DNA from: Methanoregula sp.
Lineage (GTDB): Archaea; Halobacteriota; Methanomicrobia; Methanomicrobiales; Methanospirillaceae
Reading direction: 5' to 3'
Length of the DNA: 64,000 nt
Assembly (NCBI RefSeq): GCF_028679125.1
Contig: NZ_JAJRCG010000008.1
Span: forward strand, 62,001 to 126,000
How positions within the stretch are numbered: position 1 is the first letter of the stretch; each line of letters starts with the position of its first letter. The translations under genes and the position numbers were made by a program. The notes beneath the pieces are model-generated. The model made no database searches. It had not been told where the DNA came from and worked only from the letters and a program-made list of their open reading frames with translations. This document shows, in pieces, positions 1 to 64,000 of this stretch.

Positions 1-552
1 TACCTCCGTTTCAGCGCTGTGCGGCACAGCGACATACGCTATAATTTCATTATATTCACCGATATCACGGAACTCAAGACCCAGGAGGCGAAGGTGCGGG
101 AGAGCGAGCAGCGCTTCCGGATGATGGCCGAGAACATCCAGGACGGGCTCATCATCGTGGAGAACGAGCAGGTCGTATATTCGAACCACCGCATCAACGA
201 AATAACCGGGTATTCTGATGAGGAGATGATCTCAATCGGGCTCCACGGGACCATCATTGTTGAGGAGGTATCTTCGGGGATGGCGGCTGCGGGACTCATT
301 CCTCATTCAGACAAGACAAAACTCGAGGAGATTGTCAAGAGTGTCAAACCAGATTCAGGTACACCCGGGGAGTTCAAGATATGGATAACGCGCAAGGATG
401 GCACGCCGCGGTTTATCCAGGGGAAGGTCACCGCCGCCCGGCACGGGGACGTGACCAGTACTTACATCACCATCGCTGATATCACCGTGTTTGCAGAGCG
501 GGAGAAGACCCTGCGTGAGCGGATCGATGCGCTCCAGCAAATCCTGGATTAA
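1..552 (+). CDS. PAS-domain sensor protein, 3' end only
   Basis: The frame is open to the left edge, so only the C-terminal part is present. A first PAC-like tail (IIFTDITELKTQE) is followed by a complete PAS domain (about residues 35-165 of the visible part), with the typical FRMMAENIQDGLIIVEN opening and a closing YITIADITVFAERE PAC motif. The protein then stops after a short charged helix. There is no histidine kinase or output domain in the visible part, so it is either a stand-alone multi-PAS protein or one whose output domain lies upstream. PAS proteins of this type bind ligands, haem or flavin, but nothing here identifies the signal. The following gene is on the same strand, 137 bases on, with its own promoter-like sequence. 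Confidence 0.85.
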   Translation, partial: YLRFSAVRHSDIRYNFIIFTDITELKTQEAKVRESEQRFRMMAENIQDGLIIVENEQVVYSNHRINEITGYSDEEMISIGLHGTIIVEEVSSGMAAAGLIPHSDKTKLEEIVKSVKPDSGTPGEFKIWITRKDGTPRFIQGKVTAARHGDVTSTYITIADITVFAEREKTLRERIDALQQILD

Positions 553-599
553 AGATCCCGCCTCTCTTGTTTTTCCCCGGGACTTCGTTTGGTATTAAT

Positions 600-689
600 T
601 ATTCGTATGTATAACCCATTGGAAAAATGATTTAATACAATGACTTTCAACATTTATGAAACATTTGTAAATTATGGCGTGAAATAATC
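600..689 (+). promoter_or_regulatory. Putative promoter for the COG1361/RND module
   Basis: AT-rich gap between the PAS gene and the first COG1361 gene. TTTAATAC at 630-637 resembles an archaeal TATA box and lies about 53 bases before the start codon, which would leave a leader of roughly 30 nucleotides. No second upstream ORF competes. Pattern-based only. Confidence 0.3.
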
Positions 690-2051
690 ATGACTGTGCG
701 AGAAAATACTACCCCCCCCACTCCTGGAAACCGACTTGGTCTGGGCTGCAATATCCTGGCCTTCATCATCCTGACCGGCATTGCGGTGGCACTTATTACA
801 GTGTCCCCGGTGAGTGCCGGCGATGGAACACAATATCTGGCAGGAAGCCCGGAATTGTCTGCTGCTATTGATGGCAGCAATGAACTCTCTCCGGGTAAGG
901 AAGTCCAGCTTAAGGTTGTCATCCAGAATACCGGTATCAACCAGTTCAAGTTTGTAAAATCCACCATTGTCAACCGCGATGACATCCCAAGTACCGCAAA
1001 ATTCCTCACGGTTTCCTTGGGTGCAGGCAACACATCTATGATTGTGAAGTCTGATCCGCAGATGCTCGGGGATCTCCTGGCAAGCGGCAAGTCTACTGCA
1101 ACATTCACCGTCAGAGTCCCATCCGATGCCACAGCAGGAACATACGTGCTTCCGGTGATACTGAATTATACCTATCTCTACACTGCTGACCAGTACGGTA
1201 CTGACACTATTGAGTACAGATACAAGTCCATGAACGAGACCTTGGAACTCCCCATCAAAATCAAGGAGGATGCCCAGATCGATGTCATCTCTTCCGACAT
1301 CCAGCACTTAAACGCCGGGACAGAGGGGTACATCACGCTCAAGGTGAAAAATGTCGGCCACGAGGATGCAAAGAAAGCCATCCTTGTCATTGCACAGAAC
1401 GGCAAGAGCCCGGTTATCCCTACCCAGGGCAGTGCCTATATCGGTGATTTCCCCGCTAATGGAATCGCAACCGGCATCTTCAGGACCTCGGTAGATTCAA
1501 GCGCAGAGGCCCAGACTTATCCCCTCGATGTGTACGTGAAATATGAGAACACCGACGGAGATACCGTCTCATCCGATATCGAGACCATAGGCGTACCGGT
1601 CGGAGGGAAGATAGAGTTTGAGATCATCTCTGATCCGCAGACCATCTCGCCCGGCCAGAAGAAAGTGATCACGGCCAAATTCAAGAACGCCGGCGATGCA
1701 ACGGCTTACCAGGCGGTCGCCCGGATCAGCATGGTCGATCCCTTCTCCAGTAACGATGACTCGGCATTCCTTGGTGATCTTGCACCCGGGGAGACCAAAG
1801 AGGCATCATTCCTGGTTACCGCTGAGAGCACGGCAACCGTGAAAAACTATGGTATCGATTCCGAGGTCCGGTACCGCGATGCCCTTGACAATTCGGTAAT
1901 CTCTGATTCAATGAAACTGGATGTAACCGTTGTCCAGGGCAAAAGTGTCACTTCCGTGCTGACCGATAACCCGGCCCTCCTCGCCGCACTTGCAGTCCTC
2001 ATCATCGCCATTGGCGGATATCTCCTCTACCGCAGGAAGAAACTCCAGTAA
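690..2051 (+). CDS. Secreted COG1361-type surface protein with C-terminal membrane anchor (paralog 1)
   Basis: The 453-residue protein begins with a positively charged stretch and a hydrophobic signal segment (about residues 20-43, ending near SPVSAG). Repeated immunoglobulin-like or CARDB-like beta modules follow. Each has recognisable pieces such as PGKEVQLKVVIQNTG, TEGYITLKVKNVG and PGQKKVITAKFKNAG. A single C-terminal membrane helix (about 428-447) ends in RRKK, so the bulk should lie outside the cell. Such COG1361 proteins are annotated as S-layer-like proteins and are often encoded beside RND exporters in methanogens. The next gene is a close paralog 11 bases downstream, followed by an RND exporter. 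I infer that they form an envelope complex or periplasmic-side adaptor; the cargo is unknown. Confidence 0.85.
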   Translation: MTVRENTTPPTPGNRLGLGCNILAFIILTGIAVALITVSPVSAGDGTQYLAGSPELSAAIDGSNELSPGKEVQLKVVIQNTGINQFKFVKSTIVNRDDIPSTAKFLTVSLGAGNTSMIVKSDPQMLGDLLASGKSTATFTVRVPSDATAGTYVLPVILNYTYLYTADQYGTDTIEYRYKSMNETLELPIKIKEDAQIDVISSDIQHLNAGTEGYITLKVKNVGHEDAKKAILVIAQNGKSPVIPTQGSAYIGDFPANGIATGIFRTSVDSSAEAQTYPLDVYVKYENTDGDTVSSDIETIGVPVGGKIEFEIISDPQTISPGQKKVITAKFKNAGDATAYQAVARISMVDPFSSNDDSAFLGDLAPGETKEASFLVTAESTATVKNYGIDSEVRYRDALDNSVISDSMKLDVTVVQGKSVTSVLTDNPALLAALAVLIIAIGGYLLYRRKKLQ

Positions 2052-2062
2052 CGGGGGAAAGC

Positions 2063-3394
2063 ATGGCCTCAACCAGCCTTTCCAGCAATGCCTGCACGGC
2101 TTTCGCAGTGATCGTCCTGATCATCTGCGGTGCCGCCATAATGGCACCGGTCTCAGCGGCAACCAAGTACCTCGGGGGAACCCCGGTGCTCTCTGCCAGC
2201 GTAACCGGTGTCAACGAGTTTACACCGGGACAGGATGCCACGATTAGTATCCTTGTGAAAAATACCGGTGTCAGCACCATGAAACAGCTTGACCTCGGCA
2301 CGATTGATTACGAAGACCTTCCCACAACGGCAAAATTCGTGACAGTCAGCCTGGCCTCGCCCACAGATGACATTATCATCAAGAGCGACCCGCAGATGAT
2401 CGGGACGATTCCCGCCAGCGGAACCGGCGTTGCCGTGCAGTTCAAGGCCAAGATCTCGGCAAATGCAACCACCGGGGAATACCCGCTGCCGCTCACCATC
2501 AACTACAAATATTCCAATGACCTCCGCCAGGAGAAGGCCGATGTATACGATTACGTGTATGTCGATGCAGAAGACACGATCCCCGTCACGATCCGGATCA
2601 AACCGGAAGTGAAGATCGCGATCGTGAAATCCGACCCGGACACGATAGCTACGGGAACCGAGGGATACCTCCGCTTAACGATCCAGAACATAGGCCCTGA
2701 AGATGGCAGCATGGCTACCGTGAAACTGGTCCGGATCGGGAGCAGCGCCATCATCCCGACCGACAGCACGGTCTTCATCGGGAATTTCCCGAGCGGCGGG
2801 ATTGCCAACTGCAGTTTCAAGATCTCCGCATCTACTGACGCAACCAACCAGATCTACCCGGTGAACGTCCTTGTAACCTACACGAACCGGGAGGGCCAGA
2901 TCATCAATACAGATACCGAGACCATCGGCATCCCGGTCAATGCCAAGACCAGCTTCTCGATTACATCCCCGGTTCCGTCCATTGCAGCCGGAACGCTCAG
3001 TAAGGTGGACGTGACCTACCGGAACAACGGGAACCTGACCGTTTTCGATGCCCAGTCACGACTCACCCCCCACGGCCTTGTCACGCTGGATAACAATGTG
3101 GAATACCTCGGGACCATCAGGCCCGGTGAATCCGTCACGGCCCGCTATGATATTCAGGTCGACAAAGCAGCAGAGACCGGCGAATACACATTCGACAGCA
3201 AACTCCGGTACCGCGACGTACTCGGCAACAGCCAGGAATCGGATACGATTCCCGTAACCATCCAGATCCTCCCGGCGAAAGGGGACTCCATTGCAGGTCT
3301 TCCGATCAGCACAATCGTTGTCGGGATCATCATCGTGGGGATCATTGCCGGGATCGGGCTGTTCGCATACCGGCGCAAAAAGAGCATGCAGTGA
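2063..3394 (+). CDS. Secreted COG1361-type surface protein with C-terminal membrane anchor (paralog 2)
   Basis: The 443-residue protein is a paralog of the preceding one. It has a signal segment (about 12-33, ending PVSAAT), the same early motif (YLGGTPVLSASVTGVNEFTP versus the equivalent stretch upstream), the same ordered beta modules, and a C-terminal helix (about 415-436) ending YRRKKSMQ. The shared SDPQM and TEGYLRL/TEGYITL landmarks sit at matching positions, which indicates tandem duplication of the whole gene. It starts 11 bases after its paralog and ends 94 bases before the RND exporter, so co-transcription is likely. Two similar but non-identical subunits beside one exporter suggest a heteromeric partner role; this is inference. 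Confidence 0.85.
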   Translation: MASTSLSSNACTAFAVIVLIICGAAIMAPVSAATKYLGGTPVLSASVTGVNEFTPGQDATISILVKNTGVSTMKQLDLGTIDYEDLPTTAKFVTVSLASPTDDIIIKSDPQMIGTIPASGTGVAVQFKAKISANATTGEYPLPLTINYKYSNDLRQEKADVYDYVYVDAEDTIPVTIRIKPEVKIAIVKSDPDTIATGTEGYLRLTIQNIGPEDGSMATVKLVRIGSSAIIPTDSTVFIGNFPSGGIANCSFKISASTDATNQIYPVNVLVTYTNREGQIINTDTETIGIPVNAKTSFSITSPVPSIAAGTLSKVDVTYRNNGNLTVFDAQSRLTPHGLVTLDNNVEYLGTIRPGESVTARYDIQVDKAAETGEYTFDSKLRYRDVLGNSQESDTIPVTIQILPAKGDSIAGLPISTIVVGIIIVGIIAGIGLFAYRRKKSMQ

Positions 3395-3488
3395 GTTACC
3401 ATGACTCCCCTACCGGGATATATATTCCACCAACCCAGGAGAGGCTTCAGATATATCGCGAACAACGGATTCGGGAGGGAGACGACGA

Positions 3489-5849
3489 ATGATTAAGGAA
3501 ATTTTTGAATTCATAGCACATTCCATCATCAAAAAGCCCAGACTCGTTGCCTGCCTGGTCATCGCCCTCTTCTGCCTCGGGCTCTATGGCATGACCTCGC
3601 TTTCCATGGCGACAGGGTGGGAGACCTATGTTTTCAAGGACTCTCCCGCCGGTGCCCTTGAGGCAAAATACAACGAGGACTACAAGGCAGATACGATCAT
3701 CCTCATTGTTGAAGCCGGGGACCCGCTGAGCCCGGATGTCCTGGCCTATGTCGATAATCTTGAAACCGATATCCGTCAGCAGCAGAATATCAAGAGCGTG
3801 CAAAGCCTCCCCGATGTCCTGAAAGCGTACAATGGAGGGACTCTACCGACATCGGAGGCTGACACGCTGAAGATTGTCAATGCACTTCCCGAGAGCACCC
3901 GCGCCCTGCTCTATCCTTCCAATGTGCTGACCCTCGTCCAGATCAAGCTCACTCCGGGATTGTCCGATAAGGTCCAGAAGTCCGTACTGAACAATATGCA
4001 GTCCGTTGTGGACACCTCCTCCCCGCCACCCGGGGTTACCGTTGAAATGTCCGGCTCCCCGGCCTTCACCAAGCAGATGGGCGAAGGGCTTACGAGCAAC
4101 ATGGGCATCCTGATTGGCGGTGCGCTTATCCTGATGATCATCACGATGGGCATCCTCTTTTCCTATGTCCGCCACCGGTTCATGCCGGTCCTGCTCGTGG
4201 CGCTCGGTCTTGTCACCTCCCTTGGCCTGATGGGCCTTGCCGGTATCAGCCTGAACATGGCGGTGATCGGGGCATTCCCGGTCCTGATCGGTCTTGGGAT
4301 CGATTACGCGATCCAGTTCCACGCCCGGTTTGATGAGGAAGCCCGCAAGGGATCCCTTGAGGATGCGGTCTTCATGACCGTAACCCGGACCGGCCCGGCA
4401 GTCATGTACGCCATGCTGGCCACATCCATGGGATTTCTGGCCATGATGGTCTCGACCGTCCCGATGATCCGTTCGTTTGGGATTGTATCCATCATCGGCA
4501 TCAACACCTGCTTCTGGATATCCTGTATCGGCATGCCCACGCTCGCCCTCCTGGTGAATTACAAGCCCAAACCGCAGCAGACCGGACAGTGCTATGCTGT
4601 GGGGACGAATGCGTGCGACACCATCATCGATAACCCGAAAAACCAGGCAAAGAACAAGAAGAAGAGTTCTTTCTCCTATGGGGAGTTCCTGACCAGTACC
4701 TCGGTAAAGATTGCAAAGAACCCGATCCCGGTACTGCTCGTTGCCGGGCTTATCGCCCTTATCGGGTTCCAGATCGACCCGACCATCCCGGTCAGTTCCG
4801 ATGAAAACTCGTTTGTCCCCTCGGATATGCCGGCCAAGATCAACATCGATAAGGTCACCCGTATCATCGGGGCAACCAGCACCGCTGACCTGCTGATACA
4901 AGGCGGCCGGGTAACCGATCTCGATACGGTGATCTGGATCAAGGAGTTCCAGGATTACGAATTAGCGCACCATACGGAAATGACCGGTGCAACCAGTATC
5001 GTCACGTATATCCTCGAATATAATGGCGGTGTGATGCCGGAGACCCAGGCCCAGCTCGATACCGTGCTGGCAAGCATACCGGAGGATACGCGGACATCGG
5101 TTCTTAGCGACCCGATGTGCGGGATCATCCGGTTCAGCACCGGGGACATTTCGATGATCCAGCAGAACAGCCTGAAAGAGCAGGTGATCAAGGATATCGA
5201 GTTTCTCGAACCTCCTGTGGGTATCACGGTAGCTCCGGCAGGTAGTTTCGAGCTGTACACCAGTCTCCTGGGAGCTATGTCAGAATCGAAAGATACGATG
5301 ACCATACTCGGGTTCATCTTTGTCGGTATCTTCCTGATCCTGGTATACCGGCACCTCCACGCGATATCCCCAATGATCCCGATCATTTTCGTTGTGGGCT
5401 GGAACGCCGTCATGATGTATATCATCGGCCTCACGTACAACCCGCTCACGGCGACACTGGGATCGATGACGATAGGGGTGGCCGCGGAATACACCATCCT
5501 TGTCATGGAGCGGTATGCCGAAGAGGAAGAGCGTCTGCATGATCCCATTGCCGCCATCCAGGAGAGCGTCCAGAAGATCGGCAGCGCCATTACAGTATCA
5601 GGCCTTGCCACATTCTTCGGGTTCTCGGCACTCTGCCTCGCGACATTCCCGATCATCAGCAACTTTGGTATCTCGACCCTGATTGCAGTCGCGTTCTCGC
5701 TGATCGGCGCAATCTTCATCATGCCGGCAGTACTCTCCCTTGTGGGGGGTCTCGATGAAAAGCTCAAGGCACGAAAAAAACCGGCTGCCGGACACGGGGC
5801 AGAGACACCTGCTGACGAGACCACCCATAGCAGCGAAGGATCTTCATAA
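3489..5849 (+). CDS. RND superfamily (MMPL/HAE3-type) exporter
   Basis: The 786-residue membrane protein has the internal duplication typical of RND pumps. Each half has one N-terminal helix (about residues 19-38 and 410-430), a large extracytoplasmic loop, then five membrane helices. Charged helix-4 signatures occur in both halves: GLGIDYAIQFHARFDEE in the first and GVAAEYTILVMERYAEE in the second, where the proton-relay Asp of the first is replaced by Glu. The C-terminal tail is hydrophilic. The family moves lipids, hydrophobic compounds or sterol-like molecules across the membrane using ion gradients. Its neighbours are two secreted COG1361 proteins, which resembles a pump with its own extracellular partners. 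The substrate cannot be read from the sequence. Confidence 0.9.
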   Translation: MIKEIFEFIAHSIIKKPRLVACLVIALFCLGLYGMTSLSMATGWETYVFKDSPAGALEAKYNEDYKADTIILIVEAGDPLSPDVLAYVDNLETDIRQQQNIKSVQSLPDVLKAYNGGTLPTSEADTLKIVNALPESTRALLYPSNVLTLVQIKLTPGLSDKVQKSVLNNMQSVVDTSSPPPGVTVEMSGSPAFTKQMGEGLTSNMGILIGGALILMIITMGILFSYVRHRFMPVLLVALGLVTSLGLMGLAGISLNMAVIGAFPVLIGLGIDYAIQFHARFDEEARKGSLEDAVFMTVTRTGPAVMYAMLATSMGFLAMMVSTVPMIRSFGIVSIIGINTCFWISCIGMPTLALLVNYKPKPQQTGQCYAVGTNACDTIIDNPKNQAKNKKKSSFSYGEFLTSTSVKIAKNPIPVLLVAGLIALIGFQIDPTIPVSSDENSFVPSDMPAKINIDKVTRIIGATSTADLLIQGGRVTDLDTVIWIKEFQDYELAHHTEMTGATSIVTYILEYNGGVMPETQAQLDTVLASIPEDTRTSVLSDPMCGIIRFSTGDISMIQQNSLKEQVIKDIEFLEPPVGITVAPAGSFELYTSLLGAMSESKDTMTILGFIFVGIFLILVYRHLHAISPMIPIIFVVGWNAVMMYIIGLTYNPLTATLGSMTIGVAAEYTILVMERYAEEEERLHDPIAAIQESVQKIGSAITVSGLATFFGFSALCLATFPIISNFGISTLIAVAFSLIGAIFIMPAVLSLVGGLDEKLKARKKPAAGHGAETPADETTHSSEGSS

Positions 5850-5892
5850 GGGAATGAACGCGGGAGATCTTCGCTGCCATTCCCCTTTTTTT
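5850..5892 (+). terminator. Hairpin plus T-run terminator after the RND exporter
   Basis: GGGAATG at 5850-5856 pairs with CATTCCC at 5878-5884, followed directly by C and seven T residues. A second stem (AGCGAAG...CTTCGCT) is interleaved. The site lies between two convergent genes, so it could serve both directions. Confidence 0.6.
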
Positions 5893-5908
5893 ATAAGAGC
5901 CTGAAAAG

Positions 5909-6442
5909 TCACGTCTCTTTTTTCGCGTTCTCAATAATGACCGGCAGGCCGGTCTCTCCCATCTTCCAGAGCGTGAGGTTGGCACACGCACGGAGCAGGT
6001 CGTCCGGGTCATCGAGCCGCTGCCTGAGGGATTCCACGGCGGGTTCACCGATCCGGCAGAGTGCCTGCGACAGGAATCCCCGCAGCGCCGGGTCATCGCT
6101 TTTCATCGCCAGGATGAGGGGCTCAACTGCGGGCCTGCCGATCTCGCCCAGCGCTGCTGCTGCATAGCGCCGGAACTCCTTATTGGGATTCCCGTTCATC
6201 GCGGTGATCAGGGAGCCGATTGCCGGTTCCCCGATGCGGGAGAGGGCAATAGCCGCATACCAACGCCGGTCATTATCCGTCGCCCCGGCAAGAGCCTGGA
6301 GCAGGGGGGCGACTGCAGGTTCGCCGATCTCCCGGAGCGCTGCAACCGCCCGGTGCCGCACATCAACAGACGGATCTGCCAGTGCCGCGATCTGTCCTGC
6401 AATCCCCGTATCCGTACCCGTTTTCCCGCCCGCTGGATCCAT
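5909..6442 (-). CDS. HEAT-repeat (PBS-lyase type) protein
   Basis: The 177-residue protein is built of about five HEAT repeats of roughly 31 residues. They are marked by recurring pieces such as AVAALREIGEPAVAPLLQAL, AIALSRIGEPAIGSLI, AAALGEIGRPAVEPLI and QALCRIGEPAVESL. Such small all-helical solenoids act as protein-binding scaffolds. The PBS-lyase name reflects similarity to phycocyanobilin lyase subunits and does not imply pigment chemistry in a methanogen. I chose the ATG at 6442 over an in-frame GTG nine bases upstream. It lies 43 bases downstream of the DUF1646 gene on the same strand and is probably its operon partner. Confidence 0.8.
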   Translation of the reverse strand: MDPAGGKTGTDTGIAGQIAALADPSVDVRHRAVAALREIGEPAVAPLLQALAGATDNDRRWYAAIALSRIGEPAIGSLITAMNGNPNKEFRRYAAAALGEIGRPAVEPLILAMKSDDPALRGFLSQALCRIGEPAVESLRQRLDDPDDLLRACANLTLWKMGETGLPVIIENAKKET

Positions 6443-6485
6443 AGATATCACTGATCTGGGTACTGTTCCTTAAGGTTGTTTTCTT

Positions 6486-7604
6486 TTATGCAAAGCCCAG
6501 CCAGCCCGGGACAAAGAGAATGGCAAAGAAGACGAGCATCAGCGCCATCCCGAGCGGCAAGCCGACTTTCGCCCATTCGCTGCTGCTGATATTGAGTTTG
6601 CCGGCGGCAATGATATTGGGGATGTTGCCGGGGATGAGCATCCCGCCGGCAATGAGCAGGCCCATGAGGGCGCTCGTGATCTGCTGCGATGAGAGGGCGG
6701 GGCTGATCTCCGCTGCGGCAAGGGTTGCATTGTCGAGCACCGCGGAGACGATGTTGATCCAGTAGAGCCCGGCAGACGGGATCATGATGATATACTCAAG
6801 GATGAGCGGCTTGAACCCCTCGCCAAGGAAGACCAGCGCCATGATGAAGAGATAGACTTTCCCGGCGCGGATGAGGATCTCCCGGATCGACTCGCGTTCC
6901 ACAATGCACTCGAGTTTCTGGTCGCCCGCGTGGCTCCGGGTGAAGAGGACAACCCCGACAATCCCGAGAGCAAGGATGGTCGGGATGATATAGATCGCGA
7001 GCCGGTCAAAGAGGAAGGTGAAGCCGGCGTTATAGGGTGCGCCGGAGAGCTTGGAGATCACGATCGTTGTGAGAGGCTCACCCAGCGGGGTGAGGCCGGC
7101 CCCAAGGCCGATGGAGAAGCAGGAGACCACCGCGATCTCGATCTTGGCCTTCTTCACCACGGGCAGGGCATTGAGGATCTCGACAAGGATGATTGCCGCA
7201 AGGATGGCGGAGATGATGCTTGAGACAAGACCGAGGACAACGATGAGCAGGAAGACAATCCATTTCAGCGAGAACCGGTCGATCAGGCCGACGATCGTTT
7301 CCTGCATCCGGTGGTAGAAGACATAGATCAAAAGGCCGAAGACGAGCACGATCTGGACAATACCGATCGGGATGCCGAAGATACTCGTTATCTGGAGCGG
7401 GGAGAGGAGCGCTTCCTGGACGATCGCGCTGCTCCAGCCGGTCTGCTCACCGGCAATGGTGATGAATCCGGAAAGGGTAAGGGCGCAAATCCCGCAGGTA
7501 AAGAGGAATACCTCAAGGTTCTGCTCAACGCACTTCACCCGGAACGGGAGGATCAGGACCAGCGCAAAGATGATGAGCAGCCCGATGTTCGCCAGAATAT
7601 CCAT
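6486..7604 (-). CDS. DUF1646 family multi-pass membrane protein, putative ion transporter
   Basis: The 372-residue, very hydrophobic protein has about ten membrane segments and an ArsB/CitT-like organisation. The two halves carry Gly/Pro/Glu-rich loops (SIGLGAGLTPLGEPLTTIV near residue 165 and AAGGMLIPGNIPNIIAAGKL-type residues near 330) that look like re-entrant ion-binding loops of ion-transporter superfamily proteins. DUF1646 is a family seen in methanogens and some bacteria and is usually labelled a putative cation transporter. Transport of Na+ or another cation is inference. The HEAT-repeat gene follows closely on the same strand. Confidence 0.8.
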   Translation of the reverse strand: MDILANIGLLIIFALVLILPFRVKCVEQNLEVFLFTCGICALTLSGFITIAGEQTGWSSAIVQEALLSPLQITSIFGIPIGIVQIVLVFGLLIYVFYHRMQETIVGLIDRFSLKWIVFLLIVVLGLVSSIISAILAAIILVEILNALPVVKKAKIEIAVVSCFSIGLGAGLTPLGEPLTTIVISKLSGAPYNAGFTFLFDRLAIYIIPTILALGIVGVVLFTRSHAGDQKLECIVERESIREILIRAGKVYLFIMALVFLGEGFKPLILEYIIMIPSAGLYWINIVSAVLDNATLAAAEISPALSSQQITSALMGLLIAGGMLIPGNIPNIIAAGKLNISSSEWAKVGLPLGMALMLVFFAILFVPGWLGFA

Positions 7605-7706
7605 ATGCCATCTCCACCCGGCATACAGCCGGTTATTACCGGAAATATGGTTGCCCGGAGAATTAATGAGTTCCTTTTCTCAAGATACCCCCGGAACGGG
7701 GCAAGA

Positions 7707-7718
7707 AAGTATATATCC
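7707..7718 (+). promoter_or_regulatory. TATA-like element upstream of the A-ATPase H-I genes
   Basis: AAGTATATATCC is a good archaeal TATA-box match, about 55 bases before the first ORF of the group. Transcription would start near 7735, leaving a leader containing the G-rich Shine-Dalgarno stretch at about 7751-7766. Confidence 0.4.
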
Positions 7719-7767
7719 ATCATAGACGGTATAGGCAATTGATCATCTCTGAGGGGGGGATCGGGGG

Positions 7768-7965
7768 ATGGCACAGGATCTCATGAAAACCATCAGTGCA
7801 CTGCAGAACGCGGCAGTAGGGCGCTGCCGCAAACGGATAGCGGATGCGGCACTGAAGGCAAAGGGGATCATGGGGAGCGAACCCCCGGGTGAAGAGACAC
7901 CACATCCCTGCGGGAAACCCCCGTGCGGTGTGACGGCAATCCTGAAGCGGAAGCACGGGCTTTAG
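7768..7965 (+). CDS. Small basic protein preceding ahaH, unrecognised
   Basis: The 65-residue ORF has a strong G-rich ribosome-binding stretch directly upstream. It has a helical, Lys/Arg/Ala-rich first half (about residues 1-35) and a short Pro/Cys segment (HPCGKPPCG, residues 46-54) before a basic tail. It ends eight bases before ahaH, and the TATA-like element lies upstream of it, so it would be the first gene of the transcript. I do not recognise the family. The HPCGKPPC motif could bind a metal, but only two cysteines are present. It may be a genuine small accessory protein or a translated leader; moderate doubt remains. Confidence 0.4.
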   Translation: MAQDLMKTISALQNAAVGRCRKRIADAALKAKGIMGSEPPGEETPHPCGKPPCGVTAILKRKHGL

Positions 7966-7973
7966 GGGGGACT

Positions 7974-8294
7974 ATGGATTCGGAAAAAACACTCCTGCAG
8001 CAGATCCGGGATAAGGAGCAGGAACTTGCACAGGAAGTAGAGGCGGCCCGGATCGGGGCGGAAGCCCTCGTTGCCGCAGCCCGGAACGAGGCGGGCGACC
8101 TGCTCTGCACGGCAGACACCCAGGCAAAGACTGCCGCCGAGCAGGTGTACTGGAAGGAGAAAGGCAGGACAGAGACCGAGATTGCTGCCCTGAAAACATC
8201 GGCTGGACTGGGGCGGGAGACCTCTTCAGTGCAGGGTGAGCGAAACGTTCCCGCTGCTGCGGAACGGATCGTCAGGTACGTGACTATGGAATGA
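7974..8294 (+). CDS. ahaH: A-type ATP synthase subunit H (peripheral stalk coiled coil)
   Basis: The 106-residue protein is predicted to be one long helix or coiled coil rich in Glu, Ala, Lys and Arg (about residues 5-75), ending in RIVRYVTME. This is typical of the H/G-type peripheral stalk subunit that pairs with subunit E and links the catalytic head to subunit I. The ATG at 7974 is chosen because AGGGGGG sits just upstream; an in-frame start at 7923 would lie inside the preceding ORF. The 3' end is 27 bases before ahaI, as in classical A-ATPase operons. No genes for subunits K, E, C, F, A, B, D or G follow. Confidence 0.75.
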   Translation: MDSEKTLLQQIRDKEQELAQEVEAARIGAEALVAAARNEAGDLLCTADTQAKTAAEQVYWKEKGRTETEIAALKTSAGLGRETSSVQGERNVPAAAERIVRYVTME

Positions 8295-8321
8295 GGCCGG
8301 GAGCGCCCGGCAGGGATTGGT

Positions 8322-10289
8322 ATGCTCCAGGTGATGAAACGCATCCAGGTGATCGGGCCAAAAGAGGATCTGGGCCGGGCTGTCGATCTCCTGTACCGGG
8401 CAGGCACCGTTCACCTTGAGAGCGCACCCGGGCAGGTCAAGAAGACCGAGATCTGGCTCGGGAACGTCCGGCAGGACGAGGCGGATGAGGTCTCAATAGT
8501 CCTTTCCACCATCAGCGCCATCTTCTCCACGCTTCCGGTTATTGCAGATGATGCCGGACGGCAGGAGCAGATCCGCGACTCCCTTGAAGAGAGGACCCAT
8601 ACCGGGCTCGTTGCGAGGGCAAAGGAGATCATCCGCACCCTTGAGACAACAACCCGGGAACTGGCGGGAAAGAAGGGCGAGCTTGCGCTCTCGGTTGCCA
8701 CGCTGAACCGGTACCAGAAAGTCCTCGACATCATCCATCCTCTGGAGAGTGAACTGCCGGTGCTGGAGGGATTCGAGGTCACGATCCTCCTCATCCAGGA
8801 GGAGCACCGGGACGTCCTCGACCTGATCCGGCAGGAACTGGTCACCATCACCAATGACCGGTGCGAGATGACCGCAACAACGGTCGATGCCGAGACCCTT
8901 GCCGCCATCATGGTCTTTCCCAAGCGGCATTCCGAGGAGGTCCACGCATTCATCTATTCCGTGAACGTGAACGAGGTGCGGCTCCCGAAGGAGTATGCCG
9001 GCCGGCCGTTCTACGAGATGTACGCCCTGCTCGAAGAGAGCCGGATCAAAGCGCAGGAGGAGATCGCGAAGATCGACCGCGAACTGCTCACGCTCTCGAA
9101 CACGTGGTACCAGGAACTTGTTGTCCTCAGGAAGCAGCTGGAGAATATCCACTGCGAGCTGGGTGCGTACCGGAACTTCGGGGTCTCGGAGTATACCTTC
9201 GTCATCATGGGCTGGATCCCGAAGAAGTTCCTGAAGAAGACAAGACAGGCCCTGCTCGAGGCATTCGGTGACCGCGTGGTTGTCTGCGAACTCCCGACAA
9301 CAGAGAAGGACATGGAGGATGCCCCGATCTTTTACGACAATCCCTTCTGGGTGAAGCCCTTCGAGTTCATCATGCAGCTCGTCTCCCCGCCGCGGTACCG
9401 CGAGGTGGATCCTTCACCCATCCTCGCGATCTTCTTCCCGCTCTTCTTCGGGATCATGGTCGGCGACATCGGGTACGGGCTCATCATCCTCGCCTTCGCG
9501 CTCGTGATCCGGTACCGCTTTGCGGCTATCGCGTTTGCCAAGAACCTGGCCGACATCCTCCTCATCTCCTCGATCCCGACCATCATCTTCGGATACCTGT
9601 TCGGCGAGTTTTTCGGGGATCTCGGGGAGATGATGGGATGGCTCCACCCGGTGCACTTCCTTGGCATCACGTGGAACCGCGTGGATGCGATGATCCCGAT
9701 GCTCATCTTCGCCATCTCGATCGGCGTCATCCACGTCTTCCTCGGGCTCTTTATCGGTATCCGGAACGCGATCATCACGAAGAAGAGGAAGCACCTGTAC
9801 GAGAAGTGCGGGATGCTGATGATGATCGTGGGACTGATTGTCCTTGTCTGCATGCTCGCGGGGTTCCTGCCGGAGGCTGCCATCTATCCGGCGGTTGCCC
9901 TCATGGTTATTGCCCTCCCTCTCATCCTTCTGGGAGCAGGGGTGTTCGGCACCATCGAGGTGATGAGCACGGTGGGAAACATCCTCTCGTACGCGAGGCT
10001 GATGGCGATCGGCATGGCCTCGGTAATCCTCGCGATGGTAGCCAACCGGCTGGGGGGAGCCTTCGAGATTGCCATCATCGGGGTGATCGTTGCCATCCTG
10101 CTGCACACGCTCAATGTCGTGCTCGCGATGTTCTCCCCCTCGATCCACTCGGTGCGTCTCCATCTCGTCGAGTTCTTCTCGAAGTTCTATGAGGGGGGAG
10201 GGACGGCTTACCAGCCGTTTGCCCGGGCAGTTACCGAAGGGGAGCAGAAAGGGACGGGACCGGATCCCGGCGTGCAGGAACCTTCGTGA
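8322..10289 (+). CDS. ahaI: A-type ATP synthase subunit I (a-subunit homolog)
   Basis: The 655-residue protein has a hydrophilic N-terminal half of alpha/beta and coiled-coil character (about residues 1-345) that contacts the peripheral stalks. The C-terminal half (about 365-635) has seven to eight membrane helices and forms the ion half-channels against the c/K ring. Recognisable landmarks are FFPLFFGIMVGDIGYGLI and LSYARLMAIGMASVILAMV; the latter carries the conserved Arg needed for ion translocation. Subunit I normally works with all other A-ATPase subunits. Here only H and I are adjacent, so the rest must be encoded elsewhere, or this is a second, divergent copy. A Pro/Gly-rich soluble tail ends the protein. 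Confidence 0.92.
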   Translation: MLQVMKRIQVIGPKEDLGRAVDLLYRAGTVHLESAPGQVKKTEIWLGNVRQDEADEVSIVLSTISAIFSTLPVIADDAGRQEQIRDSLEERTHTGLVARAKEIIRTLETTTRELAGKKGELALSVATLNRYQKVLDIIHPLESELPVLEGFEVTILLIQEEHRDVLDLIRQELVTITNDRCEMTATTVDAETLAAIMVFPKRHSEEVHAFIYSVNVNEVRLPKEYAGRPFYEMYALLEESRIKAQEEIAKIDRELLTLSNTWYQELVVLRKQLENIHCELGAYRNFGVSEYTFVIMGWIPKKFLKKTRQALLEAFGDRVVVCELPTTEKDMEDAPIFYDNPFWVKPFEFIMQLVSPPRYREVDPSPILAIFFPLFFGIMVGDIGYGLIILAFALVIRYRFAAIAFAKNLADILLISSIPTIIFGYLFGEFFGDLGEMMGWLHPVHFLGITWNRVDAMIPMLIFAISIGVIHVFLGLFIGIRNAIITKKRKHLYEKCGMLMMIVGLIVLVCMLAGFLPEAAIYPAVALMVIALPLILLGAGVFGTIEVMSTVGNILSYARLMAIGMASVILAMVANRLGGAFEIAIIGVIVAILLHTLNVVLAMFSPSIHSVRLHLVEFFSKFYEGGGTAYQPFARAVTEGEQKGTGPDPGVQEPS

Positions 10290-10364
10290 GTCTCCTGCAT
10301 CCTCTTTTCCTTAAGGATTCCCTCCCGTTATTTTTAGAACGAAAAAAGAGTGCCGGGAACGATC

Positions 10365-10741
10365 ATGGAGAAACGTCAGAATATGGTTTTGTACGGAGTA
10401 CGAACCACCGGGGAGATTATCACGGGTATCATGCCCGTCCGGATTGACCATGTCGCTGCATTGACGCTGGAGTACGAGATCCGGGAACCTGCTACACGTG
10501 AATCAAAAGCCCTGCTCTAGCGATTTTTCACCGACAGAATACATCTCCAGTTCCGGGCTCCGGGTTATCCTCGCAACCTCAAAAGACTGCAAAAGCTGCA
10601 GGAGGCCACTTCGGGATCTTTCCGCTCACCCCGTTTGTGGACCATATCTTCACCATGTATGGGTTCACGCAGGTCATACGTATCTATGATACTGAAGAGT
10701 CCGCCATCCGGGCAGGTTCACATCCGGGACGGCCACGGTGA
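10365..10741 (+). pseudogene. Frameshifted STAS-domain (anti-sigma-factor-antagonist-like) gene
   Basis: Three successive frames together read as one STAS domain. From 10365, MEKRQNMVLYGVR... runs to EYEIREPATRESKALL and then hits TAG at 10518. The next frame gives SDFSPTEYISSSGLRVILAT (about 10520-10580), containing the diagnostic SSGLRVIL motif with the phospho-acceptor serine region. The third frame gives KTAKAAGGHFGIFPLTPFVD and GFTQVIRIYDTEESAI before TGA at 10739. Two frame changes are needed to read the whole domain. STAS proteins are phospho-switches in partner-switching systems, but no partner kinase lies nearby. The interruption could be real decay or assembly error; the surrounding repeats favour decay. 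Confidence 0.6.
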
Positions 10742-10795
10742 ACGGCTGACGGTGAAACCAGGGGGCTGGATCTCTCGCCGGCAGACTTCTCCCGC

Positions 10796-10960
10796 ATGGT
10801 AGCGGCGCTGGCTGGCTGGAATCTTATTACCGAAGAGACCTCTCCGGATCATGGAGAAGAGACGCTGTACAGCATCAGCCCTGAGGGCGAACTGGCATTG
10901 TTCGTGTATTCAGCCCGCATGAAGAAACGGGGTGTCGCAGGCACACCCGGCATCACGTGA
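10796..10960 (+). other. Short open frame after the STAS remnant, possible gene fragment
   Basis: A 54-codon frame beginning MVAALAGWNLITEE and ending GVAGTPGIT stays open upstream to the TGA that ends the STAS remnant. It has acceptable coding-like composition but no convincing start signal and no recognised family. It may be a second gene remnant in this decayed interval. Confidence 0.2.
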
Positions 10961-10981
10961 TCCCCGTACTTACGCTCCGAC

Positions 10982-11057
10982 AGGGTCCGGTTGAAAAATA
11001 AAATCAAACCCTGATTGATCCGGATCGGATTTTCAATCGCGATCATGATCGCGATGA
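10982..11057 (+). repeat. Intergenic repeat, copy 1, with 20-base palindrome and long inverted arms
   Basis: This 76-base unit is nearly identical to the unit at 11262-11338, with five differences including one indel. It contains a perfect 20-base palindrome at 11036-11055 (ATCGCGATCATGATCGCGAT). Its ATCAAACCCTGAT arm (11003-11015) is matched in inverted orientation by ATCAGGGTTTGAT at 11068-11080, just outside the unit, so this copy can form a long hairpin. Confidence 0.75.
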
Positions 11058-11091
11058 ATTTTTTAAAATCAGGGTTTGATGAAAAAATTTC

Positions 11092-11280
11092 AAGCAAGGT
11101 CTGCCTGAAAATTTTTAATCATGGTCTGGTTGCCAAAAGTTAAACGGATCTGTAGCAGTTCAATCCGACAGTTCACGATGAAATAGGGGGCGCACTTACC
11201 CTTTTTCAATCAAGGTCCGCTTGAAAATTTTCCATCAAGGTCTGCTGAAAAAATTTTTACCAGAGTCTGGTTGAAAAATA
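11092..11280 (+). repeat. Cluster of short degenerate GGTCTGSTTGAAAA repeats
   Basis: A short motif with the shape RGTCYGSYTGAAAAWTTTT occurs at about 11097, 11123, 11213, 11239 and 11263. It also opens the two long repeat units at 10982 and 11262, and recurs near 20138 and 20277. Spacing is irregular, copies are degenerate and unique spacers are absent, so this is not a CRISPR array. Confidence 0.5.
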
Positions 11281-11338
11281 AAAATCAAACCCTGATTGAT
11301 CCGGATCAGATTTTCAATCGCGATCGTGATCGCGATGA
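11262..11338 (+). repeat. Intergenic repeat, copy 2
   Basis: The second copy of the unit at 10982-11057. The central palindrome (11317-11336) has one changed base that breaks perfect symmetry, and the outer inverted arm is missing. Together with the shorter copies it fills a stretch of over 400 bases without a believable gene. Confidence 0.75.
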
Positions 11339-11457
11339 TAATTTTAAAATCAACAATCGATTGAGAATTTTTCAGCAAGTCAGGTAAACCGGTTCACGAT
11401 TCTGAAAAGATGAGGCAGGAAGATGATAGCCGATGACGTCTCCCGATCAAAATGTGA

Positions 11458-12252
11458 TCACTGCTCTTTGAGGTTCTGCTCATCCTCGGCAATCCATGTC
11501 TTCAGTTTCCGGATACCTTCCTCGATATCCCGGATCCGGGCTTCGTTCTCCGTGAGCTGGATTTTAGCCTTTGCTGCCTTCACGGGATCCTTGCAGGTGG
11601 TAAGGAAGGTGCGGATATGGCCACTCCCGATCTGGAAATTCTCCCGTGCACCCACAGCTTTTTGCAGCCGTTCATAATTGGCCTCAAGATTCTTCCGGGA
11701 ACGGAACCTGGTTCCTGTCTGCTGCTTCGGCTTTACCGCTTTCACCGCGTCCCATGCCGCATCGTGGGTCTTGCGGATCGCCTGGATTTTGTCAAAACAG
11801 GCTTTCTTGTGTTTCGCAATCATCGCGTGCTTGTATCGCCCGAGCGTGTCACCGGCATTCTTGAGCGCCTGCCCCCTTTCTACCAGATCGTGGATGCCAG
11901 GAGTGCCGGGCGGGAGCCGGGCCTGGTCCGCGAGCTTCATGATCTCATCCAGGTGCTGCTGCGACAGGGACTCCAGGGATCCGTACCCGGCCTTCTGTTT
12001 CTCCTTCACTTCCCCGCAGAGTGCATTGAACTGGTTCCAGAGCAGGTCCCGGTCGCTCTTTGCGAGCGGTTTGAGCTCCCTGAATAACCCGGTGATCTGC
12101 TTTGCTTTGTTCCAGAAATCCTGGTATTTGGTTACGATCGGGCGGTCTTCCCGGATCGGGCCGGTTAATGAGACCAGAGTTTTGATCTCACGGTCCAGGA
12201 GTTCTGCATGGGTATGGGCGCTTTTAAGCCAGGGATCATCTTCAGGTTTCAT
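11458..12252 (-). CDS. All-helical DUF349-like protein
   Basis: The 264-residue protein is predicted to be entirely helical and coiled-coil rich. The segment around residues 65-110 (DRDLLWNQFNALCGEVKEKQ followed by a Leu/Glu/Lys helix) resembles the repeating DUF349 helical motif with its W-x2-F-x3-C pattern. A basic stretch (KPKQQTGTRFRSRKNLEANY, about 180-199) could bind nucleic acid or an acidic partner. I chose the internal ATG at 12252 over an upstream TTG because the added N-terminus is Pro/Gln-rich and unlike the rest. The gene stands alone, with repeats on one side and the YHS gene on the other. Function is unknown; family assignment is tentative. Confidence 0.6.
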   Translation of the reverse strand: MKPEDDPWLKSAHTHAELLDREIKTLVSLTGPIREDRPIVTKYQDFWNKAKQITGLFRELKPLAKSDRDLLWNQFNALCGEVKEKQKAGYGSLESLSQQHLDEIMKLADQARLPPGTPGIHDLVERGQALKNAGDTLGRYKHAMIAKHKKACFDKIQAIRKTHDAAWDAVKAVKPKQQTGTRFRSRKNLEANYERLQKAVGARENFQIGSGHIRTFLTTCKDPVKAAKAKIQLTENEARIRDIEEGIRKLKTWIAEDEQNLKEQ

Positions 12253-12408
12253 AAAAATTCCGGTTGCTGGTTGGTCTTGTGGATATGGTGTCTGTATCTG
12301 CCCGCGTGGCAATAAAATAGTATCCGCTGCCTGATCTCCGGGTTCGTTCTTCCCTCGAAATCAGGCTATTATTTGCAGATCGGGCGCATGTTGCCCGGCC
12401 GATACCCG

Positions 12409-12591
12409 TCAGGTTATCTCTTTGAGGTTGACAGAGACATCGTTCGCAATCCGGGAGTACCGTTTCGGGTTCTCCTCGAACTGCTTCTTGCACCAGTTGC
12501 AGCAGAAGTAATAGTTCTGGTTTTTATGCGTGGCGGTATATTTCGCATCCTCTTCATCAACGATTGCCAGACAGACGGGATCGGTTGCCAT
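12409..12591 (-). CDS. Small YHS-domain protein
   Basis: The 60-residue protein is essentially one YHS domain. It starts MATDPVCLAIVDEEDAKYT and has a YYFCCNWCKKQFEENPKRY core with closely spaced cysteines, followed by a short tail. YHS domains are small metal-binding modules found alone or fused to copper ATPases and monooxygenases, and are linked to metal handling. An upstream in-frame start would add 17 residues; the internal ATG matches the normal start of the domain. The gene is divergent from a MerR-family regulator 140 bases away, which suggests that the regulator may control it. Confidence 0.75.
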   Translation of the reverse strand: MATDPVCLAIVDEEDAKYTATHKNQNYYFCCNWCKKQFEENPKRYSRIANDVSVNLKEIT

Positions 12592-12730
12592 GTGAACTCC
12601 TTGTACCAGTTTTCTGTGCAGGTTCCAGATATTCCCTTGCACATGAACTTAAAACCCGCCGGGCATAACCCTCCCCCGTGGCAGACTCCAACACCCTATT
12701 TTGTCTCAGGCAGCACATAGTACCGTAACA

Positions 12731-13591
12731 ATGGCATACGACCAGATCCCTATCGGCAGGTTCTCGCTCATCACCCGGCTCAGCCAGAAAGCACTGCGCC
12801 TCTACGATGAGCGGGGTCTCCTCGTACCGGAGGTGAAGGATCTCTGCTCCGGCTACCGCTACTACACCGGAGCCCAGATCGCACGCGGCGTCTCCATCAA
12901 GACCCTCTGCGGCCTGGGGTTTTCCTTAAGCGAGATCGATATGCTCCTTGCGGCAAAAGCACACCACGATGCCTGCACCATCCGGGAGCTGTTCGGGCGG
13001 CGCCGGCAGGAGATCAGGTCCGAAGTCCAGAGGTTACAACAGATCGAGGCGATCCTCGAGAATGAGGATGCCTCCCTGGAGCTGATCTACATGTCACTCA
13101 ATGAACCCCTCATCAAGGATGTCCCACCCCAGCGGATCGTGGGAAAGAAGGGAACCGGCGCCTACAGCGAGACTATCTCCCGGCTCATGCCTGCCCTCTG
13201 CAGCCAGATCTTCTCGGAGGAGAACAAGAGGAACGGGCTGAAGGTGACCGGGCCCTTCATGACGCTGTACTATGACTGCGAGTACCGCGAGAAGGATGCG
13301 ACCATGGAGTGCGCTGCACCGATCACCGGCAGGATTGTCCTCTCGGACCCGGAGATGGAAGTCCGGACCCTGCCGGGCGGAAAGTGCCTCTCGCTCATCC
13401 ACAAGGGATCCTACTTCAATCTCCACGAGGCATGGTGCCGGATCGGGGCATATGCCGAGGAGCACAATTATATTGCCTGTGGTCTCCAGCGCGAAGTGTA
13501 TCTCTCGGACCCGGATGTTGTTATGGAAGACGAACTCCTGACTGAACTGCAGATCCCCATCGGGACCGGTGCCGACAGGCCAGGGAACTGA
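12731..13591 (+). CDS. MerR-family transcriptional regulator with GyrI-like effector domain
   Basis: The 286-residue protein has an N-terminal winged-helix MerR domain (about residues 1-72; IGRFSLITRLSQKALRLYDE then GYRYYT), a coiled-coil dimerisation helix (about 80-120), and a C-terminal effector-binding domain of the GyrI/BmrR type (about 130-280). This architecture matches BmrR-like regulators that bind bulky, often cationic, organic molecules rather than the cysteine-ligated metal sensors. The ATG at 12731 gives the canonical MerR start; ten extra in-frame residues upstream are unlikely to be translated. The regulator is divergent from the YHS gene, and MerR proteins usually regulate adjacent divergent promoters. 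Confidence 0.88.
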   Translation: MAYDQIPIGRFSLITRLSQKALRLYDERGLLVPEVKDLCSGYRYYTGAQIARGVSIKTLCGLGFSLSEIDMLLAAKAHHDACTIRELFGRRRQEIRSEVQRLQQIEAILENEDASLELIYMSLNEPLIKDVPPQRIVGKKGTGAYSETISRLMPALCSQIFSEENKRNGLKVTGPFMTLYYDCEYREKDATMECAAPITGRIVLSDPEMEVRTLPGGKCLSLIHKGSYFNLHEAWCRIGAYAEEHNYIACGLQREVYLSDPDVVMEDELLTELQIPIGTGADRPGN

Positions 13592-13686
13592 AAGGGGATC
13601 ACCCTGCTTCTTTTTTCACCCGGATAAACGGATTTTTTTTATGGACCAAAGGATTAAACGCCCCAGACGCAAGCTATGCAGCAATA

Positions 13687-13860
13687 ATGCCTCCCGTTGT
13701 GAGACCGGATTGTCCGTGCCCGAATACCAAATGCAGCCGCTTCACTCTCTGCGAGGAGTGCGAGGCATCCCGGGCAGAACAGGGAAAGCTGCCGTTCTGC
13801 CGGCGACCTGAACAATCCCTGCTGGACAGGATACGGAAAAAACCGGGGATTGACCGGTAA
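13687..13860 (+). CDS. Small cysteine-rich protein of the CPCPxxxC family
   Basis: A 57-residue ORF with a dense cysteine pattern: DCPCPNTKCSRFTLCEECEA (about residues 8-27) followed by LPFCRRPEQSLLDRIRKK. The arrangement C-P-C-P-x3-C-x6-C-x2-C plus a later FC matches a family of very short uncharacterised proteins common in methanogens and clostridia, in which the cysteines are likely to bind a metal. It lies downstream of the MerR gene on the same strand, in a gap that otherwise has no gene, and ends at TAA shortly before the convergent sensor kinase. No clear Shine-Dalgarno is visible. Function unknown. Confidence 0.6.
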   Translation: MPPVVRPDCPCPNTKCSRFTLCEECEASRAEQGKLPFCRRPEQSLLDRIRKKPGIDR

Positions 13861-13894
13861 AATTTTTCTGCACGTGAACGGAGAACCGCACGCG

Positions 13895-16420
13895 TCAGGA
13901 ATGCCGGGCCACGGGGGTTATCCGGTAATTCCCTTTCGGGACATGGATCTCGAACCGTGCTCCTTTGCCCGGTTCACCGGTCTCCCGGATGGAAAGACCG
14001 GTGATCCCGAGCACTTCCTGCGCAAGGAAGAGACCCAGGCCGGTGTGCTTTCCTACCCCTTTTAAGAAGATCCGCTCCTTGTCTTCTTGAGGAATGCCGT
14101 CCCCGTCATCCTCAACCGAGACGACATACCCGTCCGGGATCTCCTCCCCGCTCACCTGAACCCGGGTCACGTTCCCCCCGTGCATGGCCGCATTCTCGAA
14201 AAGATTCAGGAACACCATCCTCAGGAGGGGATCGGCAAATATTTCGCAGGCTTCAAGACCGTGCTCCAGGGACACGCAGGAAAAGCCATGGTCCATGCAC
14301 ACCGTCATGACCGCAGCGTGCAGGTTTTGCCACCGGGGTTTCTTCACACCGATGTCCTGGTACTGCTGGGTGAAGGCTATCTGGTTCTGGATCACGGAGC
14401 TTGCATGGATCGCCTTGTTCAGCAGCTGGCGGTTCTCCGGGTCTGCAATCTCCACTTCGAGAAGTCCGAGAGAGCCCTGGAGCACGGTCAGCTGGTTGAG
14501 AATATCGTGCCGGGTTATGCTCGACAACAGGTTCAGTTTCTTGTTCGATTCCTGCAGCACCTCTTTTATCCGCTTGAGTTCCGTGATATCCCAGCCCACG
14601 GACTGGAACTCAATGATCCGGCCTGATGTATTGAAGATGGCACGATCGCTCCAGTGCTGCCACCGTATCTCTCCGGAGGGCATGACGATGCGGTGGTCGA
14701 TCGCGGCTACAGGATTCTTTGGGGAGAACCGGGCCAGCTGCTCCTTCATCAGCCGGGCATCCTCCTGGGGGAGCACGACGGTGTGCGGTCTTCCGATGCA
14801 GGTCTGCCGGTCAAGGCCGAAATAACGGCAGTACGCATCGTTGACGAACGTCAGAGTCCCGTCGGGACTGAACCGGCAGATGAACTCGGTCTGGTCCTCG
14901 ACTACCGCCCGGTACCGCTCCTCGCTTCGGATCAATGCCTGCTGGTTCTTTGCCAGCTCGTCATAATTCTGCCGGAGCTCCTCCTCCGTTGCAGTCAGTT
15001 GCTCGTAGGAAGAGTGCAGTTCCATCTGGCTCTTTCCCAGTTCATCGTAGTTCTGCCGGAGCTCCTCTTCAGTCGCAGTCAGTTGCTCGTATGCCGCATT
15101 CAGGTTCTCGTACGCCCGCTGGAGTTTCTCTTCTGTCGTTTTTCTGTCGGTAATATCCCGGCCCACGGACTGGAACTCGATGATCCTGCCTGATGTATCG
15201 AAGATGGCGCGATCACTCCAGTGCTGCCACCGTATCTCTCCTGATGGCATGAGAATGCGATGGTCGATCGCGGCTACAGGATTCTTTGGGGAAATGTGAG
15301 AGAGATGATGCTTCATGACCGGGCGATCTTCATCCGGAAGAGTGGCTGTGTGGGGCTTTCCGATGCAGGTTTGCCGGTCAAGGCCGAAATACCGACAGTA
15401 CGCATCGTTGACGAACGTCAGAGTCCCATCGGGACTGAACCGGCAGATGAACTCGGTCTGGTCCTCGACTACCGCCCGGTACCGCTCCTCGCTCTGGATC
15501 AGCGCCTGCTGGTTCTTTGCCAGCTCGTCATAATTCTGCCGGAGTTCCTCCTCGGTAACAGTCAGCTGTTCGTACGCTGCATTCAGCTCCTCATGCGCCC
15601 GTCTTAGTTTCTCCTCGGCCTCCCTGCGCTGGGTAATGTCGCGGACGGACTCAATCGCACCGACCACGTTTCCGGAAGCATCGAAAATAGGGGAGGCCGT
15701 GAGCAGGTAGTGGGCCCCGTTCCTGTCAGGCTGTTGAGGAGTGGACATTTCTGCCGTGAGCCGGTTGCCGCTCCGTTTCAGGTCCGGGTATACTTTTTCC
15801 ACATCCTCTCCTGTCCGGATAATACAGTCTGCAAGGGCAAGGCGCCGATCCCCGTGGAACGGGATTGAATAGGATTGATCCCCGGTGCCGATCACCGACT
15901 GGGGAGGCACGCCCGTCATCTCTTCCATCATCCTGTTCCAGAGAATGACCTTGCCTTTCAGGTCGATGGCAAACGTTGCATCCGGCAGGAAATTGATCAG
16001 GTCCGAGTACTGTTTCCGGGAAGTCTTCAGTTCTTCGTGCACGTGACGCTGTTCGATAGCAGTCCGGATCTTGTATTCCAGTTCAGTAAACTGCGATTTT
16101 GGTTCCCCGCCTTTCTGGAGGTAGAAATCAGCGCCATTATTCAGGGCTTCAATGACGATCTCTTCCCGTCCCCTCCCCGTAAAAAGGATGAACGGGAGCT
16201 CCCTGAAGTACTTTCGGATGTACTGGAGGAACTGGATACCGTCAATTCCCGACATCTGGTAATCCGAGATGATCGCGTCATAGGGATGACGGTGAATTTT
16301 TTCAATTCCTTCCTTTGCCGACAGTGCGGTATCCACACTGATGTGCCCCGACATTCCAAGGAAGATCCTGCCGAGATCCAGGAGGGCAGGTTCATCGTCA
16401 ACATAAAGTACGGAATACAT
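13895..16420 (-). CDS. Hybrid sensor: receiver domain, three PAS domains, histidine kinase
   Basis: The 841-residue soluble protein begins with a CheY-like receiver (residues 1-120) with acidic pair D8/D9, phospho-acceptor D53, T81 and K103. PAS1 spans about 138-265, then PAS2 (about 309-425) and PAS3 (about 499-615) are separated by repetitive coiled-coil linkers (AAYEQLTATEEELRQNYDEL). The kinase core follows: phospho-acceptor H638 in SSITRHDILNQLTVLQG, N-box LNLFENAAMHGG, G1 DDGDGIP and G2 GLGLFLA. No membrane segment is present, so it senses a cytoplasmic signal. PAS2 and PAS3 differ at only a few positions, which points to a recent internal duplication. An N-terminal receiver suggests that it is itself controlled by phosphotransfer. 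No cognate regulator is adjacent. Confidence 0.93.
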   Translation of the reverse strand: MYSVLYVDDEPALLDLGRIFLGMSGHISVDTALSAKEGIEKIHRHPYDAIISDYQMSGIDGIQFLQYIRKYFRELPFILFTGRGREEIVIEALNNGADFYLQKGGEPKSQFTELEYKIRTAIEQRHVHEELKTSRKQYSDLINFLPDATFAIDLKGKVILWNRMMEEMTGVPPQSVIGTGDQSYSIPFHGDRRLALADCIIRTGEDVEKVYPDLKRSGNRLTAEMSTPQQPDRNGAHYLLTASPIFDASGNVVGAIESVRDITQRREAEEKLRRAHEELNAAYEQLTVTEEELRQNYDELAKNQQALIQSEERYRAVVEDQTEFICRFSPDGTLTFVNDAYCRYFGLDRQTCIGKPHTATLPDEDRPVMKHHLSHISPKNPVAAIDHRILMPSGEIRWQHWSDRAIFDTSGRIIEFQSVGRDITDRKTTEEKLQRAYENLNAAYEQLTATEEELRQNYDELGKSQMELHSSYEQLTATEEELRQNYDELAKNQQALIRSEERYRAVVEDQTEFICRFSPDGTLTFVNDAYCRYFGLDRQTCIGRPHTVVLPQEDARLMKEQLARFSPKNPVAAIDHRIVMPSGEIRWQHWSDRAIFNTSGRIIEFQSVGWDITELKRIKEVLQESNKKLNLLSSITRHDILNQLTVLQGSLGLLEVEIADPENRQLLNKAIHASSVIQNQIAFTQQYQDIGVKKPRWQNLHAAVMTVCMDHGFSCVSLEHGLEACEIFADPLLRMVFLNLFENAAMHGGNVTRVQVSGEEIPDGYVVSVEDDGDGIPQEDKERIFLKGVGKHTGLGLFLAQEVLGITGLSIRETGEPGKGARFEIHVPKGNYRITPVARHS
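14591..14926 (-). repeat. Intragenic PAS repeat, copy B
   Basis: Encodes PAS3 of the hybrid kinase and is closely similar at the DNA level to the stretch 570 bases upstream in the gene (15161-15496). This gives a 190-residue period that includes the coiled-coil linker. Confidence 0.8.
15161..15496 (-). repeat. Intragenic PAS repeat, copy A
   Basis: Encodes PAS2 of the hybrid kinase. Most differences from copy B are synonymous or confined to a short variable loop (LPDEDRPVMKHHL versus LPQEDARLMKEQL). Confidence 0.8.
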
Positions 16421-16487
16421 TGGTAATACAGGAATCCTTTGAAAATGTTTGTTGTTTTTAAATAAATGTCAACCGATCTGTACTTTT

Positions 16488-18491
16488 TCAGCCAGTAGGG
16501 GAGTGCCTGGCCGATGGGGACGCATTGATCCCGATGTGTCTGTATAATGCATCCGTCCCGGGTTCCTTCCCGAGGAAATTTTTCAGGAGCACCGTACCGT
16601 CCTCCATGTTGCCCCGGGCAAGGATCTCCTGCCGGAACTTCATGCCGAGATCCTGGCTGGTCATCCCGGTACGTTTGAACGCATCAACGATGTTGAGCGC
16701 GTACACCTTCGACCAGAGATAGCCGTAGTATCCTGCATCGTAACCGCCCATGAGGTGGCCGAACGATGCCATCGGGTGGGTTCTCTCAAGGGGGTGGATC
16801 CCCATGATCTCCTCGTATGTCCGGTAATCCACATCGGTCACGTTGACCGGTCCTGTGGCCGTGTGGAATTGCATGTCCACCATCGCATTGGCCAGCTGCC
16901 GGCTATAGTAATAGCCGTTCCCGATATTCCGCGATGCAATGACCCGGTCCCGGAGTTCCACAGGGATCTTCCTGGAGGTGTCCGTGTAGTGGCCCGATAT
17001 TGATTCCAGTACCTGAGGATCCCAGGCCCATTCCTCAAGGGTCTGCGAAGGTGTTTCAACGAAATCCCACTCAACGTTGAATCCCGACTGGGTGCCGTAC
17101 GGCACCGTGGTGAGGAGGACGTGCATGGCATGGCCGGTCTCGTGGAAGAGCGTCTCGATCTCCTCCATGGAGAGGAGTGCAGGTTTATCCCCGTCAGGTG
17201 CATGGAAATTCCCGATGATGGCAAGAACGGGTGGATTATACGTGCCGTTCTTCTGCCTCCCGTTGGTGACCGGGGATGCGCAGAAATGCCCGTACTTCCC
17301 ATCCCGGGGATAGAGATCCAGGTACAGGTATCCGATGGTTGCATTGTCGCTTTTGTTTCTCACCCGAAACAGCCGGACCTCCGGGGACCAGACCGGGGCA
17401 TCCTCCACTTTATCGAACCCGATATCAAAGAGGGTGCCACAGATGCCAAACAGGCCCTTCAGCACGAGGTCCACCGGGAAGTACTCCCTGACCTCCTCCT
17501 CGTTATACGCATACTGCTCTTTCTTCTGGCGCTCCAGCAGCCAGGCAACATCCCAGGGATCGATCGCCGTCGCATCCGGGTCCAGCCCCTTCTTGATGAG
17601 GAGGAGTTCAGCGAGTTCGGCCTGTGTCTTCTCTTTCAGAGGCACCTTCAGGGAGGTGAGGAACGCCATGACCGCGCCGGTGTTCTTTGCCATCCTCCCG
17701 TCCAGCTGGAAATCGGCCCATGTGCTATACCCGAGCTCCTTCGCAACCTGCCGGCGGAGTTCGATGGCCTGTTCGAGAAGGGCGGTGTTGACCTCAGCCT
17801 GTCGGTTATTGTAGGCCGCGTACATCCTCTTCCGGCTCCCGCTGATGTCGGCGTTCATCATCACGGCGAGATAGTCCGGGTATTTTGTGGTAACAAGGCA
17901 GGTTCCCTGTGCGGTACGGGTGAAGGTGGCAATCGATGAGGGCGGGACACCGATCAGTTCCTCATCCGGGAACTCCAGCGTGGTATTGTCGTTGTTCAGG
18001 TTGGACGAGAACTGCGATTCAAGGCTGCTCAGGTTCGCCCGCATGGCCCTGACCGTTGCCAGCCGGTCGTCCGGCAACTTAAGCCCGTTGTGCTCGAATT
18101 TCCGGATTGTCACCTCATAGAGCCGTGATTCTTCCGGGGTTCGCGGCGCCTGGCCCTTCAGCACATCGTACAGGTCCCGCCGGGTGGTCACCCCGTTGAT
18201 GAAGATCTGGGATAAAGCCTCGACTGCCATCCCCTCGGAGGCAACGTTTGAATCCGGGTACACGTAGCCCATCAGGATGAGTTGCTGGGTTGTATCCGAG
18301 TAATCGGTCATTATACGGTCGAACGCAAGGAGCGTGTTGTCGACCGTGCGGTCCTGTGCCGGAATGGCTACGATCACGTTGAGCGCGGTAGTGGCGGTCT
18401 GTTCTGCCTGGGCGCTGAGCCTGGGGATTTCCCCGGGGGAGTACTGCGCCCGGATCGGTGCCAGCGGGGAGGTTTGAAATTCGGGCGGCAT
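16488..18491 (-). CDS. M3-family zinc metallopeptidase (thimet oligopeptidase-like)
   Basis: The 667-residue, mostly helical protein has the catalytic zinc motif LFHETGHAMHVLL (H450, E451, H454) and the downstream DFVETPSQ segment that supplies the third zinc ligand. The length and overall layout match the thimet oligopeptidase/Dcp branch of family M3, whose enclosed channel restricts cleavage to short peptides. There is no signal peptide, so it should act in the cytoplasm in peptide turnover. Its ATG lies 108 bases from the end of the permease gene upstream on the same strand; co-transcription is possible. The C-terminus carries a short disordered tail. Confidence 0.92.
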   Translation of the reverse strand: MPPEFQTSPLAPIRAQYSPGEIPRLSAQAEQTATTALNVIVAIPAQDRTVDNTLLAFDRIMTDYSDTTQQLILMGYVYPDSNVASEGMAVEALSQIFINGVTTRRDLYDVLKGQAPRTPEESRLYEVTIRKFEHNGLKLPDDRLATVRAMRANLSSLESQFSSNLNNDNTTLEFPDEELIGVPPSSIATFTRTAQGTCLVTTKYPDYLAVMMNADISGSRKRMYAAYNNRQAEVNTALLEQAIELRRQVAKELGYSTWADFQLDGRMAKNTGAVMAFLTSLKVPLKEKTQAELAELLLIKKGLDPDATAIDPWDVAWLLERQKKEQYAYNEEEVREYFPVDLVLKGLFGICGTLFDIGFDKVEDAPVWSPEVRLFRVRNKSDNATIGYLYLDLYPRDGKYGHFCASPVTNGRQKNGTYNPPVLAIIGNFHAPDGDKPALLSMEEIETLFHETGHAMHVLLTTVPYGTQSGFNVEWDFVETPSQTLEEWAWDPQVLESISGHYTDTSRKIPVELRDRVIASRNIGNGYYYSRQLANAMVDMQFHTATGPVNVTDVDYRTYEEIMGIHPLERTHPMASFGHLMGGYDAGYYGYLWSKVYALNIVDAFKRTGMTSQDLGMKFRQEILARGNMEDGTVLLKNFLGKEPGTDALYRHIGINASPSARHSPTG

Positions 18492-18599
18492 GGCAGATCA
18501 GTCATCATTTTTACACTGTTACGGGGGATAAAGGCGCGGGATGCGGCACCCGGTCCTGTGCCGGGAAGGTTCCGCATTTCTCCCTGTAGGGCCCTGAGC

Positions 18600-19913
18600 T
18601 CAGTACGGGTAGAACACAAAGAACGCGAGACAGAGCAGGAAGAGCGCCCAGCACGCCGGCTGGATTTCCCGGATCCTGCCGCGGACGATAGCAAAGACCG
18701 GCCAGAGAACAAACCCGGCACAGAGCCCGACCCCGATGTTGTAGGTGAAACTCATCATTGTTATGACGGTAAACGCCGGAATAACCTCCGCATAGTCGGA
18801 GAAGTCCAGCCGGGTTACCGGCTCGAGCATCATCAGGCCCACGAGGATCAGGGCCGGGCCGGTCGCGATCAGGGGAATCGCAGAGAAGAGCGGGGCAAAG
18901 AAGAGTGCCAGCAGGAAGAGCGCACCGCACACAACTGCGACAAACCCGGTCCGGCCGCCCTGCTCAATACCGGCAGCGGACTCCACGAATACACCGTTCG
19001 TGGTTGTACCGAGCAGGGCACCGGCGGTTGTTGCCAGCCCGTCGGCAAGGAACGGACGTTCAATCTGCGGCAGGTTTCCGCTGCTGTCAAGGAGACCTGC
19101 CCGGGCACTCATGCCGATCAGCGTGCCCATCGTATCAAGGAACGCCATCGTGAAGAGGGTCAGGACTATCGAGAACATCCCCCACGTGAAGACCCCGGCG
19201 ATATCGAGCTGGAGGAAGGTCGGGGCAAGGGAGGGGGGCATGGAGATGATACCCGCAGGAGCCGGTGCAATACCGGTAGCGAATGCCAGGCCTGCGGTTG
19301 CAAGGATGCCGAGCAGGATAGCAGCCGGGATCTTCCGGGCAAGCAGGATCCCGGTCAGGACGAACCCGAAGATCGCAAGGATCACGGCGGGGTGGTGGAG
19401 ATCCCCGATTGCCACCGGGGCACTCTCGCTCCCGACGATGACAATACCGGAATCCACAAATCCTATGAAAGCCAGGAAGAGCCCGATCCCGGCGGCAAAG
19501 CTGTATTTCAGCGACGCGGGAACGGCACTGCTCATGATCGAGCGCCAGCCGCTCAGGGTCAGGAGGGAGAGGAGGAGGCCGCTCAAAAATACCGCACCGA
19601 GGGCCGTCTGCCACGGATAATGGAGCACCCCGACTACCGTATAGGCGACGAAGGCGTTCTCCCCCACGTAGGTCGCGATCGCGAACGGGCGGTTGGCATA
19701 GACTCCCATGACAGCGCAGCCGAACGCGGCGGACAGGATGGTTGCTGCCATGCAGGCTTCGTAGGGGATCCCCGCGGCCTTTAGGATGGCCGGGTTGACG
19801 ATGATGATATAGGCGACGGCAATGAACGTGACAATGCCTGCGAGAACCTCCTGCCGCAGGGTGGTGTGGTGTTCAGAGAAACGAAAGATCCGATCGACCT
19901 GTTCAGCAATCAT
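18600..19913 (-). CDS. NCS2/AzgA-type purine permease
   Basis: The 437-residue membrane protein has about 13 segments. Diagnostic AzgA-type landmarks are EVLAGIVTFIAVAYIIIVNP near the N-terminus, TYVGENAFVAYTVV (helix 3, substrate region), and FTMAFLDTMGTLIGMS (helix 8 or so) with the conserved Asp. The following LLGTTTNGVFVESAAGIEQG lines the substrate site. The AzgA branch takes up hypoxanthine, guanine and adenine with protons. A purine salvage role fits, although no salvage enzyme lies next to it. Palindromic sequence occurs upstream of its start. Confidence 0.9.
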   Translation of the reverse strand: MIAEQVDRIFRFSEHHTTLRQEVLAGIVTFIAVAYIIIVNPAILKAAGIPYEACMAATILSAAFGCAVMGVYANRPFAIATYVGENAFVAYTVVGVLHYPWQTALGAVFLSGLLLSLLTLSGWRSIMSSAVPASLKYSFAAGIGLFLAFIGFVDSGIVIVGSESAPVAIGDLHHPAVILAIFGFVLTGILLARKIPAAILLGILATAGLAFATGIAPAPAGIISMPPSLAPTFLQLDIAGVFTWGMFSIVLTLFTMAFLDTMGTLIGMSARAGLLDSSGNLPQIERPFLADGLATTAGALLGTTTNGVFVESAAGIEQGGRTGFVAVVCGALFLLALFFAPLFSAIPLIATGPALILVGLMMLEPVTRLDFSDYAEVIPAFTVITMMSFTYNIGVGLCAGFVLWPVFAIVRGRIREIQPACWALFLLCLAFFVFYPY

Positions 19914-19981
19914 ACCTGTTGAACAGGTTGAGACGGGGCGACAATACGTTTTGCGTTTTGATTCCTGACCTCAGTACTTCT

Positions 19982-20020
19982 CTCACAATTTTTCTGTGAG
20001 TCTTGGTAGTGTGCACTACC
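19982..20020 (-). promoter_or_regulatory. Two inverted repeats upstream of the purine permease
   Basis: CTCACA...TGTGAG (19982-20000, seven-base loop) is followed by a 16-base near-perfect palindrome, GGTAGTGTGCACTACC, at 20005-20020. Both lie about 70-110 bases upstream of the permease start. They could be an operator for purine-responsive control. A purine riboswitch fold is not visible. Confidence 0.3.
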
Positions 20021-20182
20021 TGCTAAAATACCTGCTAAAAACCTGAACGAATATTTCCACCATTATTCGCATTGCAATCGATCTCCGGCAAAATTTTTTC
20101 AACCACCCCCTCACCCCCTGCTAAAAATTTTTCAGGCAGGGTCCGGTTGATCGGCAAACCCTCTCACGCCGGCAAATCAAAA

Positions 20183-20214
20183 ATTTTGTAGCATGTACAT
20201 GCATTTTGTAGCAT
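20183..20214 (+). repeat. 12-base direct repeat flanking a 12-base palindrome
   Basis: ATTTTGTAGCAT occurs at 20183-20194 and 20203-20214. The sequence GCATGTACATGC across the junction (20191-20202) is a perfect palindrome. A related TGTAGC word follows at about 20226. Confidence 0.5.
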
Positions 20215-20248
20215 AATTACCCGATTGTAGCCTCATCAACTGACACCT

Positions 20249-20294
20249 CATGATCGCGATTGAAATTTTTTCAGCAGAGTCTGGCTGAAAAAAA
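20249..20294 (+). repeat. Distant copy of the 11-kb intergenic repeat
   Basis: The words ATGATCGCGAT and AGAGTCTGGCTGAAAAA match pieces of the 10982 and 11262 units, in a rearranged order. The stretch from 19914 to 20396 otherwise holds only AT-rich, repeat-laden sequence with no believable gene. It includes another GGGTCCGGTTGA at 20138 and ACCTGCTAAAA direct repeats at about 20018-20045. Confidence 0.5.
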
Positions 20295-20396
20295 TGCTCT
20301 GGAATGCCTTAATCCAGACAAATTGCAGGAACCCTTTATGTCTCTGAAATTTTCCCGGTGAATCGTGGATAGTCAGCAACCCGTATCACATCCCAA

Positions 20397-20648
20397 TCAT
20401 CTGAAACTACGAAGAACCGTAACAAAAGGAACGGATTGGGGTTTTTTCCGGATCCCTTCCCGGACGAAGAGATAGAAGAGATCAAACCGGAACAAATCTT
20501 CGTCAATCGTTCTTGGACCACGGAGAACACGGGCCAGGAAAATCCCTTGAAGAGACACCCGGATATTCTTGTACAGAAGCGAGATGATGGTCCGCAGGTA
20601 CCGGATTGCAATGGTTCCGGGAGATGTCTTAGTATCCGGCTGGCTTTT
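20397..20648 (-). pseudogene. Possible gene remnant without a start codon
   Basis: A leftward frame of 83 codons reads like protein (TIAIRYLRTIISLLYKNIRV, then DEDLFRFDLFYLFVREGI) but has no ATG. A neighbouring frame just upstream also looks protein-like (IQYFTIFEPELRKSIRSQQA and on to a stop near 20652). Together they suggest a frameshifted, decayed gene. I do not recognise the family. Overlapping ORFs on both strands are no longer than chance would allow, so confidence is low. Confidence 0.25.
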
Positions 20649-20751
20649 TTACCCTATAGTGACCGTATCCGGCACCCACTGCCTGTTGAGATCGTATGCT
20701 TTTCCTTAGTTCGGGCTCAAATATGGTGAAGTACTGGATCTGGGAAAAGAA

Positions 20752-21321
20752 TTATGCCAGCAGGTCCCGCCCCAGCTGGCAGGCCTGCTCCATGAGTTCT
20801 TTTCTCTCGGTTACCGGCGGTTTGGTCCCGGCATCCAGATCGCAGCCAACCAGGTGAGCCTTCACGGTCATACCCGAGAGCCCGACCGCGAACATGAAGG
20901 ACTCGATCCCGCTCCTGAAGAGCCGTTCATCCGGCTGGTTCTGCGTGAAGATGAACGAGACTTTTTTGGTCTTGGGCAGTTTCGGGACCAGGTTCATATT
21001 CATGTACGGGAACATCCGGTCGAGCCATGCCTTGGTCTGGGCAGTGACCCCGCCGAAATAAATAGGCGATGCCACGATAAGGCCGTCGCATTCCTGTATC
21101 AGCTGGTGGATCTGCTGCATATCGTCCCTGACCGCACAGGCCGCGAGGTCATTCCTCTTGCACCAGTAACAGGCCTGGCAACCCTTGATCTTCAGGTCGT
21201 TCAGGAAGAATGTGGTGGTTTCAACACCCTGTTCTTTGAGCCCCCGCTCTGCTTCCGCTGCGAGAGCTGCTGTGCTGCCCTTCTTCCGCGGGCTTCCGAT
21301 GAGGATAAGTGCTTTTTTCAT
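20752..21321 (-). CDS. Iron-sulfur flavoprotein-like FMN reductase 1
   Basis: The 189-residue flavodoxin-fold protein starts MKKALILIGSPRKKGSTAAL, the typical FMN phosphate-binding loop of NADPH-dependent FMN reductases. A compact cysteine motif, GCQACYWCKRNDLAACAVRDD, occurs near residue 60. The spacing C-x2-C-x2-C-x6-C resembles the cluster ligands of archaeal iron-sulfur flavoprotein (Isf), which carries electrons between ferredoxin, FMN and acceptors such as O2 or H2O2. I used the internal ATG because the upstream in-frame start adds only a poor N-terminus. It is the last gene of the seven-gene redox operon, 20 bases after the nitroreductase gene. Confidence 0.85.
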   Translation of the reverse strand: MKKALILIGSPRKKGSTAALAAEAERGLKEQGVETTTFFLNDLKIKGCQACYWCKRNDLAACAVRDDMQQIHQLIQECDGLIVASPIYFGGVTAQTKAWLDRMFPYMNMNLVPKLPKTKKVSFIFTQNQPDERLFRSGIESFMFAVGLSGMTVKAHLVGCDLDAGTKPPVTERKELMEQACQLGRDLLA

Positions 21322-21341
21322 GAGATCGCCATCTTCTCCCG

Positions 21342-21908
21342 TTACCGTACCCACGTCACGTTTGCGGGGTGCTTGTCGTGGGCTTCGGGTTTCTCTTCGG
21401 GATACCCGAAAACAATAGTGCCGACCGGGCTGTAGCCCTCAGGGATCCGGAACCCTGCCATGAGATCCTTGTTCTCATATGCCACTTCCGTTGAGCCGAT
21501 CCAACAGCTGCCGATACCGAGGGCGTGGGCAGCGAGCATCAGGTTCTCGGCGCAGAGCGAGCAGTCGATCTCCCGGAACCGGCTGCCGGTTTTTCCGATG
21601 ACCATGATGACAGTCGGGGCGTTGTAATAGATTGAGTAGCCGGGGCTCTCCAGCAGCGCCCGGAACGCATCCGACATCCCGTCATGTGCTCCCTTCATGT
21701 GGGAGATCATGAGGGGCTTGCAGTAATCCGAGACCCGGTTTAAGAAGTCCTGGTCCTGTACCACAACAAACGCCCATGGCTGGAGGGCCAGAGCCGACGG
21801 GGCATAGGTCCCTGCCCTGAGGATCTTCTCAAGTACCGCATCGGGTATCTGCCGCTTCTCATACTTCCTGACACTGCGGCGTGTCATGATTGTTTCAATT
21901 GCTTCCAT
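21342..21908 (-). CDS. Nitroreductase-family FMN enzyme
   Basis: The 188-residue protein has the nitroreductase fold signatures: TIMTRRSVRKYEKRQIPDAV at the N-terminus (FMN phosphate-binding Arg pair), GTYAPSALALQPWAFVVVQD, and a GSCWIGSTEV segment near residue 137. Members reduce nitro groups, quinones, flavins or enones with NAD(P)H or reduced ferredoxin. It ends with a short YPEEKPEAHDKHP tail. A second, ferredoxin-fused member of the same family is encoded three genes upstream, so the operon carries two different nitroreductases. The physiological substrate is unknown. Confidence 0.87.
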   Translation of the reverse strand: MEAIETIMTRRSVRKYEKRQIPDAVLEKILRAGTYAPSALALQPWAFVVVQDQDFLNRVSDYCKPLMISHMKGAHDGMSDAFRALLESPGYSIYYNAPTVIMVIGKTGSRFREIDCSLCAENLMLAAHALGIGSCWIGSTEVAYENKDLMAGFRIPEGYSPVGTIVFGYPEEKPEAHDKHPANVTWVR

Positions 21909-21945
21909 GATTCATCTCCTGTTTTTCCGTTCCGCACGGGACCGT

Positions 21946-22599
21946 TTACCGGCCGGCCTGTGCCAGCCGGGCTCCCAGTTCGAATGCTTTTTTGCAATCC
22001 TCCGGGAAGACCTCCCGGTGCCGTTTCCGCCGCTCTTCCGGGTCGCAGTAGCTGAAGACCACCCTGTCGTAGTCCTCGAACTGGAGCGTCTCGAACGAGA
22101 AGAACGATTCAGCCTGCCCGAATATCCGGGCCAGCACGCTCTCATTGAGGCCGACATGCACGGAATACGGGGGTTCCTTTATCTGTTCTTCGGACACGTT
22201 CATCGTGTAGACAAATGCCGTGGGCACCTTCCGAGTAAAGAGCGATGCCGGTGGCCAGGTATACACGAGGTACGGAAACATCAGTCGTTCCATGAAGGAC
22301 CGCATCTCCCCGGTCACCGTGCCGAAATAGAACGGGGAGCCGAGTATGAGCGCATCCGCCCGGGCAATCCTGTCGAGAACGGGAGTGATGTCGTCCTTCA
22401 CAGCGCACTTCCCGTAACTCTTCCCGTCTTTCAGTTTGCAGGCAAAGCAGCTGGTACAACCCTTGTAGTCCAGATCGTAGAGGTGGACGAGTTCAGTCTC
22501 CGCACCCTGCGATTTCGCCCCTTCGAGGGCATGTTCGAGCAGCGTTGCCGTGTTCCACGTCTTCCGTGGGCTTCCGTTGATAGCTATGACTGTTCCCAT
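21946..22599 (-). CDS. Iron-sulfur flavoprotein-like FMN reductase 2
   Basis: The 217-residue flavodoxin-fold protein begins MGTVIAINGSPRKTWNTATL and has a cysteine cluster YKGCTSCFACKLKDGKSYGK-CAVKDD (C-x2-C-x2-C-x10-C). The gap before the last Cys is longer than in its operon mate. The middle (LGSPFYFGTVTGEMRSFMER) is the flavin ring-binding region of the family. A C-terminal extension of about 40 residues (EERRKRHREVF and on) is not present in the other copy. The two proteins are paralogs in one operon but clearly diverged, so they may dock with different partners. The gene is 16 bases downstream of the carboxymuconolactone decarboxylase-like gene. Confidence 0.85.
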   Translation of the reverse strand: MGTVIAINGSPRKTWNTATLLEHALEGAKSQGAETELVHLYDLDYKGCTSCFACKLKDGKSYGKCAVKDDITPVLDRIARADALILGSPFYFGTVTGEMRSFMERLMFPYLVYTWPPASLFTRKVPTAFVYTMNVSEEQIKEPPYSVHVGLNESVLARIFGQAESFFSFETLQFEDYDRVVFSYCDPEERRKRHREVFPEDCKKAFELGARLAQAGR

Positions 22600-22615
22600 A
22601 ATGTTTCTCCGGTAA

Positions 22616-23395
22616 TCATTCCCCGTTCAGGGAGGTGGCAACCTCGCGGGTGGCAAGGATGCCGTTCAGGCATGCCGGGAACCCGGCATAGATGGATACG
22701 AGCAGCATGATCTCCACGATCTCTGCCTCTGATAGGCCGGCCCGGAGCCCGCCGCCGATATGGAACCGGAGTTGGGAGGGGGCAGTTCCCATTGCCGCAA
22801 GCGCCGCAATGGTCGCTGCCTGCCGGTTCCGGATCGGGAGGATGCCCCGGGCATAGATATCCCCGTAGCCGAACGCTATCACATACCGGGTGATATCCGG
22901 GTTTACCGGATCGTACGTCTCCCTGAGGATCTGCTCCTGCCGGGGGGCGATCTGCGAGAGCAGCTGCTTCCCGCGCTCGTACCGCCCCTCGGTCCCTGCG
23001 TGGACGGAATCCCGTGAGAGCGTCCGGCCGGTCTCTTTCAAAACCTCCATGAGAGTGCCCATCGCGTTCAGGGTGGCCGGGAATCCCGCATACCCGCACA
23101 TCTGGATGATGACTTCGCGGATCTCCTCGGGGGTACAGCCTACATGAAGTGCGGCATGGATATGGACCTTCAGCTGGGGCGCCGCAGTCCCCATGGCGGT
23201 AAGAGCAGCCACAACGGCCTGCTCCTTGGTCTTGTTATCGAGAATCTCCCGGGCGTAGATCTCCCCGAACGAATATTCGATCAGGTATCGGGAAAGGTCA
23301 GGGCAGATGGCATTCAGGGTCTCTTCTACCCGGACACCCGCCTCCCCGTCGATCTCAAGCAGTTTTTTCCTTCCGATTGTTGCGTAATCTGTCAT
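22616..23395 (-). CDS. Tandem carboxymuconolactone decarboxylase-like (AhpD fold) protein
   Basis: The 259-residue protein contains two consecutive CMD domains (about residues 30-115 and 165-250). They share the pattern ALTAMGTAAPQLKVHIHAAL...GYAGFPATLN and ALAAMGTAPSQLRFHIGGGL...IYAGFPACLN. Neither domain has the C-x2-C redox pair of AhpD alkylhydroperoxidase, so a peroxidase mechanism is not supported. The family includes gamma-carboxymuconolactone decarboxylases and many uncharacterised members. The fold is usually hexameric, and a fused pair would make a trimer of dimers. It sits inside a flavin-enzyme operon, so it may act on a ring or lactone product, or as a chaperone for a reactive intermediate; that is inference. 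Confidence 0.8.
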   Translation of the reverse strand: MTDYATIGRKKLLEIDGEAGVRVEETLNAICPDLSRYLIEYSFGEIYAREILDNKTKEQAVVAALTAMGTAAPQLKVHIHAALHVGCTPEEIREVIIQMCGYAGFPATLNAMGTLMEVLKETGRTLSRDSVHAGTEGRYERGKQLLSQIAPRQEQILRETYDPVNPDITRYVIAFGYGDIYARGILPIRNRQAATIAALAAMGTAPSQLRFHIGGGLRAGLSEAEIVEIMLLVSIYAGFPACLNGILATREVATSLNGE

Positions 23396-23416
23396 AGGAT
23401 CTCCCCTTTCCAGTAA

Positions 23417-24448
23417 TCATGTCTCACCTTCAGGGAATTCCCTGAAGGGACATACATTTCCATCAGGCTGATTCCTGCATGCATCGCAGGAGAGGCATTC
23501 AGCCGGTTCATCGGGATTTTCCCTCCAGTGATTGGCAAGGCCGGGTTGTCTCAGGAACGGTCGGGAGAGCGCGAAATACCCGATATCAGTTGTATTCAGT
23601 AACTCCGTCATGACCGCTGGCGTGCGGTTCATGCCAACCAGGATCACCGGGACACCCGTGATCCGGGCAATCTCAGTAGCATGATCCCGGAATACCGATT
23701 CCTCGTAAGGCAGACCCTCCGGAGGGAATGGCGTACCATGGATACCCCCGGATACTTCGATCGCACTAATTCCCTGCTTTGCCAGCTGCCTGCACGCCTC
23801 GCGGCAGGCATCCCAGACCCCGTCGTCCTCTTCGAAGTCTGAGCAGTTTATTTTCACAAGGATCGGGAATGACTCTCCCGTTTTTGCCCGGATATCACTC
23901 ATAATCTCACGGAGGAAGCGTATCCGGTTCCTCACCGTCCCGCCGTACTCATCAGTCCGGGTATTCTTCCTGGCATTCATGAACTGGCTCAGGAAGTACC
24001 CATGGGCTGCGTGGATCTCGACGCCGTTAAAACCAGCCTGTTGTGCCCGGAGCGCTGCATCCCCGAACCCTTTGATAATGGACTGTATATCATCGCAGGT
24101 GGGATCTCCCGGGGTCCAGAAGATGCCGTTCCTGCCGGGAAATACGAGCTGCATGACGACAGGGGCGCCTGCATCGTGAACGGTCCGGGTCAGCTCGCGA
24201 TACGCCGGGATACAGGTATCGTCGGGAATTGCCAGCATGCCGGGGATACGGGCAGCATCTCCCGTGATCGTGGTGGCACTTGAGATAATGAGCCCTGTAC
24301 CACCAAGCGCCAGATCCTGGTACACCCCGATGAGGCGGGGTGTCGGCAGGCCGGTCTCATCGGCCATCGCCTCCCATGTGGCTGACCGGACGAGCCGGTT
24401 CCTGAGCTGCATCGTCCCTATGCAGGTCTCGTCAAAGAGGGTTTTCAT
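23417..24448 (-). CDS. Old yellow enzyme family NADH:flavin oxidoreductase
   Basis: The 343-residue TIM-barrel protein has the family hallmarks LFDETCIGTMQLRNRLVRSA, GVEIHAAHGYFLSQFMN (active-site His pair region) and YGGTVRNRIRFLREI. The C-terminal tail contains C-L-S-C-D-A-C (about residue 320) and a later Cys (NVCPF). In the long 2,4-dienoyl-CoA reductase-type enzymes a C-x2-C-x3-C-type motif followed by a distant Cys holds a 4Fe-4S cluster. Here the arrangement is similar, although the FAD/NAD domains are absent. OYE-type enzymes reduce alpha,beta-unsaturated carbonyls and nitro compounds. It is seven bases from the ferredoxin-nitroreductase gene, so translation is likely coupled. Confidence 0.87.
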   Translation of the reverse strand: MKTLFDETCIGTMQLRNRLVRSATWEAMADETGLPTPRLIGVYQDLALGGTGLIISSATTITGDAARIPGMLAIPDDTCIPAYRELTRTVHDAGAPVVMQLVFPGRNGIFWTPGDPTCDDIQSIIKGFGDAALRAQQAGFNGVEIHAAHGYFLSQFMNARKNTRTDEYGGTVRNRIRFLREIMSDIRAKTGESFPILVKINCSDFEEDDGVWDACREACRQLAKQGISAIEVSGGIHGTPFPPEGLPYEESVFRDHATEIARITGVPVILVGMNRTPAVMTELLNTTDIGYFALSRPFLRQPGLANHWRENPDEPAECLSCDACRNQPDGNVCPFREFPEGET

Positions 24449-24455
24449 GGAGTTC

Positions 24456-25274
24456 CTACTGCCACGTCACATTCAACGGCTTCCGTCGGGGAATGCCGTA
24501 GATTTTGTACTGCGGATTGCCGAACATCAGTACGTATGCGGATTTCCGTCCAGCAGGAATGCCAAGCTCTTTCTGGAGGGGTTCATACGTGGTCGCCGCC
24601 ATTGCAACGAACCCGGCCCAGCAGGTCCCGATCCCGTAAGCAGGCGCCGCGATATCGAAATGCGTCAGAGCGATGATAGCATCGGTCTGCGCAACCGGGT
24701 TGTTCTCAGGAATTGTGGCGATAAGAAGGTGCGGAGCGCCCCGACAGATGACATCGTACCCGGCTTCAAAAGGCTTGATCAGCATCGGCACGTAGGCGCT
24801 CATCGGGTGCGTGGAGTTCACGAGCGTCTTCATCCATTCAACGGTCAGCCCGGCAATCTTCTGTACCTTCTTTTTGTCGTGGATAACAATCCATTCCACC
24901 GGCTGCCCGTTGCCACCCGATGCAGCATACCGGGCAATATCGAGGACCTCGAGGATCTTCTCTTTCGGTACCGGGTCTTTCGTGAAGCGCCGGACAGATC
25001 GGCGTTTCTTCAGGTAGAATGCCATGTCATCGGGTGATATGGTGCCGGCACCGGCCGACAGGGGCACCTTCTCGTCCGGGCGGTCGTTCAGGATGAGCGC
25101 CTGCGAAGGGCAGAAGACCTCGCAGTGCCCGCAGTGGATGCACATGCCGGCTTTTGCATCCGGCAGTTTTGGCAGGGTGTTCTCATCAGCGGGGTCGATG
25201 AGCCCCATTGTACAGGCATTAGAGCAGATCCCGCACCGGGTGCAGAGATCCTGATCAACGAGTATCGCAGGCAT
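24456..25274 (-). CDS. Ferredoxin-nitroreductase fusion
   Basis: The 272-residue protein joins an N-terminal two-cluster ferredoxin to a nitroreductase domain. The ferredoxin part has two complete 4Fe-4S motifs, CTRCGICSNACTMGL (about 11-25) and CIHCGHCEVFCPSQAL (about 45-60). The FMN domain follows (about 85-272), with KKRRSVRRFTKDPVPKEKIL and YAASGGNGQPVEWIVIHD. The fusion implies that it takes electrons directly from reduced ferredoxin, the main low-potential carrier in methanogens, rather than from NAD(P)H. It abuts the flavin reductase gene with no gap, which suggests tight co-expression. The electron acceptor is unknown. Confidence 0.88.
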   Translation of the reverse strand: MPAILVDQDLCTRCGICSNACTMGLIDPADENTLPKLPDAKAGMCIHCGHCEVFCPSQALILNDRPDEKVPLSAGAGTISPDDMAFYLKKRRSVRRFTKDPVPKEKILEVLDIARYAASGGNGQPVEWIVIHDKKKVQKIAGLTVEWMKTLVNSTHPMSAYVPMLIKPFEAGYDVICRGAPHLLIATIPENNPVAQTDAIIALTHFDIAAPAYGIGTCWAGFVAMAATTYEPLQKELGIPAGRKSAYVLMFGNPQYKIYGIPRRKPLNVTWQ

Positions 25275-25868
25275 TTATTTCCGTCCTCTCTGTGTGTTGT
25301 TTTGTGACTGCTCTGTCAGATTCTTTCCGGCACTCCAGGCATCCCCGGCATACTTCCCGAGCGACCAGTACCGGTTGTCGGGCATGGTCAGGAAGAGCGG
25401 GTCTATTTCAGGGAAATCGGGTTTGCCATCCTTGATCACCCTACCATCTGCATAGGCTCCTACAATCTCCCCGATATAGAGGCCGTGCGTCGGGAGGGGC
25501 ACCACCTGGACAAGCCGGCATTCAAGGGTGACAGGACAATCCTTTATCATCGGTGCTGTCTTGAGCGAGCCATAGACGACATCAAAGACCCCCGATTTAT
25601 CCGACTTTGCACCGGATACAATACCGCAGTAATCGGTCTTCTCCAGGAGCTCCGTGGAGGGAATGTTCACGGAGAAGGTCTTCGTTTCCGTAATCCCTTT
25701 TGATGTATAATGGCTGTTGGCGATCCCGCAGGCGATCATGGGCGGGTTTCCATTCACCCGGGTACACCAGCCCACGGCCATGAAGTTTGCTTTCCTGTTC
25801 ACCTGTGTCCCGACCAGAACCACCGGCATCGGGATGAAAAAATTGTTTCCAATCTGCTCTTTTTCCAT
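25275..25868 (-). CDS. Flavin reductase-like (flavoredoxin-type) FMN protein
   Basis: The 197-residue protein is a split-barrel flavin reductase-like domain. It includes FIPMPVVLVGTQVNRKANFM, VGWCTRVNGNPPMIACGI, FSVNIPSTELLEKTDYCG and a C-terminal LGKYAGDAW segment. Flavoredoxins of this type bind FMN tightly and pass electrons to partner flavoproteins; some bacterial relatives reduce free flavin. It is the first gene of the leftward seven-gene operon. The promoter region shared with the divergent HxlR-type regulator lies directly upstream of its ATG. Confidence 0.87.
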   Translation of the reverse strand: MEKEQIGNNFFIPMPVVLVGTQVNRKANFMAVGWCTRVNGNPPMIACGIANSHYTSKGITETKTFSVNIPSTELLEKTDYCGIVSGAKSDKSGVFDVVYGSLKTAPMIKDCPVTLECRLVQVVPLPTHGLYIGEIVGAYADGRVIKDGKPDFPEIDPLFLTMPDNRYWSLGKYAGDAWSAGKNLTEQSQNNTQRGRK

Positions 25869-25947
25869 ACTGGTTACCTCGTTCCCGGACAGTGCGGGGA
25901 TCCTGACAGAAAACCATAAACAGAGAGACTACAAACTATTCTTCTGC

Positions 25948-26016
25948 AATGGTAATCTTAACCATTACGATAAAATATGCCTTAACTGAATATATACAAT
26001 ATACGGGCATTATGGT
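25948..26016. promoter_or_regulatory. Divergent promoter and candidate HxlR operator
   Basis: The 171-base gap between the redox operon and the HxlR gene holds an imperfect 19-base palindrome, AATGGTAATCTTAACCATT, at 25948-25966. A second ATGGTAAC occurs at about 26010-26017, near the regulator start. TATA-like AATATATACAATATA lies at 25989-26003 for the rightward gene, and TATTTTATCG (minus strand, about 25969-25978) suits the leftward operon. Dimeric winged-helix regulators of this family usually bind such paired half-sites. Confidence 0.4.
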
Positions 26017-26039
26017 AACAGGCTTTCATTGAGGTAACT

Positions 26040-26414
26040 ATGGCGTACACGAAGAACGGAAAGACATACCACTGCACGGTCGAAGCCGCCCTCGACGTTA
26101 TTGGCGGCAAGTGGAAGCCGCTGATCCTCTGGCACCTTGGAGACGACGTGCTCCGATTCAGCGAACTGCAGAGGGATCTGCCGGGTGTCAATGCGAAGAT
26201 GCTCACAAAACAGCTCCGCGAACTGGAAGAAGACGGTGTAATCAAGCGGACCGTCTATCCTGAAGTACCGCCGCGGGTGGAATACAGTATCACGGAGTTC
26301 GGGAAGACCCTGATCCCAATCCTCCAGGCGCTCTGCACCTGGGGGGCACAGTACCTGGGTGTTGATGAGAACGGCAAGCAGTGCCCGGCAAAAGCCGGGA
26401 AGAAAATATCGTGA
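26040..26414 (+). CDS. HxlR-family winged-helix regulator
   Basis: The 124-residue protein has the full HxlR pattern: CTVEAALDVIGGKWKPLILW, then FSELQRDLPGVNAKMLTKQL and RELEEDGVIKRTVYPEVPPR-VEYSITEFG. The family includes sensors of redox state and reactive electrophiles through cysteines (HypR, YodB, QorR). This protein has Cys11 in the HCTVEAAL segment, the position used as the redox switch in YodB/HypR-like regulators, and further cysteines near the C-terminus (ALCTWG, KQCPAK). It is divergent from the seven-gene flavin operon and is the obvious candidate regulator for it. Whether it represses or activates cannot be read from the sequence. Confidence 0.9.
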   Translation: MAYTKNGKTYHCTVEAALDVIGGKWKPLILWHLGDDVLRFSELQRDLPGVNAKMLTKQLRELEEDGVIKRTVYPEVPPRVEYSITEFGKTLIPILQALCTWGAQYLGVDENGKQCPAKAGKKIS

Positions 26415-26503
26415 GATCGGTGCGGGGGATCAATGGGCAGCCCATCACGGCTGATCACTCCAGAAACCGGTTCACTTTTTATTTAAAAAAAGGGGCCTTT
26501 CGA

Positions 26504-27373
26504 TTAGAACCGGGTATTCATCCATTTTCGAGTGACATTTCCTATACCGAGCGCATCCTCCGGTTCCGGGTGTCTGGCGCTCTCCGGTATCATACCCTGA
26601 GGAATAGAATCGGCCGTGGTTGAGTCTCCCTGCTGATGCTGGGTCATCATCACTTCGATCATACCACGATCAAGTGAGGTATCATGGGGAGAGAGTATCC
26701 TGTTTAGTGAATATATCTCAGATACGAAATCGTACGGATCAATTTCCTTCTCTTCACCAATACTCATAGGCATGAGTTGCGATATCTGGCGGATCTCATC
26801 AACGGTTTCTTTCCCGATATAGCCCATCAGACAATAGGATTCCGCCAGGATCTCAAGACGGGAGTGCCCGTATTTTTTCACCCCGTGCTGCGTCCATTTG
26901 AAGAAATTATATGCTTTCTGGAGCGGCATCGGATCAATGTGGGGTATCTCAGGGAGTTGAGGAGCCGGGATACCTGACAGGGCACCCGAAGCCAGGTATT
27001 TCTGCAAATCCGAAGCAGCAGTATCATCAGGGGAGCTGTTTTTCTCCACCGGAAGTTCTGGTTCAAGCGGTTTCTTTTCCCGTTCGAGCTGCGATTCCCG
27101 CTCATTAATGGCAGCTTCCCGCGCTTCAAATTCAGATTCACGTGATACGGAATCCGGGTCTTCAACGGCTGTTCCGGTATCTGTTGGTGGGGACGATATA
27201 ATAGTAAAGGGATTCTCCATCTCATTCATCCGTTCCCGGATGTCCATGAGGATGTGTTTTATTGAAATTTTCAGGAGATCAACCTCGCGTTCGAGGCTCT
27301 GAAGCCTGACAGCTGGATCTTCCACTGACGCCGCAGAAATGATGTCGTCAACCTGGGTTTGATTTACAGCCAT
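26504..27373 (-). CDS. Coiled-coil protein with ArlD/E (FlaD/E)-like domain
   Basis: The 289-residue protein has an N-terminal coiled coil (about residues 15-55; RLQSLEREVDLLKISIKHIL), an acidic linker with a second charged helix (about 78-102), and a compact helical domain (about 140-215). The compact domain reads AYNFFKWTQHGVKKYGHSRL followed by EILAESYCLMGYIGKETVDE. That W-x3-G/V-x4-GH-x2-L...Y-x3-G-x-I pattern resembles the conserved domain of archaellum accessory proteins ArlD/E (FlaD/E), which bridge the chemotaxis and motor complexes. No archaellin, ArlF-J or chemotaxis gene lies nearby. It could be an archaellum component encoded apart from its operon or an adaptor for another surface machine. 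The tail is Pro/Gln-rich. Confidence 0.55.
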   Translation of the reverse strand: MAVNQTQVDDIISAASVEDPAVRLQSLEREVDLLKISIKHILMDIRERMNEMENPFTIISSPPTDTGTAVEDPDSVSRESEFEAREAAINERESQLEREKKPLEPELPVEKNSSPDDTAASDLQKYLASGALSGIPAPQLPEIPHIDPMPLQKAYNFFKWTQHGVKKYGHSRLEILAESYCLMGYIGKETVDEIRQISQLMPMSIGEEKEIDPYDFVSEIYSLNRILSPHDTSLDRGMIEVMMTQHQQGDSTTADSIPQGMIPESARHPEPEDALGIGNVTRKWMNTRF

Positions 27374-27402
27374 GGCGTTGTCCGATTATTTGTTATTTTT
27401 AT

Positions 27403-27418
27403 TTAATAAATATATCGG
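27403..27418 (-). promoter_or_regulatory. TATA-like element of the ArlD/E-like gene
   Basis: On the minus strand the sequence reads CGATATATTTATTAAA about 30-45 bases before the ATG, a good archaeal TATA match that would give a very short leader. The rest of the gap to the divergent AlkD gene is AT-rich with no gene. Confidence 0.4.
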
Positions 27419-27651
27419 TTTTAAAAAAACTAAAATTTGGGCTCCGTTTATTAATATTAAAAATAGTATTGCAATAAACAATTAAAATCAGACCCCCGGG
27501 AGGAGATGCGGCACGTTCAATTCAGAGAATGGAAATAAATCGAGGGTACATCCTGGAATTGATTTGATCTCCTCGCATCCATGCATGAAGATCTCCCGGC
27601 CCGGAATCCGGTTCCATTTCTCTTATCTGGGATTCCCACCCACCTTTCAGC

Positions 27652-28365
27652 ATGGACCCGGTTATTGCACGCATCCGGTATGAGCTGGAAAACCAGGCTG
27701 ATCCTGAAATTCAGAAGACCTCAAAACGGTTCTTCAAGGAAGAGATCCGGTGCTATGGAATGAAGACGGCGACGGTGATTGCGCTTGCCAAGAAGTTCTG
27801 GAAAGAGATCCAAGGTCGCCCAAAACCGGAGATCTTTACTCTGTGCGAAGAACTCTATCAGTCCGGATACATGGAGGAGTCATTCATTGTTTCAGAATGG
27901 GCTCACGCCCTTTCCGGACGTTACGAAAGAGAGGATCTCGCTGTGTTCCGACGCTGGATCGATACCTACATCACGAACTGGGCGTCGTGCGATGGTTTCT
28001 GCAATCATACCATGGGCGACTTCATCGAACAGTACCCGGAATATATCGATGAACTGAAACACTGGGCGCTGTCGGAGAACCGGTGGATGCGCCGGGCCGC
28101 GGCGGTGTCTCTCATTATTCCCGCCAAACATGGAGAGTTCCCGGTTGAGGCCATGGAAATCGCCGATCTGCTCCTCACAGATCCTGATGATATGGTGCAG
28201 AAAGGTTATGGCTGGCTCCTCAAAGAGGTGAGCCGGAAGCACACGAATGAGGTCTTCTCGTACGTGATGAAGAACAAACAGGTGATGCCCCGGACAGCGC
28301 TACGGTACGCGATCGAGCTGATGCCAAAGGAGCTCAAGGCCGATGCAATGAGGAAGGACTGGTAG
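27652..28365 (+). CDS. AlkD-type DNA alkylation repair glycosylase
   Basis: The 237-residue all-helical HEAT-like protein has the AlkD family features: FFKEEIRCYGMKTATVIALA near the N-terminus, then SEWAHAL, the catalytic NWASCDGFCNH stretch (Trp and Asp as in the W-x3-D motif) near residue 118, and RWMRRAAAVSLIIP near residue 145. AlkD enzymes excise N3- and N7-alkylpurines from DNA without flipping the base, tolerating bulky adducts. A family start motif is preserved with the ATG used. The gene is convergent with the aquaporin gene and does not appear to belong to an operon. Confidence 0.88.
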   Translation: MDPVIARIRYELENQADPEIQKTSKRFFKEEIRCYGMKTATVIALAKKFWKEIQGRPKPEIFTLCEELYQSGYMEESFIVSEWAHALSGRYEREDLAVFRRWIDTYITNWASCDGFCNHTMGDFIEQYPEYIDELKHWALSENRWMRRAAAVSLIIPAKHGEFPVEAMEIADLLLTDPDDMVQKGYGWLLKEVSRKHTNEVFSYVMKNKQVMPRTALRYAIELMPKELKADAMRKDW

Positions 28366-28379
28366 AAAAAGGAGGAGGA

Positions 28380-29078
28380 TTATGCCGGTGCAGCGGTATC
28401 CTCAAGGAGATCCTTCCACACGAAGGCAGCAATCACAGCCCCGATGATCGGGGCGATAATGAAGAGCCAGAGCTGAGCAAGCGCTGTTCCGCCAACAACC
28501 AGTGCCGGTCCCAGACTGCGGGCCGGATTGATGGATGCTCCGGTGATAGGGATACATACCAGGAGGATGACCGTAAGCGCTAACCCGATGGGAATCCCGG
28601 CAAACCCGGCGGGGGCGGATTTGCTGGTCACCCCGAAGATTACCAGCAGGAACACGAAGGTCAGAACGACCTCGGCAATAAGCCCGGACACCATGGAATA
28701 TCCGTCAGGAGAAGCTACCCCGTACCCGTTCTGGCCCAGGCCGTTTGTGGCAAGGTCATAACCCGGGTGCCCGGTCATGATCGAGAGCAGCAGGAGTGAG
28801 GCGATGACCGCCCCGATGCACTGGACGATGATATAGATCACCGCGTCCTTTGACCCAATCTTCCCGTTCACCAGCATCGCTAGGGTTATCGCGGGGTTGA
28901 TATGACAACCCGAGATTGGCCCGATAGCATAGACCATAGCAACAACGGTCAGTCCAAAGGCCAGCGCAATCCCGAGAAAACCGATGTGTTCTCCGGCAAC
29001 GACAGCACTTCCTGTCCCGATAAGGATCAGGATAAAGGTCCCGAGTAATTCGGCAAGGTACTTCTTCCACTCATTCAA
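28380..29078 (-). CDS. Aquaporin (MIP family channel)
   Basis: The 232-residue protein has six membrane segments and both half-helix motifs, SGCHINPAITLAML and GASINPARSLGPAL. In water-specific AqpZ a His in helix 5 narrows the filter. The aligned position here (within GLALTVILLVCIPITG) is Leu, closer to archaeal AqpM, which has Ile there and a wider, more hydrophobic pore. The channel may therefore pass small neutral molecules such as glycerol, H2S or CO2 in addition to water; this is inference from one position. The gene is followed by the convergent AlkD gene. Confidence 0.92.
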   Translation of the reverse strand: MNEWKKYLAELLGTFILILIGTGSAVVAGEHIGFLGIALAFGLTVVAMVYAIGPISGCHINPAITLAMLVNGKIGSKDAVIYIIVQCIGAVIASLLLLSIMTGHPGYDLATNGLGQNGYGVASPDGYSMVSGLIAEVVLTFVFLLVIFGVTSKSAPAGFAGIPIGLALTVILLVCIPITGASINPARSLGPALVVGGTALAQLWLFIIAPIIGAVIAAFVWKDLLEDTAAPA

Positions 29079-29248
29079 ATGAATACCACCTACCCCGGTT
29101 TTTCCGGTCAGTGGTTGTCAACCTCCGGGTTTATACAGGTATCGTGATTCCTGACCGATGTAAAGGTGGTTCTCGCGGCATAACTAAGAGCAAAACCACA
29201 ATTATCGCCAGATTTAACTGACCGTCCCGCCTACGGTGAGTTATGCAA

Positions 29249-30570
29249 ATGGCGGTAGGGAGAGGACTTGTCATCACCGTGCTGATCTTTGTTGGGGTGG
29301 TCCTCGCTGGAGTGCCGGAATTTCCGGGAGCACAGACGGGCAGACTATCCCCGCCGCCACCCAACCCCCTTCATCCACGTATACAACACCAGTACCTGGG
29401 ATACCCGCATCAGAAAGTAATTCGGATGTTACGCTTGCCAACAACCGGTTTGCGGCTGACCTGTATCGCCAGCTCGCAACAGATCCCGCATCTTCAGGAT
29501 CGAATATCTTCTTCTCATCATTCTCCATCTCATCCGCACTTGCGATCACGTACGAAGGGGCACGCGGGACAACGGCTGACGAGATCCGGTCGGTCTTTCA
29601 CCTCCCGGCAAACGATACTGCACGAAGGCTCGGATTTGCCACAACAATTGATCATCTCAACCAGCCCGATACCGGGTATACGCTGAAGATGGCAAATGCA
29701 CTCTGGGCCGAGAAGAACTACACATTCCTCCCGGCGTATCGCAGTACTGCCGGAACATATTACTCAGCCAATACCACTAACCTTGATTTTATCAACCAGC
29801 CCGATACTTCCCGCCTCACGATCAACCGGTGGGTAGAGGACAAGACTGCCAACAAGATACGGGATCTGTTGCCGACAGGTTCCATCGATCCCATGACCCG
29901 GCTCGTGATAACAAACGCAGTCTATTTCAAGGGATCCTGGGTGAGACAATTCGATGCGAACAAGACGCGGGATGCAGAATTTCAGGTCGCACCCGGCAAG
30001 ACCGTGACGGTCAAAATGATGCAGCGGACGGACGAGGAGGCCGTGTATTCCTATGCCGTTACCGGAGATCTCCAGAGGCTGGCAATGCCGTACACCCACT
30101 CCAGCGGTAAGGGTCTTTCAATGATCGTCCTTCTGCCTGCGACAGATAACCTGTCCGCTGCAGAACAGTATCTCGACCCGGAGAGACTCTCCTCACTGGA
30201 ACAGAGCGCTTCATTGCAGCGCGTGGATGTGTACATCCCGAAATTTACCCTGGAGACCAAATATCAGCTTCAGCCAGTCCTTTCTGTAATGGGGATGCCG
30301 GCTGCCTTTTCCGATACTGCCGACTTCTCGGGTATGGACGGGAAACAGGATCTGGTTATCAGCGATGTAATCCACAAAGCGTACGTGGATGTGAACGAGG
30401 AGGGGACGCAAGCTGCTGCTACGACCGCCGTTGTCGTGGTGGAAGCTGCCAGGGAGAACCCAAAAATTCCCGTGTTCAGGTCAGATCACCCCTTCGTCTT
30501 CCTGATCCAGGATAATGATTCCGGAACGATACTCTTTACCGGTCGTGTTGTCAACCCGACAGGAGCGTAA
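29249..30570 (+). CDS. Serpin, lipoprotein signal out of frame (frameshift near 29311)
   Basis: The frame from about 29312 to the stop encodes a full serpin: NRFAADLYRQLATDPASSGS (helix A), NIFFSSFSISSALAITYEGA, ITNAVYFKGSW, and the closing HPFVFLIQDNDSGTILFTGR. The reactive-loop hinge EEGTQAAATTAVVVVEAARE has the small-residue pattern of inhibitory serpins; P1 would fall near Glu-Ala, Ala-Ala or Ala-Arg. The N-terminal signal MAVGRGLVITVLIFVGVVLAG is in another frame. A single missing T, GGA(T)GTGCC, would join them as a lipobox LAGC followed by AGISGSTDG and a Thr/Pro linker. The intended product is thus a surface-anchored protease inhibitor. As given, the gene is broken unless recoding, an alternative start or sequencing error explains it. 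Confidence 0.75.
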
Positions 30571-30647
30571 TATCAGATGAGGTGCGGATTCAGCATTCCC
30601 TTTTCTTCTCAACAACAATCCAACGATATAGAAAAAAGACAATACTA

Positions 30648-31022
30648 TCAGCCGATACTCGCGACCCTCTGTTGAACCAGGTTCATGAGATCCTCAAGAC
30701 ACTGGCACCGGTTGATCTCATCGGTGCTGGCAACCTGTAAGATATCTTTTCCCACCTGGACGAGAATTGTGGGAAATGTCGTGAGGCCCGTGCCAACCTC
30801 AGAAGAGAATTCGTTCCGGTTCAGGAACCGGGCCGGCATGTCAAGCTCCTTGATAAAACGTTTCCAGTCCTTCTTCATGCCGATAGGACTGTACGTGATT
30901 GCTGTAAGGTTACAGGAGTCCTTACTATGTGATCCACCTGTCTTCGACGAATAATCCTTCATGCCCGGTAATACGCCACCGTCGGCGTTATATACGCAAA
31001 GGAGGGTCTTCCCGTATGACAT
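30648..31022 (-). CDS. Small thioredoxin-fold-like protein
   Basis: The 124-residue protein begins MSYGKTLLCVYNADGGVLPG and contains SCNLTAITYSPIGMKKDWKR, then FPTILVQVGKDILQVASTDE and CQCLEDLMNLVQQR. The beta-alpha pattern with a cis-Pro-like TFPTILV resembles the thioredoxin fold, but the usual C-x2-C pair is absent; there are isolated cysteines and a C-x-C near the end. I do not recognise a named family. It lies downstream of the ribonucleotide reductase gene on the same strand, 91 bases away, so a role in reductase recycling is possible but unproven. An upstream TTG would add eight residues. Confidence 0.6.
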   Translation of the reverse strand: MSYGKTLLCVYNADGGVLPGMKDYSSKTGGSHSKDSCNLTAITYSPIGMKKDWKRFIKELDMPARFLNRNEFSSEVGTGLTTFPTILVQVGKDILQVASTDEINRCQCLEDLMNLVQQRVASIG

Positions 31023-31113
31023 GGTGAAGGGGGTTCTCCCTGCCAATATATATTTTGAGAGGATGGCTGGAGTTCAGATAATGAGAGAGACGGTCGAAAA
31101 AGAAGGTTCCTGC

Positions 31114-33318
31114 TCAGCTGCATCCGGTCCAGCCGCAGTGTTTACAGATCCCCTTGTTGCAGCCTTCCCCGAAATCCAGCGGCTCGCCACAATCAGGACA
31201 GGGATTCTTTTTATTGACTTCGCGGATATCCCAGTCCCTTAAGGTTGTGATGCTCTGGTTCTTTGCAGAGAGCTCGATGCAGCGCCCCACCACATCCGCA
31301 CAGGAATGCCCTTCCGATGCGGGATTCTTAAGCGCGACAATGCAGTTGACTTTTGCAAACTGTTTCACGAACTTGGTGAAGGGGACCCCGTTCTGGAGAC
31401 CCGTGCTGATGGCCCGACCAAGGGCACTGCTGTTGGCCTCGCAACCCCCGCTCCCAACCGTCCTGATGAAGACCTCCATTGGTCTCCCGTCCAGGAGGTT
31501 GACGGTCACGTACAGACGGCAGCAGCCGGACTGGCAGAGGAACGTCCGTCCGGAGAGCTCCCGGGGCCGGTTTATCGAGAGCACCGGGATCTTTTCGGGA
31601 ACATTTCTTCCGGCAACGGGAACAGGTACGGGTGACGGTGTGGTATCTTTCAGGGCGAGAACCACGTCCTCCCTGCTGCCGGTCCGGTAGATGGTGATGC
31701 CCTTGAGCTTCAGCGACCAGGCCATGAGGAGGGCTTCCGCACAATCCTCTCTGGTCGCGGATGATGGCATGTTGATGGTCTTGCTGATGGATGCGTGAAC
31801 ATGTTTCTGGAATTCAGCCTGCATCAGGATGTGATCCCTCCAGCTGATGTCGAGTGCGGTCTTACAGAGAGCACGGAATTCCGCCGAGAGCCAGTGCAGG
31901 TCCTGTACGGTTCCGGATTCATGGACATGGGCGATCACTTCCTCGATCTTATTCTCCCGTTCGTCCCCTGCAAAGCCCATGCCGGAGAGGGTGACGCTGA
32001 GATGCTCGCGGAAGACAGGATTCACGATAACAAACGTCTTCCCGACCGTGTTCTTCCGGGTATAGGCAAACGAGAAGATCGGTTCGATCCCGCTTGAACA
32101 GCCGGCGAGGAGAGAGATCGTGCCGGTGGGCGCAATCGTCGTCATGGCTGCATTCCTGATCGGGAACTCCGTCCAGATACTTCCCTGCCATGCCGGGAAT
32201 GATCCCACCTTTGCGGCACGCCGGCGGGATTCGTCGATAGCCGTCGAAGTTACGATCTCCATGATCCGCCCGCACCATGCCCGGCCTTCAGCGGAATCGT
32301 ACGCAAGCCCGGCCATCAGGAGCGCGTCGTGGACCCCCATGAGGCCCAGGCCGATCTTCCGTGTCTTCCGTGTCGCTTCCGCGATCTGCGGGATCGGGAA
32401 GACATTCTTGTCAATAACCAGGTCGAGGAACCGGGTGGCCATACGGGCGGTGTCAGCAAGTTCCTTCTCATCGAGGATTCCATTGTGCATGCAGGTTGCA
32501 AGGTTGATGCTGCCGAGTACGCAGCTCTCGTAGGGGAGGAGCGGTTGCTCCCCGCAGGGATTGGTGGTGTCGATCTCACCAAGCTGGGGGGTGGGATTCC
32601 GCCGGTTGATCTCATCGAAGAAGAGGAGGCCCGGTTCACCATTCTTCCAGATACCCTCAACAATGGCGGTCCAGATCCGGCCTACGGTGACCGTATCCCC
32701 GGTATGGGGGTGAGTGAGCCAGACGGTCTCAAACTGCCTGCGGGAGACAAGATCCATGAACCGGTCATTGACCATCACGGAGATGTTGAAGTTGGAGAAC
32801 TCGCCTTCCTTTGTCTTTGCGGTGATGAACGGGATGATGTCGGGATGCCAGACATTGAGGATCCCCATATTCGCCCCGCGCCGGCGCCCCCCCTGCTTGA
32901 TCACATCGGTTGCGGCATTGAAGACCCGCATGAACGAGACCGGGCCGGATGCTACTCCCTCAGTTGACTGGACTGGGGATCCTTCCGGCCGGAGGTGCGA
33001 GAAGTTATACCCGGTTCCCCCGCCGGTCTTGTGAATGATCGCGCCCTGCTTCATCGCATCGAAGATCCCGTCGATGGAATCCGTGACGGGGAGTGTGAAG
33101 CAGGCGGAGAGCTGGCCAAGTTCGGTCCCGGCGTTCATCAGCGTGGGGGAGTTGGGAAGGAAGCGAAGCGTGCGCATGGCCTCAAAAAAACGGGATTCTT
33201 CGTCACGGTCTTCGGCAAGAGCCGATGCTACACGGCGGCAGATGTCCTCAAAACTGGTCTCGCCTTTGCGGAGGTATCGTGCAGAAAGTATGCTGTCAAC
33301 AACGGGTGATGCACTCAT
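31114..33318 (-). CDS. nrdJ: Adenosylcobalamin-dependent (class II) ribonucleotide reductase
   Basis: The 734-residue protein has the class II layout. An N-terminal RFLPNSPTLMNAGTELGQLS leads into the barrel, followed by KTGGGTGYNFSHLRPEGSPV, TNPCGEQPLLPYESCVLGSI (active-site loop), and PTGTISLLAGCSSGIEPIFS. A C-terminal Cys-rich tail, CPDCGEPLDFGEGCNKGICK-HCGWTGC, acts as zinc ribbon and redox swap arm. These enzymes reduce ribonucleotides with a radical generated from adenosylcobalamin, in the absence of oxygen. cbiB, for corrinoid biosynthesis, lies 1.7 kb away on the same strand. A 222-base gap upstream holds no gene and no cobalamin riboswitch that I can see. Confidence 0.94.
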   Translation of the reverse strand: MSASPVVDSILSARYLRKGETSFEDICRRVASALAEDRDEESRFFEAMRTLRFLPNSPTLMNAGTELGQLSACFTLPVTDSIDGIFDAMKQGAIIHKTGGGTGYNFSHLRPEGSPVQSTEGVASGPVSFMRVFNAATDVIKQGGRRRGANMGILNVWHPDIIPFITAKTKEGEFSNFNISVMVNDRFMDLVSRRQFETVWLTHPHTGDTVTVGRIWTAIVEGIWKNGEPGLLFFDEINRRNPTPQLGEIDTTNPCGEQPLLPYESCVLGSINLATCMHNGILDEKELADTARMATRFLDLVIDKNVFPIPQIAEATRKTRKIGLGLMGVHDALLMAGLAYDSAEGRAWCGRIMEIVTSTAIDESRRRAAKVGSFPAWQGSIWTEFPIRNAAMTTIAPTGTISLLAGCSSGIEPIFSFAYTRKNTVGKTFVIVNPVFREHLSVTLSGMGFAGDERENKIEEVIAHVHESGTVQDLHWLSAEFRALCKTALDISWRDHILMQAEFQKHVHASISKTINMPSSATREDCAEALLMAWSLKLKGITIYRTGSREDVVLALKDTTPSPVPVPVAGRNVPEKIPVLSINRPRELSGRTFLCQSGCCRLYVTVNLLDGRPMEVFIRTVGSGGCEANSSALGRAISTGLQNGVPFTKFVKQFAKVNCIVALKNPASEGHSCADVVGRCIELSAKNQSITTLRDWDIREVNKKNPCPDCGEPLDFGEGCNKGICKHCGWTGCS

Positions 33319-33540
33319 AGGTTATTCCTGATTCGTTCTGTCTGGTTTATGAAATTTCCCGCTCGGAAAGTGCCCGTGATGAGGGCATACCCCCGGGAGA
33401 ATCCGGGGCATGATAACCGGGATATTCTCATCTGGATAGTATCCCTGAATTAAAAGCAGTTTCCGATCAGGTGTTCCTAGGTGCGGGACCCAAAGAGATC
33501 CGGAAGGGACACCCTTGCCATACATACCGGAATACTATCC

Positions 33541-34146
33541 TTATCGAATGATGGGTGTAATCCCAAGATTTTTCAGGAACTGCTCTTGAAGGCGGGTATC
33601 ATCGCAGAGTTCGGGATGGAACGATAATGCCATGTGTTTTCCCTGTTCCACAGCAACGATGCCCTGATCAATACGCGCCCGCACGTTCACCCGGGTGCCT
33701 GCAGATGTAACAACCGGAGCCCGGATAAAGATCGCATGGAATGGAGCTCCCTGCAGACCATCTATCGCAAGATCCATCTCGAAGGACTCTCTCTGCCTCC
33801 CGAACGCGTTCCGATCTACGGTGATATCGATGAGCCCGAGCGGGTGGATCCGGGGGTCATCCACGCTTGTCGCCATCAGCACCATGCCGGCGCAGGTGGC
33901 AAAGATCCCACCGTTGAAGCTGCGGATCGGTTCGTAGAGGCCGTTCTTATCGATGAGACGGGAGATGGTGGTGGATTCCCCGCCCGGCAGGGCAAGGGCA
34001 TTGCAGTGAACCAGATCCGCAGGGCTCCTCACTTCGAAGACTTCGGATGAGGGGCCGTGACCCATCCGTTCAAGCGCCCGGAGAAACGCATCGATATGCT
34101 CGCTCACGTTTCCCTGGAGCGCCAGTACGCCGATCTTAGCGTCCAC
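33541..34146 (-). CDS. pdxT: Pyridoxal 5'-phosphate synthase glutaminase subunit
   Basis: The 201-residue class I glutamine amidotransferase has [20 protein letters not shown], the oxyanion segment [14 protein letters not shown], the nucleophile [11 protein letters not shown] and a C-terminal [11 protein letters not shown] with the catalytic His/Glu. It hydrolyses glutamine and feeds ammonia to PdxS. I chose the GTG at 34146: GAGGTG sits upstream at a good distance, and the normal family N-terminus ([11 protein letters not shown]) begins there. This start overlaps the pdxS stop by 11 bases, indicating translational coupling. Longer in-frame starts extend into pdxS. Confidence 0.93.
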
Positions 34147-35032
34147 GGGTCTGAAGCACCTCGTCATCACGGAGCTTGTGGACATCGAGACCCGGCATTG
34201 CATCGCCAAGGCCCTTGCTGACCTTTGCGATCACGTTTGCATCATCGAAGTGGTTGACCGCCTCGACAATGGCTTTTGCCATCAGCTCGGGATTGGTGGA
34301 CTTGAAGATACCGGACCCGACAAAGACACCGTCGGCACCCAGCTGCATCATGAGGGCAGCATCCGAAGGTGTGGCGATACCGCCTGCCGAGAAGTTCACG
34401 ACCGGCAGCCTGGCACGCTCGGCACATTCATAGACCAGTTCCGCGGGGGCTTCGATCTCGCGGGCATAATCGGTCATCTCCTGCTTGTCAAGGCCGCGGA
34501 GCATCCGGATCTCGCCCATGATGTTGCGCATGTGGCGGACGGCTTCCACAACGTTTCCGGTACCGGCCTCACCCTTGGTCCGGATCATTGCCGCACCTTC
34601 GTTGATCCTGCGGAGTGCTTCGCCGAGATCGCGTGCACCGCAGACAAAGGGGACCTTGAACTGTTTCTTATCGATATGGTATTGTTCATCGGCGGGGGTC
34701 AGAACCTCGCTCTCGTCGATCATGTCAACGCCGAGAACTTCCAGTACCTGGGCTTCGACAAAGTGTCCGATCCGCACCTTTCCCATCACCGGGATCGAAA
34801 CCGCATCGATGATCTCAAGGACTTTCTCGGGATCCGCCATGCGTGCGACTCCGCCCATTTTCCTGATATCGGACGGCACACGCTCCAGCGACATGACTGC
34901 GACTGCCCCGGCTTCCTCGGCAATCTTCGCCTGTTCGGCATTGACGACATCCATGATAACACCCCCTTTCTGCATGGATGCAAAGCCGCGCTTGAGGAGC
35001 TCAGTGCCAAATCTCAGTTCTTCCAGCTTCAT
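34136..35032 (-). CDS. pdxS: Pyridoxal 5'-phosphate synthase lyase subunit
   Basis: The 298-residue TIM barrel is highly conserved: [37 protein letters not shown] with the catalytic Lys, then [20 protein letters not shown] and [20 protein letters not shown]. It condenses ribose 5-phosphate, glyceraldehyde 3-phosphate and ammonia from PdxT into PLP in one active site, as a dodecamer. The ATG overlaps the end of cbiB by four bases. PLP made here serves the aminotransferase encoded in the next cluster upstream, among other enzymes. Confidence 0.97.
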
Positions 35033-35970
35033 ATGCCAATATTATTGATCATGACTCCCAATAAAAACAGAGTACAACAGGCAATTATTGTATACATCAG
35101 CGTGACCGCACGGACTGCCTTCAGGATGTCGGTGCCACCTTCGTCAAGGGTCCGCTCACCATCGCCAATGGTATATACCCCGGGCTTCTCGAACCGGATG
35201 CCGGTCCCTCCTGCCATCGCCGCCATTATAATCCCCCCGTTGAACCCGGGGCGCAGGTGACCGTCGCGGCGCATCACCTGCCATGCACGGGAGTATCGTC
35301 CCCTGCCGGCAAACCAGATGAGCAGCAGCAGAACGGTAATCCGGGCCGGGATAAAATTTGCGATATCATCCATGCGTGCAGCACACCATCCAAGCCGCTC
35401 GCGCTCATCCCGGTACCCGAGCATGGCATCCATCGTGTTGATGGCCCGGCATGCGGCCGCTCCCGGGAGGGAAAAAATCGAGAACCAGAAGAGCGGGGCG
35501 ATGATGCTGTCATTGAGGTTCTCGGTCATGGACTCGTAACCGGCAGAGAGGATATGATCCCGGTCAAGCTTCGCCGTATCCCGGGAGACGAGCATGCTGA
35601 CTTTTTCACGACCGTTCTCAACCCCATCTTTCAATGCTGATACAACAGCCAGGGTGTGCTCCTCAAGCGATCGCCAGGCAAAGCAGCACTTGAGCAGGAA
35701 CGGGGCACCGAGGAGATAGAGATACCAGGGGGCAAACGTGGTGACAAGAATAAACGGGAGGCAGAACAGGAATACCGTGATTGCCCAGAACAGGACACCG
35801 GCTGCCCGCTGGAGTTTTTCCGGGTAATACCCGGGTTTACCCCATAATCCGATAAACGTCCCAAGAAGAGCAACCGGGTGGTACCGGGAGTGCGGGTCTC
35901 CAATCAGCCGGTCCACGACAAGCGCGAGGCAGAGGACAAGTGCCGCGAGCGTTACTGCTGACGGTACCAT
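35029..35970 (-). CDS. cbiB: Adenosylcobinamide-phosphate synthase
   Basis: The 313-residue membrane protein opens with [20 protein letters not shown], has [20 protein letters not shown] in the middle and ends in [18 protein letters not shown]; these are the CbiB/CobD signatures. It attaches the aminopropanol arm during cobalamin assembly. It lies between an unknown membrane protein (18-base overlap at its start) and pdxS (four-base overlap at its end). A corrinoid step in the same transcript as PLP synthesis is sensible because the aminopropanol phosphate arm is made by a PLP-dependent decarboxylase (CobD type), but that enzyme is not encoded in this window. Confidence 0.93.
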
Positions 35971-36512
35971 GTGTAGAGTGCCCCGACAATGAGGATGATA
36001 AACGCGGCGATATTGAGGATCTCAATATCTGTATAGAGCCAGGCACAGTACACGATCAGGGCAATCCCCATGAGGATCATCAGGAGGTGGGGGCGCCCGT
36101 GGGCAACCGGCTGGAGCGGGTATGCTTCCTGGGGCTTTGTAACCGGTGGGTTGAGAACATGGACCGGTATCTGGGCCTTCAATCCCCCGTATCCCGAGAT
36201 TGCCTCAAGATCGAATATGCCTTCCGGGCAGCCTTTCCGGATCGGGATCGTGAGCAGGGATTCATCAAGAACATACATATTTTCATGAAAAAAGTCGGTG
36301 AACATCCCGGCATTGGAGGACGAGATGGTGATATGGATGGGGGCACCCCGGTTCAGGAACCGGATGTTCAGGCTTGCACCGGGCTCGGCGGTTATCGTCT
36401 CTTTGGGAATATCGATGGAGTTGATCCCGCTCTGGTTGAGATGTACTTCATACCTGGCATCACCCCTATCCGTTGCGGATATAAAGACCGGAACGGAAAT
36501 CAGGGATATCAT
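35952..36512 (-). CDS. Unknown membrane protein with N-terminal beta domain
   Basis: The 186-residue protein has an N-terminal hydrophilic part (about residues 15-120) predicted to be beta-rich, with EPGASLNIRFLNRGAPIHIT. A loop follows (QIPVHVLNPPVTKPQEAYPL), then two membrane helices (about 142-160 and 165-180), and a short basic tail. There is no clear signal peptide, so orientation is unclear. The gene is packed between the Trm112-like ORF and cbiB, which implies co-expression. I do not recognise the family. Its beta domain resembles immunoglobulin-like adhesion or carbohydrate modules only in general shape. Confidence 0.75.
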   Translation of the reverse strand: MISLISVPVFISATDRGDARYEVHLNQSGINSIDIPKETITAEPGASLNIRFLNRGAPIHITISSSNAGMFTDFFHENMYVLDESLLTIPIRKGCPEGIFDLEAISGYGGLKAQIPVHVLNPPVTKPQEAYPLQPVAHGRPHLLMILMGIALIVYCAWLYTDIEILNIAAFIILIVGALYTWYRQQ

Positions 36513-36523
36513 GCCGGCACCTT

Positions 36524-36703
36524 CTAATGCCCTGCGGGAGGAAGGAGGTTGGGGATACCCTCATGAATGGGGTAATCCGCGCTGCATGCCGCACAGTGGA
36601 GATTGCCTTCAAGGATCTCCTGAGCGTCTTCCTTTTCAACGCGGAGGGCAAGGTCACCTTTGCAGACCGGGCAGCAGAGGATATCCATGAGCGAGCGTCT
36701 CAT
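36524..36703 (-). CDS. Trm112-like zinc-binding methyltransferase partner
   Basis: The 59-residue protein reads MRRSLMDILCCPVCKGDLAL, then EGNLHCAACSADYPIHEGIP and a short NLLPPAGH end. Two C-x2-C pairs make a zinc ribbon, and the hydrophobic GIPNLLP end matches the Trm112 core. Trm112 is a small partner that stabilises and activates several tRNA, rRNA and protein methyltransferases. The start overlaps the purA stop codon in an ATGA arrangement, and the stop lies 11 bases before the unknown membrane protein gene, so translation is probably coupled. The second ATG, five codons later, is an alternative start. Confidence 0.8.
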   Translation of the reverse strand: MRRSLMDILCCPVCKGDLALRVEKEDAQEILEGNLHCAACSADYPIHEGIPNLLPPAGH

Positions 36704-37713
36704 TTCAGTTCATCTCGTATATCAACGATCTGGGTCATCTCCGGCCCGGTGGATATCAGGGTGACGGGGCTGCCGATATCCTCTTCTGCCTGCTTGATAA
36801 AGTCCTTTGCCTTCTTTGTCAGTTTCTTATAATCGGTAACGCCGAAGCAGGCCTTGTCGATCCGGTCGATCCCGGTGATGGCTGCCTGGGTGCACCCGTT
36901 GATCATGGCCGAATACCGGGCCATATCCCCATCCCAGCCGCCAATACGCCGCTTGCGGTGGGTAACGGTTCCGAACTCCTGAATTCCCATCGCATCTGAC
37001 TTCGCCGCTGTCATCTCGGTGCTGAACGGACCTTCCCCGACCCGGGTCGGGTAGGCCTTGAAGACCACGATCACGTCGTCGATCTTGGTCGGCCCGACAC
37101 CATTATCCGCGGCAATCTGGGAGGCGGACGTATCCTTGCTCGTCACGAACGGGTAAGTCCCGTAATAGAGAGAGATCCCAAATCCCTGCGTGCCTTCGAG
37201 CAGGACGGTCTGGTCCAGTTTCAACGCATCGTCAATCGCTTTCGGAACATCGAGGAGATATTCCTTCAGCTCGGGAACATCCTTGGCCTGCGGGGAGATC
37301 CGCATGACACGGTCGGAGTTTGCCGGGCCGCACCCGGATCCGGTGCTCCCGATCTTCTTGGAGAGGTGAGCGCTCCCCTTGTCGCGGGCAATATGATCTT
37401 CCGTGATGATACCGCAGCGCTTGTCAACGAAAACCCGTCCCCTGACACCAAGCATCTCAACTTCGTGTTCAAGAACCCGGGGATCGACGAGAACGCCGCT
37501 CCCGATACAGAGCTTTGCTTCCTTGTACACAAAACCAGACGGGACCATGCGGACGCCGTATTCCTTGGTCCCAACCTGAACGGTGTGCCCGGCATTCGGA
37601 CCCACACCGCCGCGGGAGATGATTACGGGTTTGTCCTTGTGGGCAATATGGGCAACAACCTTGCCCTTCCCTTCATCCCCAAAAAATCCACCAACGATGA
37701 TAGTACAGCTCAT
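36700..37713 (-). CDS. purA: Adenylosuccinate synthetase, short archaeal form
   Basis: The 337-residue protein has the phosphate loop TIIVGGFFGDEGKGKVVAHI, RGGVGPNAGHTVQVGTKEYG, the ISPQAKDVPELKEYL stretch, and IDRIDKACFGVTDYKKL near the end. At 337 residues it is the archaeal-length enzyme, much shorter than the bacterial enzyme of about 430. It joins aspartate and IMP with GTP to give adenylosuccinate, the first committed step to AMP. It is the first gene of a six-gene leftward operon (purA, trm112-like, membrane protein, cbiB, pdxS, pdxT) with overlaps at most junctions. The aminotransferase gene ends 110 bases upstream. Confidence 0.95.
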   Translation of the reverse strand: MSCTIIVGGFFGDEGKGKVVAHIAHKDKPVIISRGGVGPNAGHTVQVGTKEYGVRMVPSGFVYKEAKLCIGSGVLVDPRVLEHEVEMLGVRGRVFVDKRCGIITEDHIARDKGSAHLSKKIGSTGSGCGPANSDRVMRISPQAKDVPELKEYLLDVPKAIDDALKLDQTVLLEGTQGFGISLYYGTYPFVTSKDTSASQIAADNGVGPTKIDDVIVVFKAYPTRVGEGPFSTEMTAAKSDAMGIQEFGTVTHRKRRIGGWDGDMARYSAMINGCTQAAITGIDRIDKACFGVTDYKKLTKKAKDFIKQAEEDIGSPVTLISTGPEMTQIVDIRDELK

Positions 37714-37823
37714 TGTCTTTCATGTAGTATTGCACGAGTTTCCCAATAAACTATTCCTTAGCACGGACGACAGGAGTGGCACTTTATTAAAAAAGGAGGG
37801 TCCGGGGCCTCTGCTGCCCAGAA

Positions 37824-38981
37824 TCAGAGACTTTTGAGGAACGTATCCATCCGCTCAAGAGCTTCAGTCAGTTGTTTTCTTGAGACCGCATAGGAACATC
37901 TCACGTGCCCTTCCCCACCGGTGCCAAAGACACTGCCGGGAACCACAGCAACCCGCTGCTCCTTGAGAAGGCGTTCGGCAAACTCCTCATCAGAGAGCCC
38001 GGTCTTCTCCACTGAAGGGAATGCATAGAATGCCCCTTCCGGTACATGGCAGGTGAGGCCGATCCGGTTGAGGCCGGATATGAACATGTTGCGGCGAAGC
38101 CGGTACTCGTTGACCATGCTGTTCTTGTCCTCTTCAGCCGACCGGAGCGCCTCGAGGGCGGCGACCTGCCCGGTTACCGGGGCACAGAGCATGACGTACT
38201 GGTGGATCTTGAGGGCGGCATCGCAGAGCTCCTGCGGGGCGCAGAGATACCCGATCCGCCACCCGGTCATTGCATACGCCTTGCTGAACCCGTTGAGGGT
38301 GATGGTCCGTTCCCAGAGATCGCTGACCGTTGCTGCCGAGCAGTGCTGTCCTTCATACGTGAGCTCGGCATAGACCTCGTCACTGATTAGCACGAGGTCG
38401 TGATCGATGACGATATCTGCGATCGCCTTGAGATCGCTCTCTGTCATTACCCCGCCCGTAGGATTGTTCGGGAAGTTGATGATCAGCGCCTTGGTCTTTG
38501 ACGTGATCTGTTCCGCCAGGGTGTCGGGATTGACCTTGAAATGATCTTTTTCAACACACCTGAGCGGGACCGGTGTTCCCCCGGCAAGAGTCACACAGGG
38601 CCCGTACGAGACATAGCCTGGCTGGGCAATGAGGATCTCGTCACCCGGGTCCGTGATGGCCCGGACTGCGATATCAAGTGCTTCCGATACGCCCGTGGTG
38701 ATGATCATCTCGTTGTTGCTGTTATAGTTCAGGCCGTAGTGCTGCGCAAGGTAATGCGAGAGTGCATCCCGCAGGGTCTGGAGTCCCCGGTTTGAGGTGT
38801 AGGAGGTGACGCCCTGTTCGATCGAGTAGATCCCCGATTCGCAGATGTTCCACGGTGTGCGAAAATCCGGTTCGCCGACACCGAGCGAGACCACGTCCTC
38901 CATGGTGAGGACGAGATCGAAAAACTTCCTGATGCCTGATGGCGGTATCTCCTGTGCACGTGATGAGACAAAGTTCCGCAT
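37824..38981 (-). CDS. Aspartate-aminotransferase-like class I/II PLP enzyme
   Basis: The 385-residue protein has VVSLGVGEPDFRTPWNICES, YTSNRGLQTLRDALSHYLAQ, NFPNNPTGGVM, and the PLP lysine in NGFSKAYAMTGWRIGYLCAP. This is fold-type I, subclass I-gamma-like aminotransferase. Archaeal members act on aspartate, aromatic or branched-chain amino acids; the exact substrate cannot be read here. It is preceded nine bases upstream by an Lrp/AsnC regulator on the same strand, which often senses the amino acid that the partner enzyme handles. The PLP-producing operon lies immediately downstream. Confidence 0.92.
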   Translation of the reverse strand: MRNFVSSRAQEIPPSGIRKFFDLVLTMEDVVSLGVGEPDFRTPWNICESGIYSIEQGVTSYTSNRGLQTLRDALSHYLAQHYGLNYNSNNEMIITTGVSEALDIAVRAITDPGDEILIAQPGYVSYGPCVTLAGGTPVPLRCVEKDHFKVNPDTLAEQITSKTKALIINFPNNPTGGVMTESDLKAIADIVIDHDLVLISDEVYAELTYEGQHCSAATVSDLWERTITLNGFSKAYAMTGWRIGYLCAPQELCDAALKIHQYVMLCAPVTGQVAALEALRSAEEDKNSMVNEYRLRRNMFISGLNRIGLTCHVPEGAFYAFPSVEKTGLSDEEFAERLLKEQRVAVVPGSVFGTGGEGHVRCSYAVSRKQLTEALERMDTFLKSL

Positions 38982-38990
38982 GATCTCACC

Positions 38991-39482
38991 TTACGGACTT
39001 ATGGGGAGACGTTCCGTCTCCGGCTGTTCAAAGAACGTGTTGCCGTTCTCCTTATACGACTTCATGATGATATGCGTCGCGGTTTCGCGGATCCGGTCCA
39101 TCGGTGCCACATGCTCAGAGACAAACCGGGATACATCCTGCATATTCTTCCCGGTCACGATGAGCTGGAGATCGTAGGTCCCGGTGATGAGGCGCAGGCT
39201 CGTTACCTGGCGGAACCGCGAGAGGCGCTCGGCGATGCGATCGTACCCGAAATCGCGCTCGGGGCTGACTTTCAGCTCAATGATGGCAGAGACCTCGCCG
39301 TTGCCGGCCCGTTCCCAGTTGATGACCGTGGAGTAGCGCTTGATTATCTGGGCTGCCTCGAGTGCTGCCATACGGCGCTCAACCTCGGCTTTTGCGAGGC
39401 TGGTCATAGTCGCGATTTCATCTGTCGACAGCCGGCTGTTCTCCTCCAGGATGCGGAGGAGCTCGAGATCCTTTTCGTCCAT
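38991..39482 (-). CDS. Lrp/AsnC-family regulator
   Basis: The 163-residue protein has an N-terminal helix-turn-helix (about residues 1-50; MDEKDLELLRILEENSRLST then AEVERRMAALEAAQIIKRYS) and a C-terminal RAM/ligand-binding domain (about 65-150). The family forms dimers and octamers and responds to amino acids. It sits nine bases upstream of the aminotransferase and only six bases after cdc6, so the three genes may form one leftward transcript. Confidence 0.9.
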   Translation of the reverse strand: MDEKDLELLRILEENSRLSTDEIATMTSLAKAEVERRMAALEAAQIIKRYSTVINWERAGNGEVSAIIELKVSPERDFGYDRIAERLSRFRQVTSLRLITGTYDLQLIVTGKNMQDVSRFVSEHVAPMDRIRETATHIIMKSYKENGNTFFEQPETERLPISP

Positions 39483-39488
39483 ATTTTA

Positions 39489-40781
39489 TCACCTGAACCA
39501 GGTTTTCAACCACTTTCCTTCCATCTGGGAGATATCGAGATCCTTGAGTCCGTTCAGACGGGTGTCCTTGAGGACAACCTCTCGGATCTTTCCCGTGTTT
39601 GCATCGAACCACATCTCTTTTGTCCTGCCATACCGCCCGCGGCTCACGACTCGGGTATTGATAACGCCAAGCATGTTCAGCTCGGAGATCAGGTCCGTTA
39701 TCCTCCGGTGGGTGAGCACGTCGAGCTCGATGGACGGGGCGATATCCTGATATATACGTGAAACTTCTCCGCTCGTAAAGATATTCTGTCCGAGTTGTTC
39801 CAGGATGAGCATCGAGAAGAGGATCAGCTTGCTCTGCGTGGGCAGCGTTGCAATGCATTCGATCATGCTGTCAGTCTCGATCTTGGCCTGGGCCTGTTTG
39901 ACATGGTCTTCTGAGACCTGGCTCGATTCGTCCCGGTCCGCAAGTTCCCCGGAGATCCTGAAGAGGTCAAGAGCCCGCCGGGCATCGCCATGCTCCTGAG
40001 CGGCAAGTGCAGAACAGAGCGGAATCACCCCTTCCGCAAGGGCACCGGCAACAAATGCCCCCTCGGCACGCTGGGCAAGAATGTCCACCAGCTGAGGTGC
40101 ATTATAGGGAGGGAATACGATCTCTTCTTCAGAGAGCGAGGACAGGACCCGTGGATCAAGGAAATCCTTGAAACTCAGGTCATTGGAGATCCCGATGATA
40201 CTGACCTTGGAATTTTTCAGGTCTGAGTTAATCCGCGTGAGATTGTAGAGCGTGTCATCTCCACTCTTCTTGACCAGCTTGTCAATTTCATCAAGAACGA
40301 TGACGAGAACTCCGCCACCGGCTTCCAGCTGGTTCTTCAGCTCTGCGTACACCTGGTCGGTCGGCCACCCGGTCATCGGGATGTGTGTCCGGGTCTTGTC
40401 GCTGGACAGTTCATCGACAACATCGAGACATTTTGCGATCTGGGCAAGGACCCGGTACTGGGTATCGATCACTTCGCAGTTCAGGTGAACAATCCGGCAG
40501 ATCGTTCCCATCTTGCTGCTGGCCTTCTCCAGTTCCGAACCCACGTAACGGACACATGCGGTTTTGCCGGTGCCGGTTTTGCCATAGATGAGAATATTCG
40601 ATGGTGTCTCATTCCTGAGGGAAGGTGCAAGGATTGAGGCGACTTCATCAATCTGGGGTTTCCGGTGGGGCAGAATCTGGGGCCGGTAAGAGTGCCGCAG
40701 CACTTCGCGATCCTTGAAGATCCTGTTATTGGTGAGAAATTTTTTGAATAATCCCATAGATGGGTCTTCTGGTTCAGGCAT
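39489..40781 (-). CDS. cdc6: Orc1/Cdc6-type replication initiator
   Basis: The 430-residue AAA+ protein has Walker A IYGKTGTGKTACVRYVG (about residues 64-80), Walker B VLVIVLDEIDKLVKKSG, sensor ISNDLSFKDFLDPRVLSSLS and a C-terminal winged helix (about 315-410; LILEQLGQNIFTSGEVSRIY) that touches DNA. Orc1/Cdc6 binds origin recognition boxes and loads the MCM helicase. The ATG at 40781 gives a leaderless-looking start; eight residues further in is an alternative ATG (MGLFKKF). The initiator lies directly beside an AT-rich stretch with three ORB copies, the typical archaeal arrangement of initiator gene and origin. Confidence 0.95.
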   Translation of the reverse strand: MPEPEDPSMGLFKKFLTNNRIFKDREVLRHSYRPQILPHRKPQIDEVASILAPSLRNETPSNILIYGKTGTGKTACVRYVGSELEKASSKMGTICRIVHLNCEVIDTQYRVLAQIAKCLDVVDELSSDKTRTHIPMTGWPTDQVYAELKNQLEAGGGVLVIVLDEIDKLVKKSGDDTLYNLTRINSDLKNSKVSIIGISNDLSFKDFLDPRVLSSLSEEEIVFPPYNAPQLVDILAQRAEGAFVAGALAEGVIPLCSALAAQEHGDARRALDLFRISGELADRDESSQVSEDHVKQAQAKIETDSMIECIATLPTQSKLILFSMLILEQLGQNIFTSGEVSRIYQDIAPSIELDVLTHRRITDLISELNMLGVINTRVVSRGRYGRTKEMWFDANTGKIREVVLKDTRLNGLKDLDISQMEGKWLKTWFR

Positions 40782-40843
40782 ATTGAGGAGCTGAGAATTA
40801 GTGGGATTAGACTAAAAAACGATCGGTTTATCAGACCGCATAT

Positions 40844-40869
40844 AAACCCCTTTATTTCGTGTGGAAAAA
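40844..40869 (-). repeat. Origin recognition box 1
   Basis: On the minus strand: TTTTTCCACACGAAATAAAG followed by GGGTTT. It carries one base change (T for C) relative to copies 2 and 3 in the GAAAC word, and lacks their GTGTCCC extension. Confidence 0.8.
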
Positions 40870-41032
40870 CCTTAAATTACAATTATTTTAAAAAAACAAT
40901 CCTGAATCAACGAAATAAATTTTTAGATTTTAGATTGTTTCCCAGCTGTTCATCTATACTATTGACCAGAATATCTGCATCAATATTGCATGACAATCAA
41001 CAAAATCATTATGTATGTGATGGAGAATCAAC

Positions 41033-41066
41033 CAAAGGGGACACCCCTTTGTTTCGTGTGGAAATG
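41033..41066 (-). repeat. Origin recognition box 2, extended
   Basis: On the minus strand: CATTTCCACACGAAACAAAG followed by GGGTGTCCCCTTTGG. The G-run end forms its own inverted repeat (CAAAGGGG/CCCCTTTG, loop TGT). It shares the GGGGTGTCCC extension with copy 3, so these two are the more closely related copies. Confidence 0.85.
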
Positions 41067-41328
41067 AAAACAAAGACCATCTCCTTCTTTGTTTTATTTT
41101 TGAAAAAAAGAGCTATTCTTAAATATAAAATTTAAAGCATATAAACTAATCGAAATTGATTTGCAGTTGCTGGCAGCAAATGTTATGAGGATTGCTATTA
41201 ACCCCCCTTTTCTCAGGTCCTCTTCGACGAACCAATGTCTGAATTTGTAGAGTTAACAGTTATTCTCTTTTGATATTCCAAACAGAAAACATCAGAAAAT
41301 ACAAAAAACATCAGCAAACAGAAAATAT

Positions 41329-41355
41329 ACTCCACACGAAACAAGGGGGTGTCCC
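41329..41355 (+). repeat. Origin recognition box 3, inverted
   Basis: On the plus strand: ACTCCACACGAAACAAGGGG followed by GTGTCCC. It faces copies 1 and 2. A long in-frame extension of moaB would begin directly at its end, so any translation start at 41356 would abut origin DNA; the later ATG at 41446 is preferred. Confidence 0.85.
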
Positions 41356-41445
41356 ATGGGAAACTCTACAGCATCACTCATAATAACAGACACTCCGGAT
41401 AGATTCAGTATTCTCTTAATACAATACAGACAATCTCTCAATATT

Positions 41446-41934
41446 ATGAGTCATGCCCATGTCCGGTCCCTGGAGATCACAGCAGCGATCATCACCGTTT
41501 CAACAACAAGAACACAAGAGAATGATACCAGTGGAAAAACAATAGAAACCATTCTCAGGGAAAATAAGATTCCTGTTACATATTACGCGATTGTTCCTGA
41601 CCAGATCAGTGAGATACGGGATGCCTGGTTCCAGGCAATGAAGAAAGCCAACTGTATCATTCTCAACGGGGGAACCGGGCTCACTTTTGATGACTGCACG
41701 ATTGAAGCGATCTCTCCCCTCCTGGAGAAGAAGATTGATGGGTTTGGTGAATTCTTCCGGACGAAAAGTATTGAGCAGATCGGTATGGCTGCCATGTTGT
41801 CCCGTGCTGTTGCCGGGATCACCAACGGAAGAGCAATCTTCTGTATCCCGGGATCAACACCGGCCGTTACGCTTGCCACAACAGAACTGATCGTGCCAAC
41901 GGTTGCTCACATCCTCTCTCATGCCAGCAAATAA
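41446..41934 (+). CDS. moaB: MoaB/MogA-family molybdenum cofactor protein
   Basis: The 162-residue protein has ITAAIITVSTTRTQENDTSG, the MPT-binding NGGTGLTFDDCTIEAISPLL with the catalytic Asp region, and a C-terminal FCIPGSTPAVTLATTELIVP. It adenylylates molybdopterin before metal insertion; in methanogens the product serves tungsten or molybdenum formylmethanofuran dehydrogenase and formate dehydrogenase. I use the ATG at 41446 because the family normally starts just before this conserved stretch, and an upstream start at 41356 would abut origin DNA. No other cofactor gene is adjacent. It faces away from the origin. Confidence 0.92.
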   Translation: MSHAHVRSLEITAAIITVSTTRTQENDTSGKTIETILRENKIPVTYYAIVPDQISEIRDAWFQAMKKANCIILNGGTGLTFDDCTIEAISPLLEKKIDGFGEFFRTKSIEQIGMAAMLSRAVAGITNGRAIFCIPGSTPAVTLATTELIVPTVAHILSHASK

Positions 41935-42044
41935 ACACGGGTCAGAACAACACACCGGATAATGATCGGTGAGACGAACCTCTTTTTACAGATTTTTTGA
42001 GAGTTCACAAGGGGATCTCATGAGCACCCGCTCTGGTGTTATGT

Positions 42045-42572
42045 TTACCGGATAACCTCCAAGAGAGCGACCCGTTCCAGGACAAGATCGGTAAACCGGT
42101 CTGCATGATCGAGAGAATCCAGTTCTTCCTTTGTGATCCCAAAGATCTGCATCAGAAGCTCCTGTCTCCTGCGATCAATGATATCCCAGCCATTTTCCTC
42201 CTGGAATTGCATTACCGGTGCAAGGGCCCCCCAAATTCCCTCGTGTGTAGGATAACAACAGACCCACAGCCGGTTCTCCCCCTCCCGGATGCCAAACGAT
42301 GCTGCCACATTGCACTGGCGGGATCCGGCAGCATATAACAGCGCCTCCATCTCAAGTGTGTTGGAAATGGCCTCTCCTGCCTCGAATGAACGGATTGCAT
42401 GATGAACTGCTGCCTCAGCATGTCGCCGTCCCGCCAGCATATCCGCGTTGAAACAGATGATATGGGTGCCAAACCGTTCTGCGCACTCTTTCAGTCTCAG
42501 GAGAAAGCCGGGCTTATCATCAATCGTGCACCGTGCCGCCCGTATCTCAACCATACAGGTACCTGGATTCAT
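42045..42572 (-). CDS. cgi121: KEOPS complex subunit Cgi121
   Basis: The 175-residue protein has CFNADMLAGRRHAEAAVHHA, then LEMEALLYAAGSRQCNVAAS and FGIREGENRLWVCCYP, matching archaeal Cgi121/TPRKB. The protein binds the Bud32 kinase and the CCA end of tRNA in the complex that makes t6A at position 37. I use the ATG at 42572: AGGTGA lies just upstream, and it starts right after the hel308 stop, whereas a start at 42623 would overlap hel308 by 47 bases. Gene order hel308-cgi121 links it to an information-processing operon. No kae1-bud32 gene is adjacent. Confidence 0.88.
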   Translation of the reverse strand: MNPGTCMVEIRAARCTIDDKPGFLLRLKECAERFGTHIICFNADMLAGRRHAEAAVHHAIRSFEAGEAISNTLEMEALLYAAGSRQCNVAASFGIREGENRLWVCCYPTHEGIWGALAPVMQFQEENGWDIIDRRRQELLMQIFGITKEELDSLDHADRFTDLVLERVALLEVIR

Positions 42573-42576
42573 CAGC

Positions 42577-44742
42577 TCACCTAAACCGGGAGAGTGTTGA
42601 CTGTCCCGCCATACTATCTTCATCTGCCACCGTGGATGAAGTGACTACCCGCTTCTTCTCAAGCTGGGCAAACACCTGCTCGGCTATACCCCGGCCAATG
42701 ATCTTTGAGACGCCCTCAAGGCCGGCTGCAAGGGTGGCTTCCGGGGTGGTGATACCGTTGTTGAAAAGACGGCGGGCACGGACCCGGCCGATGCCCCGGA
42801 GTTTCACCAGCGGCAGGAGCTCGCGCCGGATACCGTTCTTCATGCAGGTCTCGTACTCCCGGATCTGAGTATGAAACGCTCCTGCAAACATCCTTGAAAG
42901 CTCCCCGCTGGCATGCAGCAGCCAGTTCACGCTCTCCACCATGCCGAACACATCGCCGGGTCCCACCGAGTACCGCTCGCAGATCCGTGCATCGGGCAGT
43001 TCATCAGCCCAGTCGGTCAGGAGCATCGCTGTCTTGAGCGCACGATAAAATGCTTCCTGGTCCTCCTCCTCTTCGGGAATTGGGATCCAGAGCTCGCCTT
43101 CGTGCGTCTCAATCATATGATCGAGCGCTCCCCGGTCCGTGTTCCGGACATAGAGCTTGGGCATGTCGGGCGTGCTGCAGATGAGGTGGAGGAGACCGAG
43201 ATCGGCATACTCTTCCCGTTCGCGGAGCGTGGAGACGATCAGTGCCGCACTCCGCGGATCGATGTACAGCCGTGAGACAAGGGTACCGAACTCTGTTGCC
43301 CCGAGCGTATCACCCACCTCAAGCACCATCCCGGCATCGGTAAGGAACTTCAGGGCTGCGTCCACCGCCTTCTTCATGAGCCGGCCCTGGCGGTGCTCGT
43401 GGACATAGAAGCTCCGGTCCATGAACAGCGCGAGTTCGCCCCGCGTGCCGGCAAACCCTGATGCGATAAGGGAGAGGACGTGCGTATAGAGAGCGCTTTC
43501 CTCTGCGATCTTTGAATGGACCTCTTCGGCCGGGGCCTCGATGTACCAGTCGAAGAGTTCCTCCACCTGCCCCTCGTCCTTGGCTATCAGCACTGCCTCC
43601 CCGTAGGGATCCAGCCGGGGTCTTCCGGCCCGTCCTGCCATCTGGTGATACTCGCTCGCCGGGATGGGCTGCATTCCCTCTCCCGCTGTGAACCGGAGAT
43701 AGTCGCGGATGATCACGCGGCGTGCCGGCAGGTTCAGCCCCGCGGCAAGGGTCGGGGTGGAGGATATGCATTTGATGAACCCTTTCCGGAACCCTTCCTC
43801 AACGATCTTCCGCTCCGGCCGGCTGAGGCCGGCGTGGTGGAACGCCGCCCCGCGGGCAATGCAGGTAGCGAGGGTCTTGCCCATCTCGGTCTCTGCGGTC
43901 TTTTCTAGCTCCGTGGCGTACTCCTTCAGCGCCGGCTCCTCGCTCTTGATGGCCCCCGCAGCCCGTTTGGCAAATGCCTCGGCATTGCGGCGGGACGAGA
44001 CAAAGACAAGGCACTGCCCCCCCTCCTCGATGGTATCGAGGCAGAGGTTCAGGTCATCGAACGTCTTTGACACAACCTTTACCTTGCGCTCCCCCTCCCG
44101 GAAATGGATGCGATCCTTGCAGAAGACCCCCTGCCGGAGATCCACCGGGCGCCAGGTGCTCGTGACCAGTTCAGCGTCCAGCCATCCGGCCAGGACCTTC
44201 GGATTGCCGATGGTGGCCGAGAGCCCGATGATCTGCATGGACGGGTTCCGGTACCGCATCTTTGCTATGACCATCTCGATAACCGGGCCGCGGTTGGCGG
44301 AGTCGATCAGGTGGACCTCGTCGATCACGAGCAGGGAGATATCCGATAACCACCGGGCATTGTTGCGCAAAAGAGAGTCAACTTTCTCGCTTGTGGCAAC
44401 GATGATATCGTTCCTGCCCAGCATATCGTCCCGGCGATCAAAGTCGCCTGTTGCGATGCCGACCCGGACCCCCTTGTTGCCGAACTCCTCGAACTTCTCG
44501 CTGGCCAGTGCCTTTAAGGGAACAATGTACAGGCACTTTCCCTTGCGGGCGATCTGGCAGTGCATCGCCATCTCGGCGATAAGCGTCTTGCCGCTTGCCG
44601 TTGGTATGGCAACCAGCAGGTTCTTGCCGGCGAGCATGCCCTTATCAACACATTCTGCCTGAGGGGGATAAAGGTCTAAGAGCCCGGCACTGAGATAGTA
44701 CTGTTTCAGGTTTTCCGGAAGAGAGAGTTCACCAATCTGCAT
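42577..44742 (-). CDS. hel308: Hel308 DNA helicase
   Basis: The 721-residue superfamily 2 Ski2-like helicase has Q-motif-like [20 protein letters not shown], Walker [24 protein letters not shown], and [20 protein letters not shown]. These are followed by [17 protein letters not shown], the [17 protein letters not shown] ratchet/RecA2 motif and a C-terminal helix-hairpin-helix domain (about residues 630-700; [18 protein letters not shown]). It unwinds DNA 3'-5' and acts at stalled replication forks. I use the second ATG, since [11 protein letters not shown] is the standard family start and the longer N-terminus is Cys-rich and atypical. A TATA-like site lies upstream. Confidence 0.94.
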
Positions 44743-44761
44743 GTCACACCCTGTGCAAAAC

Positions 44762-44885
44762 CCCATCAATTCCACTGAAAACAAAGAGAATTTTGGTTTG
44801 TTTGGATAAAACTAATGAATAAATGGAATTATTCTCCACTGGAAATGTAGCATAACGCATATATACGATCTCGAGATTTTAATGG
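44762..44885 (-). promoter_or_regulatory. Promoter of hel308 with ORB-like boxes
   Basis: The minus strand has a TATA-like CGTATATATGCG at 44856-44867, upstream of hel308. Two degenerate ORB-like words occur nearby on the plus strand: TTCCACTGAAAACAAAGAG at 44769-44787 and TCTCCACTGGAAATGTAGC at 44832-44850. The first shares most of the ORB word but has lost the G-run; the second has the symmetric TCCACTGGA core only. This could be an Orc1/Cdc6 binding site of low affinity or chance similarity. Confidence 0.35.
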
Positions 44886-44889
44886 CAAA

Positions 44890-45435
44890 TCAATAGTAAT
44901 AACTGATCATATCCTGCTTGGACTCTTTCTTCTTCTTGTCCAGGAATGCAAAGACATTCTCGTGGGGCACACCCTCGATCAACATGTCGATCGCAGCCCG
45001 TGCGGTCTTTAATGGTTCGGGATAGCCGATCAGGGCGATCGTCTTGCCGAACACGGAGACCTCCACTTCGGTCATATCCTCGATCTGTTCCCGGGCCCTG
45101 CCATCCTTGCCGATGATCCGGCCCCTGAGCCGGTCCAGCTGCCGGGGGGTGTCTACCATACCGGACAGATCGATCACTTCGAGCAGGAGATCCTCATCCT
45201 CGATCATCTGGAATGCCCGCTCGGGTGAGAACCCGCGGTTGATGGCATTGATGATCTCCACAGCCCTGAGGAGCGGGATGGTATTCTCTTCGGTCCCTTC
45301 CACCTTGACAATCCCCTCCTTGCTGTCGATGGTGATGGTCGTGTGGGTCCGAGTTTCCAGTTCCTTTTTGGTTGCGCCACTCTTGCCAATCAGGACGCCA
45401 ACCCTGGTTCCGTTAATTTTTACTTCCTGCTCCAT
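44890..45435 (-). CDS. KH-domain RNA-binding protein (Dim2/Pno1-like)
   Basis: The 181-residue protein has two KH-type folds. The first has VGVLIGKSGATKKELETRTH (about residues 12-31), and the second has RLRGRIIGKDGRAREQIEDM (about 103-122) followed by VSVFGKTIALIGYPEPLKTA. Dim2/Pno1 proteins act in small-subunit rRNA maturation and pair with the Rio kinases. The gene lies directly downstream of rio1 on the same strand, as is usual in archaea, which supports a ribosome-assembly role. It ends in a lysine-rich tail. Confidence 0.92.
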   Translation of the reverse strand: MEQEVKINGTRVGVLIGKSGATKKELETRTHTTITIDSKEGIVKVEGTEENTIPLLRAVEIINAINRGFSPERAFQMIEDEDLLLEVIDLSGMVDTPRQLDRLRGRIIGKDGRAREQIEDMTEVEVSVFGKTIALIGYPEPLKTARAAIDMLIEGVPHENVFAFLDKKKKESKQDMISYYY

Positions 45436-45501
45436 GTCAAATCTCCCCTTGGTATTTTGTAATAATTCCCTGGATACACTGGCGATACCCGTGATCGAAC
45501 G

Positions 45502-46290
45502 TCACGGCTCCGCGGCATTCAGCCCGGTCACCGCATTGAAGATCTCAACATCGTTCCGGACATCGCAGCGGTTTTTAAAGAACCGGTTGATGTTCCTGAT
45601 ATCCCGCATCAGGAACGGGAGGGCACGGGGGTGATCACGGGTGACGGACTGGCCCATATCTATGAGATATGGTTTGTCGCTGTATAATATATTGAACTCG
45701 CTTAAATCAGCATGCACCAGCTCGGCTTTCTTGTAAAGAGTATCGATCGTACTCATAATCTGGGCGTACGTCTCCGCAGGATCCTCCAGTTTAACATTGC
45801 GGAGCTGGGGATATGGGATCTCGCCCTCGCCCAGGAAGGACATGATCAGGATGTTCCGGTCCCAGACCAGGGGTTCGGGAACATCTATCCCGGCATCCCG
45901 GGCCCGGACAAGGTTGGAGAACTCCTTTCTTGTCCAGGCAAAGATCAGCTCCTTTTTTGCCTTTTTTACATGGGAGAAACGCCGGTCTCCCACGATATAG
46001 GAGCTCATCGTGGTGAAATTGGCGGTCTGGATCCGGTAGATCTTGATGGCAACGCCCACCCCATCCCGTTCAGCATAGAAGACATTGGCTTCTTTACCGG
46101 TACTGATCGAGCCGCCGAGAACGGAGAACCACTTCTTGTGTACCAGTTTGTAGAGTGCGAGGAGGGTAACCTCATCAAAGACATCCTCCCGCACCTTGAA
46201 ATTGTTGGCATCCTTGATGCGGATCCCCATCTCTTCGAGCCGCTGGTCGAACCGGTCCAGTTCTTTATCAATGTTGGTTTCCTTTTTCAC
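45502..46290 (-). CDS. rio1: Rio1-type protein kinase
   Basis: The 262-residue protein begins with a GTG and has the RIO1 set: a short nucleotide loop GGSISTGKEANVFYAERDGV with the catalytic Lys in VAIKIYR, the catalytic VHADLSEFNILYSDKPYLID and metal-binding LIDMGQSVTRDHPRALPFLM. Rio1 phosphorylates or hydrolyses ATP during late 40S-type small-subunit maturation. tyrS lies upstream and the Dim2-like gene downstream, forming a translation-related run. The KH partner directly downstream supports the assignment. Confidence 0.95.
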   Translation of the reverse strand: MKKETNIDKELDRFDQRLEEMGIRIKDANNFKVREDVFDEVTLLALYKLVHKKWFSVLGGSISTGKEANVFYAERDGVGVAIKIYRIQTANFTTMSSYIVGDRRFSHVKKAKKELIFAWTRKEFSNLVRARDAGIDVPEPLVWDRNILIMSFLGEGEIPYPQLRNVKLEDPAETYAQIMSTIDTLYKKAELVHADLSEFNILYSDKPYLIDMGQSVTRDHPRALPFLMRDIRNINRFFKNRCDVRNDVEIFNAVTGLNAAEP

Positions 46291-46326
46291 GCGGTGCCAC
46301 CGGGTATATCAGGATTATCTATCGGA

Positions 46327-47268
46327 TTACTGGATATAGTCACGGACTGGGGCAAGGATCTCGACGAGCCCTTCCCCGCAGGCCTTCTTGAGATCCATCG
46401 GGTGGACCTCACCTTTACCATATGCAGCCTCCAGCTCAGCATAGCTGGCAAACACCCGGTCGCCGCCGAACTTCTCCGGTCTCCTGATTGTTATCTCAGG
46501 TAGCCGGGGGAAGACATGGTGCTGGAAGATCTGGAGGATGGGATTCTCAGCTATCTCGGGAGGACAGAATGCCTTCTGGCATTTCTTCCGTATCTCATCT
46601 TCTGTGTCAGCGACAGAGATATAATTGCCTTGTGATGAGGACATCTTCTTGCCGTCAAGCCCGTTTAAGATCGGCGTATGAATGCAGACCGGTGCCTTGT
46701 ACCCGAAGTGGATCAGGTGCTCGCGGGCGAGCATGTGGATCTTGCGCTGGTCGATCCCCCCGACCGCAGCATCAGCGCCCAGAAGGGCGATGTCGGCCAT
46801 CTGCATGATCGGGTACACCATCTGTGAGACCGTCGGGTTGTCCATCTGCCGCCCGACCTCGTCCATGCTCCGGGTGGCCCGGTTCAGGGTGATCTCCTGC
46901 GCGAGCCGGAGCACCAGCAGCTGGTATTCCCGGTTGAGCTGGAACTCGGATCCCAGGACATACTTCACGTTCTTCAGGCCCAGCCCCTCGAAACAGCGCT
47001 TGTTGTACTCGGCAAGCTCCCCGACCTTCTCCATGGTTCCTTTCCGGTTCAGGAAGGCATGGAGGTCGGCAAGCAGCACGGTGACTTCAAAACCGGCAGC
47101 CTGGAGATCCACGAGTTTGTTGATCGTGACAAGGTGGCCGAGATGGATCTCGCCGCTCGGCTCGTAACCGGCATAAACCCGTTTTGTGGGTTGTAAAAGT
47201 AACGCCCGGAGATCGTCATCGGTGACGACTTCGACAGTGTTCCGGGTAACACGCTCGTATGCGTCCAT
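46327..47268 (-). CDS. tyrS: Tyrosyl-tRNA synthetase, archaeal type
   Basis: The 313-residue protein has AGYEPSGEIHLGHLVTINKL (HIGH-like motif), then DIALLGADAAVGGIDQRKIH, and NGLDGKKMSSSQGNYISVAD (KMSKS-like). Archaeal TyrRS is short because it lacks the bacterial C-terminal domain. I use the ATG at 47268, since the extra 31 in-frame residues upstream are low complexity and would overlap gap. It attaches tyrosine to tRNA-Tyr in the cytoplasm. It lies 25 bases after the gap stop codon and 36 bases before rio1. Confidence 0.95.
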   Translation of the reverse strand: MDAYERVTRNTVEVVTDDDLRALLLQPTKRVYAGYEPSGEIHLGHLVTINKLVDLQAAGFEVTVLLADLHAFLNRKGTMEKVGELAEYNKRCFEGLGLKNVKYVLGSEFQLNREYQLLVLRLAQEITLNRATRSMDEVGRQMDNPTVSQMVYPIMQMADIALLGADAAVGGIDQRKIHMLAREHLIHFGYKAPVCIHTPILNGLDGKKMSSSQGNYISVADTEDEIRKKCQKAFCPPEIAENPILQIFQHHVFPRLPEITIRRPEKFGGDRVFASYAELEAAYGKGEVHPMDLKKACGEGLVEILAPVRDYIQ

Positions 47269-47293
47269 TAAAAAATATGGGTGATGCCGGGAG

Positions 47294-48325
47294 TTAATGG
47301 TTATTCTGGATGGTTTTGAAATTGAGGGCTGCGTTCGTTGCGGCGATGGATTTGGCCGCATCCTTCTCCCCGCCCATCATTGCGCGGATCGCATCAACGT
47401 TCTCGACAACAACATCTGCTTCCTGGTGGATGGCCTGGAAGAAGCAGAGCTCGTTCTTGCTCGCATAGATAGAGTCCTCGAAGATACAGTTCTCCCAGAG
47501 ATCGGAGCGCTGCCGGCCAAGGTCCATGGCGAACTCCTTGAGTTCGGCGGTACTCTTGATGCCGGCAGCCTTCTTGATGAGGCCGAGACGGGGGTGCTTG
47601 TTGATGAGCCCGATGACCTGCTCTTTGCTGACAGGCTTCTTCGTGCTCATCTGGATCGCGTGCATGTGCATCATCGTGGTCGGGACGATCATGGCCATGG
47701 TGGTGATGGAGATGTGGGGCAGCACTGAGAGAACATCCGGGCCGTGGTGGCTCGGAACCGTGACCGGATCCAGGACAATTGCATCGATGGGTCCCTTCTT
47801 GATCTCGCCCGGGTCGGACCCGCGCCGGACCATGATGGCATGGACGTGGGTGACCCCGAACTCCTTGTCGATCTCATTGATGATCCGGCAGAGGCCGGTG
47901 GTATTGCAGGAGACCACCCGGACAAACTGCCGTCCGATTGCGTCCTTGTAGTTGCAGGAGGAGTTGAAAGAGAACCCGGCCAGTTCGTGCTCCTCGCCAC
48001 CCTGCCAGAGCGCCTTCTTCCCGAGCATCTCGTACATCGCCTTATTCGTTGCACCGACTTTTCCGGGCGTTGCATCGACCACGACATCTGCCGCCTTGCA
48101 CATCTCCTCGACACTGCCGGCGACCTTGAGGCCGGCCTTCTCGAATGCCTCCTTCTTCGAGAGATCAGCGATATAGAGCGGGTATCCCCGCTGTTTTGCA
48201 ACAAAGGCCTCGGCACTCGGGCGTGTCTTGGAGACGCCGACCACCTTCATGTCTTTCTGAGCAGCCACTGCATCGGCAACGCGCTTACCGATGGTCCCGT
48301 ACCCGTTGATGGCAACCTTGATCAT
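47294..48325 (-). CDS. gap: Type II glyceraldehyde-3-phosphate dehydrogenase
   Basis: The 343-residue protein has VAINGYGTIGKRVADAVAAQ for nucleotide binding, the catalytic Cys in VVSCNTTGLCRIINEI, and HAIMVRRGSDPGEIKKGPID. This is the archaeal type II enzyme, used in both directions of glycolysis and gluconeogenesis; methanogens mostly use it for gluconeogenesis. I use the internal ATG (MIKVAINGYG) since an in-frame run upstream of about 80 residues has no family match. It is the promoter-proximal gene of a leftward run: gap, tyrS, rio1, KH gene, hel308, cgi121. Confidence 0.95.
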   Translation of the reverse strand: MIKVAINGYGTIGKRVADAVAAQKDMKVVGVSKTRPSAEAFVAKQRGYPLYIADLSKKEAFEKAGLKVAGSVEEMCKAADVVVDATPGKVGATNKAMYEMLGKKALWQGGEEHELAGFSFNSSCNYKDAIGRQFVRVVSCNTTGLCRIINEIDKEFGVTHVHAIMVRRGSDPGEIKKGPIDAIVLDPVTVPSHHGPDVLSVLPHISITTMAMIVPTTMMHMHAIQMSTKKPVSKEQVIGLINKHPRLGLIKKAAGIKSTAELKEFAMDLGRQRSDLWENCIFEDSIYASKNELCFFQAIHQEADVVVENVDAIRAMMGGEKDAAKSIAATNAALNFKTIQNNH

Positions 48326-48939
48326 ACAATCGTACATTGCGCCGGAATAGAAAAAACTATGCGAAATGTTTGCGTCGTCCACCAGACAAAAATGACAGGA
48401 TACGATCCGATCCTGAAAATTCTTGCATCTCACTATCCCAACGCACTCCGCCTCCTCCGGGAGACACCCTGGCGCGGGAGGGGAGCTGGCATAGGTTTCG
48501 AAACCGGTTTCCCCATGAGAATCACGATCAAAAGAACGGGTGATGGGGGGGTCGCATGGGTACACTTTTCCGGCCCGGCCCCGGGGCGGTTATGTGATTT
48601 TACGTCATAAATTTTTAATCCTGACCTTCAGTCGCGGACTGCAAAGATACAACTGTACCCACGCGACCCCCCCTCAGCGGTTCCTGGTTTTGAACAAAAA
48701 AGCATCAGTTTCACGTCATAAAATTGGAATGGGCGTGGTGCTGGAGGGTGAGGGGGGTCGCGTGGGTACAGAAAAATTTCTCCCTGTACGATGGGTTGTA
48801 GCAGCATTTCTCCCAGATTTTTCCGGCGAACTTCTTCGCTGGAACACGGAAGATCTACCTGAATACACGAAACATCCCCGCGGTTTTAGCAGGTAAAATA
48901 CGGGTCTCCTGAATAAAAAAAGAAAAAATCTGGATGGGC
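48326..48939. repeat. Gene-free patch with interspersed repeats
   Basis: Between gap and tsr3 a motif GGGGGGTCGCRTGGGTACA occurs three times: 48545-48564 (plus), 48654-48673 (inverted) and 48752-48770 (plus). TTTnACGTCATAAA occurs twice, at about 48598-48611 and 48709-48723. The two motif types alternate. Two weak plus-strand ORFs overlap this patch (48392-48610 and 48540-48896), neither with a recognised family; the first, starting MTGYDPILKILASHYPNALR, has the more protein-like opening. The arrangement could be a small mobile-element remnant or a protein-binding array. Confidence 0.55.
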
Positions 48940-49431
48940 TCAGATGAACAGCGCCTGGTACCTGACAACTTCCGTGCTGTCCCTGGCCGAAGCATAGAGT
49001 TCCAGCGGTTCCTTGTTCACTTCAAGGAACCGGATTCCCCAGTTCACCTTCGAGAGGAGCTCGCCCGCCCGCTCCTGTTCGCCCATGATATAGAGTGCTG
49101 CTGCAACAGCCTCAACCGAGGTGAGTTTGCAGGGCTTGCCGAAATTGACGGGATTTGCCGCCATCAGGAACGGGAGCGCCCTGCGTATCCGCCACGAACT
49201 GATAGCCCCGGTATCCAGCACCTCCCACGAACAGTCCAGCACCGTAATGGATTTTACGAACCGGTCCGCGGGAGACAATGCCTGCTCTGCTGTGGGATCG
49301 AGGATCAGGGTATTCCTGGGGACCTGTGACAGGGTCTTGAAAATCTTGAGAAATCCCGCCCGCTCCAGTTTCTTGACCGTGCACTTACGGGGATCGCAGC
49401 TGTTGTCCCGGTAGGCAAACAGGGGTATCAT
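48940..49431 (-). CDS. tsr3: Tsr3-type rRNA aminocarboxypropyltransferase
   Basis: The 163-residue protein (DUF367 with an RLI-like N-terminus) has MIPLFAYRDNSCDPRKCTVK, LDCSWEVLDTG, then RRALPFLMAANPVNFGKPCK and LTSVEAVAAALYIMGEQERA. Tsr3 transfers the 3-amino-3-carboxypropyl group from S-adenosylmethionine to a pseudouridine of the small-subunit rRNA. Length matches archaeal members. Only 31 bases separate its start from that of the divergent fusion gene, so the two promoters must overlap the opposite gene's 5' end or both be leaderless. Confidence 0.9.
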   Translation of the reverse strand: MIPLFAYRDNSCDPRKCTVKKLERAGFLKIFKTLSQVPRNTLILDPTAEQALSPADRFVKSITVLDCSWEVLDTGAISSWRIRRALPFLMAANPVNFGKPCKLTSVEAVAAALYIMGEQERAGELLSKVNWGIRFLEVNKEPLELYASARDSTEVVRYQALFI

Positions 49432-49462
49432 TGATCATCTGTGCGTGTCAACACTCTAAATA

Positions 49463-50320
49463 ATGTACGTGCTCTGCAGTCCCTGCATACTCAACCCGAC
49501 ACTCCGTGCTGACGGCATCACGAAACCTTCGGATATCGAGGCATTTGAGCGCACGAAAGTACGCTGTGATGCCTTCGGGATAACAATGATCCCGCTGCCC
49601 TGCCCGGAGACGATCTTTCTGGGCCCTGCCCGGAAGCCGGGCACCTTCCTTGAACGACTGGACAGCCCTGCATTTTCCCGGCTGCTGGACAATCTGGAAG
49701 AACAGGTCAGCGATATCATCTCGAAGAATGGGCCGCCGCTCTGTATTATCGGGGTCAACTCATCGCCTACCTGCGGGGTGACCAGTACGTATTACGGAAG
49801 CAGGGGCGATGAACCTCCAAAACGGGCCGGGCGGGGTGTCTTCCTCTCCCGGTTTCCCGGGATCCCTGCCATCGATACAATCACGTTCTCCCGCTACCGG
49901 GTCTATCTCGCCGCACCGCTCTTCTCGGAAGCCGAACGCTCCTATAATGCCCACATTGGAAGGCTCCTGAAAGAGAACCTCTTCTCTGTCCACCTGCCGC
50001 AGGAGCTGGGTGACGATTCAGCGGGCCGGATCCAGAACGTGCAGGACCGGCTCTTTGCCGCCAACAAAAAAGCCCTTGAAGAGGCCGACATCGTGGTTGC
50101 CATCATCGATGGTGCGGATGCTGATTCCGGCACCGCGTGGGAGATGGGATACGCGTTTGCACAAGGGAAACCGGTGATAGCCCTCAGGACGGATTTCCGC
50201 CATGTCGGTGCCTGCGAACGGGTCAACCTGATGCTCGAACAGGCGTCCACGGTCGTCACCACACAGGAACACCTGCTGGCAGCCCTCAACGCCCCGCTGC
50301 TGGTGAAAGAAGATCGATAA
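49463..50320 (+). CDS. TudS/DUF523-like domain fused to nucleoside 2-deoxyribosyltransferase
   Basis: The 285-residue protein joins two families. The N-terminal part (about residues 1-110) has CSPCILNPTLRADGI, IPLPCPETIFLGPARKPGTF and CIIGVNSSPTCGV, matching the Cys-containing layout of DUF523/2-thiouracil desulfurase (TudS), in which such cysteines bind an iron-sulfur cluster. The C-terminal part (about 145-275) has VYLAAPLFSEAERSYNAHIG, EEADIVVAIIDGADADSGTA and WEMGYAFAQGKPVIALRTDF, the nucleoside 2-deoxyribosyltransferase fold with its Asp and Glu catalytic region. The pair would suit removal or exchange of a modified base on a deoxynucleoside; this is inference. A third region near residue 120 is linker. 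Confidence 0.8.
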   Translation: MYVLCSPCILNPTLRADGITKPSDIEAFERTKVRCDAFGITMIPLPCPETIFLGPARKPGTFLERLDSPAFSRLLDNLEEQVSDIISKNGPPLCIIGVNSSPTCGVTSTYYGSRGDEPPKRAGRGVFLSRFPGIPAIDTITFSRYRVYLAAPLFSEAERSYNAHIGRLLKENLFSVHLPQELGDDSAGRIQNVQDRLFAANKKALEEADIVVAIIDGADADSGTAWEMGYAFAQGKPVIALRTDFRHVGACERVNLMLEQASTVVTTQEHLLAALNAPLLVKEDR

Positions 50321-50426
50321 TATCATTACCGGATACCTGCGACACGGGATTAAATCCTTAAAAATCCCCGGAAAACACAGTGCAACAAACTATATGGGAA
50401 TATTTACGCAATAATACTGAGTTGTC

Positions 50427-51959
50427 ATGGCGAAGAAACGTGAGGAGCGGGAAGACCGGAAGAAAAAGACCGGCAACAGTATCTGCGATCTGGATGACGG
50501 TTTTGTTGCGCCCGGATTTTCGTTTCGGAACCTTTCCTTTGCCTCCGTGAAAAATATCCTTATCCACAGCCGGTACGTCCAGATCCTCCTCTCCCTCACG
50601 ATCATCGGCGCCATCCTCCGGTTTGTCAATCTCGGCTTCAACTCCCTCTGGTTGGATGAAGCCTCGACCTACCAGTTCGCCATCAAGTCGATTCCCGCGA
50701 TCTGGCAGGCAACAACCGGCGGGGAGTTCAACCCCCCCCTCTTCTACTGGATCGAGCATTTCATGCTCATGTTCGGGAACAACGAGGTTGTTCTCAGGTT
50801 TGTGCCGGCGCTTGCAGGTATCCTGACCATCCCGCTCATCTATCTCATCGGAAAGGAGTTTGTTGACCGGAATGTCGGCATCATTGCGGCAGCGATATGC
50901 ACCATCTCCCCGTTCCTGCTCTTCTACTCCCAGGAAGCCCGGGCCTACTCCCTGGGGCTCTTCTTCATTGCATTCGCCATGGTTTTCTTCCTCAAAGCCA
51001 TGAAGACCAATGAGCTGTCATCCTGGCTGCTCTTCGGCGTTCTTTCTGCACTGGCCCTCTGGGCTCATTTCTATACCATTGTCGTGACGGGCTCCCTTCT
51101 CCTGTACGCTCTTATCGTTAAGATCCCCGACCTGAGGAAGGATATCCGGGAGATCAAATACCTCGTTGCAGCCGGGGTAGTCTTTGTCGTTGTCAGCCTG
51201 CCGCTGCTCTTTGTCGCACTTCAGCTCTTTACCAGCAGGACAACCGGGGGCCCCTCGTTTGGCCTGCAGGGTGCCGATGTGATCATAACAACCTTCCAGC
51301 AGCTCTCCGGTTTCTCTGCGATGGTGATGTTCCTCTTCCTGCTCCTCTTCGTGGTGGGTGTCATGCAGGCATTCCACCTTGACAGGAACAAAGGCATCTT
51401 CCTTGTGGCGCTCATGGTCCTGCCCTTTGCCATCAGCTGGTTTCTCTCGTACAAGATCCCGATGGTGCCCCGCTATCTTATCATCCTGGTCCCGGTGTAT
51501 TTCATCGGGATTGCCCTTGCCTACAAACCCGTTTACGGGTTGATCAGCAACCGGGGTGTGGTGTATGGTTTCATCGCGTTACTGGTCCTGCTCAGTGTCA
51601 CCACCCCGTTCTTCTCCAGTTATTACACATCCTATTCCAAGGAGGACTGGAGAGGATTTGCCGGGCAAGTCCGGCAGGCAGCCCAGCCCGGGGATGCCAT
51701 AGTCTTTGTTCCCGGGTATATCAGCCAGCCGTTTGATTATTACTACTCCAATGCCACTGAGGAAACCTTCGAGTACGGTGCCTCAAGTGCGGAGCAGCTG
51801 GCTGCCGTTGCAGGCAGTAATGTCAATAATACGGTATTTTATGTCGTGACCGGGGACATCAGCTCTGCCGATCCCTCGGGAGACTCCATAGCCTGGCTGC
51901 AGGAACATGCGAAAGGTGCACAAGTGACCTCGGGCATCTATCTGTTCACGAATTCCTGA
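50427..51959 (+). CDS. GT39-family membrane glycosyltransferase (ArnT/PMT-like)
   Basis: The 510-residue protein has an N-terminal cytoplasmic charged stretch (about residues 1-45), then 10 to 12 membrane segments. The catalytic acidic pair sits in the first extracellular loop: NLGFNSLWLDEASTYQF, with GEFNPPLFYWIEHFMLM following. GT39 enzymes transfer a sugar from a polyprenyl- or dolichyl-phosphate donor to lipid or protein acceptors on the outer face. The next gene, a dolichyl-phosphate sugar synthase-like enzyme, could supply the donor, so a surface glycosylation pathway is plausible. A small extracellular domain (about 400-505) closes the protein. Confidence 0.88.
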   Translation: MAKKREEREDRKKKTGNSICDLDDGFVAPGFSFRNLSFASVKNILIHSRYVQILLSLTIIGAILRFVNLGFNSLWLDEASTYQFAIKSIPAIWQATTGGEFNPPLFYWIEHFMLMFGNNEVVLRFVPALAGILTIPLIYLIGKEFVDRNVGIIAAAICTISPFLLFYSQEARAYSLGLFFIAFAMVFFLKAMKTNELSSWLLFGVLSALALWAHFYTIVVTGSLLLYALIVKIPDLRKDIREIKYLVAAGVVFVVVSLPLLFVALQLFTSRTTGGPSFGLQGADVIITTFQQLSGFSAMVMFLFLLLFVVGVMQAFHLDRNKGIFLVALMVLPFAISWFLSYKIPMVPRYLIILVPVYFIGIALAYKPVYGLISNRGVVYGFIALLVLLSVTTPFFSSYYTSYSKEDWRGFAGQVRQAAQPGDAIVFVPGYISQPFDYYYSNATEETFEYGASSAEQLAAVAGSNVNNTVFYVVTGDISSADPSGDSIAWLQEHAKGAQVTSGIYLFTNS

Positions 51960-51981
51960 AGTATCATCCGTCTGACCCACC

Positions 51982-53097
51982 ATGTACGACCTCACCGTCA
52001 TCATCCCCACATTCAAGGAAGAGGCGAATATCAGGACCATCATCACGGAAGTAGACGCGGTCTTCCGGAAAAACGCCCTCAACGGCGAAATCCTGGTTGT
52101 TGATGATAACTCCCCTGACAATACGATTGCCATTGTCAATGAACTGAAGGGAACGAAAACCAACGTGAACCTGCTGGTCCGGACCTCCGATCACGGCCTC
52201 TCGCAGTCGGTTGCCGACGGGTTTCTCCATGCCTCATCGGAGATCTTTGTGGTGATCGATGCGGACATGTCCCATCCCCCGGCCCTTATCGCGAAGATGT
52301 ATGATGAGATCCGGGCCGGCAACGATGTGGTGATCGGCAGCCGGTACATGGAAGGCGGGGGGATCAAAAAGTGGCCCCTGAAACGCCGGATCATCTCTCT
52401 TGGAGCAACGTTTCTGGGCCGGCTCCTCTTTCCGGAGATCACCGACCCGGTAAGTGGTTTTTTTGCAATCAGGAAGAACGTAGTTGCACAAGCCCAGCTC
52501 AAGCCCCGGGGCTACAAGATCCTTCTGGAAGTGCTGGGCAAAGGCGTCTGGGAGCATGACAAAGAGATCCCCTTTGAATTCAGCGACCGGGAGATCGGGA
52601 CCAGCAAACTGAAGATCAAGACGATCATCGAATATGCCCAGCAGGTTGCTGATATCACCCTGTACTCCTTCGTACATCACCAGAGCGCTGCATGGCGGGA
52701 ATGGAAGAAAGTGTTCAAGTTCGGCATTGTGGGGATTTCAGGGATCGTGATAAACCAGGGGGTTCTCGTTGCCCTCAAGGAATATGCCGGATTCTCAATT
52801 CCCGTTGCAAGCATATGTGCCATCCAGCTGGCCATCCTGAACAATTTTCTCTGGAATGATACCTGGACGTTCAAAAGCAAGGGGCAACCGCAGAGACTGT
52901 CCAGCCGGTGGCAGCGGCTCGTTGCGTTTGAAGCAGTCTCACTCGGAGGGGCGGTCATCAACTTTGCCATCCTGAACGCCTTTGTCATGTTCCTTGCCAT
53001 GGATTATCAGATCGCAAATATTATCGGCATACTGTTGGGCTTCATCTGGAACTTTTTTGTGAACCGCCGGTTCACGTGGGTCACAAAACGGACCTGA
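51982..53097 (+). CDS. Dolichyl-phosphate mannose synthase-like GT2 with GtrA domain
   Basis: The 371-residue protein has a soluble GT2 domain (about residues 1-230), VIIPTFKEEANIRTIITEVD, VVDDNSPDNTIAIV, IDADMSHPPALI (the DxD metal motif), IGSRYMEGGGIKKWP, and DPVSGFFAIRK. It is followed by a four-helix GtrA-like membrane domain (about 240-365; FKFGIVGISGIVINQGVLVA) that anchors it and may flip the product. It makes a lipid-linked hexose from a nucleotide-sugar and dolichyl phosphate. It starts 22 bases after the GT39 gene, and the two are likely co-transcribed. Confidence 0.92.
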   Translation: MYDLTVIIPTFKEEANIRTIITEVDAVFRKNALNGEILVVDDNSPDNTIAIVNELKGTKTNVNLLVRTSDHGLSQSVADGFLHASSEIFVVIDADMSHPPALIAKMYDEIRAGNDVVIGSRYMEGGGIKKWPLKRRIISLGATFLGRLLFPEITDPVSGFFAIRKNVVAQAQLKPRGYKILLEVLGKGVWEHDKEIPFEFSDREIGTSKLKIKTIIEYAQQVADITLYSFVHHQSAAWREWKKVFKFGIVGISGIVINQGVLVALKEYAGFSIPVASICAIQLAILNNFLWNDTWTFKSKGQPQRLSSRWQRLVAFEAVSLGGAVINFAILNAFVMFLAMDYQIANIIGILLGFIWNFFVNRRFTWVTKRT

Positions 53098-53195
53098 CCC
53101 TTTTTCATAATGGTTAAAAACTTCAGAAAAGAAATGCATGTCAGATAGCGCAGGCTGCGCAACAGCCCCGTTGATAAACAACAGGAAACTGTGTC

Positions 53196-54560
53196 ATGGG
53201 AAAGCAAACTGGTGATAAGAAAGCGGCAGGTTCCGGGGTTTCCCGGATAAGAAAAGGAAAAGATAGCATCGAACCTTTCAGTTTTTGTGGCGTTACCCTC
53301 AAGACCGTTGATGCAGAGACGGTGAAGAATCACCTCCTCGCTCTGGTTGCACTCTCTGTGATCACGAAAATATGCGTTCTCTTTGCAACGATCTACATTT
53401 TTCACTCGTTTGTTGATACATTCGATCACCAGTACTATCTTGAAAGCATTATCAATCCGCTGAACGGGAAAATGCCGTATGTGGATTTTAGTTTTGATTA
53501 TCCACCCCTGGCATATATCCCGATAATTCTTGCATTCATTCCTGCATGGCTATTCAATAGTGCCAGCGCGTTTATCTTCTCGTTCCAGGTCCTGATGATC
53601 CTCTGCGATGCAGCCATCGTTGGCTGTATCTACCTGATCGGGCTGAAGATCTACAATGAAAAGACCGCATTCATCGCAGGCACACTCTATGCAACGGCAT
53701 TTGCCGGGGCCTATTTCGTGCTAACCAAGTTCGATGCGTTCCCGACATCGCTGCTGATGGTTGCCGTCCTCTTTACGGTGTATAAGATGCCGTTAAGGGG
53801 ATATCTTGCTGCGACTACCGGTTTCCTGGCAAAGATCTATCCCCTTGTCGCCTTCCCCTTCCTTGTCCTGTACAACGCCAAGTCCACATCCCTGAAGCAG
53901 GAGATCCTCTCGGCCCTGAAGATTTTCGTTCCCGTTGCCCTGATCCTGGGCATTCCCGTTCTCCTGTTCGCACCGGGTATCATCAGTTCGTATATCGGCG
54001 GAAGCCTGGTTCGTACTGATGTCTATGTGAACACCGCCACCAACACGCTCTCTGCGTGTCTTAACGATATCCTGCACTTGGGGATCTCCTCTGCGATCGT
54101 GTCCACGCTGATGTATGTCCTCCTGGGACTGGTCATGATAACCCTGCTCGTATATGCGTGGGTTGACCAGAGACCCAGTGAGAAAACCTTGATAAAACTG
54201 CTGGCATTCTCCCTGTTCAGTATCGTCTTCTGCATGAAATATCACAGCCCGCAGTACATCCTCTGGTTCCTGCCATTCGTTGCCCTGCTGGTTGCCGACA
54301 GCCTTGCAGGTATTGCCTGTTTTTATATTACTCAGGTCCTTGCCTATGTTGAATTTCCCCTGCTCTTTGGCACCCTGTACGTCAATACCAGTTACACCGG
54401 TGCAGCCGGTTCCTCCGGCTGGTACCTTACCTGGCTCTTCTTTGCCGTGGAGAGCATCCTCTTCCTCGTGCTGATGTACCTGGCAGTAAAACCCTCCCGG
54501 GCCCACATTAATAAAATCCTGGATTTCTTCAGGAATCGTACAGAGAAGAGCGGCGCCTGA
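53196..54560 (+). CDS. GT87-like polytopic membrane protein, putative mannosyltransferase
   Basis: The 454-residue protein has an N-terminal cytoplasmic region (about residues 1-48) and about 11 membrane segments. The first luminal loop carries DTFDHQYYLESIINPLNGKM and VDFSFDYPPLAYIPIILAF, the Y-P-P signature of GT87/DUF2029 and related GT-C enzymes. A second landmark is MKYHSPQYILWFLPFVALLV near residue 350. The family uses lipid-phosphate sugar donors, so the GT2/GtrA enzyme encoded 98 bases upstream could supply it. The exact acceptor (glycan, lipid or S-layer protein) is unknown. Confidence 0.8.
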   Translation: MGKQTGDKKAAGSGVSRIRKGKDSIEPFSFCGVTLKTVDAETVKNHLLALVALSVITKICVLFATIYIFHSFVDTFDHQYYLESIINPLNGKMPYVDFSFDYPPLAYIPIILAFIPAWLFNSASAFIFSFQVLMILCDAAIVGCIYLIGLKIYNEKTAFIAGTLYATAFAGAYFVLTKFDAFPTSLLMVAVLFTVYKMPLRGYLAATTGFLAKIYPLVAFPFLVLYNAKSTSLKQEILSALKIFVPVALILGIPVLLFAPGIISSYIGGSLVRTDVYVNTATNTLSACLNDILHLGISSAIVSTLMYVLLGLVMITLLVYAWVDQRPSEKTLIKLLAFSLFSIVFCMKYHSPQYILWFLPFVALLVADSLAGIACFYITQVLAYVEFPLLFGTLYVNTSYTGAAGSSGWYLTWLFFAVESILFLVLMYLAVKPSRAHINKILDFFRNRTEKSGA

Positions 54561-54637
54561 ATCTCTCCGGCGCCCCTACAATCCCGGGAACATCTCCCTC
54601 TAAAACCCCAAATACCAATACCGCCCAACATCTAGTC

Positions 54638-55609
54638 ATGTCCAATCTCACCGTCGCCATTCTCGCCCCCCCGGATTATGCCAAGGATCTGGGAAAGAAG
54701 GGGACGACGAGCGACATCACGTTCTACAATCTGAAGAAGGGCGAAGCAACGGTCACCTTCATCGAACCGACCCGGTACCCGGAGAAGCTCTCCTCGCTCT
54801 TCTACGCAGTCTCCATGGCGGACCACGTGATCCTCGTGGTTGACGAGATCAATGCCACGTTCGGCGAATGCGTGCTGATGCTCCAGTGCGCCGGCAAGGC
54901 CCACGGGTATCTCATCCTCAAGAACTACCTCTCCCCCGACCAGATAGCCCCGCTGATCAAGGGCACGGTCCTTGAGCACTACGAGGTTATCGAAGAGGAC
55001 ATGCTCGGCATCCGTGAGAAGATGCTCGGGATCGCGGTAAAACAGGCCGCACACCAGAAAGTCCACGAGGGTTCCGGAAAAGGGGTTGTCCCGGTGGACG
55101 CCCATTTCAATGTCAAGGGTGTCGGTGTTGTCGTCCTTGGCTCCGTTGCACAGGGAATCATCAAAAAACATGACACCCTCAAGCTCCTCCCGACAAACAA
55201 GTCCGCCCAGATCCGCTCCATCCAGAAACACGATGAGGATGCCGATACTGCGGTGAACGGTGACCGCGTAGGCCTTGCCCTGAAGAACATCGAGTCCGAA
55301 GACCTTGACCGCGGGTTTGTCCTGACCAATGATCCGGCTGTGCAGTATGGCACCACGGTTACCGGCAAGGCCCAGCTTGTGAAGTACTGGCCTGCCCCGC
55401 TCAAGGAGGGGATGGTCATCTATGCCGGCCACTGGATGCAGTTCCTCCCCACCCGGCTCGAGAAGGCCGTGGTCGAGGGAGACTGGCGGATGCCCACCCT
55501 GACCCTCACGATGGAGAAAGACCTGATCTATACCCCCGGTGCCCGGATTGTCCTCCACTATCTCGAAGGCGGCAAGCTCCGGGTTGTCGGGTCGATGATT
55601 ATACAATAA
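54638..55609 (+). CDS. EF-Tu-like protein with degenerate GTPase domain
   Basis: The 323-residue protein resembles translational GTPases (EF-Tu/SelB) in layout, with an alpha/beta domain (about residues 1-150) followed by two beta-barrel domains (about 160-320). The barrels read HFNVKGVGVVVLGSVAQGII, then NGDRVGLALKNIESEDLDRG and GARIVLHYLEGGKLRVVGSM. However, its GTP-binding motifs are missing: there is no GxxxxGK P-loop at the start and no NKxD. It therefore cannot use GTP in the normal way. Related proteins are found in methanogens, often annotated only as EF-Tu domain 2 proteins. It could bind tRNA or an EF as a competitor or a factor for a modified elongation step. It stands alone between the glycosyltransferase set and lemA. 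Confidence 0.8.
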   Translation: MSNLTVAILAPPDYAKDLGKKGTTSDITFYNLKKGEATVTFIEPTRYPEKLSSLFYAVSMADHVILVVDEINATFGECVLMLQCAGKAHGYLILKNYLSPDQIAPLIKGTVLEHYEVIEEDMLGIREKMLGIAVKQAAHQKVHEGSGKGVVPVDAHFNVKGVGVVVLGSVAQGIIKKHDTLKLLPTNKSAQIRSIQKHDEDADTAVNGDRVGLALKNIESEDLDRGFVLTNDPAVQYGTTVTGKAQLVKYWPAPLKEGMVIYAGHWMQFLPTRLEKAVVEGDWRMPTLTLTMEKDLIYTPGARIVLHYLEGGKLRVVGSMIIQ

Positions 55610-55691
55610 CCCTTTTTTGGAACCCGGCATGGTGCAGGCCGTCCAACCGATATCTTATCTTTTGGAACGATCATCAGTACTGCGATAACAC

Positions 55692-56261
55692 ATGCTGGAA
55701 GGTCTTATTGGATGGATTATCCTGGGCGTCGTTGTCCTTGTCATCATCGGGCTTGTGCTCTGGATTGTCAGTATCTATAACCGGTTCGTCAGCCTGAAGA
55801 ATTCCTCTGAGGCAACGCTCGGCCAGATCCGGGTTGCCATGAAGAAACGGCTCGACATGATCGAGCAGCTCCTCGGTGCTGTCAAGAGCTATGCAAAGTT
55901 CGAGAAGGAGACGTTAGAGCGGGTCACGGCAATGCGGGCCAGCGTTGCCTCGGCAAGTCCCGGCGATCTGAACAAGGTCGAAGCCGAGTCCCGGTCAATC
56001 TTCGGCCGGCTGCTTGCGGTTGCCGAGAACTATCCCGACCTCAAGACCTCGACCACCGTCACGAGCCTCATGGACTCGGTCAAGGGTCTCGAAGACGAGA
56101 TCGCACGCCAGCGCTATACCTTCAACAACATCTCGCAGGAGTTCAACACCATGGTGGACACCATCCCCTCGAACTTCATCGCGAAGATGATGCACCTCGT
56201 CAAGCTTGAGTACCTCCAGTTTGAGGAAGCGATCAAGACCCCGCCGAAGATCGAGTTCTGA
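55692..56261 (+). CDS. LemA-family membrane-anchored protein
   Basis: The 189-residue protein has an N-terminal membrane helix (about residues 8-28; [20 protein letters not shown]) followed by an all-helical domain: [20 protein letters not shown], then [20 protein letters not shown] and [20 protein letters not shown]. The helical bundle lies outside or on the membrane surface, and the helix is a signal anchor. LemA proteins of bacteria and archaea have no established enzymatic role. The gene is followed after seven bases by the DUF2207 gene, a common pairing, so they likely work together. Confidence 0.9.
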
Positions 56262-56268
56262 CCGGGTA

Positions 56269-58095
56269 ATGCCTGTGGGTGAAACACAACAACTCGGATG
56301 GGTGGTGGGAGGGGGCCTTGCCCTCGGCGTCATCATCCTCATTCTCATCGCGGTATTAACGCCGCTCTTTGACGGGAACCTGACGGTCAGCTCCTACGAT
56401 GCGGTGCTGTACGAGGACGGGACGCTCTCGGAGCAGTACGCGTACAATGTCGGGAGCAGCGGGGAGTACCGCATGCTCTACCGTATCTGGGAGGTCCCGC
56501 TCACTCTCAACGCCAGCACGGAACCCTATATCCGGATGGTGTCCATGAACCCCCCATCCGGCACGACGGGCTACATCAAGGACAGTACGGGAACGGTCTC
56601 TCTCTATGGCTCTTCTGCTGACAGGTCCTCTGCCAGCAGGATTGGCGACCTTGCCGAGTACAATGAGGTGGGAATCTACAATCCTTCGTATTACGATGCG
56701 GGGGATTACTCCACTCAGTACACGTATGTCCTCAATCCCCCCCTTGAATATGATGCTACAACCACTCACCTGAACCTGAAACTGGCAGGGACTTCGCACA
56801 TCCCGTACCGGGACGTCAAGGTCACGATCCCGGCCAATGGCATCGATCAGGTGTATGTATACCCGCCCCTGATGCAGACCCAGAAGGAGGGCGACAGCTA
56901 TGTCATCACCGGGAGCCTTGCCGCCGACGAGATCCTCGCAGTCGAGATGCTGGGAACCACGGAGGCCTTCAGCAGGTTCCCGGGATTCCGGAGCGAGTTG
57001 CAGAATGTGCGGGACAGTGCCGCGTCAGCTGCCTTCTGGTACAATGTCCCCTACTATGCCGCGTATCTCCTGAAGATTCTCGGGGCGGTTGCGGTCATCC
57101 TCACCCCCCTTCTTCTCATCGTGATCTACAGGAAGTACGGCAGGGAGAAGGAGTTTGTCGTGCCGGCCTACCTGAGCACGATCCCCTCGCCGAAGCTCAA
57201 ACCCTGGCAGGTGAACCTTCTCTTCACGAACGATGCAACGGACTTTGATGAGGACGGGTATTATGCGACCCTCCTCGATCTCCACCGGAGAAAGAACATT
57301 GTCATCTCCGAGACAGCGGAAGGAAAAAATATCCAGATCCGCGTCCTGTCCACGGATGGCACCGATGCCTACGAGCAGCGGGTCATTGCCTTCCTGGGCG
57401 TGCTTGCCGAGAACGGGGTTGTGGATACAGGCCGCATCGAGGCGCTGACAAAGAAGGCAGAGACCCTGCACAGCGCCGAGGAGACTGCGATAAAGTACCA
57501 GAAGTCGCTCACCGATGTCACCAGCCGGGTGGATACCACCCTCTCGTCGCAGTACATTGTCGATGGCAGGAGCCACCTCATGGTCCTGTTCTTCCCGGCG
57601 ATTGTCCTGATGGCGGTTACGCTCATCCTTCTCATCGTATCGCCCATGGAGTCGTATATCCTCTTCCCGGCTCTCCTGCTCTGGATCGTTGTCGTTGTCC
57701 AGGTTGCGATCGCCCTTGCGGCCCCGTCAACCCTCTTCGGGCACTGGAAGGACGATCATTACCGCGAGAAGCTCGAATGGGATGCGTTTTCCAACTTCCT
57801 CTCCAACATGGCGATGATCCAGAAGTATGCACCTGCGGATCTCCCGATGTGGGGCGAGTGGCTGGTCTATGGTACCGCACTCGGGGTCGGGGAGAAGGTC
57901 GAGGCCGCGATGAAATCCCTGAATATTAATATCCCGGAGACCGGTGTCCCGATGGGCATTGCGGGGATGAACTATGCCTTCATGCCGCTCATGGCCTTCT
58001 CGCCACCCAGCCAGCGCAGTTCCGGTGGGGGATTCGGTGGCGGCGGCTTTGGCGGAGGCGGGGGATTCGGTGGCGGCGGTGCCGGGGGACGATAA
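56269..58095 (+). CDS. DUF2207 membrane protein with glycine-rich tail
   Basis: The 608-residue protein has an N-terminal helix (about residues 9-33), a large extracytoplasmic domain (about 34-262) rich in aromatic and Ser residues, a membrane helix near 268-290, a cytoplasmic-side segment, then two more helices (about 435-490). It ends in a Gly/Phe-rich tail (SSGGGFGGGGFGG and on). I use the ATG at 56269, directly after the LemA stop; an upstream start in the same frame would overlap lemA. The extracytoplasmic part carries the DUF2207 core. The Gly-rich tail resembles flexible TPM-like tails, but its role is unknown. It is encoded immediately downstream of lemA. Confidence 0.88.
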   Translation: MPVGETQQLGWVVGGGLALGVIILILIAVLTPLFDGNLTVSSYDAVLYEDGTLSEQYAYNVGSSGEYRMLYRIWEVPLTLNASTEPYIRMVSMNPPSGTTGYIKDSTGTVSLYGSSADRSSASRIGDLAEYNEVGIYNPSYYDAGDYSTQYTYVLNPPLEYDATTTHLNLKLAGTSHIPYRDVKVTIPANGIDQVYVYPPLMQTQKEGDSYVITGSLAADEILAVEMLGTTEAFSRFPGFRSELQNVRDSAASAAFWYNVPYYAAYLLKILGAVAVILTPLLLIVIYRKYGREKEFVVPAYLSTIPSPKLKPWQVNLLFTNDATDFDEDGYYATLLDLHRRKNIVISETAEGKNIQIRVLSTDGTDAYEQRVIAFLGVLAENGVVDTGRIEALTKKAETLHSAEETAIKYQKSLTDVTSRVDTTLSSQYIVDGRSHLMVLFFPAIVLMAVTLILLIVSPMESYILFPALLLWIVVVVQVAIALAAPSTLFGHWKDDHYREKLEWDAFSNFLSNMAMIQKYAPADLPMWGEWLVYGTALGVGEKVEAAMKSLNINIPETGVPMGIAGMNYAFMPLMAFSPPSQRSSGGGFGGGGFGGGGGFGGGGAGGR

Positions 58096-58211
58096 GGCCC
58101 CGGCTCTCTTTTCATACAGGAGAACGGCAAAACGCCGTATACCTCTTTTTTATTGCCATATAAGATATAAACCCGCACAAACCATATGAATAACAAAAGG
58201 GGAGCCTGAAT

Positions 58212-58835
58212 ATGCAGTATTCGGAGGGCCGGATCGGCAGGGTCTTTGTCGTGCGGATCGATACCGGGGAGGATCTGATCGCCACTCTCCAGCAGTTCGT
58301 CACTGACAAAGAGATCGTTGCCGGTTCCGTGGTCTTCCTCGGTGCCCTGCTGGATGGGAAGATGGCGACCGGGCCTGAAGAGCCGGTCTATCCCCCGGAT
58401 CCGCACTTTGTCTATTTTGAAGGTGGATGGGAAGTTTTTGGTGTCGGTACCATCTCTCCCGGTGAGGCAGGTCCCCACATCCACTATCATGCCTCGGTTG
58501 GCCGGGCCGGTCATGCCCTGACCGGCTGCCTGCGGGATTCTGCGGTCACGTATCTCATTGTCGAGGCAGTCATCTACGAGATCACCGGTCTTTCGGTCCG
58601 GCGGGAGTTCGATGAGAAGACCCGGATTATCCTGCCTGTTTTCGGGAGCCGGGATACACCGGCAGAAGATGTCCCTGGGACCGTTGACAAAAAAGAGAGA
58701 CCGGCAGTCCGTATCGACAAGAGACCCGAAAAGAATGAGCAGAAGAACGAACCGAAGAGCGAGCCAAAGAGCGAACTGCCGGGCGGTCTTGCCGACATCA
58801 TCCGCGACCTGACCCGGCGGCCGCCACCATCGTAA
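58212..58835 (+). CDS. PPC/DUF296-domain protein with charged tail
   Basis: The 207-residue protein has a PPC (DUF296) domain (about residues 1-135): GRIGRVFVVRIDTGEDLIAT, DGKMATGPEEPVYPPDPHFV, GPHIHYHASVGRAGHALTGC and a C-terminal EAVIYEITGL. In plants such domains occur with AT-hooks; in archaea and bacteria they occur alone as trimers with unknown ligand. The conserved His pair in GPHIHYH could bind a metal. A low-complexity tail of Lys, Glu, Asn and Arg (about residues 160-195; KNEQKNEPKSEPKSEL) follows and is probably disordered. A TATA-like ATATAAGATATAAA lies about 55 bases upstream. Confidence 0.85.
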   Translation: MQYSEGRIGRVFVVRIDTGEDLIATLQQFVTDKEIVAGSVVFLGALLDGKMATGPEEPVYPPDPHFVYFEGGWEVFGVGTISPGEAGPHIHYHASVGRAGHALTGCLRDSAVTYLIVEAVIYEITGLSVRREFDEKTRIILPVFGSRDTPAEDVPGTVDKKERPAVRIDKRPEKNEQKNEPKSEPKSELPGGLADIIRDLTRRPPPS

Positions 58836-58884
58836 TGCCTGAAATACCCCGTTCCTCTGCCGGCAGCGACCCTGCCCCTGTTGT

Positions 58885-60726
58885 ATGATCCCGCAGCCCC
58901 GGTTCCTTCCCGTGTCTCCTGAAGAGGGGAAGCGGCTTGGCATTGACCAGTTCGACATCATTCTCATCACCGGGGATGCCTATGTCGACCACCCGTCGTT
59001 CGGGACCGCGCTCATTGGCCGGGTCCTCTGGGACGCCGGTTTCTCGGTCGGTATCATCACCCAGCCGGACTGGAAATCCGCTATGGATTTTACCCGGCTC
59101 GGGGCTCCCCGGCTCTTCTTTGGCATCTCCTCGGGCAATGTCGATTCGATGGTGAATCACTTCACCCCGAACCTGAAGCGGCGGAGCAACGATGTCTATT
59201 CCTCCGGGGGCATCCCGAAGAGGCCGGACCGGGCCGTGATCGTGTATGCCAACAAGGTCCGGCAGCTCTTCCCCGGAACGCCCGTTATCCTCGGGGGCAT
59301 CGAGGCGAGCCTCCGGCGGTTCGCCCACTATGATTACTGGCAGGATCGCGTGCGCCAGGGCATCCTTGCAGATGCCCCGGCCGATCTCCTGGCATTCGGG
59401 ATGGCCGAATGGCAGATGGCGGAGACCGCCCGGCGGCTCAACGCGGGTGAACCGGTCTCTTCCCTGCGGGACATCCCCGGGACGGCATATACGATGGAGA
59501 TCGGTGAATGGCGTTCCGCACGGCCGGAAGGGATTGTTGAAATCCCCAGCTTTACGGAAGTCTCTTCGGACAAAGCCGCGTATGCCCGGGCATTCGCCCT
59601 CCATTATCACGAGCAGGACCCGGTCCGCGGGAAGGTTGTTGCACAGCCGCACCCAAAAACCATTGTCCTTCAGAACCCTCCGGCCAGGCCGATCCCGACA
59701 CCGGACCTCGACCATATCTACGAGCTGCCGTTCTCCCGCGAGGCCCATCCATCCTACCGGGAACCCGTCCCGGCCCTTGAACCGGTCCGGTTCTCGGTCA
59801 CCAGCCACCGCGGCTGTTTTGGCGGCTGCTGGTTCTGCGCCCTCACCCACCACCAGGGCCGGATCATCCAGGCCCGGAGCACAGCGTCTCTTGTCCGGGA
59901 GGTGACGTGTCTCACGAAGATGTCGGGGTTCAGGGGCATCGTGCAGGATGTCGGAGGCCCGACCGCGAACATGTTCGGGCTGTATTGCGATCTCTGGGAG
60001 AAGCACGGGGCCTGCCGGGACAAGCAGTGCAGCCCTGCGTGCAGGACATTACACACAAGCCACCAGGCACAGTGCGAGCTCCTGACCTCCCTTCGGCAGA
60101 TCCCCGGTGTCCGGAAGGTCTTCATCGGGTCCGGCATCCGCTATGATCTCGTGATGGCAGACCAGAGCGGGTACCTGGGCATGATCTGCGATCACCATGT
60201 CTCCGGCCACCTGAAAGTGGCCCCCGAGCACGTGGCAGAGAATGTGACTGCCATCATGCACAAGCCCCCGCAGGAAGTCTTCGACCGGTTCCGCGAAGCC
60301 TTCGCTGCCCTGCAGCAGAACAAACAAAAAAAACAGTATATCCTGCCCTATTTCATGTCCGGCCACCCGGGCTGCACGATCCGCGACATGGTCCTGCTCG
60401 CGGAATATATCCGGGACAACAACCTCTACACCGAACAGGTGCAGGACTTCACGCCAACGCCCATGAGCGTCTCGACCTGCATGTACTATACCGGCCTTGA
60501 CCCGTTCACCCTCGAACCGGTGCACGTTGCAAAAGGGCGCGAGAAACTGGTCCAGCGTGCCCTCCTGCAGTACCGCGAACCGCGGAACCGCCCGCTCGTC
60601 ATCGAAGGGCTGGAAGCAGCGGGCCGCCGGGATCTCATCGGAGGGCCACGGTCTCTTGTCGGGAGCGGGTCACCGGCTCCGCAGCGGAGTTTCCAGAAAC
60701 ACAAGGATCAAAAACGCGATCGGTGA
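58885..60726 (+). CDS. YgiQ-type radical SAM protein
   Basis: The 613-residue protein has an N-terminal cobalamin-binding-like domain (about residues 1-200; DQFDIILITGDAYVDHPSFG then RPDRAVIVYANKVRQLF) and a radical SAM core. The cluster motif is CFGGCWFC within SHRGCFGGCWFCALTHHQGR. Downstream it has HVSGHLKVAPEHVAENVTAI and the DFTPTPMSVSTCMYYTGLDP finish, with DUF3362-like C-terminus. The substrate of YgiQ proteins is not established. It ends in a basic, disordered stretch. The gene is convergent with manC. Confidence 0.92.
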   Translation: MIPQPRFLPVSPEEGKRLGIDQFDIILITGDAYVDHPSFGTALIGRVLWDAGFSVGIITQPDWKSAMDFTRLGAPRLFFGISSGNVDSMVNHFTPNLKRRSNDVYSSGGIPKRPDRAVIVYANKVRQLFPGTPVILGGIEASLRRFAHYDYWQDRVRQGILADAPADLLAFGMAEWQMAETARRLNAGEPVSSLRDIPGTAYTMEIGEWRSARPEGIVEIPSFTEVSSDKAAYARAFALHYHEQDPVRGKVVAQPHPKTIVLQNPPARPIPTPDLDHIYELPFSREAHPSYREPVPALEPVRFSVTSHRGCFGGCWFCALTHHQGRIIQARSTASLVREVTCLTKMSGFRGIVQDVGGPTANMFGLYCDLWEKHGACRDKQCSPACRTLHTSHQAQCELLTSLRQIPGVRKVFIGSGIRYDLVMADQSGYLGMICDHHVSGHLKVAPEHVAENVTAIMHKPPQEVFDRFREAFAALQQNKQKKQYILPYFMSGHPGCTIRDMVLLAEYIRDNNLYTEQVQDFTPTPMSVSTCMYYTGLDPFTLEPVHVAKGREKLVQRALLQYREPRNRPLVIEGLEAAGRRDLIGGPRSLVGSGSPAPQRSFQKHKDQKRDR

Positions 60727-60740
60727 AGGGTCAGGCCGGA

Positions 60741-62090
60741 TCACTTCCGGCCGTACTCGTCATCGAACCGGACAATATCGTCCTCTTCGAGATAATCCCC
60801 GAGCTGCACCTCGATGACCTCCAGCGGGATCAGGCCGGGGTTCTTCAGCCTGTGCACGGTCCCGCTGTGGACATACGAGCTCTCGCCTTTCCGCAGGAGC
60901 CGCTTCTCGCCGTCCAGCTCGACCTCAGCCGTTCCCTGGACCACGACCCAGTGCTCGCTCCGGTGGTGGTGGAGCTGGAGGGAGAGCTTCTCGCCGGGCT
61001 TGACGGTTACCCGCTTGATCTTGTAGTTCGCCCCGTCCTCGAGGATCGTGTAGGAACCCCATGGCCGGTGGACCTGCCGGTGGAACTTGGTCACGGGATC
61101 ATTTTCGGCATTGTACCGCGTGACGAGCGTCTTGACCTGCTCGGTCTGTTTGCTGTTGCAGACGAGCAGGGCATCGTTGGTATCCACGACAATGAGATCG
61201 CTGACACCGATAAGGCCGACATGTTTGCCCGGGGCGTGGACGTAATTGTTCTTCGCGGAGAGGTATTCTGCGCTCCCGACGTTCCCGTCCTTGTCGTGGG
61301 ACTCCGTGTCGTAGAGCGCCTTGAAGGTGCCAAGGTCGCTCCATGCCGCATCCAGCGGGACGACTGCGACCTTCTTCGAGTGTTCCAGCAGGCCGTAATC
61401 AATGGATATTGATTCCAGATCCTGGTACGCCGGATCGCAGTCCCCCGCGAGGCTGGTAAAAAGGCCCGGCTGGTAGCGCTTGAGCTCGGCAAAGAAGCAG
61501 TCCGTGGAGAGGAGGAAGATCCCGCTGTTCCAGAGGTATCCCTTCTTGACATAAACCTGTGCGGTCTTCTCGTCAGGCTTCTCTTTGAATTCGTCAGCGA
61601 CAGCGCCGATTGCCATCGTTTTGCCCGGCTTGATGTAACCGTATCCCGTGTGGGGGGAGGTGGGTTTTACCCCGAACGTGACAAGATATTTTTTTGCCGT
61701 GGGTTCCGCTGCCCGGATCTGGTTGAGGGCATCGTCGCCAAGGACGTGATCGCTCGGGAAGACCACGGCCGTTGCATGGCGGTCGCCGGCCCTGATGCGC
61801 TGCATCGCCCACCCGATCGCCGGCAGGGTATTCTTCCCTTCGGGTTCGATAAGAAGATGAGATGCATCAAGCGTGTACCCGAGTTCGTCGACCTGGTTTA
61901 TGACCAGGTACTGGTGGATCTCGTTGGTGACAACATAGATTCCGTCCGGCCCGGAAAGGCTGACAGCCCGCTGGTACGTCTTCTGGAACAGGGACTGTCC
62001 GTTCATCTGGAGAAACTGTTTGGGATAATATTCCCGCGAGAGCGGCCAGAGCCGCGTCCCGACACCGCCTGCAAGGATGACAGATTTCAT
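60741..62090 (-). CDS. manC: Mannose-1-phosphate guanylyltransferase/mannose-6-phosphate isomerase
   Basis: The 449-residue protein starts MKSVILAGGVGTRLWPLSRE, YYPKQFLQMNG, with the nucleotidyltransferase domain (about residues 1-290) carrying VVFPSDHVLGDDALNQIRAA and the GTP-sugar FKEKPDEKTAQVYV region. A C-terminal cupin (about 320-445) has KPGEKLSLQLHHHRSEHWVV, the metal-binding isomerase site. It makes GDP-mannose, the sugar donor for the dolichyl-phosphate mannose synthase-like enzyme encoded in this window. I chose the ATG at 62090 because it precedes the sugar-nucleotide loop directly. It is downstream of the asparagine synthetase gene on the same strand. Confidence 0.94.
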   Translation of the reverse strand: MKSVILAGGVGTRLWPLSREYYPKQFLQMNGQSLFQKTYQRAVSLSGPDGIYVVTNEIHQYLVINQVDELGYTLDASHLLIEPEGKNTLPAIGWAMQRIRAGDRHATAVVFPSDHVLGDDALNQIRAAEPTAKKYLVTFGVKPTSPHTGYGYIKPGKTMAIGAVADEFKEKPDEKTAQVYVKKGYLWNSGIFLLSTDCFFAELKRYQPGLFTSLAGDCDPAYQDLESISIDYGLLEHSKKVAVVPLDAAWSDLGTFKALYDTESHDKDGNVGSAEYLSAKNNYVHAPGKHVGLIGVSDLIVVDTNDALLVCNSKQTEQVKTLVTRYNAENDPVTKFHRQVHRPWGSYTILEDGANYKIKRVTVKPGEKLSLQLHHHRSEHWVVVQGTAEVELDGEKRLLRKGESSYVHSGTVHRLKNPGLIPLEVIEVQLGDYLEEDDIVRFDDEYGRK

Positions 62091-62222
62091 AGGATACCAG
62101 TATTCCGCCCGGGCCGTTGGGATGTACCGGGTTCTTCTTATAGATCTCTTGAGAGTGACCATTTATAAAATCCGATCCCGCTGTACTCCCGGATTGCCGG
62201 TCTTTGCCGTTCCGTGGACCGC

Positions 62223-64000
62223 TCACCCGGACACGGCAGCACTGCGCCGGTCAAAGAATTTCCGGAGCCACAGTTCCGTACAGATAATCCGCCAGATCTC
62301 CGGGGAGTACGCGGACTTCCCTTCGAGGAACTCCTGATAGTTCTGCGTCACCGCATCCGCGTCCCAGTACGGACGGGCGCGGAAGGCATCGGATGAGAGC
62401 AGTTCCAGCACGAACGGACGCAGGTTTTCCTGCATCCAGACCTCTTCGGGCGTGACGAACCCCATCTTGTCCATCCGGCACCGGATGGATTCCGCGACGA
62501 TACCTTTTATGGCGTTGCGGAGAGCGATCTTGGTGACGCCGCCCCGGATTTTCTGGCTGAGCGGGAGGGATGCCACGTACTCCACGAACCGGTAATCGAG
62601 GAACGGGACCCGCGATTCTATGGAGAATGCCATGGAGTTCCGGTCCTCGTAATGGAGGAGCGAGGGCAGGTTGGTGGACGTGAGCTCGTTGTACAGTACG
62701 CGGTCTAGGCTCCCGTTATACCTGAGGATCTCATCAGCGGTACAGCGCAGGAGGCTCCTGCGTTTCTTCCGCTCCACCAGCTGCCGTGCTGCCGATCCGA
62801 AGAACCCGCCATGGCGCATGATGCTGCCGGCAATCTCGCGGAGGGCCGTCCCCCAGTGGAACGAGCGGAGGAGCGAGCCGATGTAACTCCCCTGGTACGC
62901 GAGGTACCCCCCAAGGAGTTCGTCTGCTCCCTGCCCGTCCAGCACGACCTTCACGTTCTCCTGTGCGAGCCGCATCACGCAGTACTGGGCATAGATCGAG
63001 AGCGAGCCGAACGGCTCGTCCTGCATGTACACCAGCCGGTCGATATCCTCCCAGAGCTGGTCCGGTGCCGGCACAACGTGGTGGGCGTCGACTCCGGTTG
63101 CGGCCACGATCTCATCGATATACCGGCTCTCGTCGTACCGCTTGTCGGCAAAGACCGCGGAGAAGGTCTTCTGTTTTGTCCCGACGCTTGCCGGGGCCTC
63201 GCTCCGGATGATGTCGTTGATGAGCACCGTGAGGGTTGAGGAGTCGATTCCCCCTGAGAGGCAGGTGCCGACCGCGACATCGCTCCGGAGGTGGATGCGG
63301 GTTGCATCGCGGAGGATTCCGAGGAGCCGGGACGCGGCATCATCATCGGGCATGGCGGAACAGATGTCCGGATTGACCTTCACGTCCCAGTACCGGAACG
63401 GCTTCTGCGGGCCGGCAGCCGTGACAACCATGGCATGGGCCGGCTCCAGCTGGAAGACCTGATCGAACATCGTGTGCCCCGAATGGTCGAGCACACCCCA
63501 CGCGAGGAACGTGCCGAGGGTCCGGTCATCCGGTCGCTTCCCCGCATCCGGGTGGGCGAGCAGGGCCTTGATCTCGGAGGCAAAGAGGAACGATCCGCCG
63601 GCCAGCGTGTAATAGAACGGCTTGATGCCGAGCCGGTCCCGGGCGCAGAAGAGCTGCTGCTGCTTTGTGTCCCAGAGCGCAAAGGCCCACATGCCGTTGA
63701 AGCGGGCGAGGCAGTCTGTTCCCCACTCCTCGTACGCGTGCAGGATCACCTCGGTATCGGAATGCGAATGGAAGCGGTGGCCTTTCTGGATCAGCTCATC
63801 GCGGAGCTCGATGTAGTTGTAGATCTCGCCATTGAAGAGCAGCCAGAGCGTCTCGTCCTCATTCGTCATCGGCTGGAGCCCTTCATCGCTCAGGTCGATG
63901 ATGGCGAGGCGGCGGTGCACGAGCCCCGTGCAGCCGCAGATCCGGGTCCCCTCGCCGTCAGGCCCCCGGTGGGCGAGCCGCTCCGACATTGCGGCAAGGA
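62223..64000 (-). CDS. asnB: Glutamine-hydrolysing asparagine synthetase, 5' end cut by the window
   Basis: The frame is open to the right edge; the catalytic N-terminal Cys start lies outside. The visible part has the class II glutaminase end (HRRLAIIDLSDEGLQPMTNE, LLFNGEIYNYIELRDELIQK, FNGMWAFALWDTKQQQLFCA) and the synthetase domain. The latter includes the ATP-pyrophosphatase loop VAVGTCLSGGIDSSTLTVLI and KVVLDGQGADELLGGYLAYQ. It forms asparagine, or an amide in surface polysaccharide synthesis, from aspartate, glutamine and ATP. At about 590 visible residues it fits the long AsnB type. ManC downstream makes GDP-mannose, which hints that this copy belongs to a surface-polymer cluster extending beyond the window. 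Confidence 0.93.
   Translation of the reverse strand, partial: LAAMSERLAHRGPDGEGTRICGCTGLVHRRLAIIDLSDEGLQPMTNEDETLWLLFNGEIYNYIELRDELIQKGHRFHSHSDTEVILHAYEEWGTDCLARFNGMWAFALWDTKQQQLFCARDRLGIKPFYYTLAGGSFLFASEIKALLAHPDAGKRPDDRTLGTFLAWGVLDHSGHTMFDQVFQLEPAHAMVVTAAGPQKPFRYWDVKVNPDICSAMPDDDAASRLLGILRDATRIHLRSDVAVGTCLSGGIDSSTLTVLINDIIRSEAPASVGTKQKTFSAVFADKRYDESRYIDEIVAATGVDAHHVVPAPDQLWEDIDRLVYMQDEPFGSLSIYAQYCVMRLAQENVKVVLDGQGADELLGGYLAYQGSYIGSLLRSFHWGTALREIAGSIMRHGGFFGSAARQLVERKKRRSLLRCTADEILRYNGSLDRVLYNELTSTNLPSLLHYEDRNSMAFSIESRVPFLDYRFVEYVASLPLSQKIRGGVTKIALRNAIKGIVAESIRCRMDKMGFVTPEEVWMQENLRPFVLELLSSDAFRARPYWDADAVTQNYQEFLEGKSAYSPEIWRIICTELWLRKFFDRRSAAVSG

Follow-up and report, generated by a model that had tools for sequence, protein, structure and literature searches.

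A lipoprotein-type serpin gene of Methanoregula sp. with its signal out of frame, probably a recent inactivation

A signal and a serpin body in adjacent frames

In a 64,000-nucleotide stretch of Methanoregula sp. DNA (the window), a lipoprotein-type signal stands directly before a serpin body, one frame away from it. Is this gene broken in the cell, is the break an error of the sequence, or do cells make use of the offset? The features around the break, in window coordinates, are as follows.

29236..30570, forward strand: serpin ORF of 444 aa, from a GTG start to the stop at 30570
29236..29238, forward strand: GTG, the sole ATG, GTG or TTG codon of the serpin frame upstream of Met 29689 (scanned from 29218)
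29437..30558, forward strand: serpin domain, residues 68-441, PF00079 profile match
29243..29311, forward strand: ATG-led signal segment, MQMAVGRGLVITVLIFVGVVLAG, in the frame next to the serpin's, ending directly 5' of the expected lipobox cysteine
29311..29312, forward strand: parting of the frames by one base at the lipobox cysteine codon, placed by comparing the frames and by relatives at the same locus, which are in frame
29312..29333, forward strand: imperfect inverted repeat directly 3' of the break, containing CCGGAATTTCCGG at 29315-29327

By searching PF00079, we found a whole-domain match covering profile positions 2-370 of 370, with 384.8 bits against a curated cut-off of 27 (E 6e-115); an NCBIfam search at E 0.001 returned no family for this serpin. 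The body of the ORF is otherwise clean, the frame break being the sole lesion that we saw. As for the signal, MQMAVGRGLVITVLIFVGVVLAG has a short n-region followed by a long hydrophobic stretch and LAG, and the best 14-residue hydropathy is 3.21 in the signal frame versus 0.11 in the serpin frame. Past 29311, the signal frame stays open but encodes an unrelated sequence (the whole ORF has 147 aa), so in this assembly the signal and its lipobox cysteine are not in frame with the mature protein. We could thereby confirm what a preliminary description of this DNA had noticed, namely a lipobox-type signal and a serpin body in adjacent frames with a one-base offset at 29311/29312; the lipobox is in frame in relatives. 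Its coordinates are also right, with the serpin ORF beginning 13 bases upstream of the start that it gave (29249), an ATG that shares its frame with ATG 29243.

To see how often such an arrangement arises by chance, we scanned 864 kb of this genome, in which 716 ORFs reach 120 aa or more. Only 3/716 had an ATG-led, strongly hydrophobic, out-of-frame segment near the start. The window serpin is one of them, and the other two, judged by eye, seem to be over-extended ORFs.

Relatives at the locus and in the genus

The interval that holds the serpin is bordered by two genes.

27652..28365, forward strand: gene for an AlkD-like protein of DNA alkylation repair, left border (PF08713 and synteny)
33541..34209, reverse strand: gene called pdxT, right border (synteny)

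We take the right-border gene to be pdxT, a provisional name. Besides the serpin, the interval in the window contains a gene resembling aquaporin Z, a ribonucleotide reductase and a small ORF. The alkD-pdxT spacing is variable, from 67 to 8142 bases among 30 genomes, and in one further case (G007) a serpin piece adjoins pdxT at a contig end.

Thirty genomes have alkD and pdxT on a single contig, and in 7 of them, the window's genome counted, a serpin lies in between. The preliminary description had proposed comparing related genomes. In the other six (L004, L007, L009, L010, L011 and L012), which are the relatives with a serpin between these two genes and a readable start, the signal and its lipobox are in frame in 6/6 cases, and the core identity with the window serpin is 61-69%. 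These six therefore share the place of the window gene and differ from it in having the lipobox in frame, which makes it very likely that the ancestral, working product at this locus was a surface lipoprotein serpin. By its sequence, the window gene is an ordinary member of the serpin family with a frame break that is private to the window genome among the genomes compared.

In a tree, the locus serpins were not monophyletic: L004 and L007 were placed close to the window copy, at a node with support of 0.23, and L009-L012 elsewhere, while three non-syntenic serpins (L005, L006 and L008) were nearer to the window copy than L009-L012. Thus, the locus has no simple line of descent.

Across the genus, we found serpin matches in 18/39 genomes, the window's genome counted. 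An in-frame lipobox was present in 20/25 serpin rows whose upstream frame was read; these 25 come from 36 match rows, with short fragments, second pieces of copies already read and rows without a fetched locus omitted. The five rows without an in-frame lipobox are the window gene and four rows of a single genome, G032, one of them a startless fragment. By using a hydropathy threshold on 107 locus rows, duplicates included, we scored 93 with the signal in frame, 9 with none and 5 out of frame; 5 more locus rows without an N-terminus stand outside the 107. The five out-of-frame rows are the window gene (two), G032 copies (two) and L106. In this last case, an Elusimicrobia serpin whose signal was scored out of frame, the match begins only at query residue 92, and the frame may be misplaced because the match starts so late.

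We consider it probable (roughly 0.6) that the window gene is a recent pseudogene, in which a one-base change at the lipobox codon split the signal from the serpin body. It would be this genome's copy of the lipoprotein serpin found between alkD and pdxT in several species of the genus, and the change at the cysteine codon would have left signal peptide and serpin body in different frames. The same genome keeps, on contig C5, an intact paralog, a lipoprotein serpin with an in-frame VSGC lipobox (G000:C5:11015-12229). Given that the copies in related species are intact, ordinary recent breakage is most likely, and a sequence error possible, rather than a new mechanism.

Selection on the window copy

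We then compared codon positions at sites where L004 = L007, with the window serpin as the third sequence. The window copy differed at codon positions 1/2/3 by 0.166/0.135/0.426; the like figures are 0.091, 0.080 and 0.346 for L007 and 0.068, 0.061 and 0.295 for L004. The excess at third positions shows that the serpin frame was earlier under purifying selection, a little weaker on the window copy than on L004 and L007. Also, the terminal branch of the window copy (0.31) is longer than those of L007 (0.20) and L004 (0.13) and shorter than that of L023 (0.45). Finally, the window copy departs at 4/86 otherwise invariant columns, the third highest count, tied, of 20; two of these departures are in the hinge and one is at the proline of an FSPxS stretch. 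At ORF residue 95, the window serpin has S in place of a P shared by the 26 other sequences of alignment A1. Together, these data give weak hints of relaxed constraint on the window copy.

A real break or an error of the sequence

A local sequencing or assembly error, with an intact gene for an ordinary lipoprotein serpin in the living cell, would agree with several of these observations: apart from the break the serpin frame shows no lesion, it bears the mark of earlier purifying selection, the signal is in frame in 6/6 locus relatives, and the break adjoins a hairpin-forming inverted repeat. In RNA folding of 29290-29350 we obtained z = -2.48, with 5/200 shuffles as stable or more, and the inverted repeat at 29312..29333 may be a hot spot for either deletion or read error. 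However, there is no homopolymer at the break, and a comparison of matched genes left no frameshift after inspection.

For that comparison, we aligned 1063 ORFs of G035 with 864 kb of the window genome (G000), in which 237 were well matched and 2 looked shifted, and ORFs of G032 with the same 864 kb, in which 77 were matched and 1 looked shifted. On inspection by eye, all 3 candidates in G000 were gene-border ORFs, either run-on or antisense. With none left of 237, the rule of three puts frameshifted genes at under about 1.3%, in a test that requires two aligned pieces and is blind to breaks near gene ends, that of the window serpin included. For most of the 716 ORFs, the reference stretch contained no counterpart, and the reverse comparison, of G000 ORFs with G035, gave a raw count of 3/229 that looked shifted. 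With no surviving frameshift among the 237 matched genes, a generally poor assembly is unlikely, and we rejected a high general frameshift rate (0/237 after inspection), gene-end breaks standing outside the test. An isolated error would look identical to a real break; we favour the latter about two to one and regard the error as possible though rather unlikely. We infer that the break is present in the living cell and abolishes the function of the gene.

Possible starts, recoding and phase variation

If the break is real, what would be translated? The ATG at 29243 is well placed and, used as a start, would give a short nonsense product, which makes the gene most likely inactive. Translation from GTG 29236 would give a serpin led by about 25 out-of-frame residues, without a signal and hence unexported. 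Such a cytoplasmic serpin draws on GTG 29236 being the only usual start in its frame before Met 29689, and on the hypothesis, published in PMC8233489, of intracellular roles for ancestral-like prokaryotic serpins. However, by eye we saw no ribosome-site-like sequence upstream of 29236, whereas ATG 29243, preceded by GGTGAGTT, follows directly after the GTG. In addition, the protein would have those 25 or so residues at its front, and PMC8233489 also gives N-terminal transport peptides to most prokaryotic serpins. We therefore hold a cytoplasmic product to be improbable.

Programmed -1 ribosomal frameshifting could in principle join signal and serpin and control export. First, the offset is -1 and a stable hairpin lies beside the break. 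Second, an archaeal -1 case is documented in a fucosidase gene and others are reported for some archaeal viruses, according to PMC8211752. Third, in two near-identical serpin copies of G032 the signal is likewise displaced by one frame, and to the same side. The Sulfolobus fucosidase gene resembles the window serpin in being archaeal and in having two frames with a -1 offset, but it has a slippery heptamer (PMC8211752), whereas the window signal has no slip-capable codon. Indeed, a codon test for -1 re-pairing found none from 29243 to before 29327. The first weak candidate is GGA 29327, downstream of the lipobox, where a slip would skip the lipobox cysteine, and other weak candidates lie further downstream. 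Moreover, recoding is unneeded in 6/6 locus relatives, G032 looks frameshift-rich in the regions sampled, and its L030 copy is offset in the other direction. With no slippery sequence and the break conserved in 0/6 locus relatives, we rejected programmed frameshifting, which we judge highly improbable. The corresponding switch, in which a -1 slip after the signal would yield an exported form and GTG 29236 a cytoplasmic one, is just as hard to credit; if it were true, the similar offset of the two G032 copies would be convergent use of the switch.

The frame change sits at the signal of a surface-protein gene, a place that would suit phase variation through slipped-strand change. However, the break has no repeat tract: on scanning 29200-29400, the single-base runs of at least 4 were GGGG at 29294, CCCC at 29349 and CCCCC at 29365, all of them away from the break. 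Since the signal has no slip-capable codon and the break no repeat tract, neither programmed frameshifting nor phase variation finds support. Phase variation was rejected, with no repeat tract at the break and 6/6 locus relatives in frame, and appears very improbable. The preliminary description had left a choice between inactivation, phase variation and error; inactivation emerges as the best of these, and phase variation, on the two grounds just given, is not supported.

Hinge, fold and likely activity of working copies

The hinge and the loop are placed as follows.

30397..30495, forward strand: hinge and reactive-centre loop region, EEGTQAAATTAVVVVEAARENPKIPVFRSDHPF, placed by alignment, with loop residues 393-408 at pLDDT below 50

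The inhibitory hinge motif at P17-P9 is ExGTEAAAA, as given in PMC8233489. The window hinge, EEGTQAAAT, fits it at 7/9 positions, with Q in place of E at P13 and T in place of A at P9; T at P9 occurs in L036 too. The hinge would thus be mostly of the inhibitory type that the preliminary description saw, with departures at P13 and P9. Compared with prokaryotic members of PF00079, the window serpin has the same full-length domain match, the same fold and a hinge that is canonical at most positions, and differs in its out-of-frame signal, in these two residues and in the S at ORF residue 95.

An AlphaFold model had a pLDDT of 79.7 and a pTM of 0.79, with the domain mostly at pLDDT 80-95 and residues 1-60 below 50. 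By structure comparison, the best 50 of 569 matches were solved serpins, judged by their titles or names (E 1.9e-37 to 5.8e-33). Chloropin, a bacterial serpin (PDB 8gxv), was the top solved chain by sequence (E 1.1e-74), with MENT (2dut) nearly level, and its fold matched the model with a TMt of 0.90 and 36% identity, at rank 18 among the best 50 of 569. The solved chloropin chain consists of the serpin domain and a few residues only (match 8-375 of 375). Judging from the family, the working relatives most likely inhibit extracellular serine or cysteine proteases from the cell surface: they would be exported, held there by a lipid anchor, and would use the suicide mechanism of serpins to trap such proteases.

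Serpins in the order and decayed copies in the genus

Prokaryotic serpins are called scarce, and their roles obscure, in PMC8233489. The preliminary description had likewise called archaeal serpins uncommon. We found PF00079 in 99/199 sampled genomes of the order (72/132 of those of good quality; 27/38 genera), and the statement therefore fails in this order. Many carriers in the order have 2-3 copies, some of them close together (G080, G101, G118 and G078). Literature searches on archaeal or methanogen, prokaryotic and Methanosarcina serpins returned no report of a Methanoregula serpin among the titles and abstract starts listed, and a search for serpin with Methanoregula found no paper. Taken alone, the window gene is one broken accessory gene. 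In the genus, most readable serpin copies appear to be surface lipoproteins (20/25 rows), some at a shared locus, and the serpins of genus and order make a clear archaeal set for functional tests.

Further serpin copies of the genus show decay or other oddities. G032, a single contig (G032:C1), has 10 serpin match rows, mostly fragments (among them L017, L026, L030 and L032). In two near-identical copies the signal is displaced by one frame, close to a GGGG run; in a third, L030, the displacement is in the opposite direction. In a shift test of this genome, 4/50 and 4/73 matched genes looked shifted, at 6 distinct places, a rate biased by the choice of 5/20 fetched stretches for their serpins; two of the places, at 142-143 kb, resemble gene borders, and G or C runs lie close to three. 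Because other G032 genes also look shifted, read errors are possible there. In G034, a second copy (G034:C1:97285-98483; L025 and L031) has an internal TGA and a frame change with its lipobox signal intact and in frame, and is a decayed gene. Last, the sole serpin match of G004 is a 34-residue relic of a serpin C-terminus (G004:C73:36482-36583; L020).
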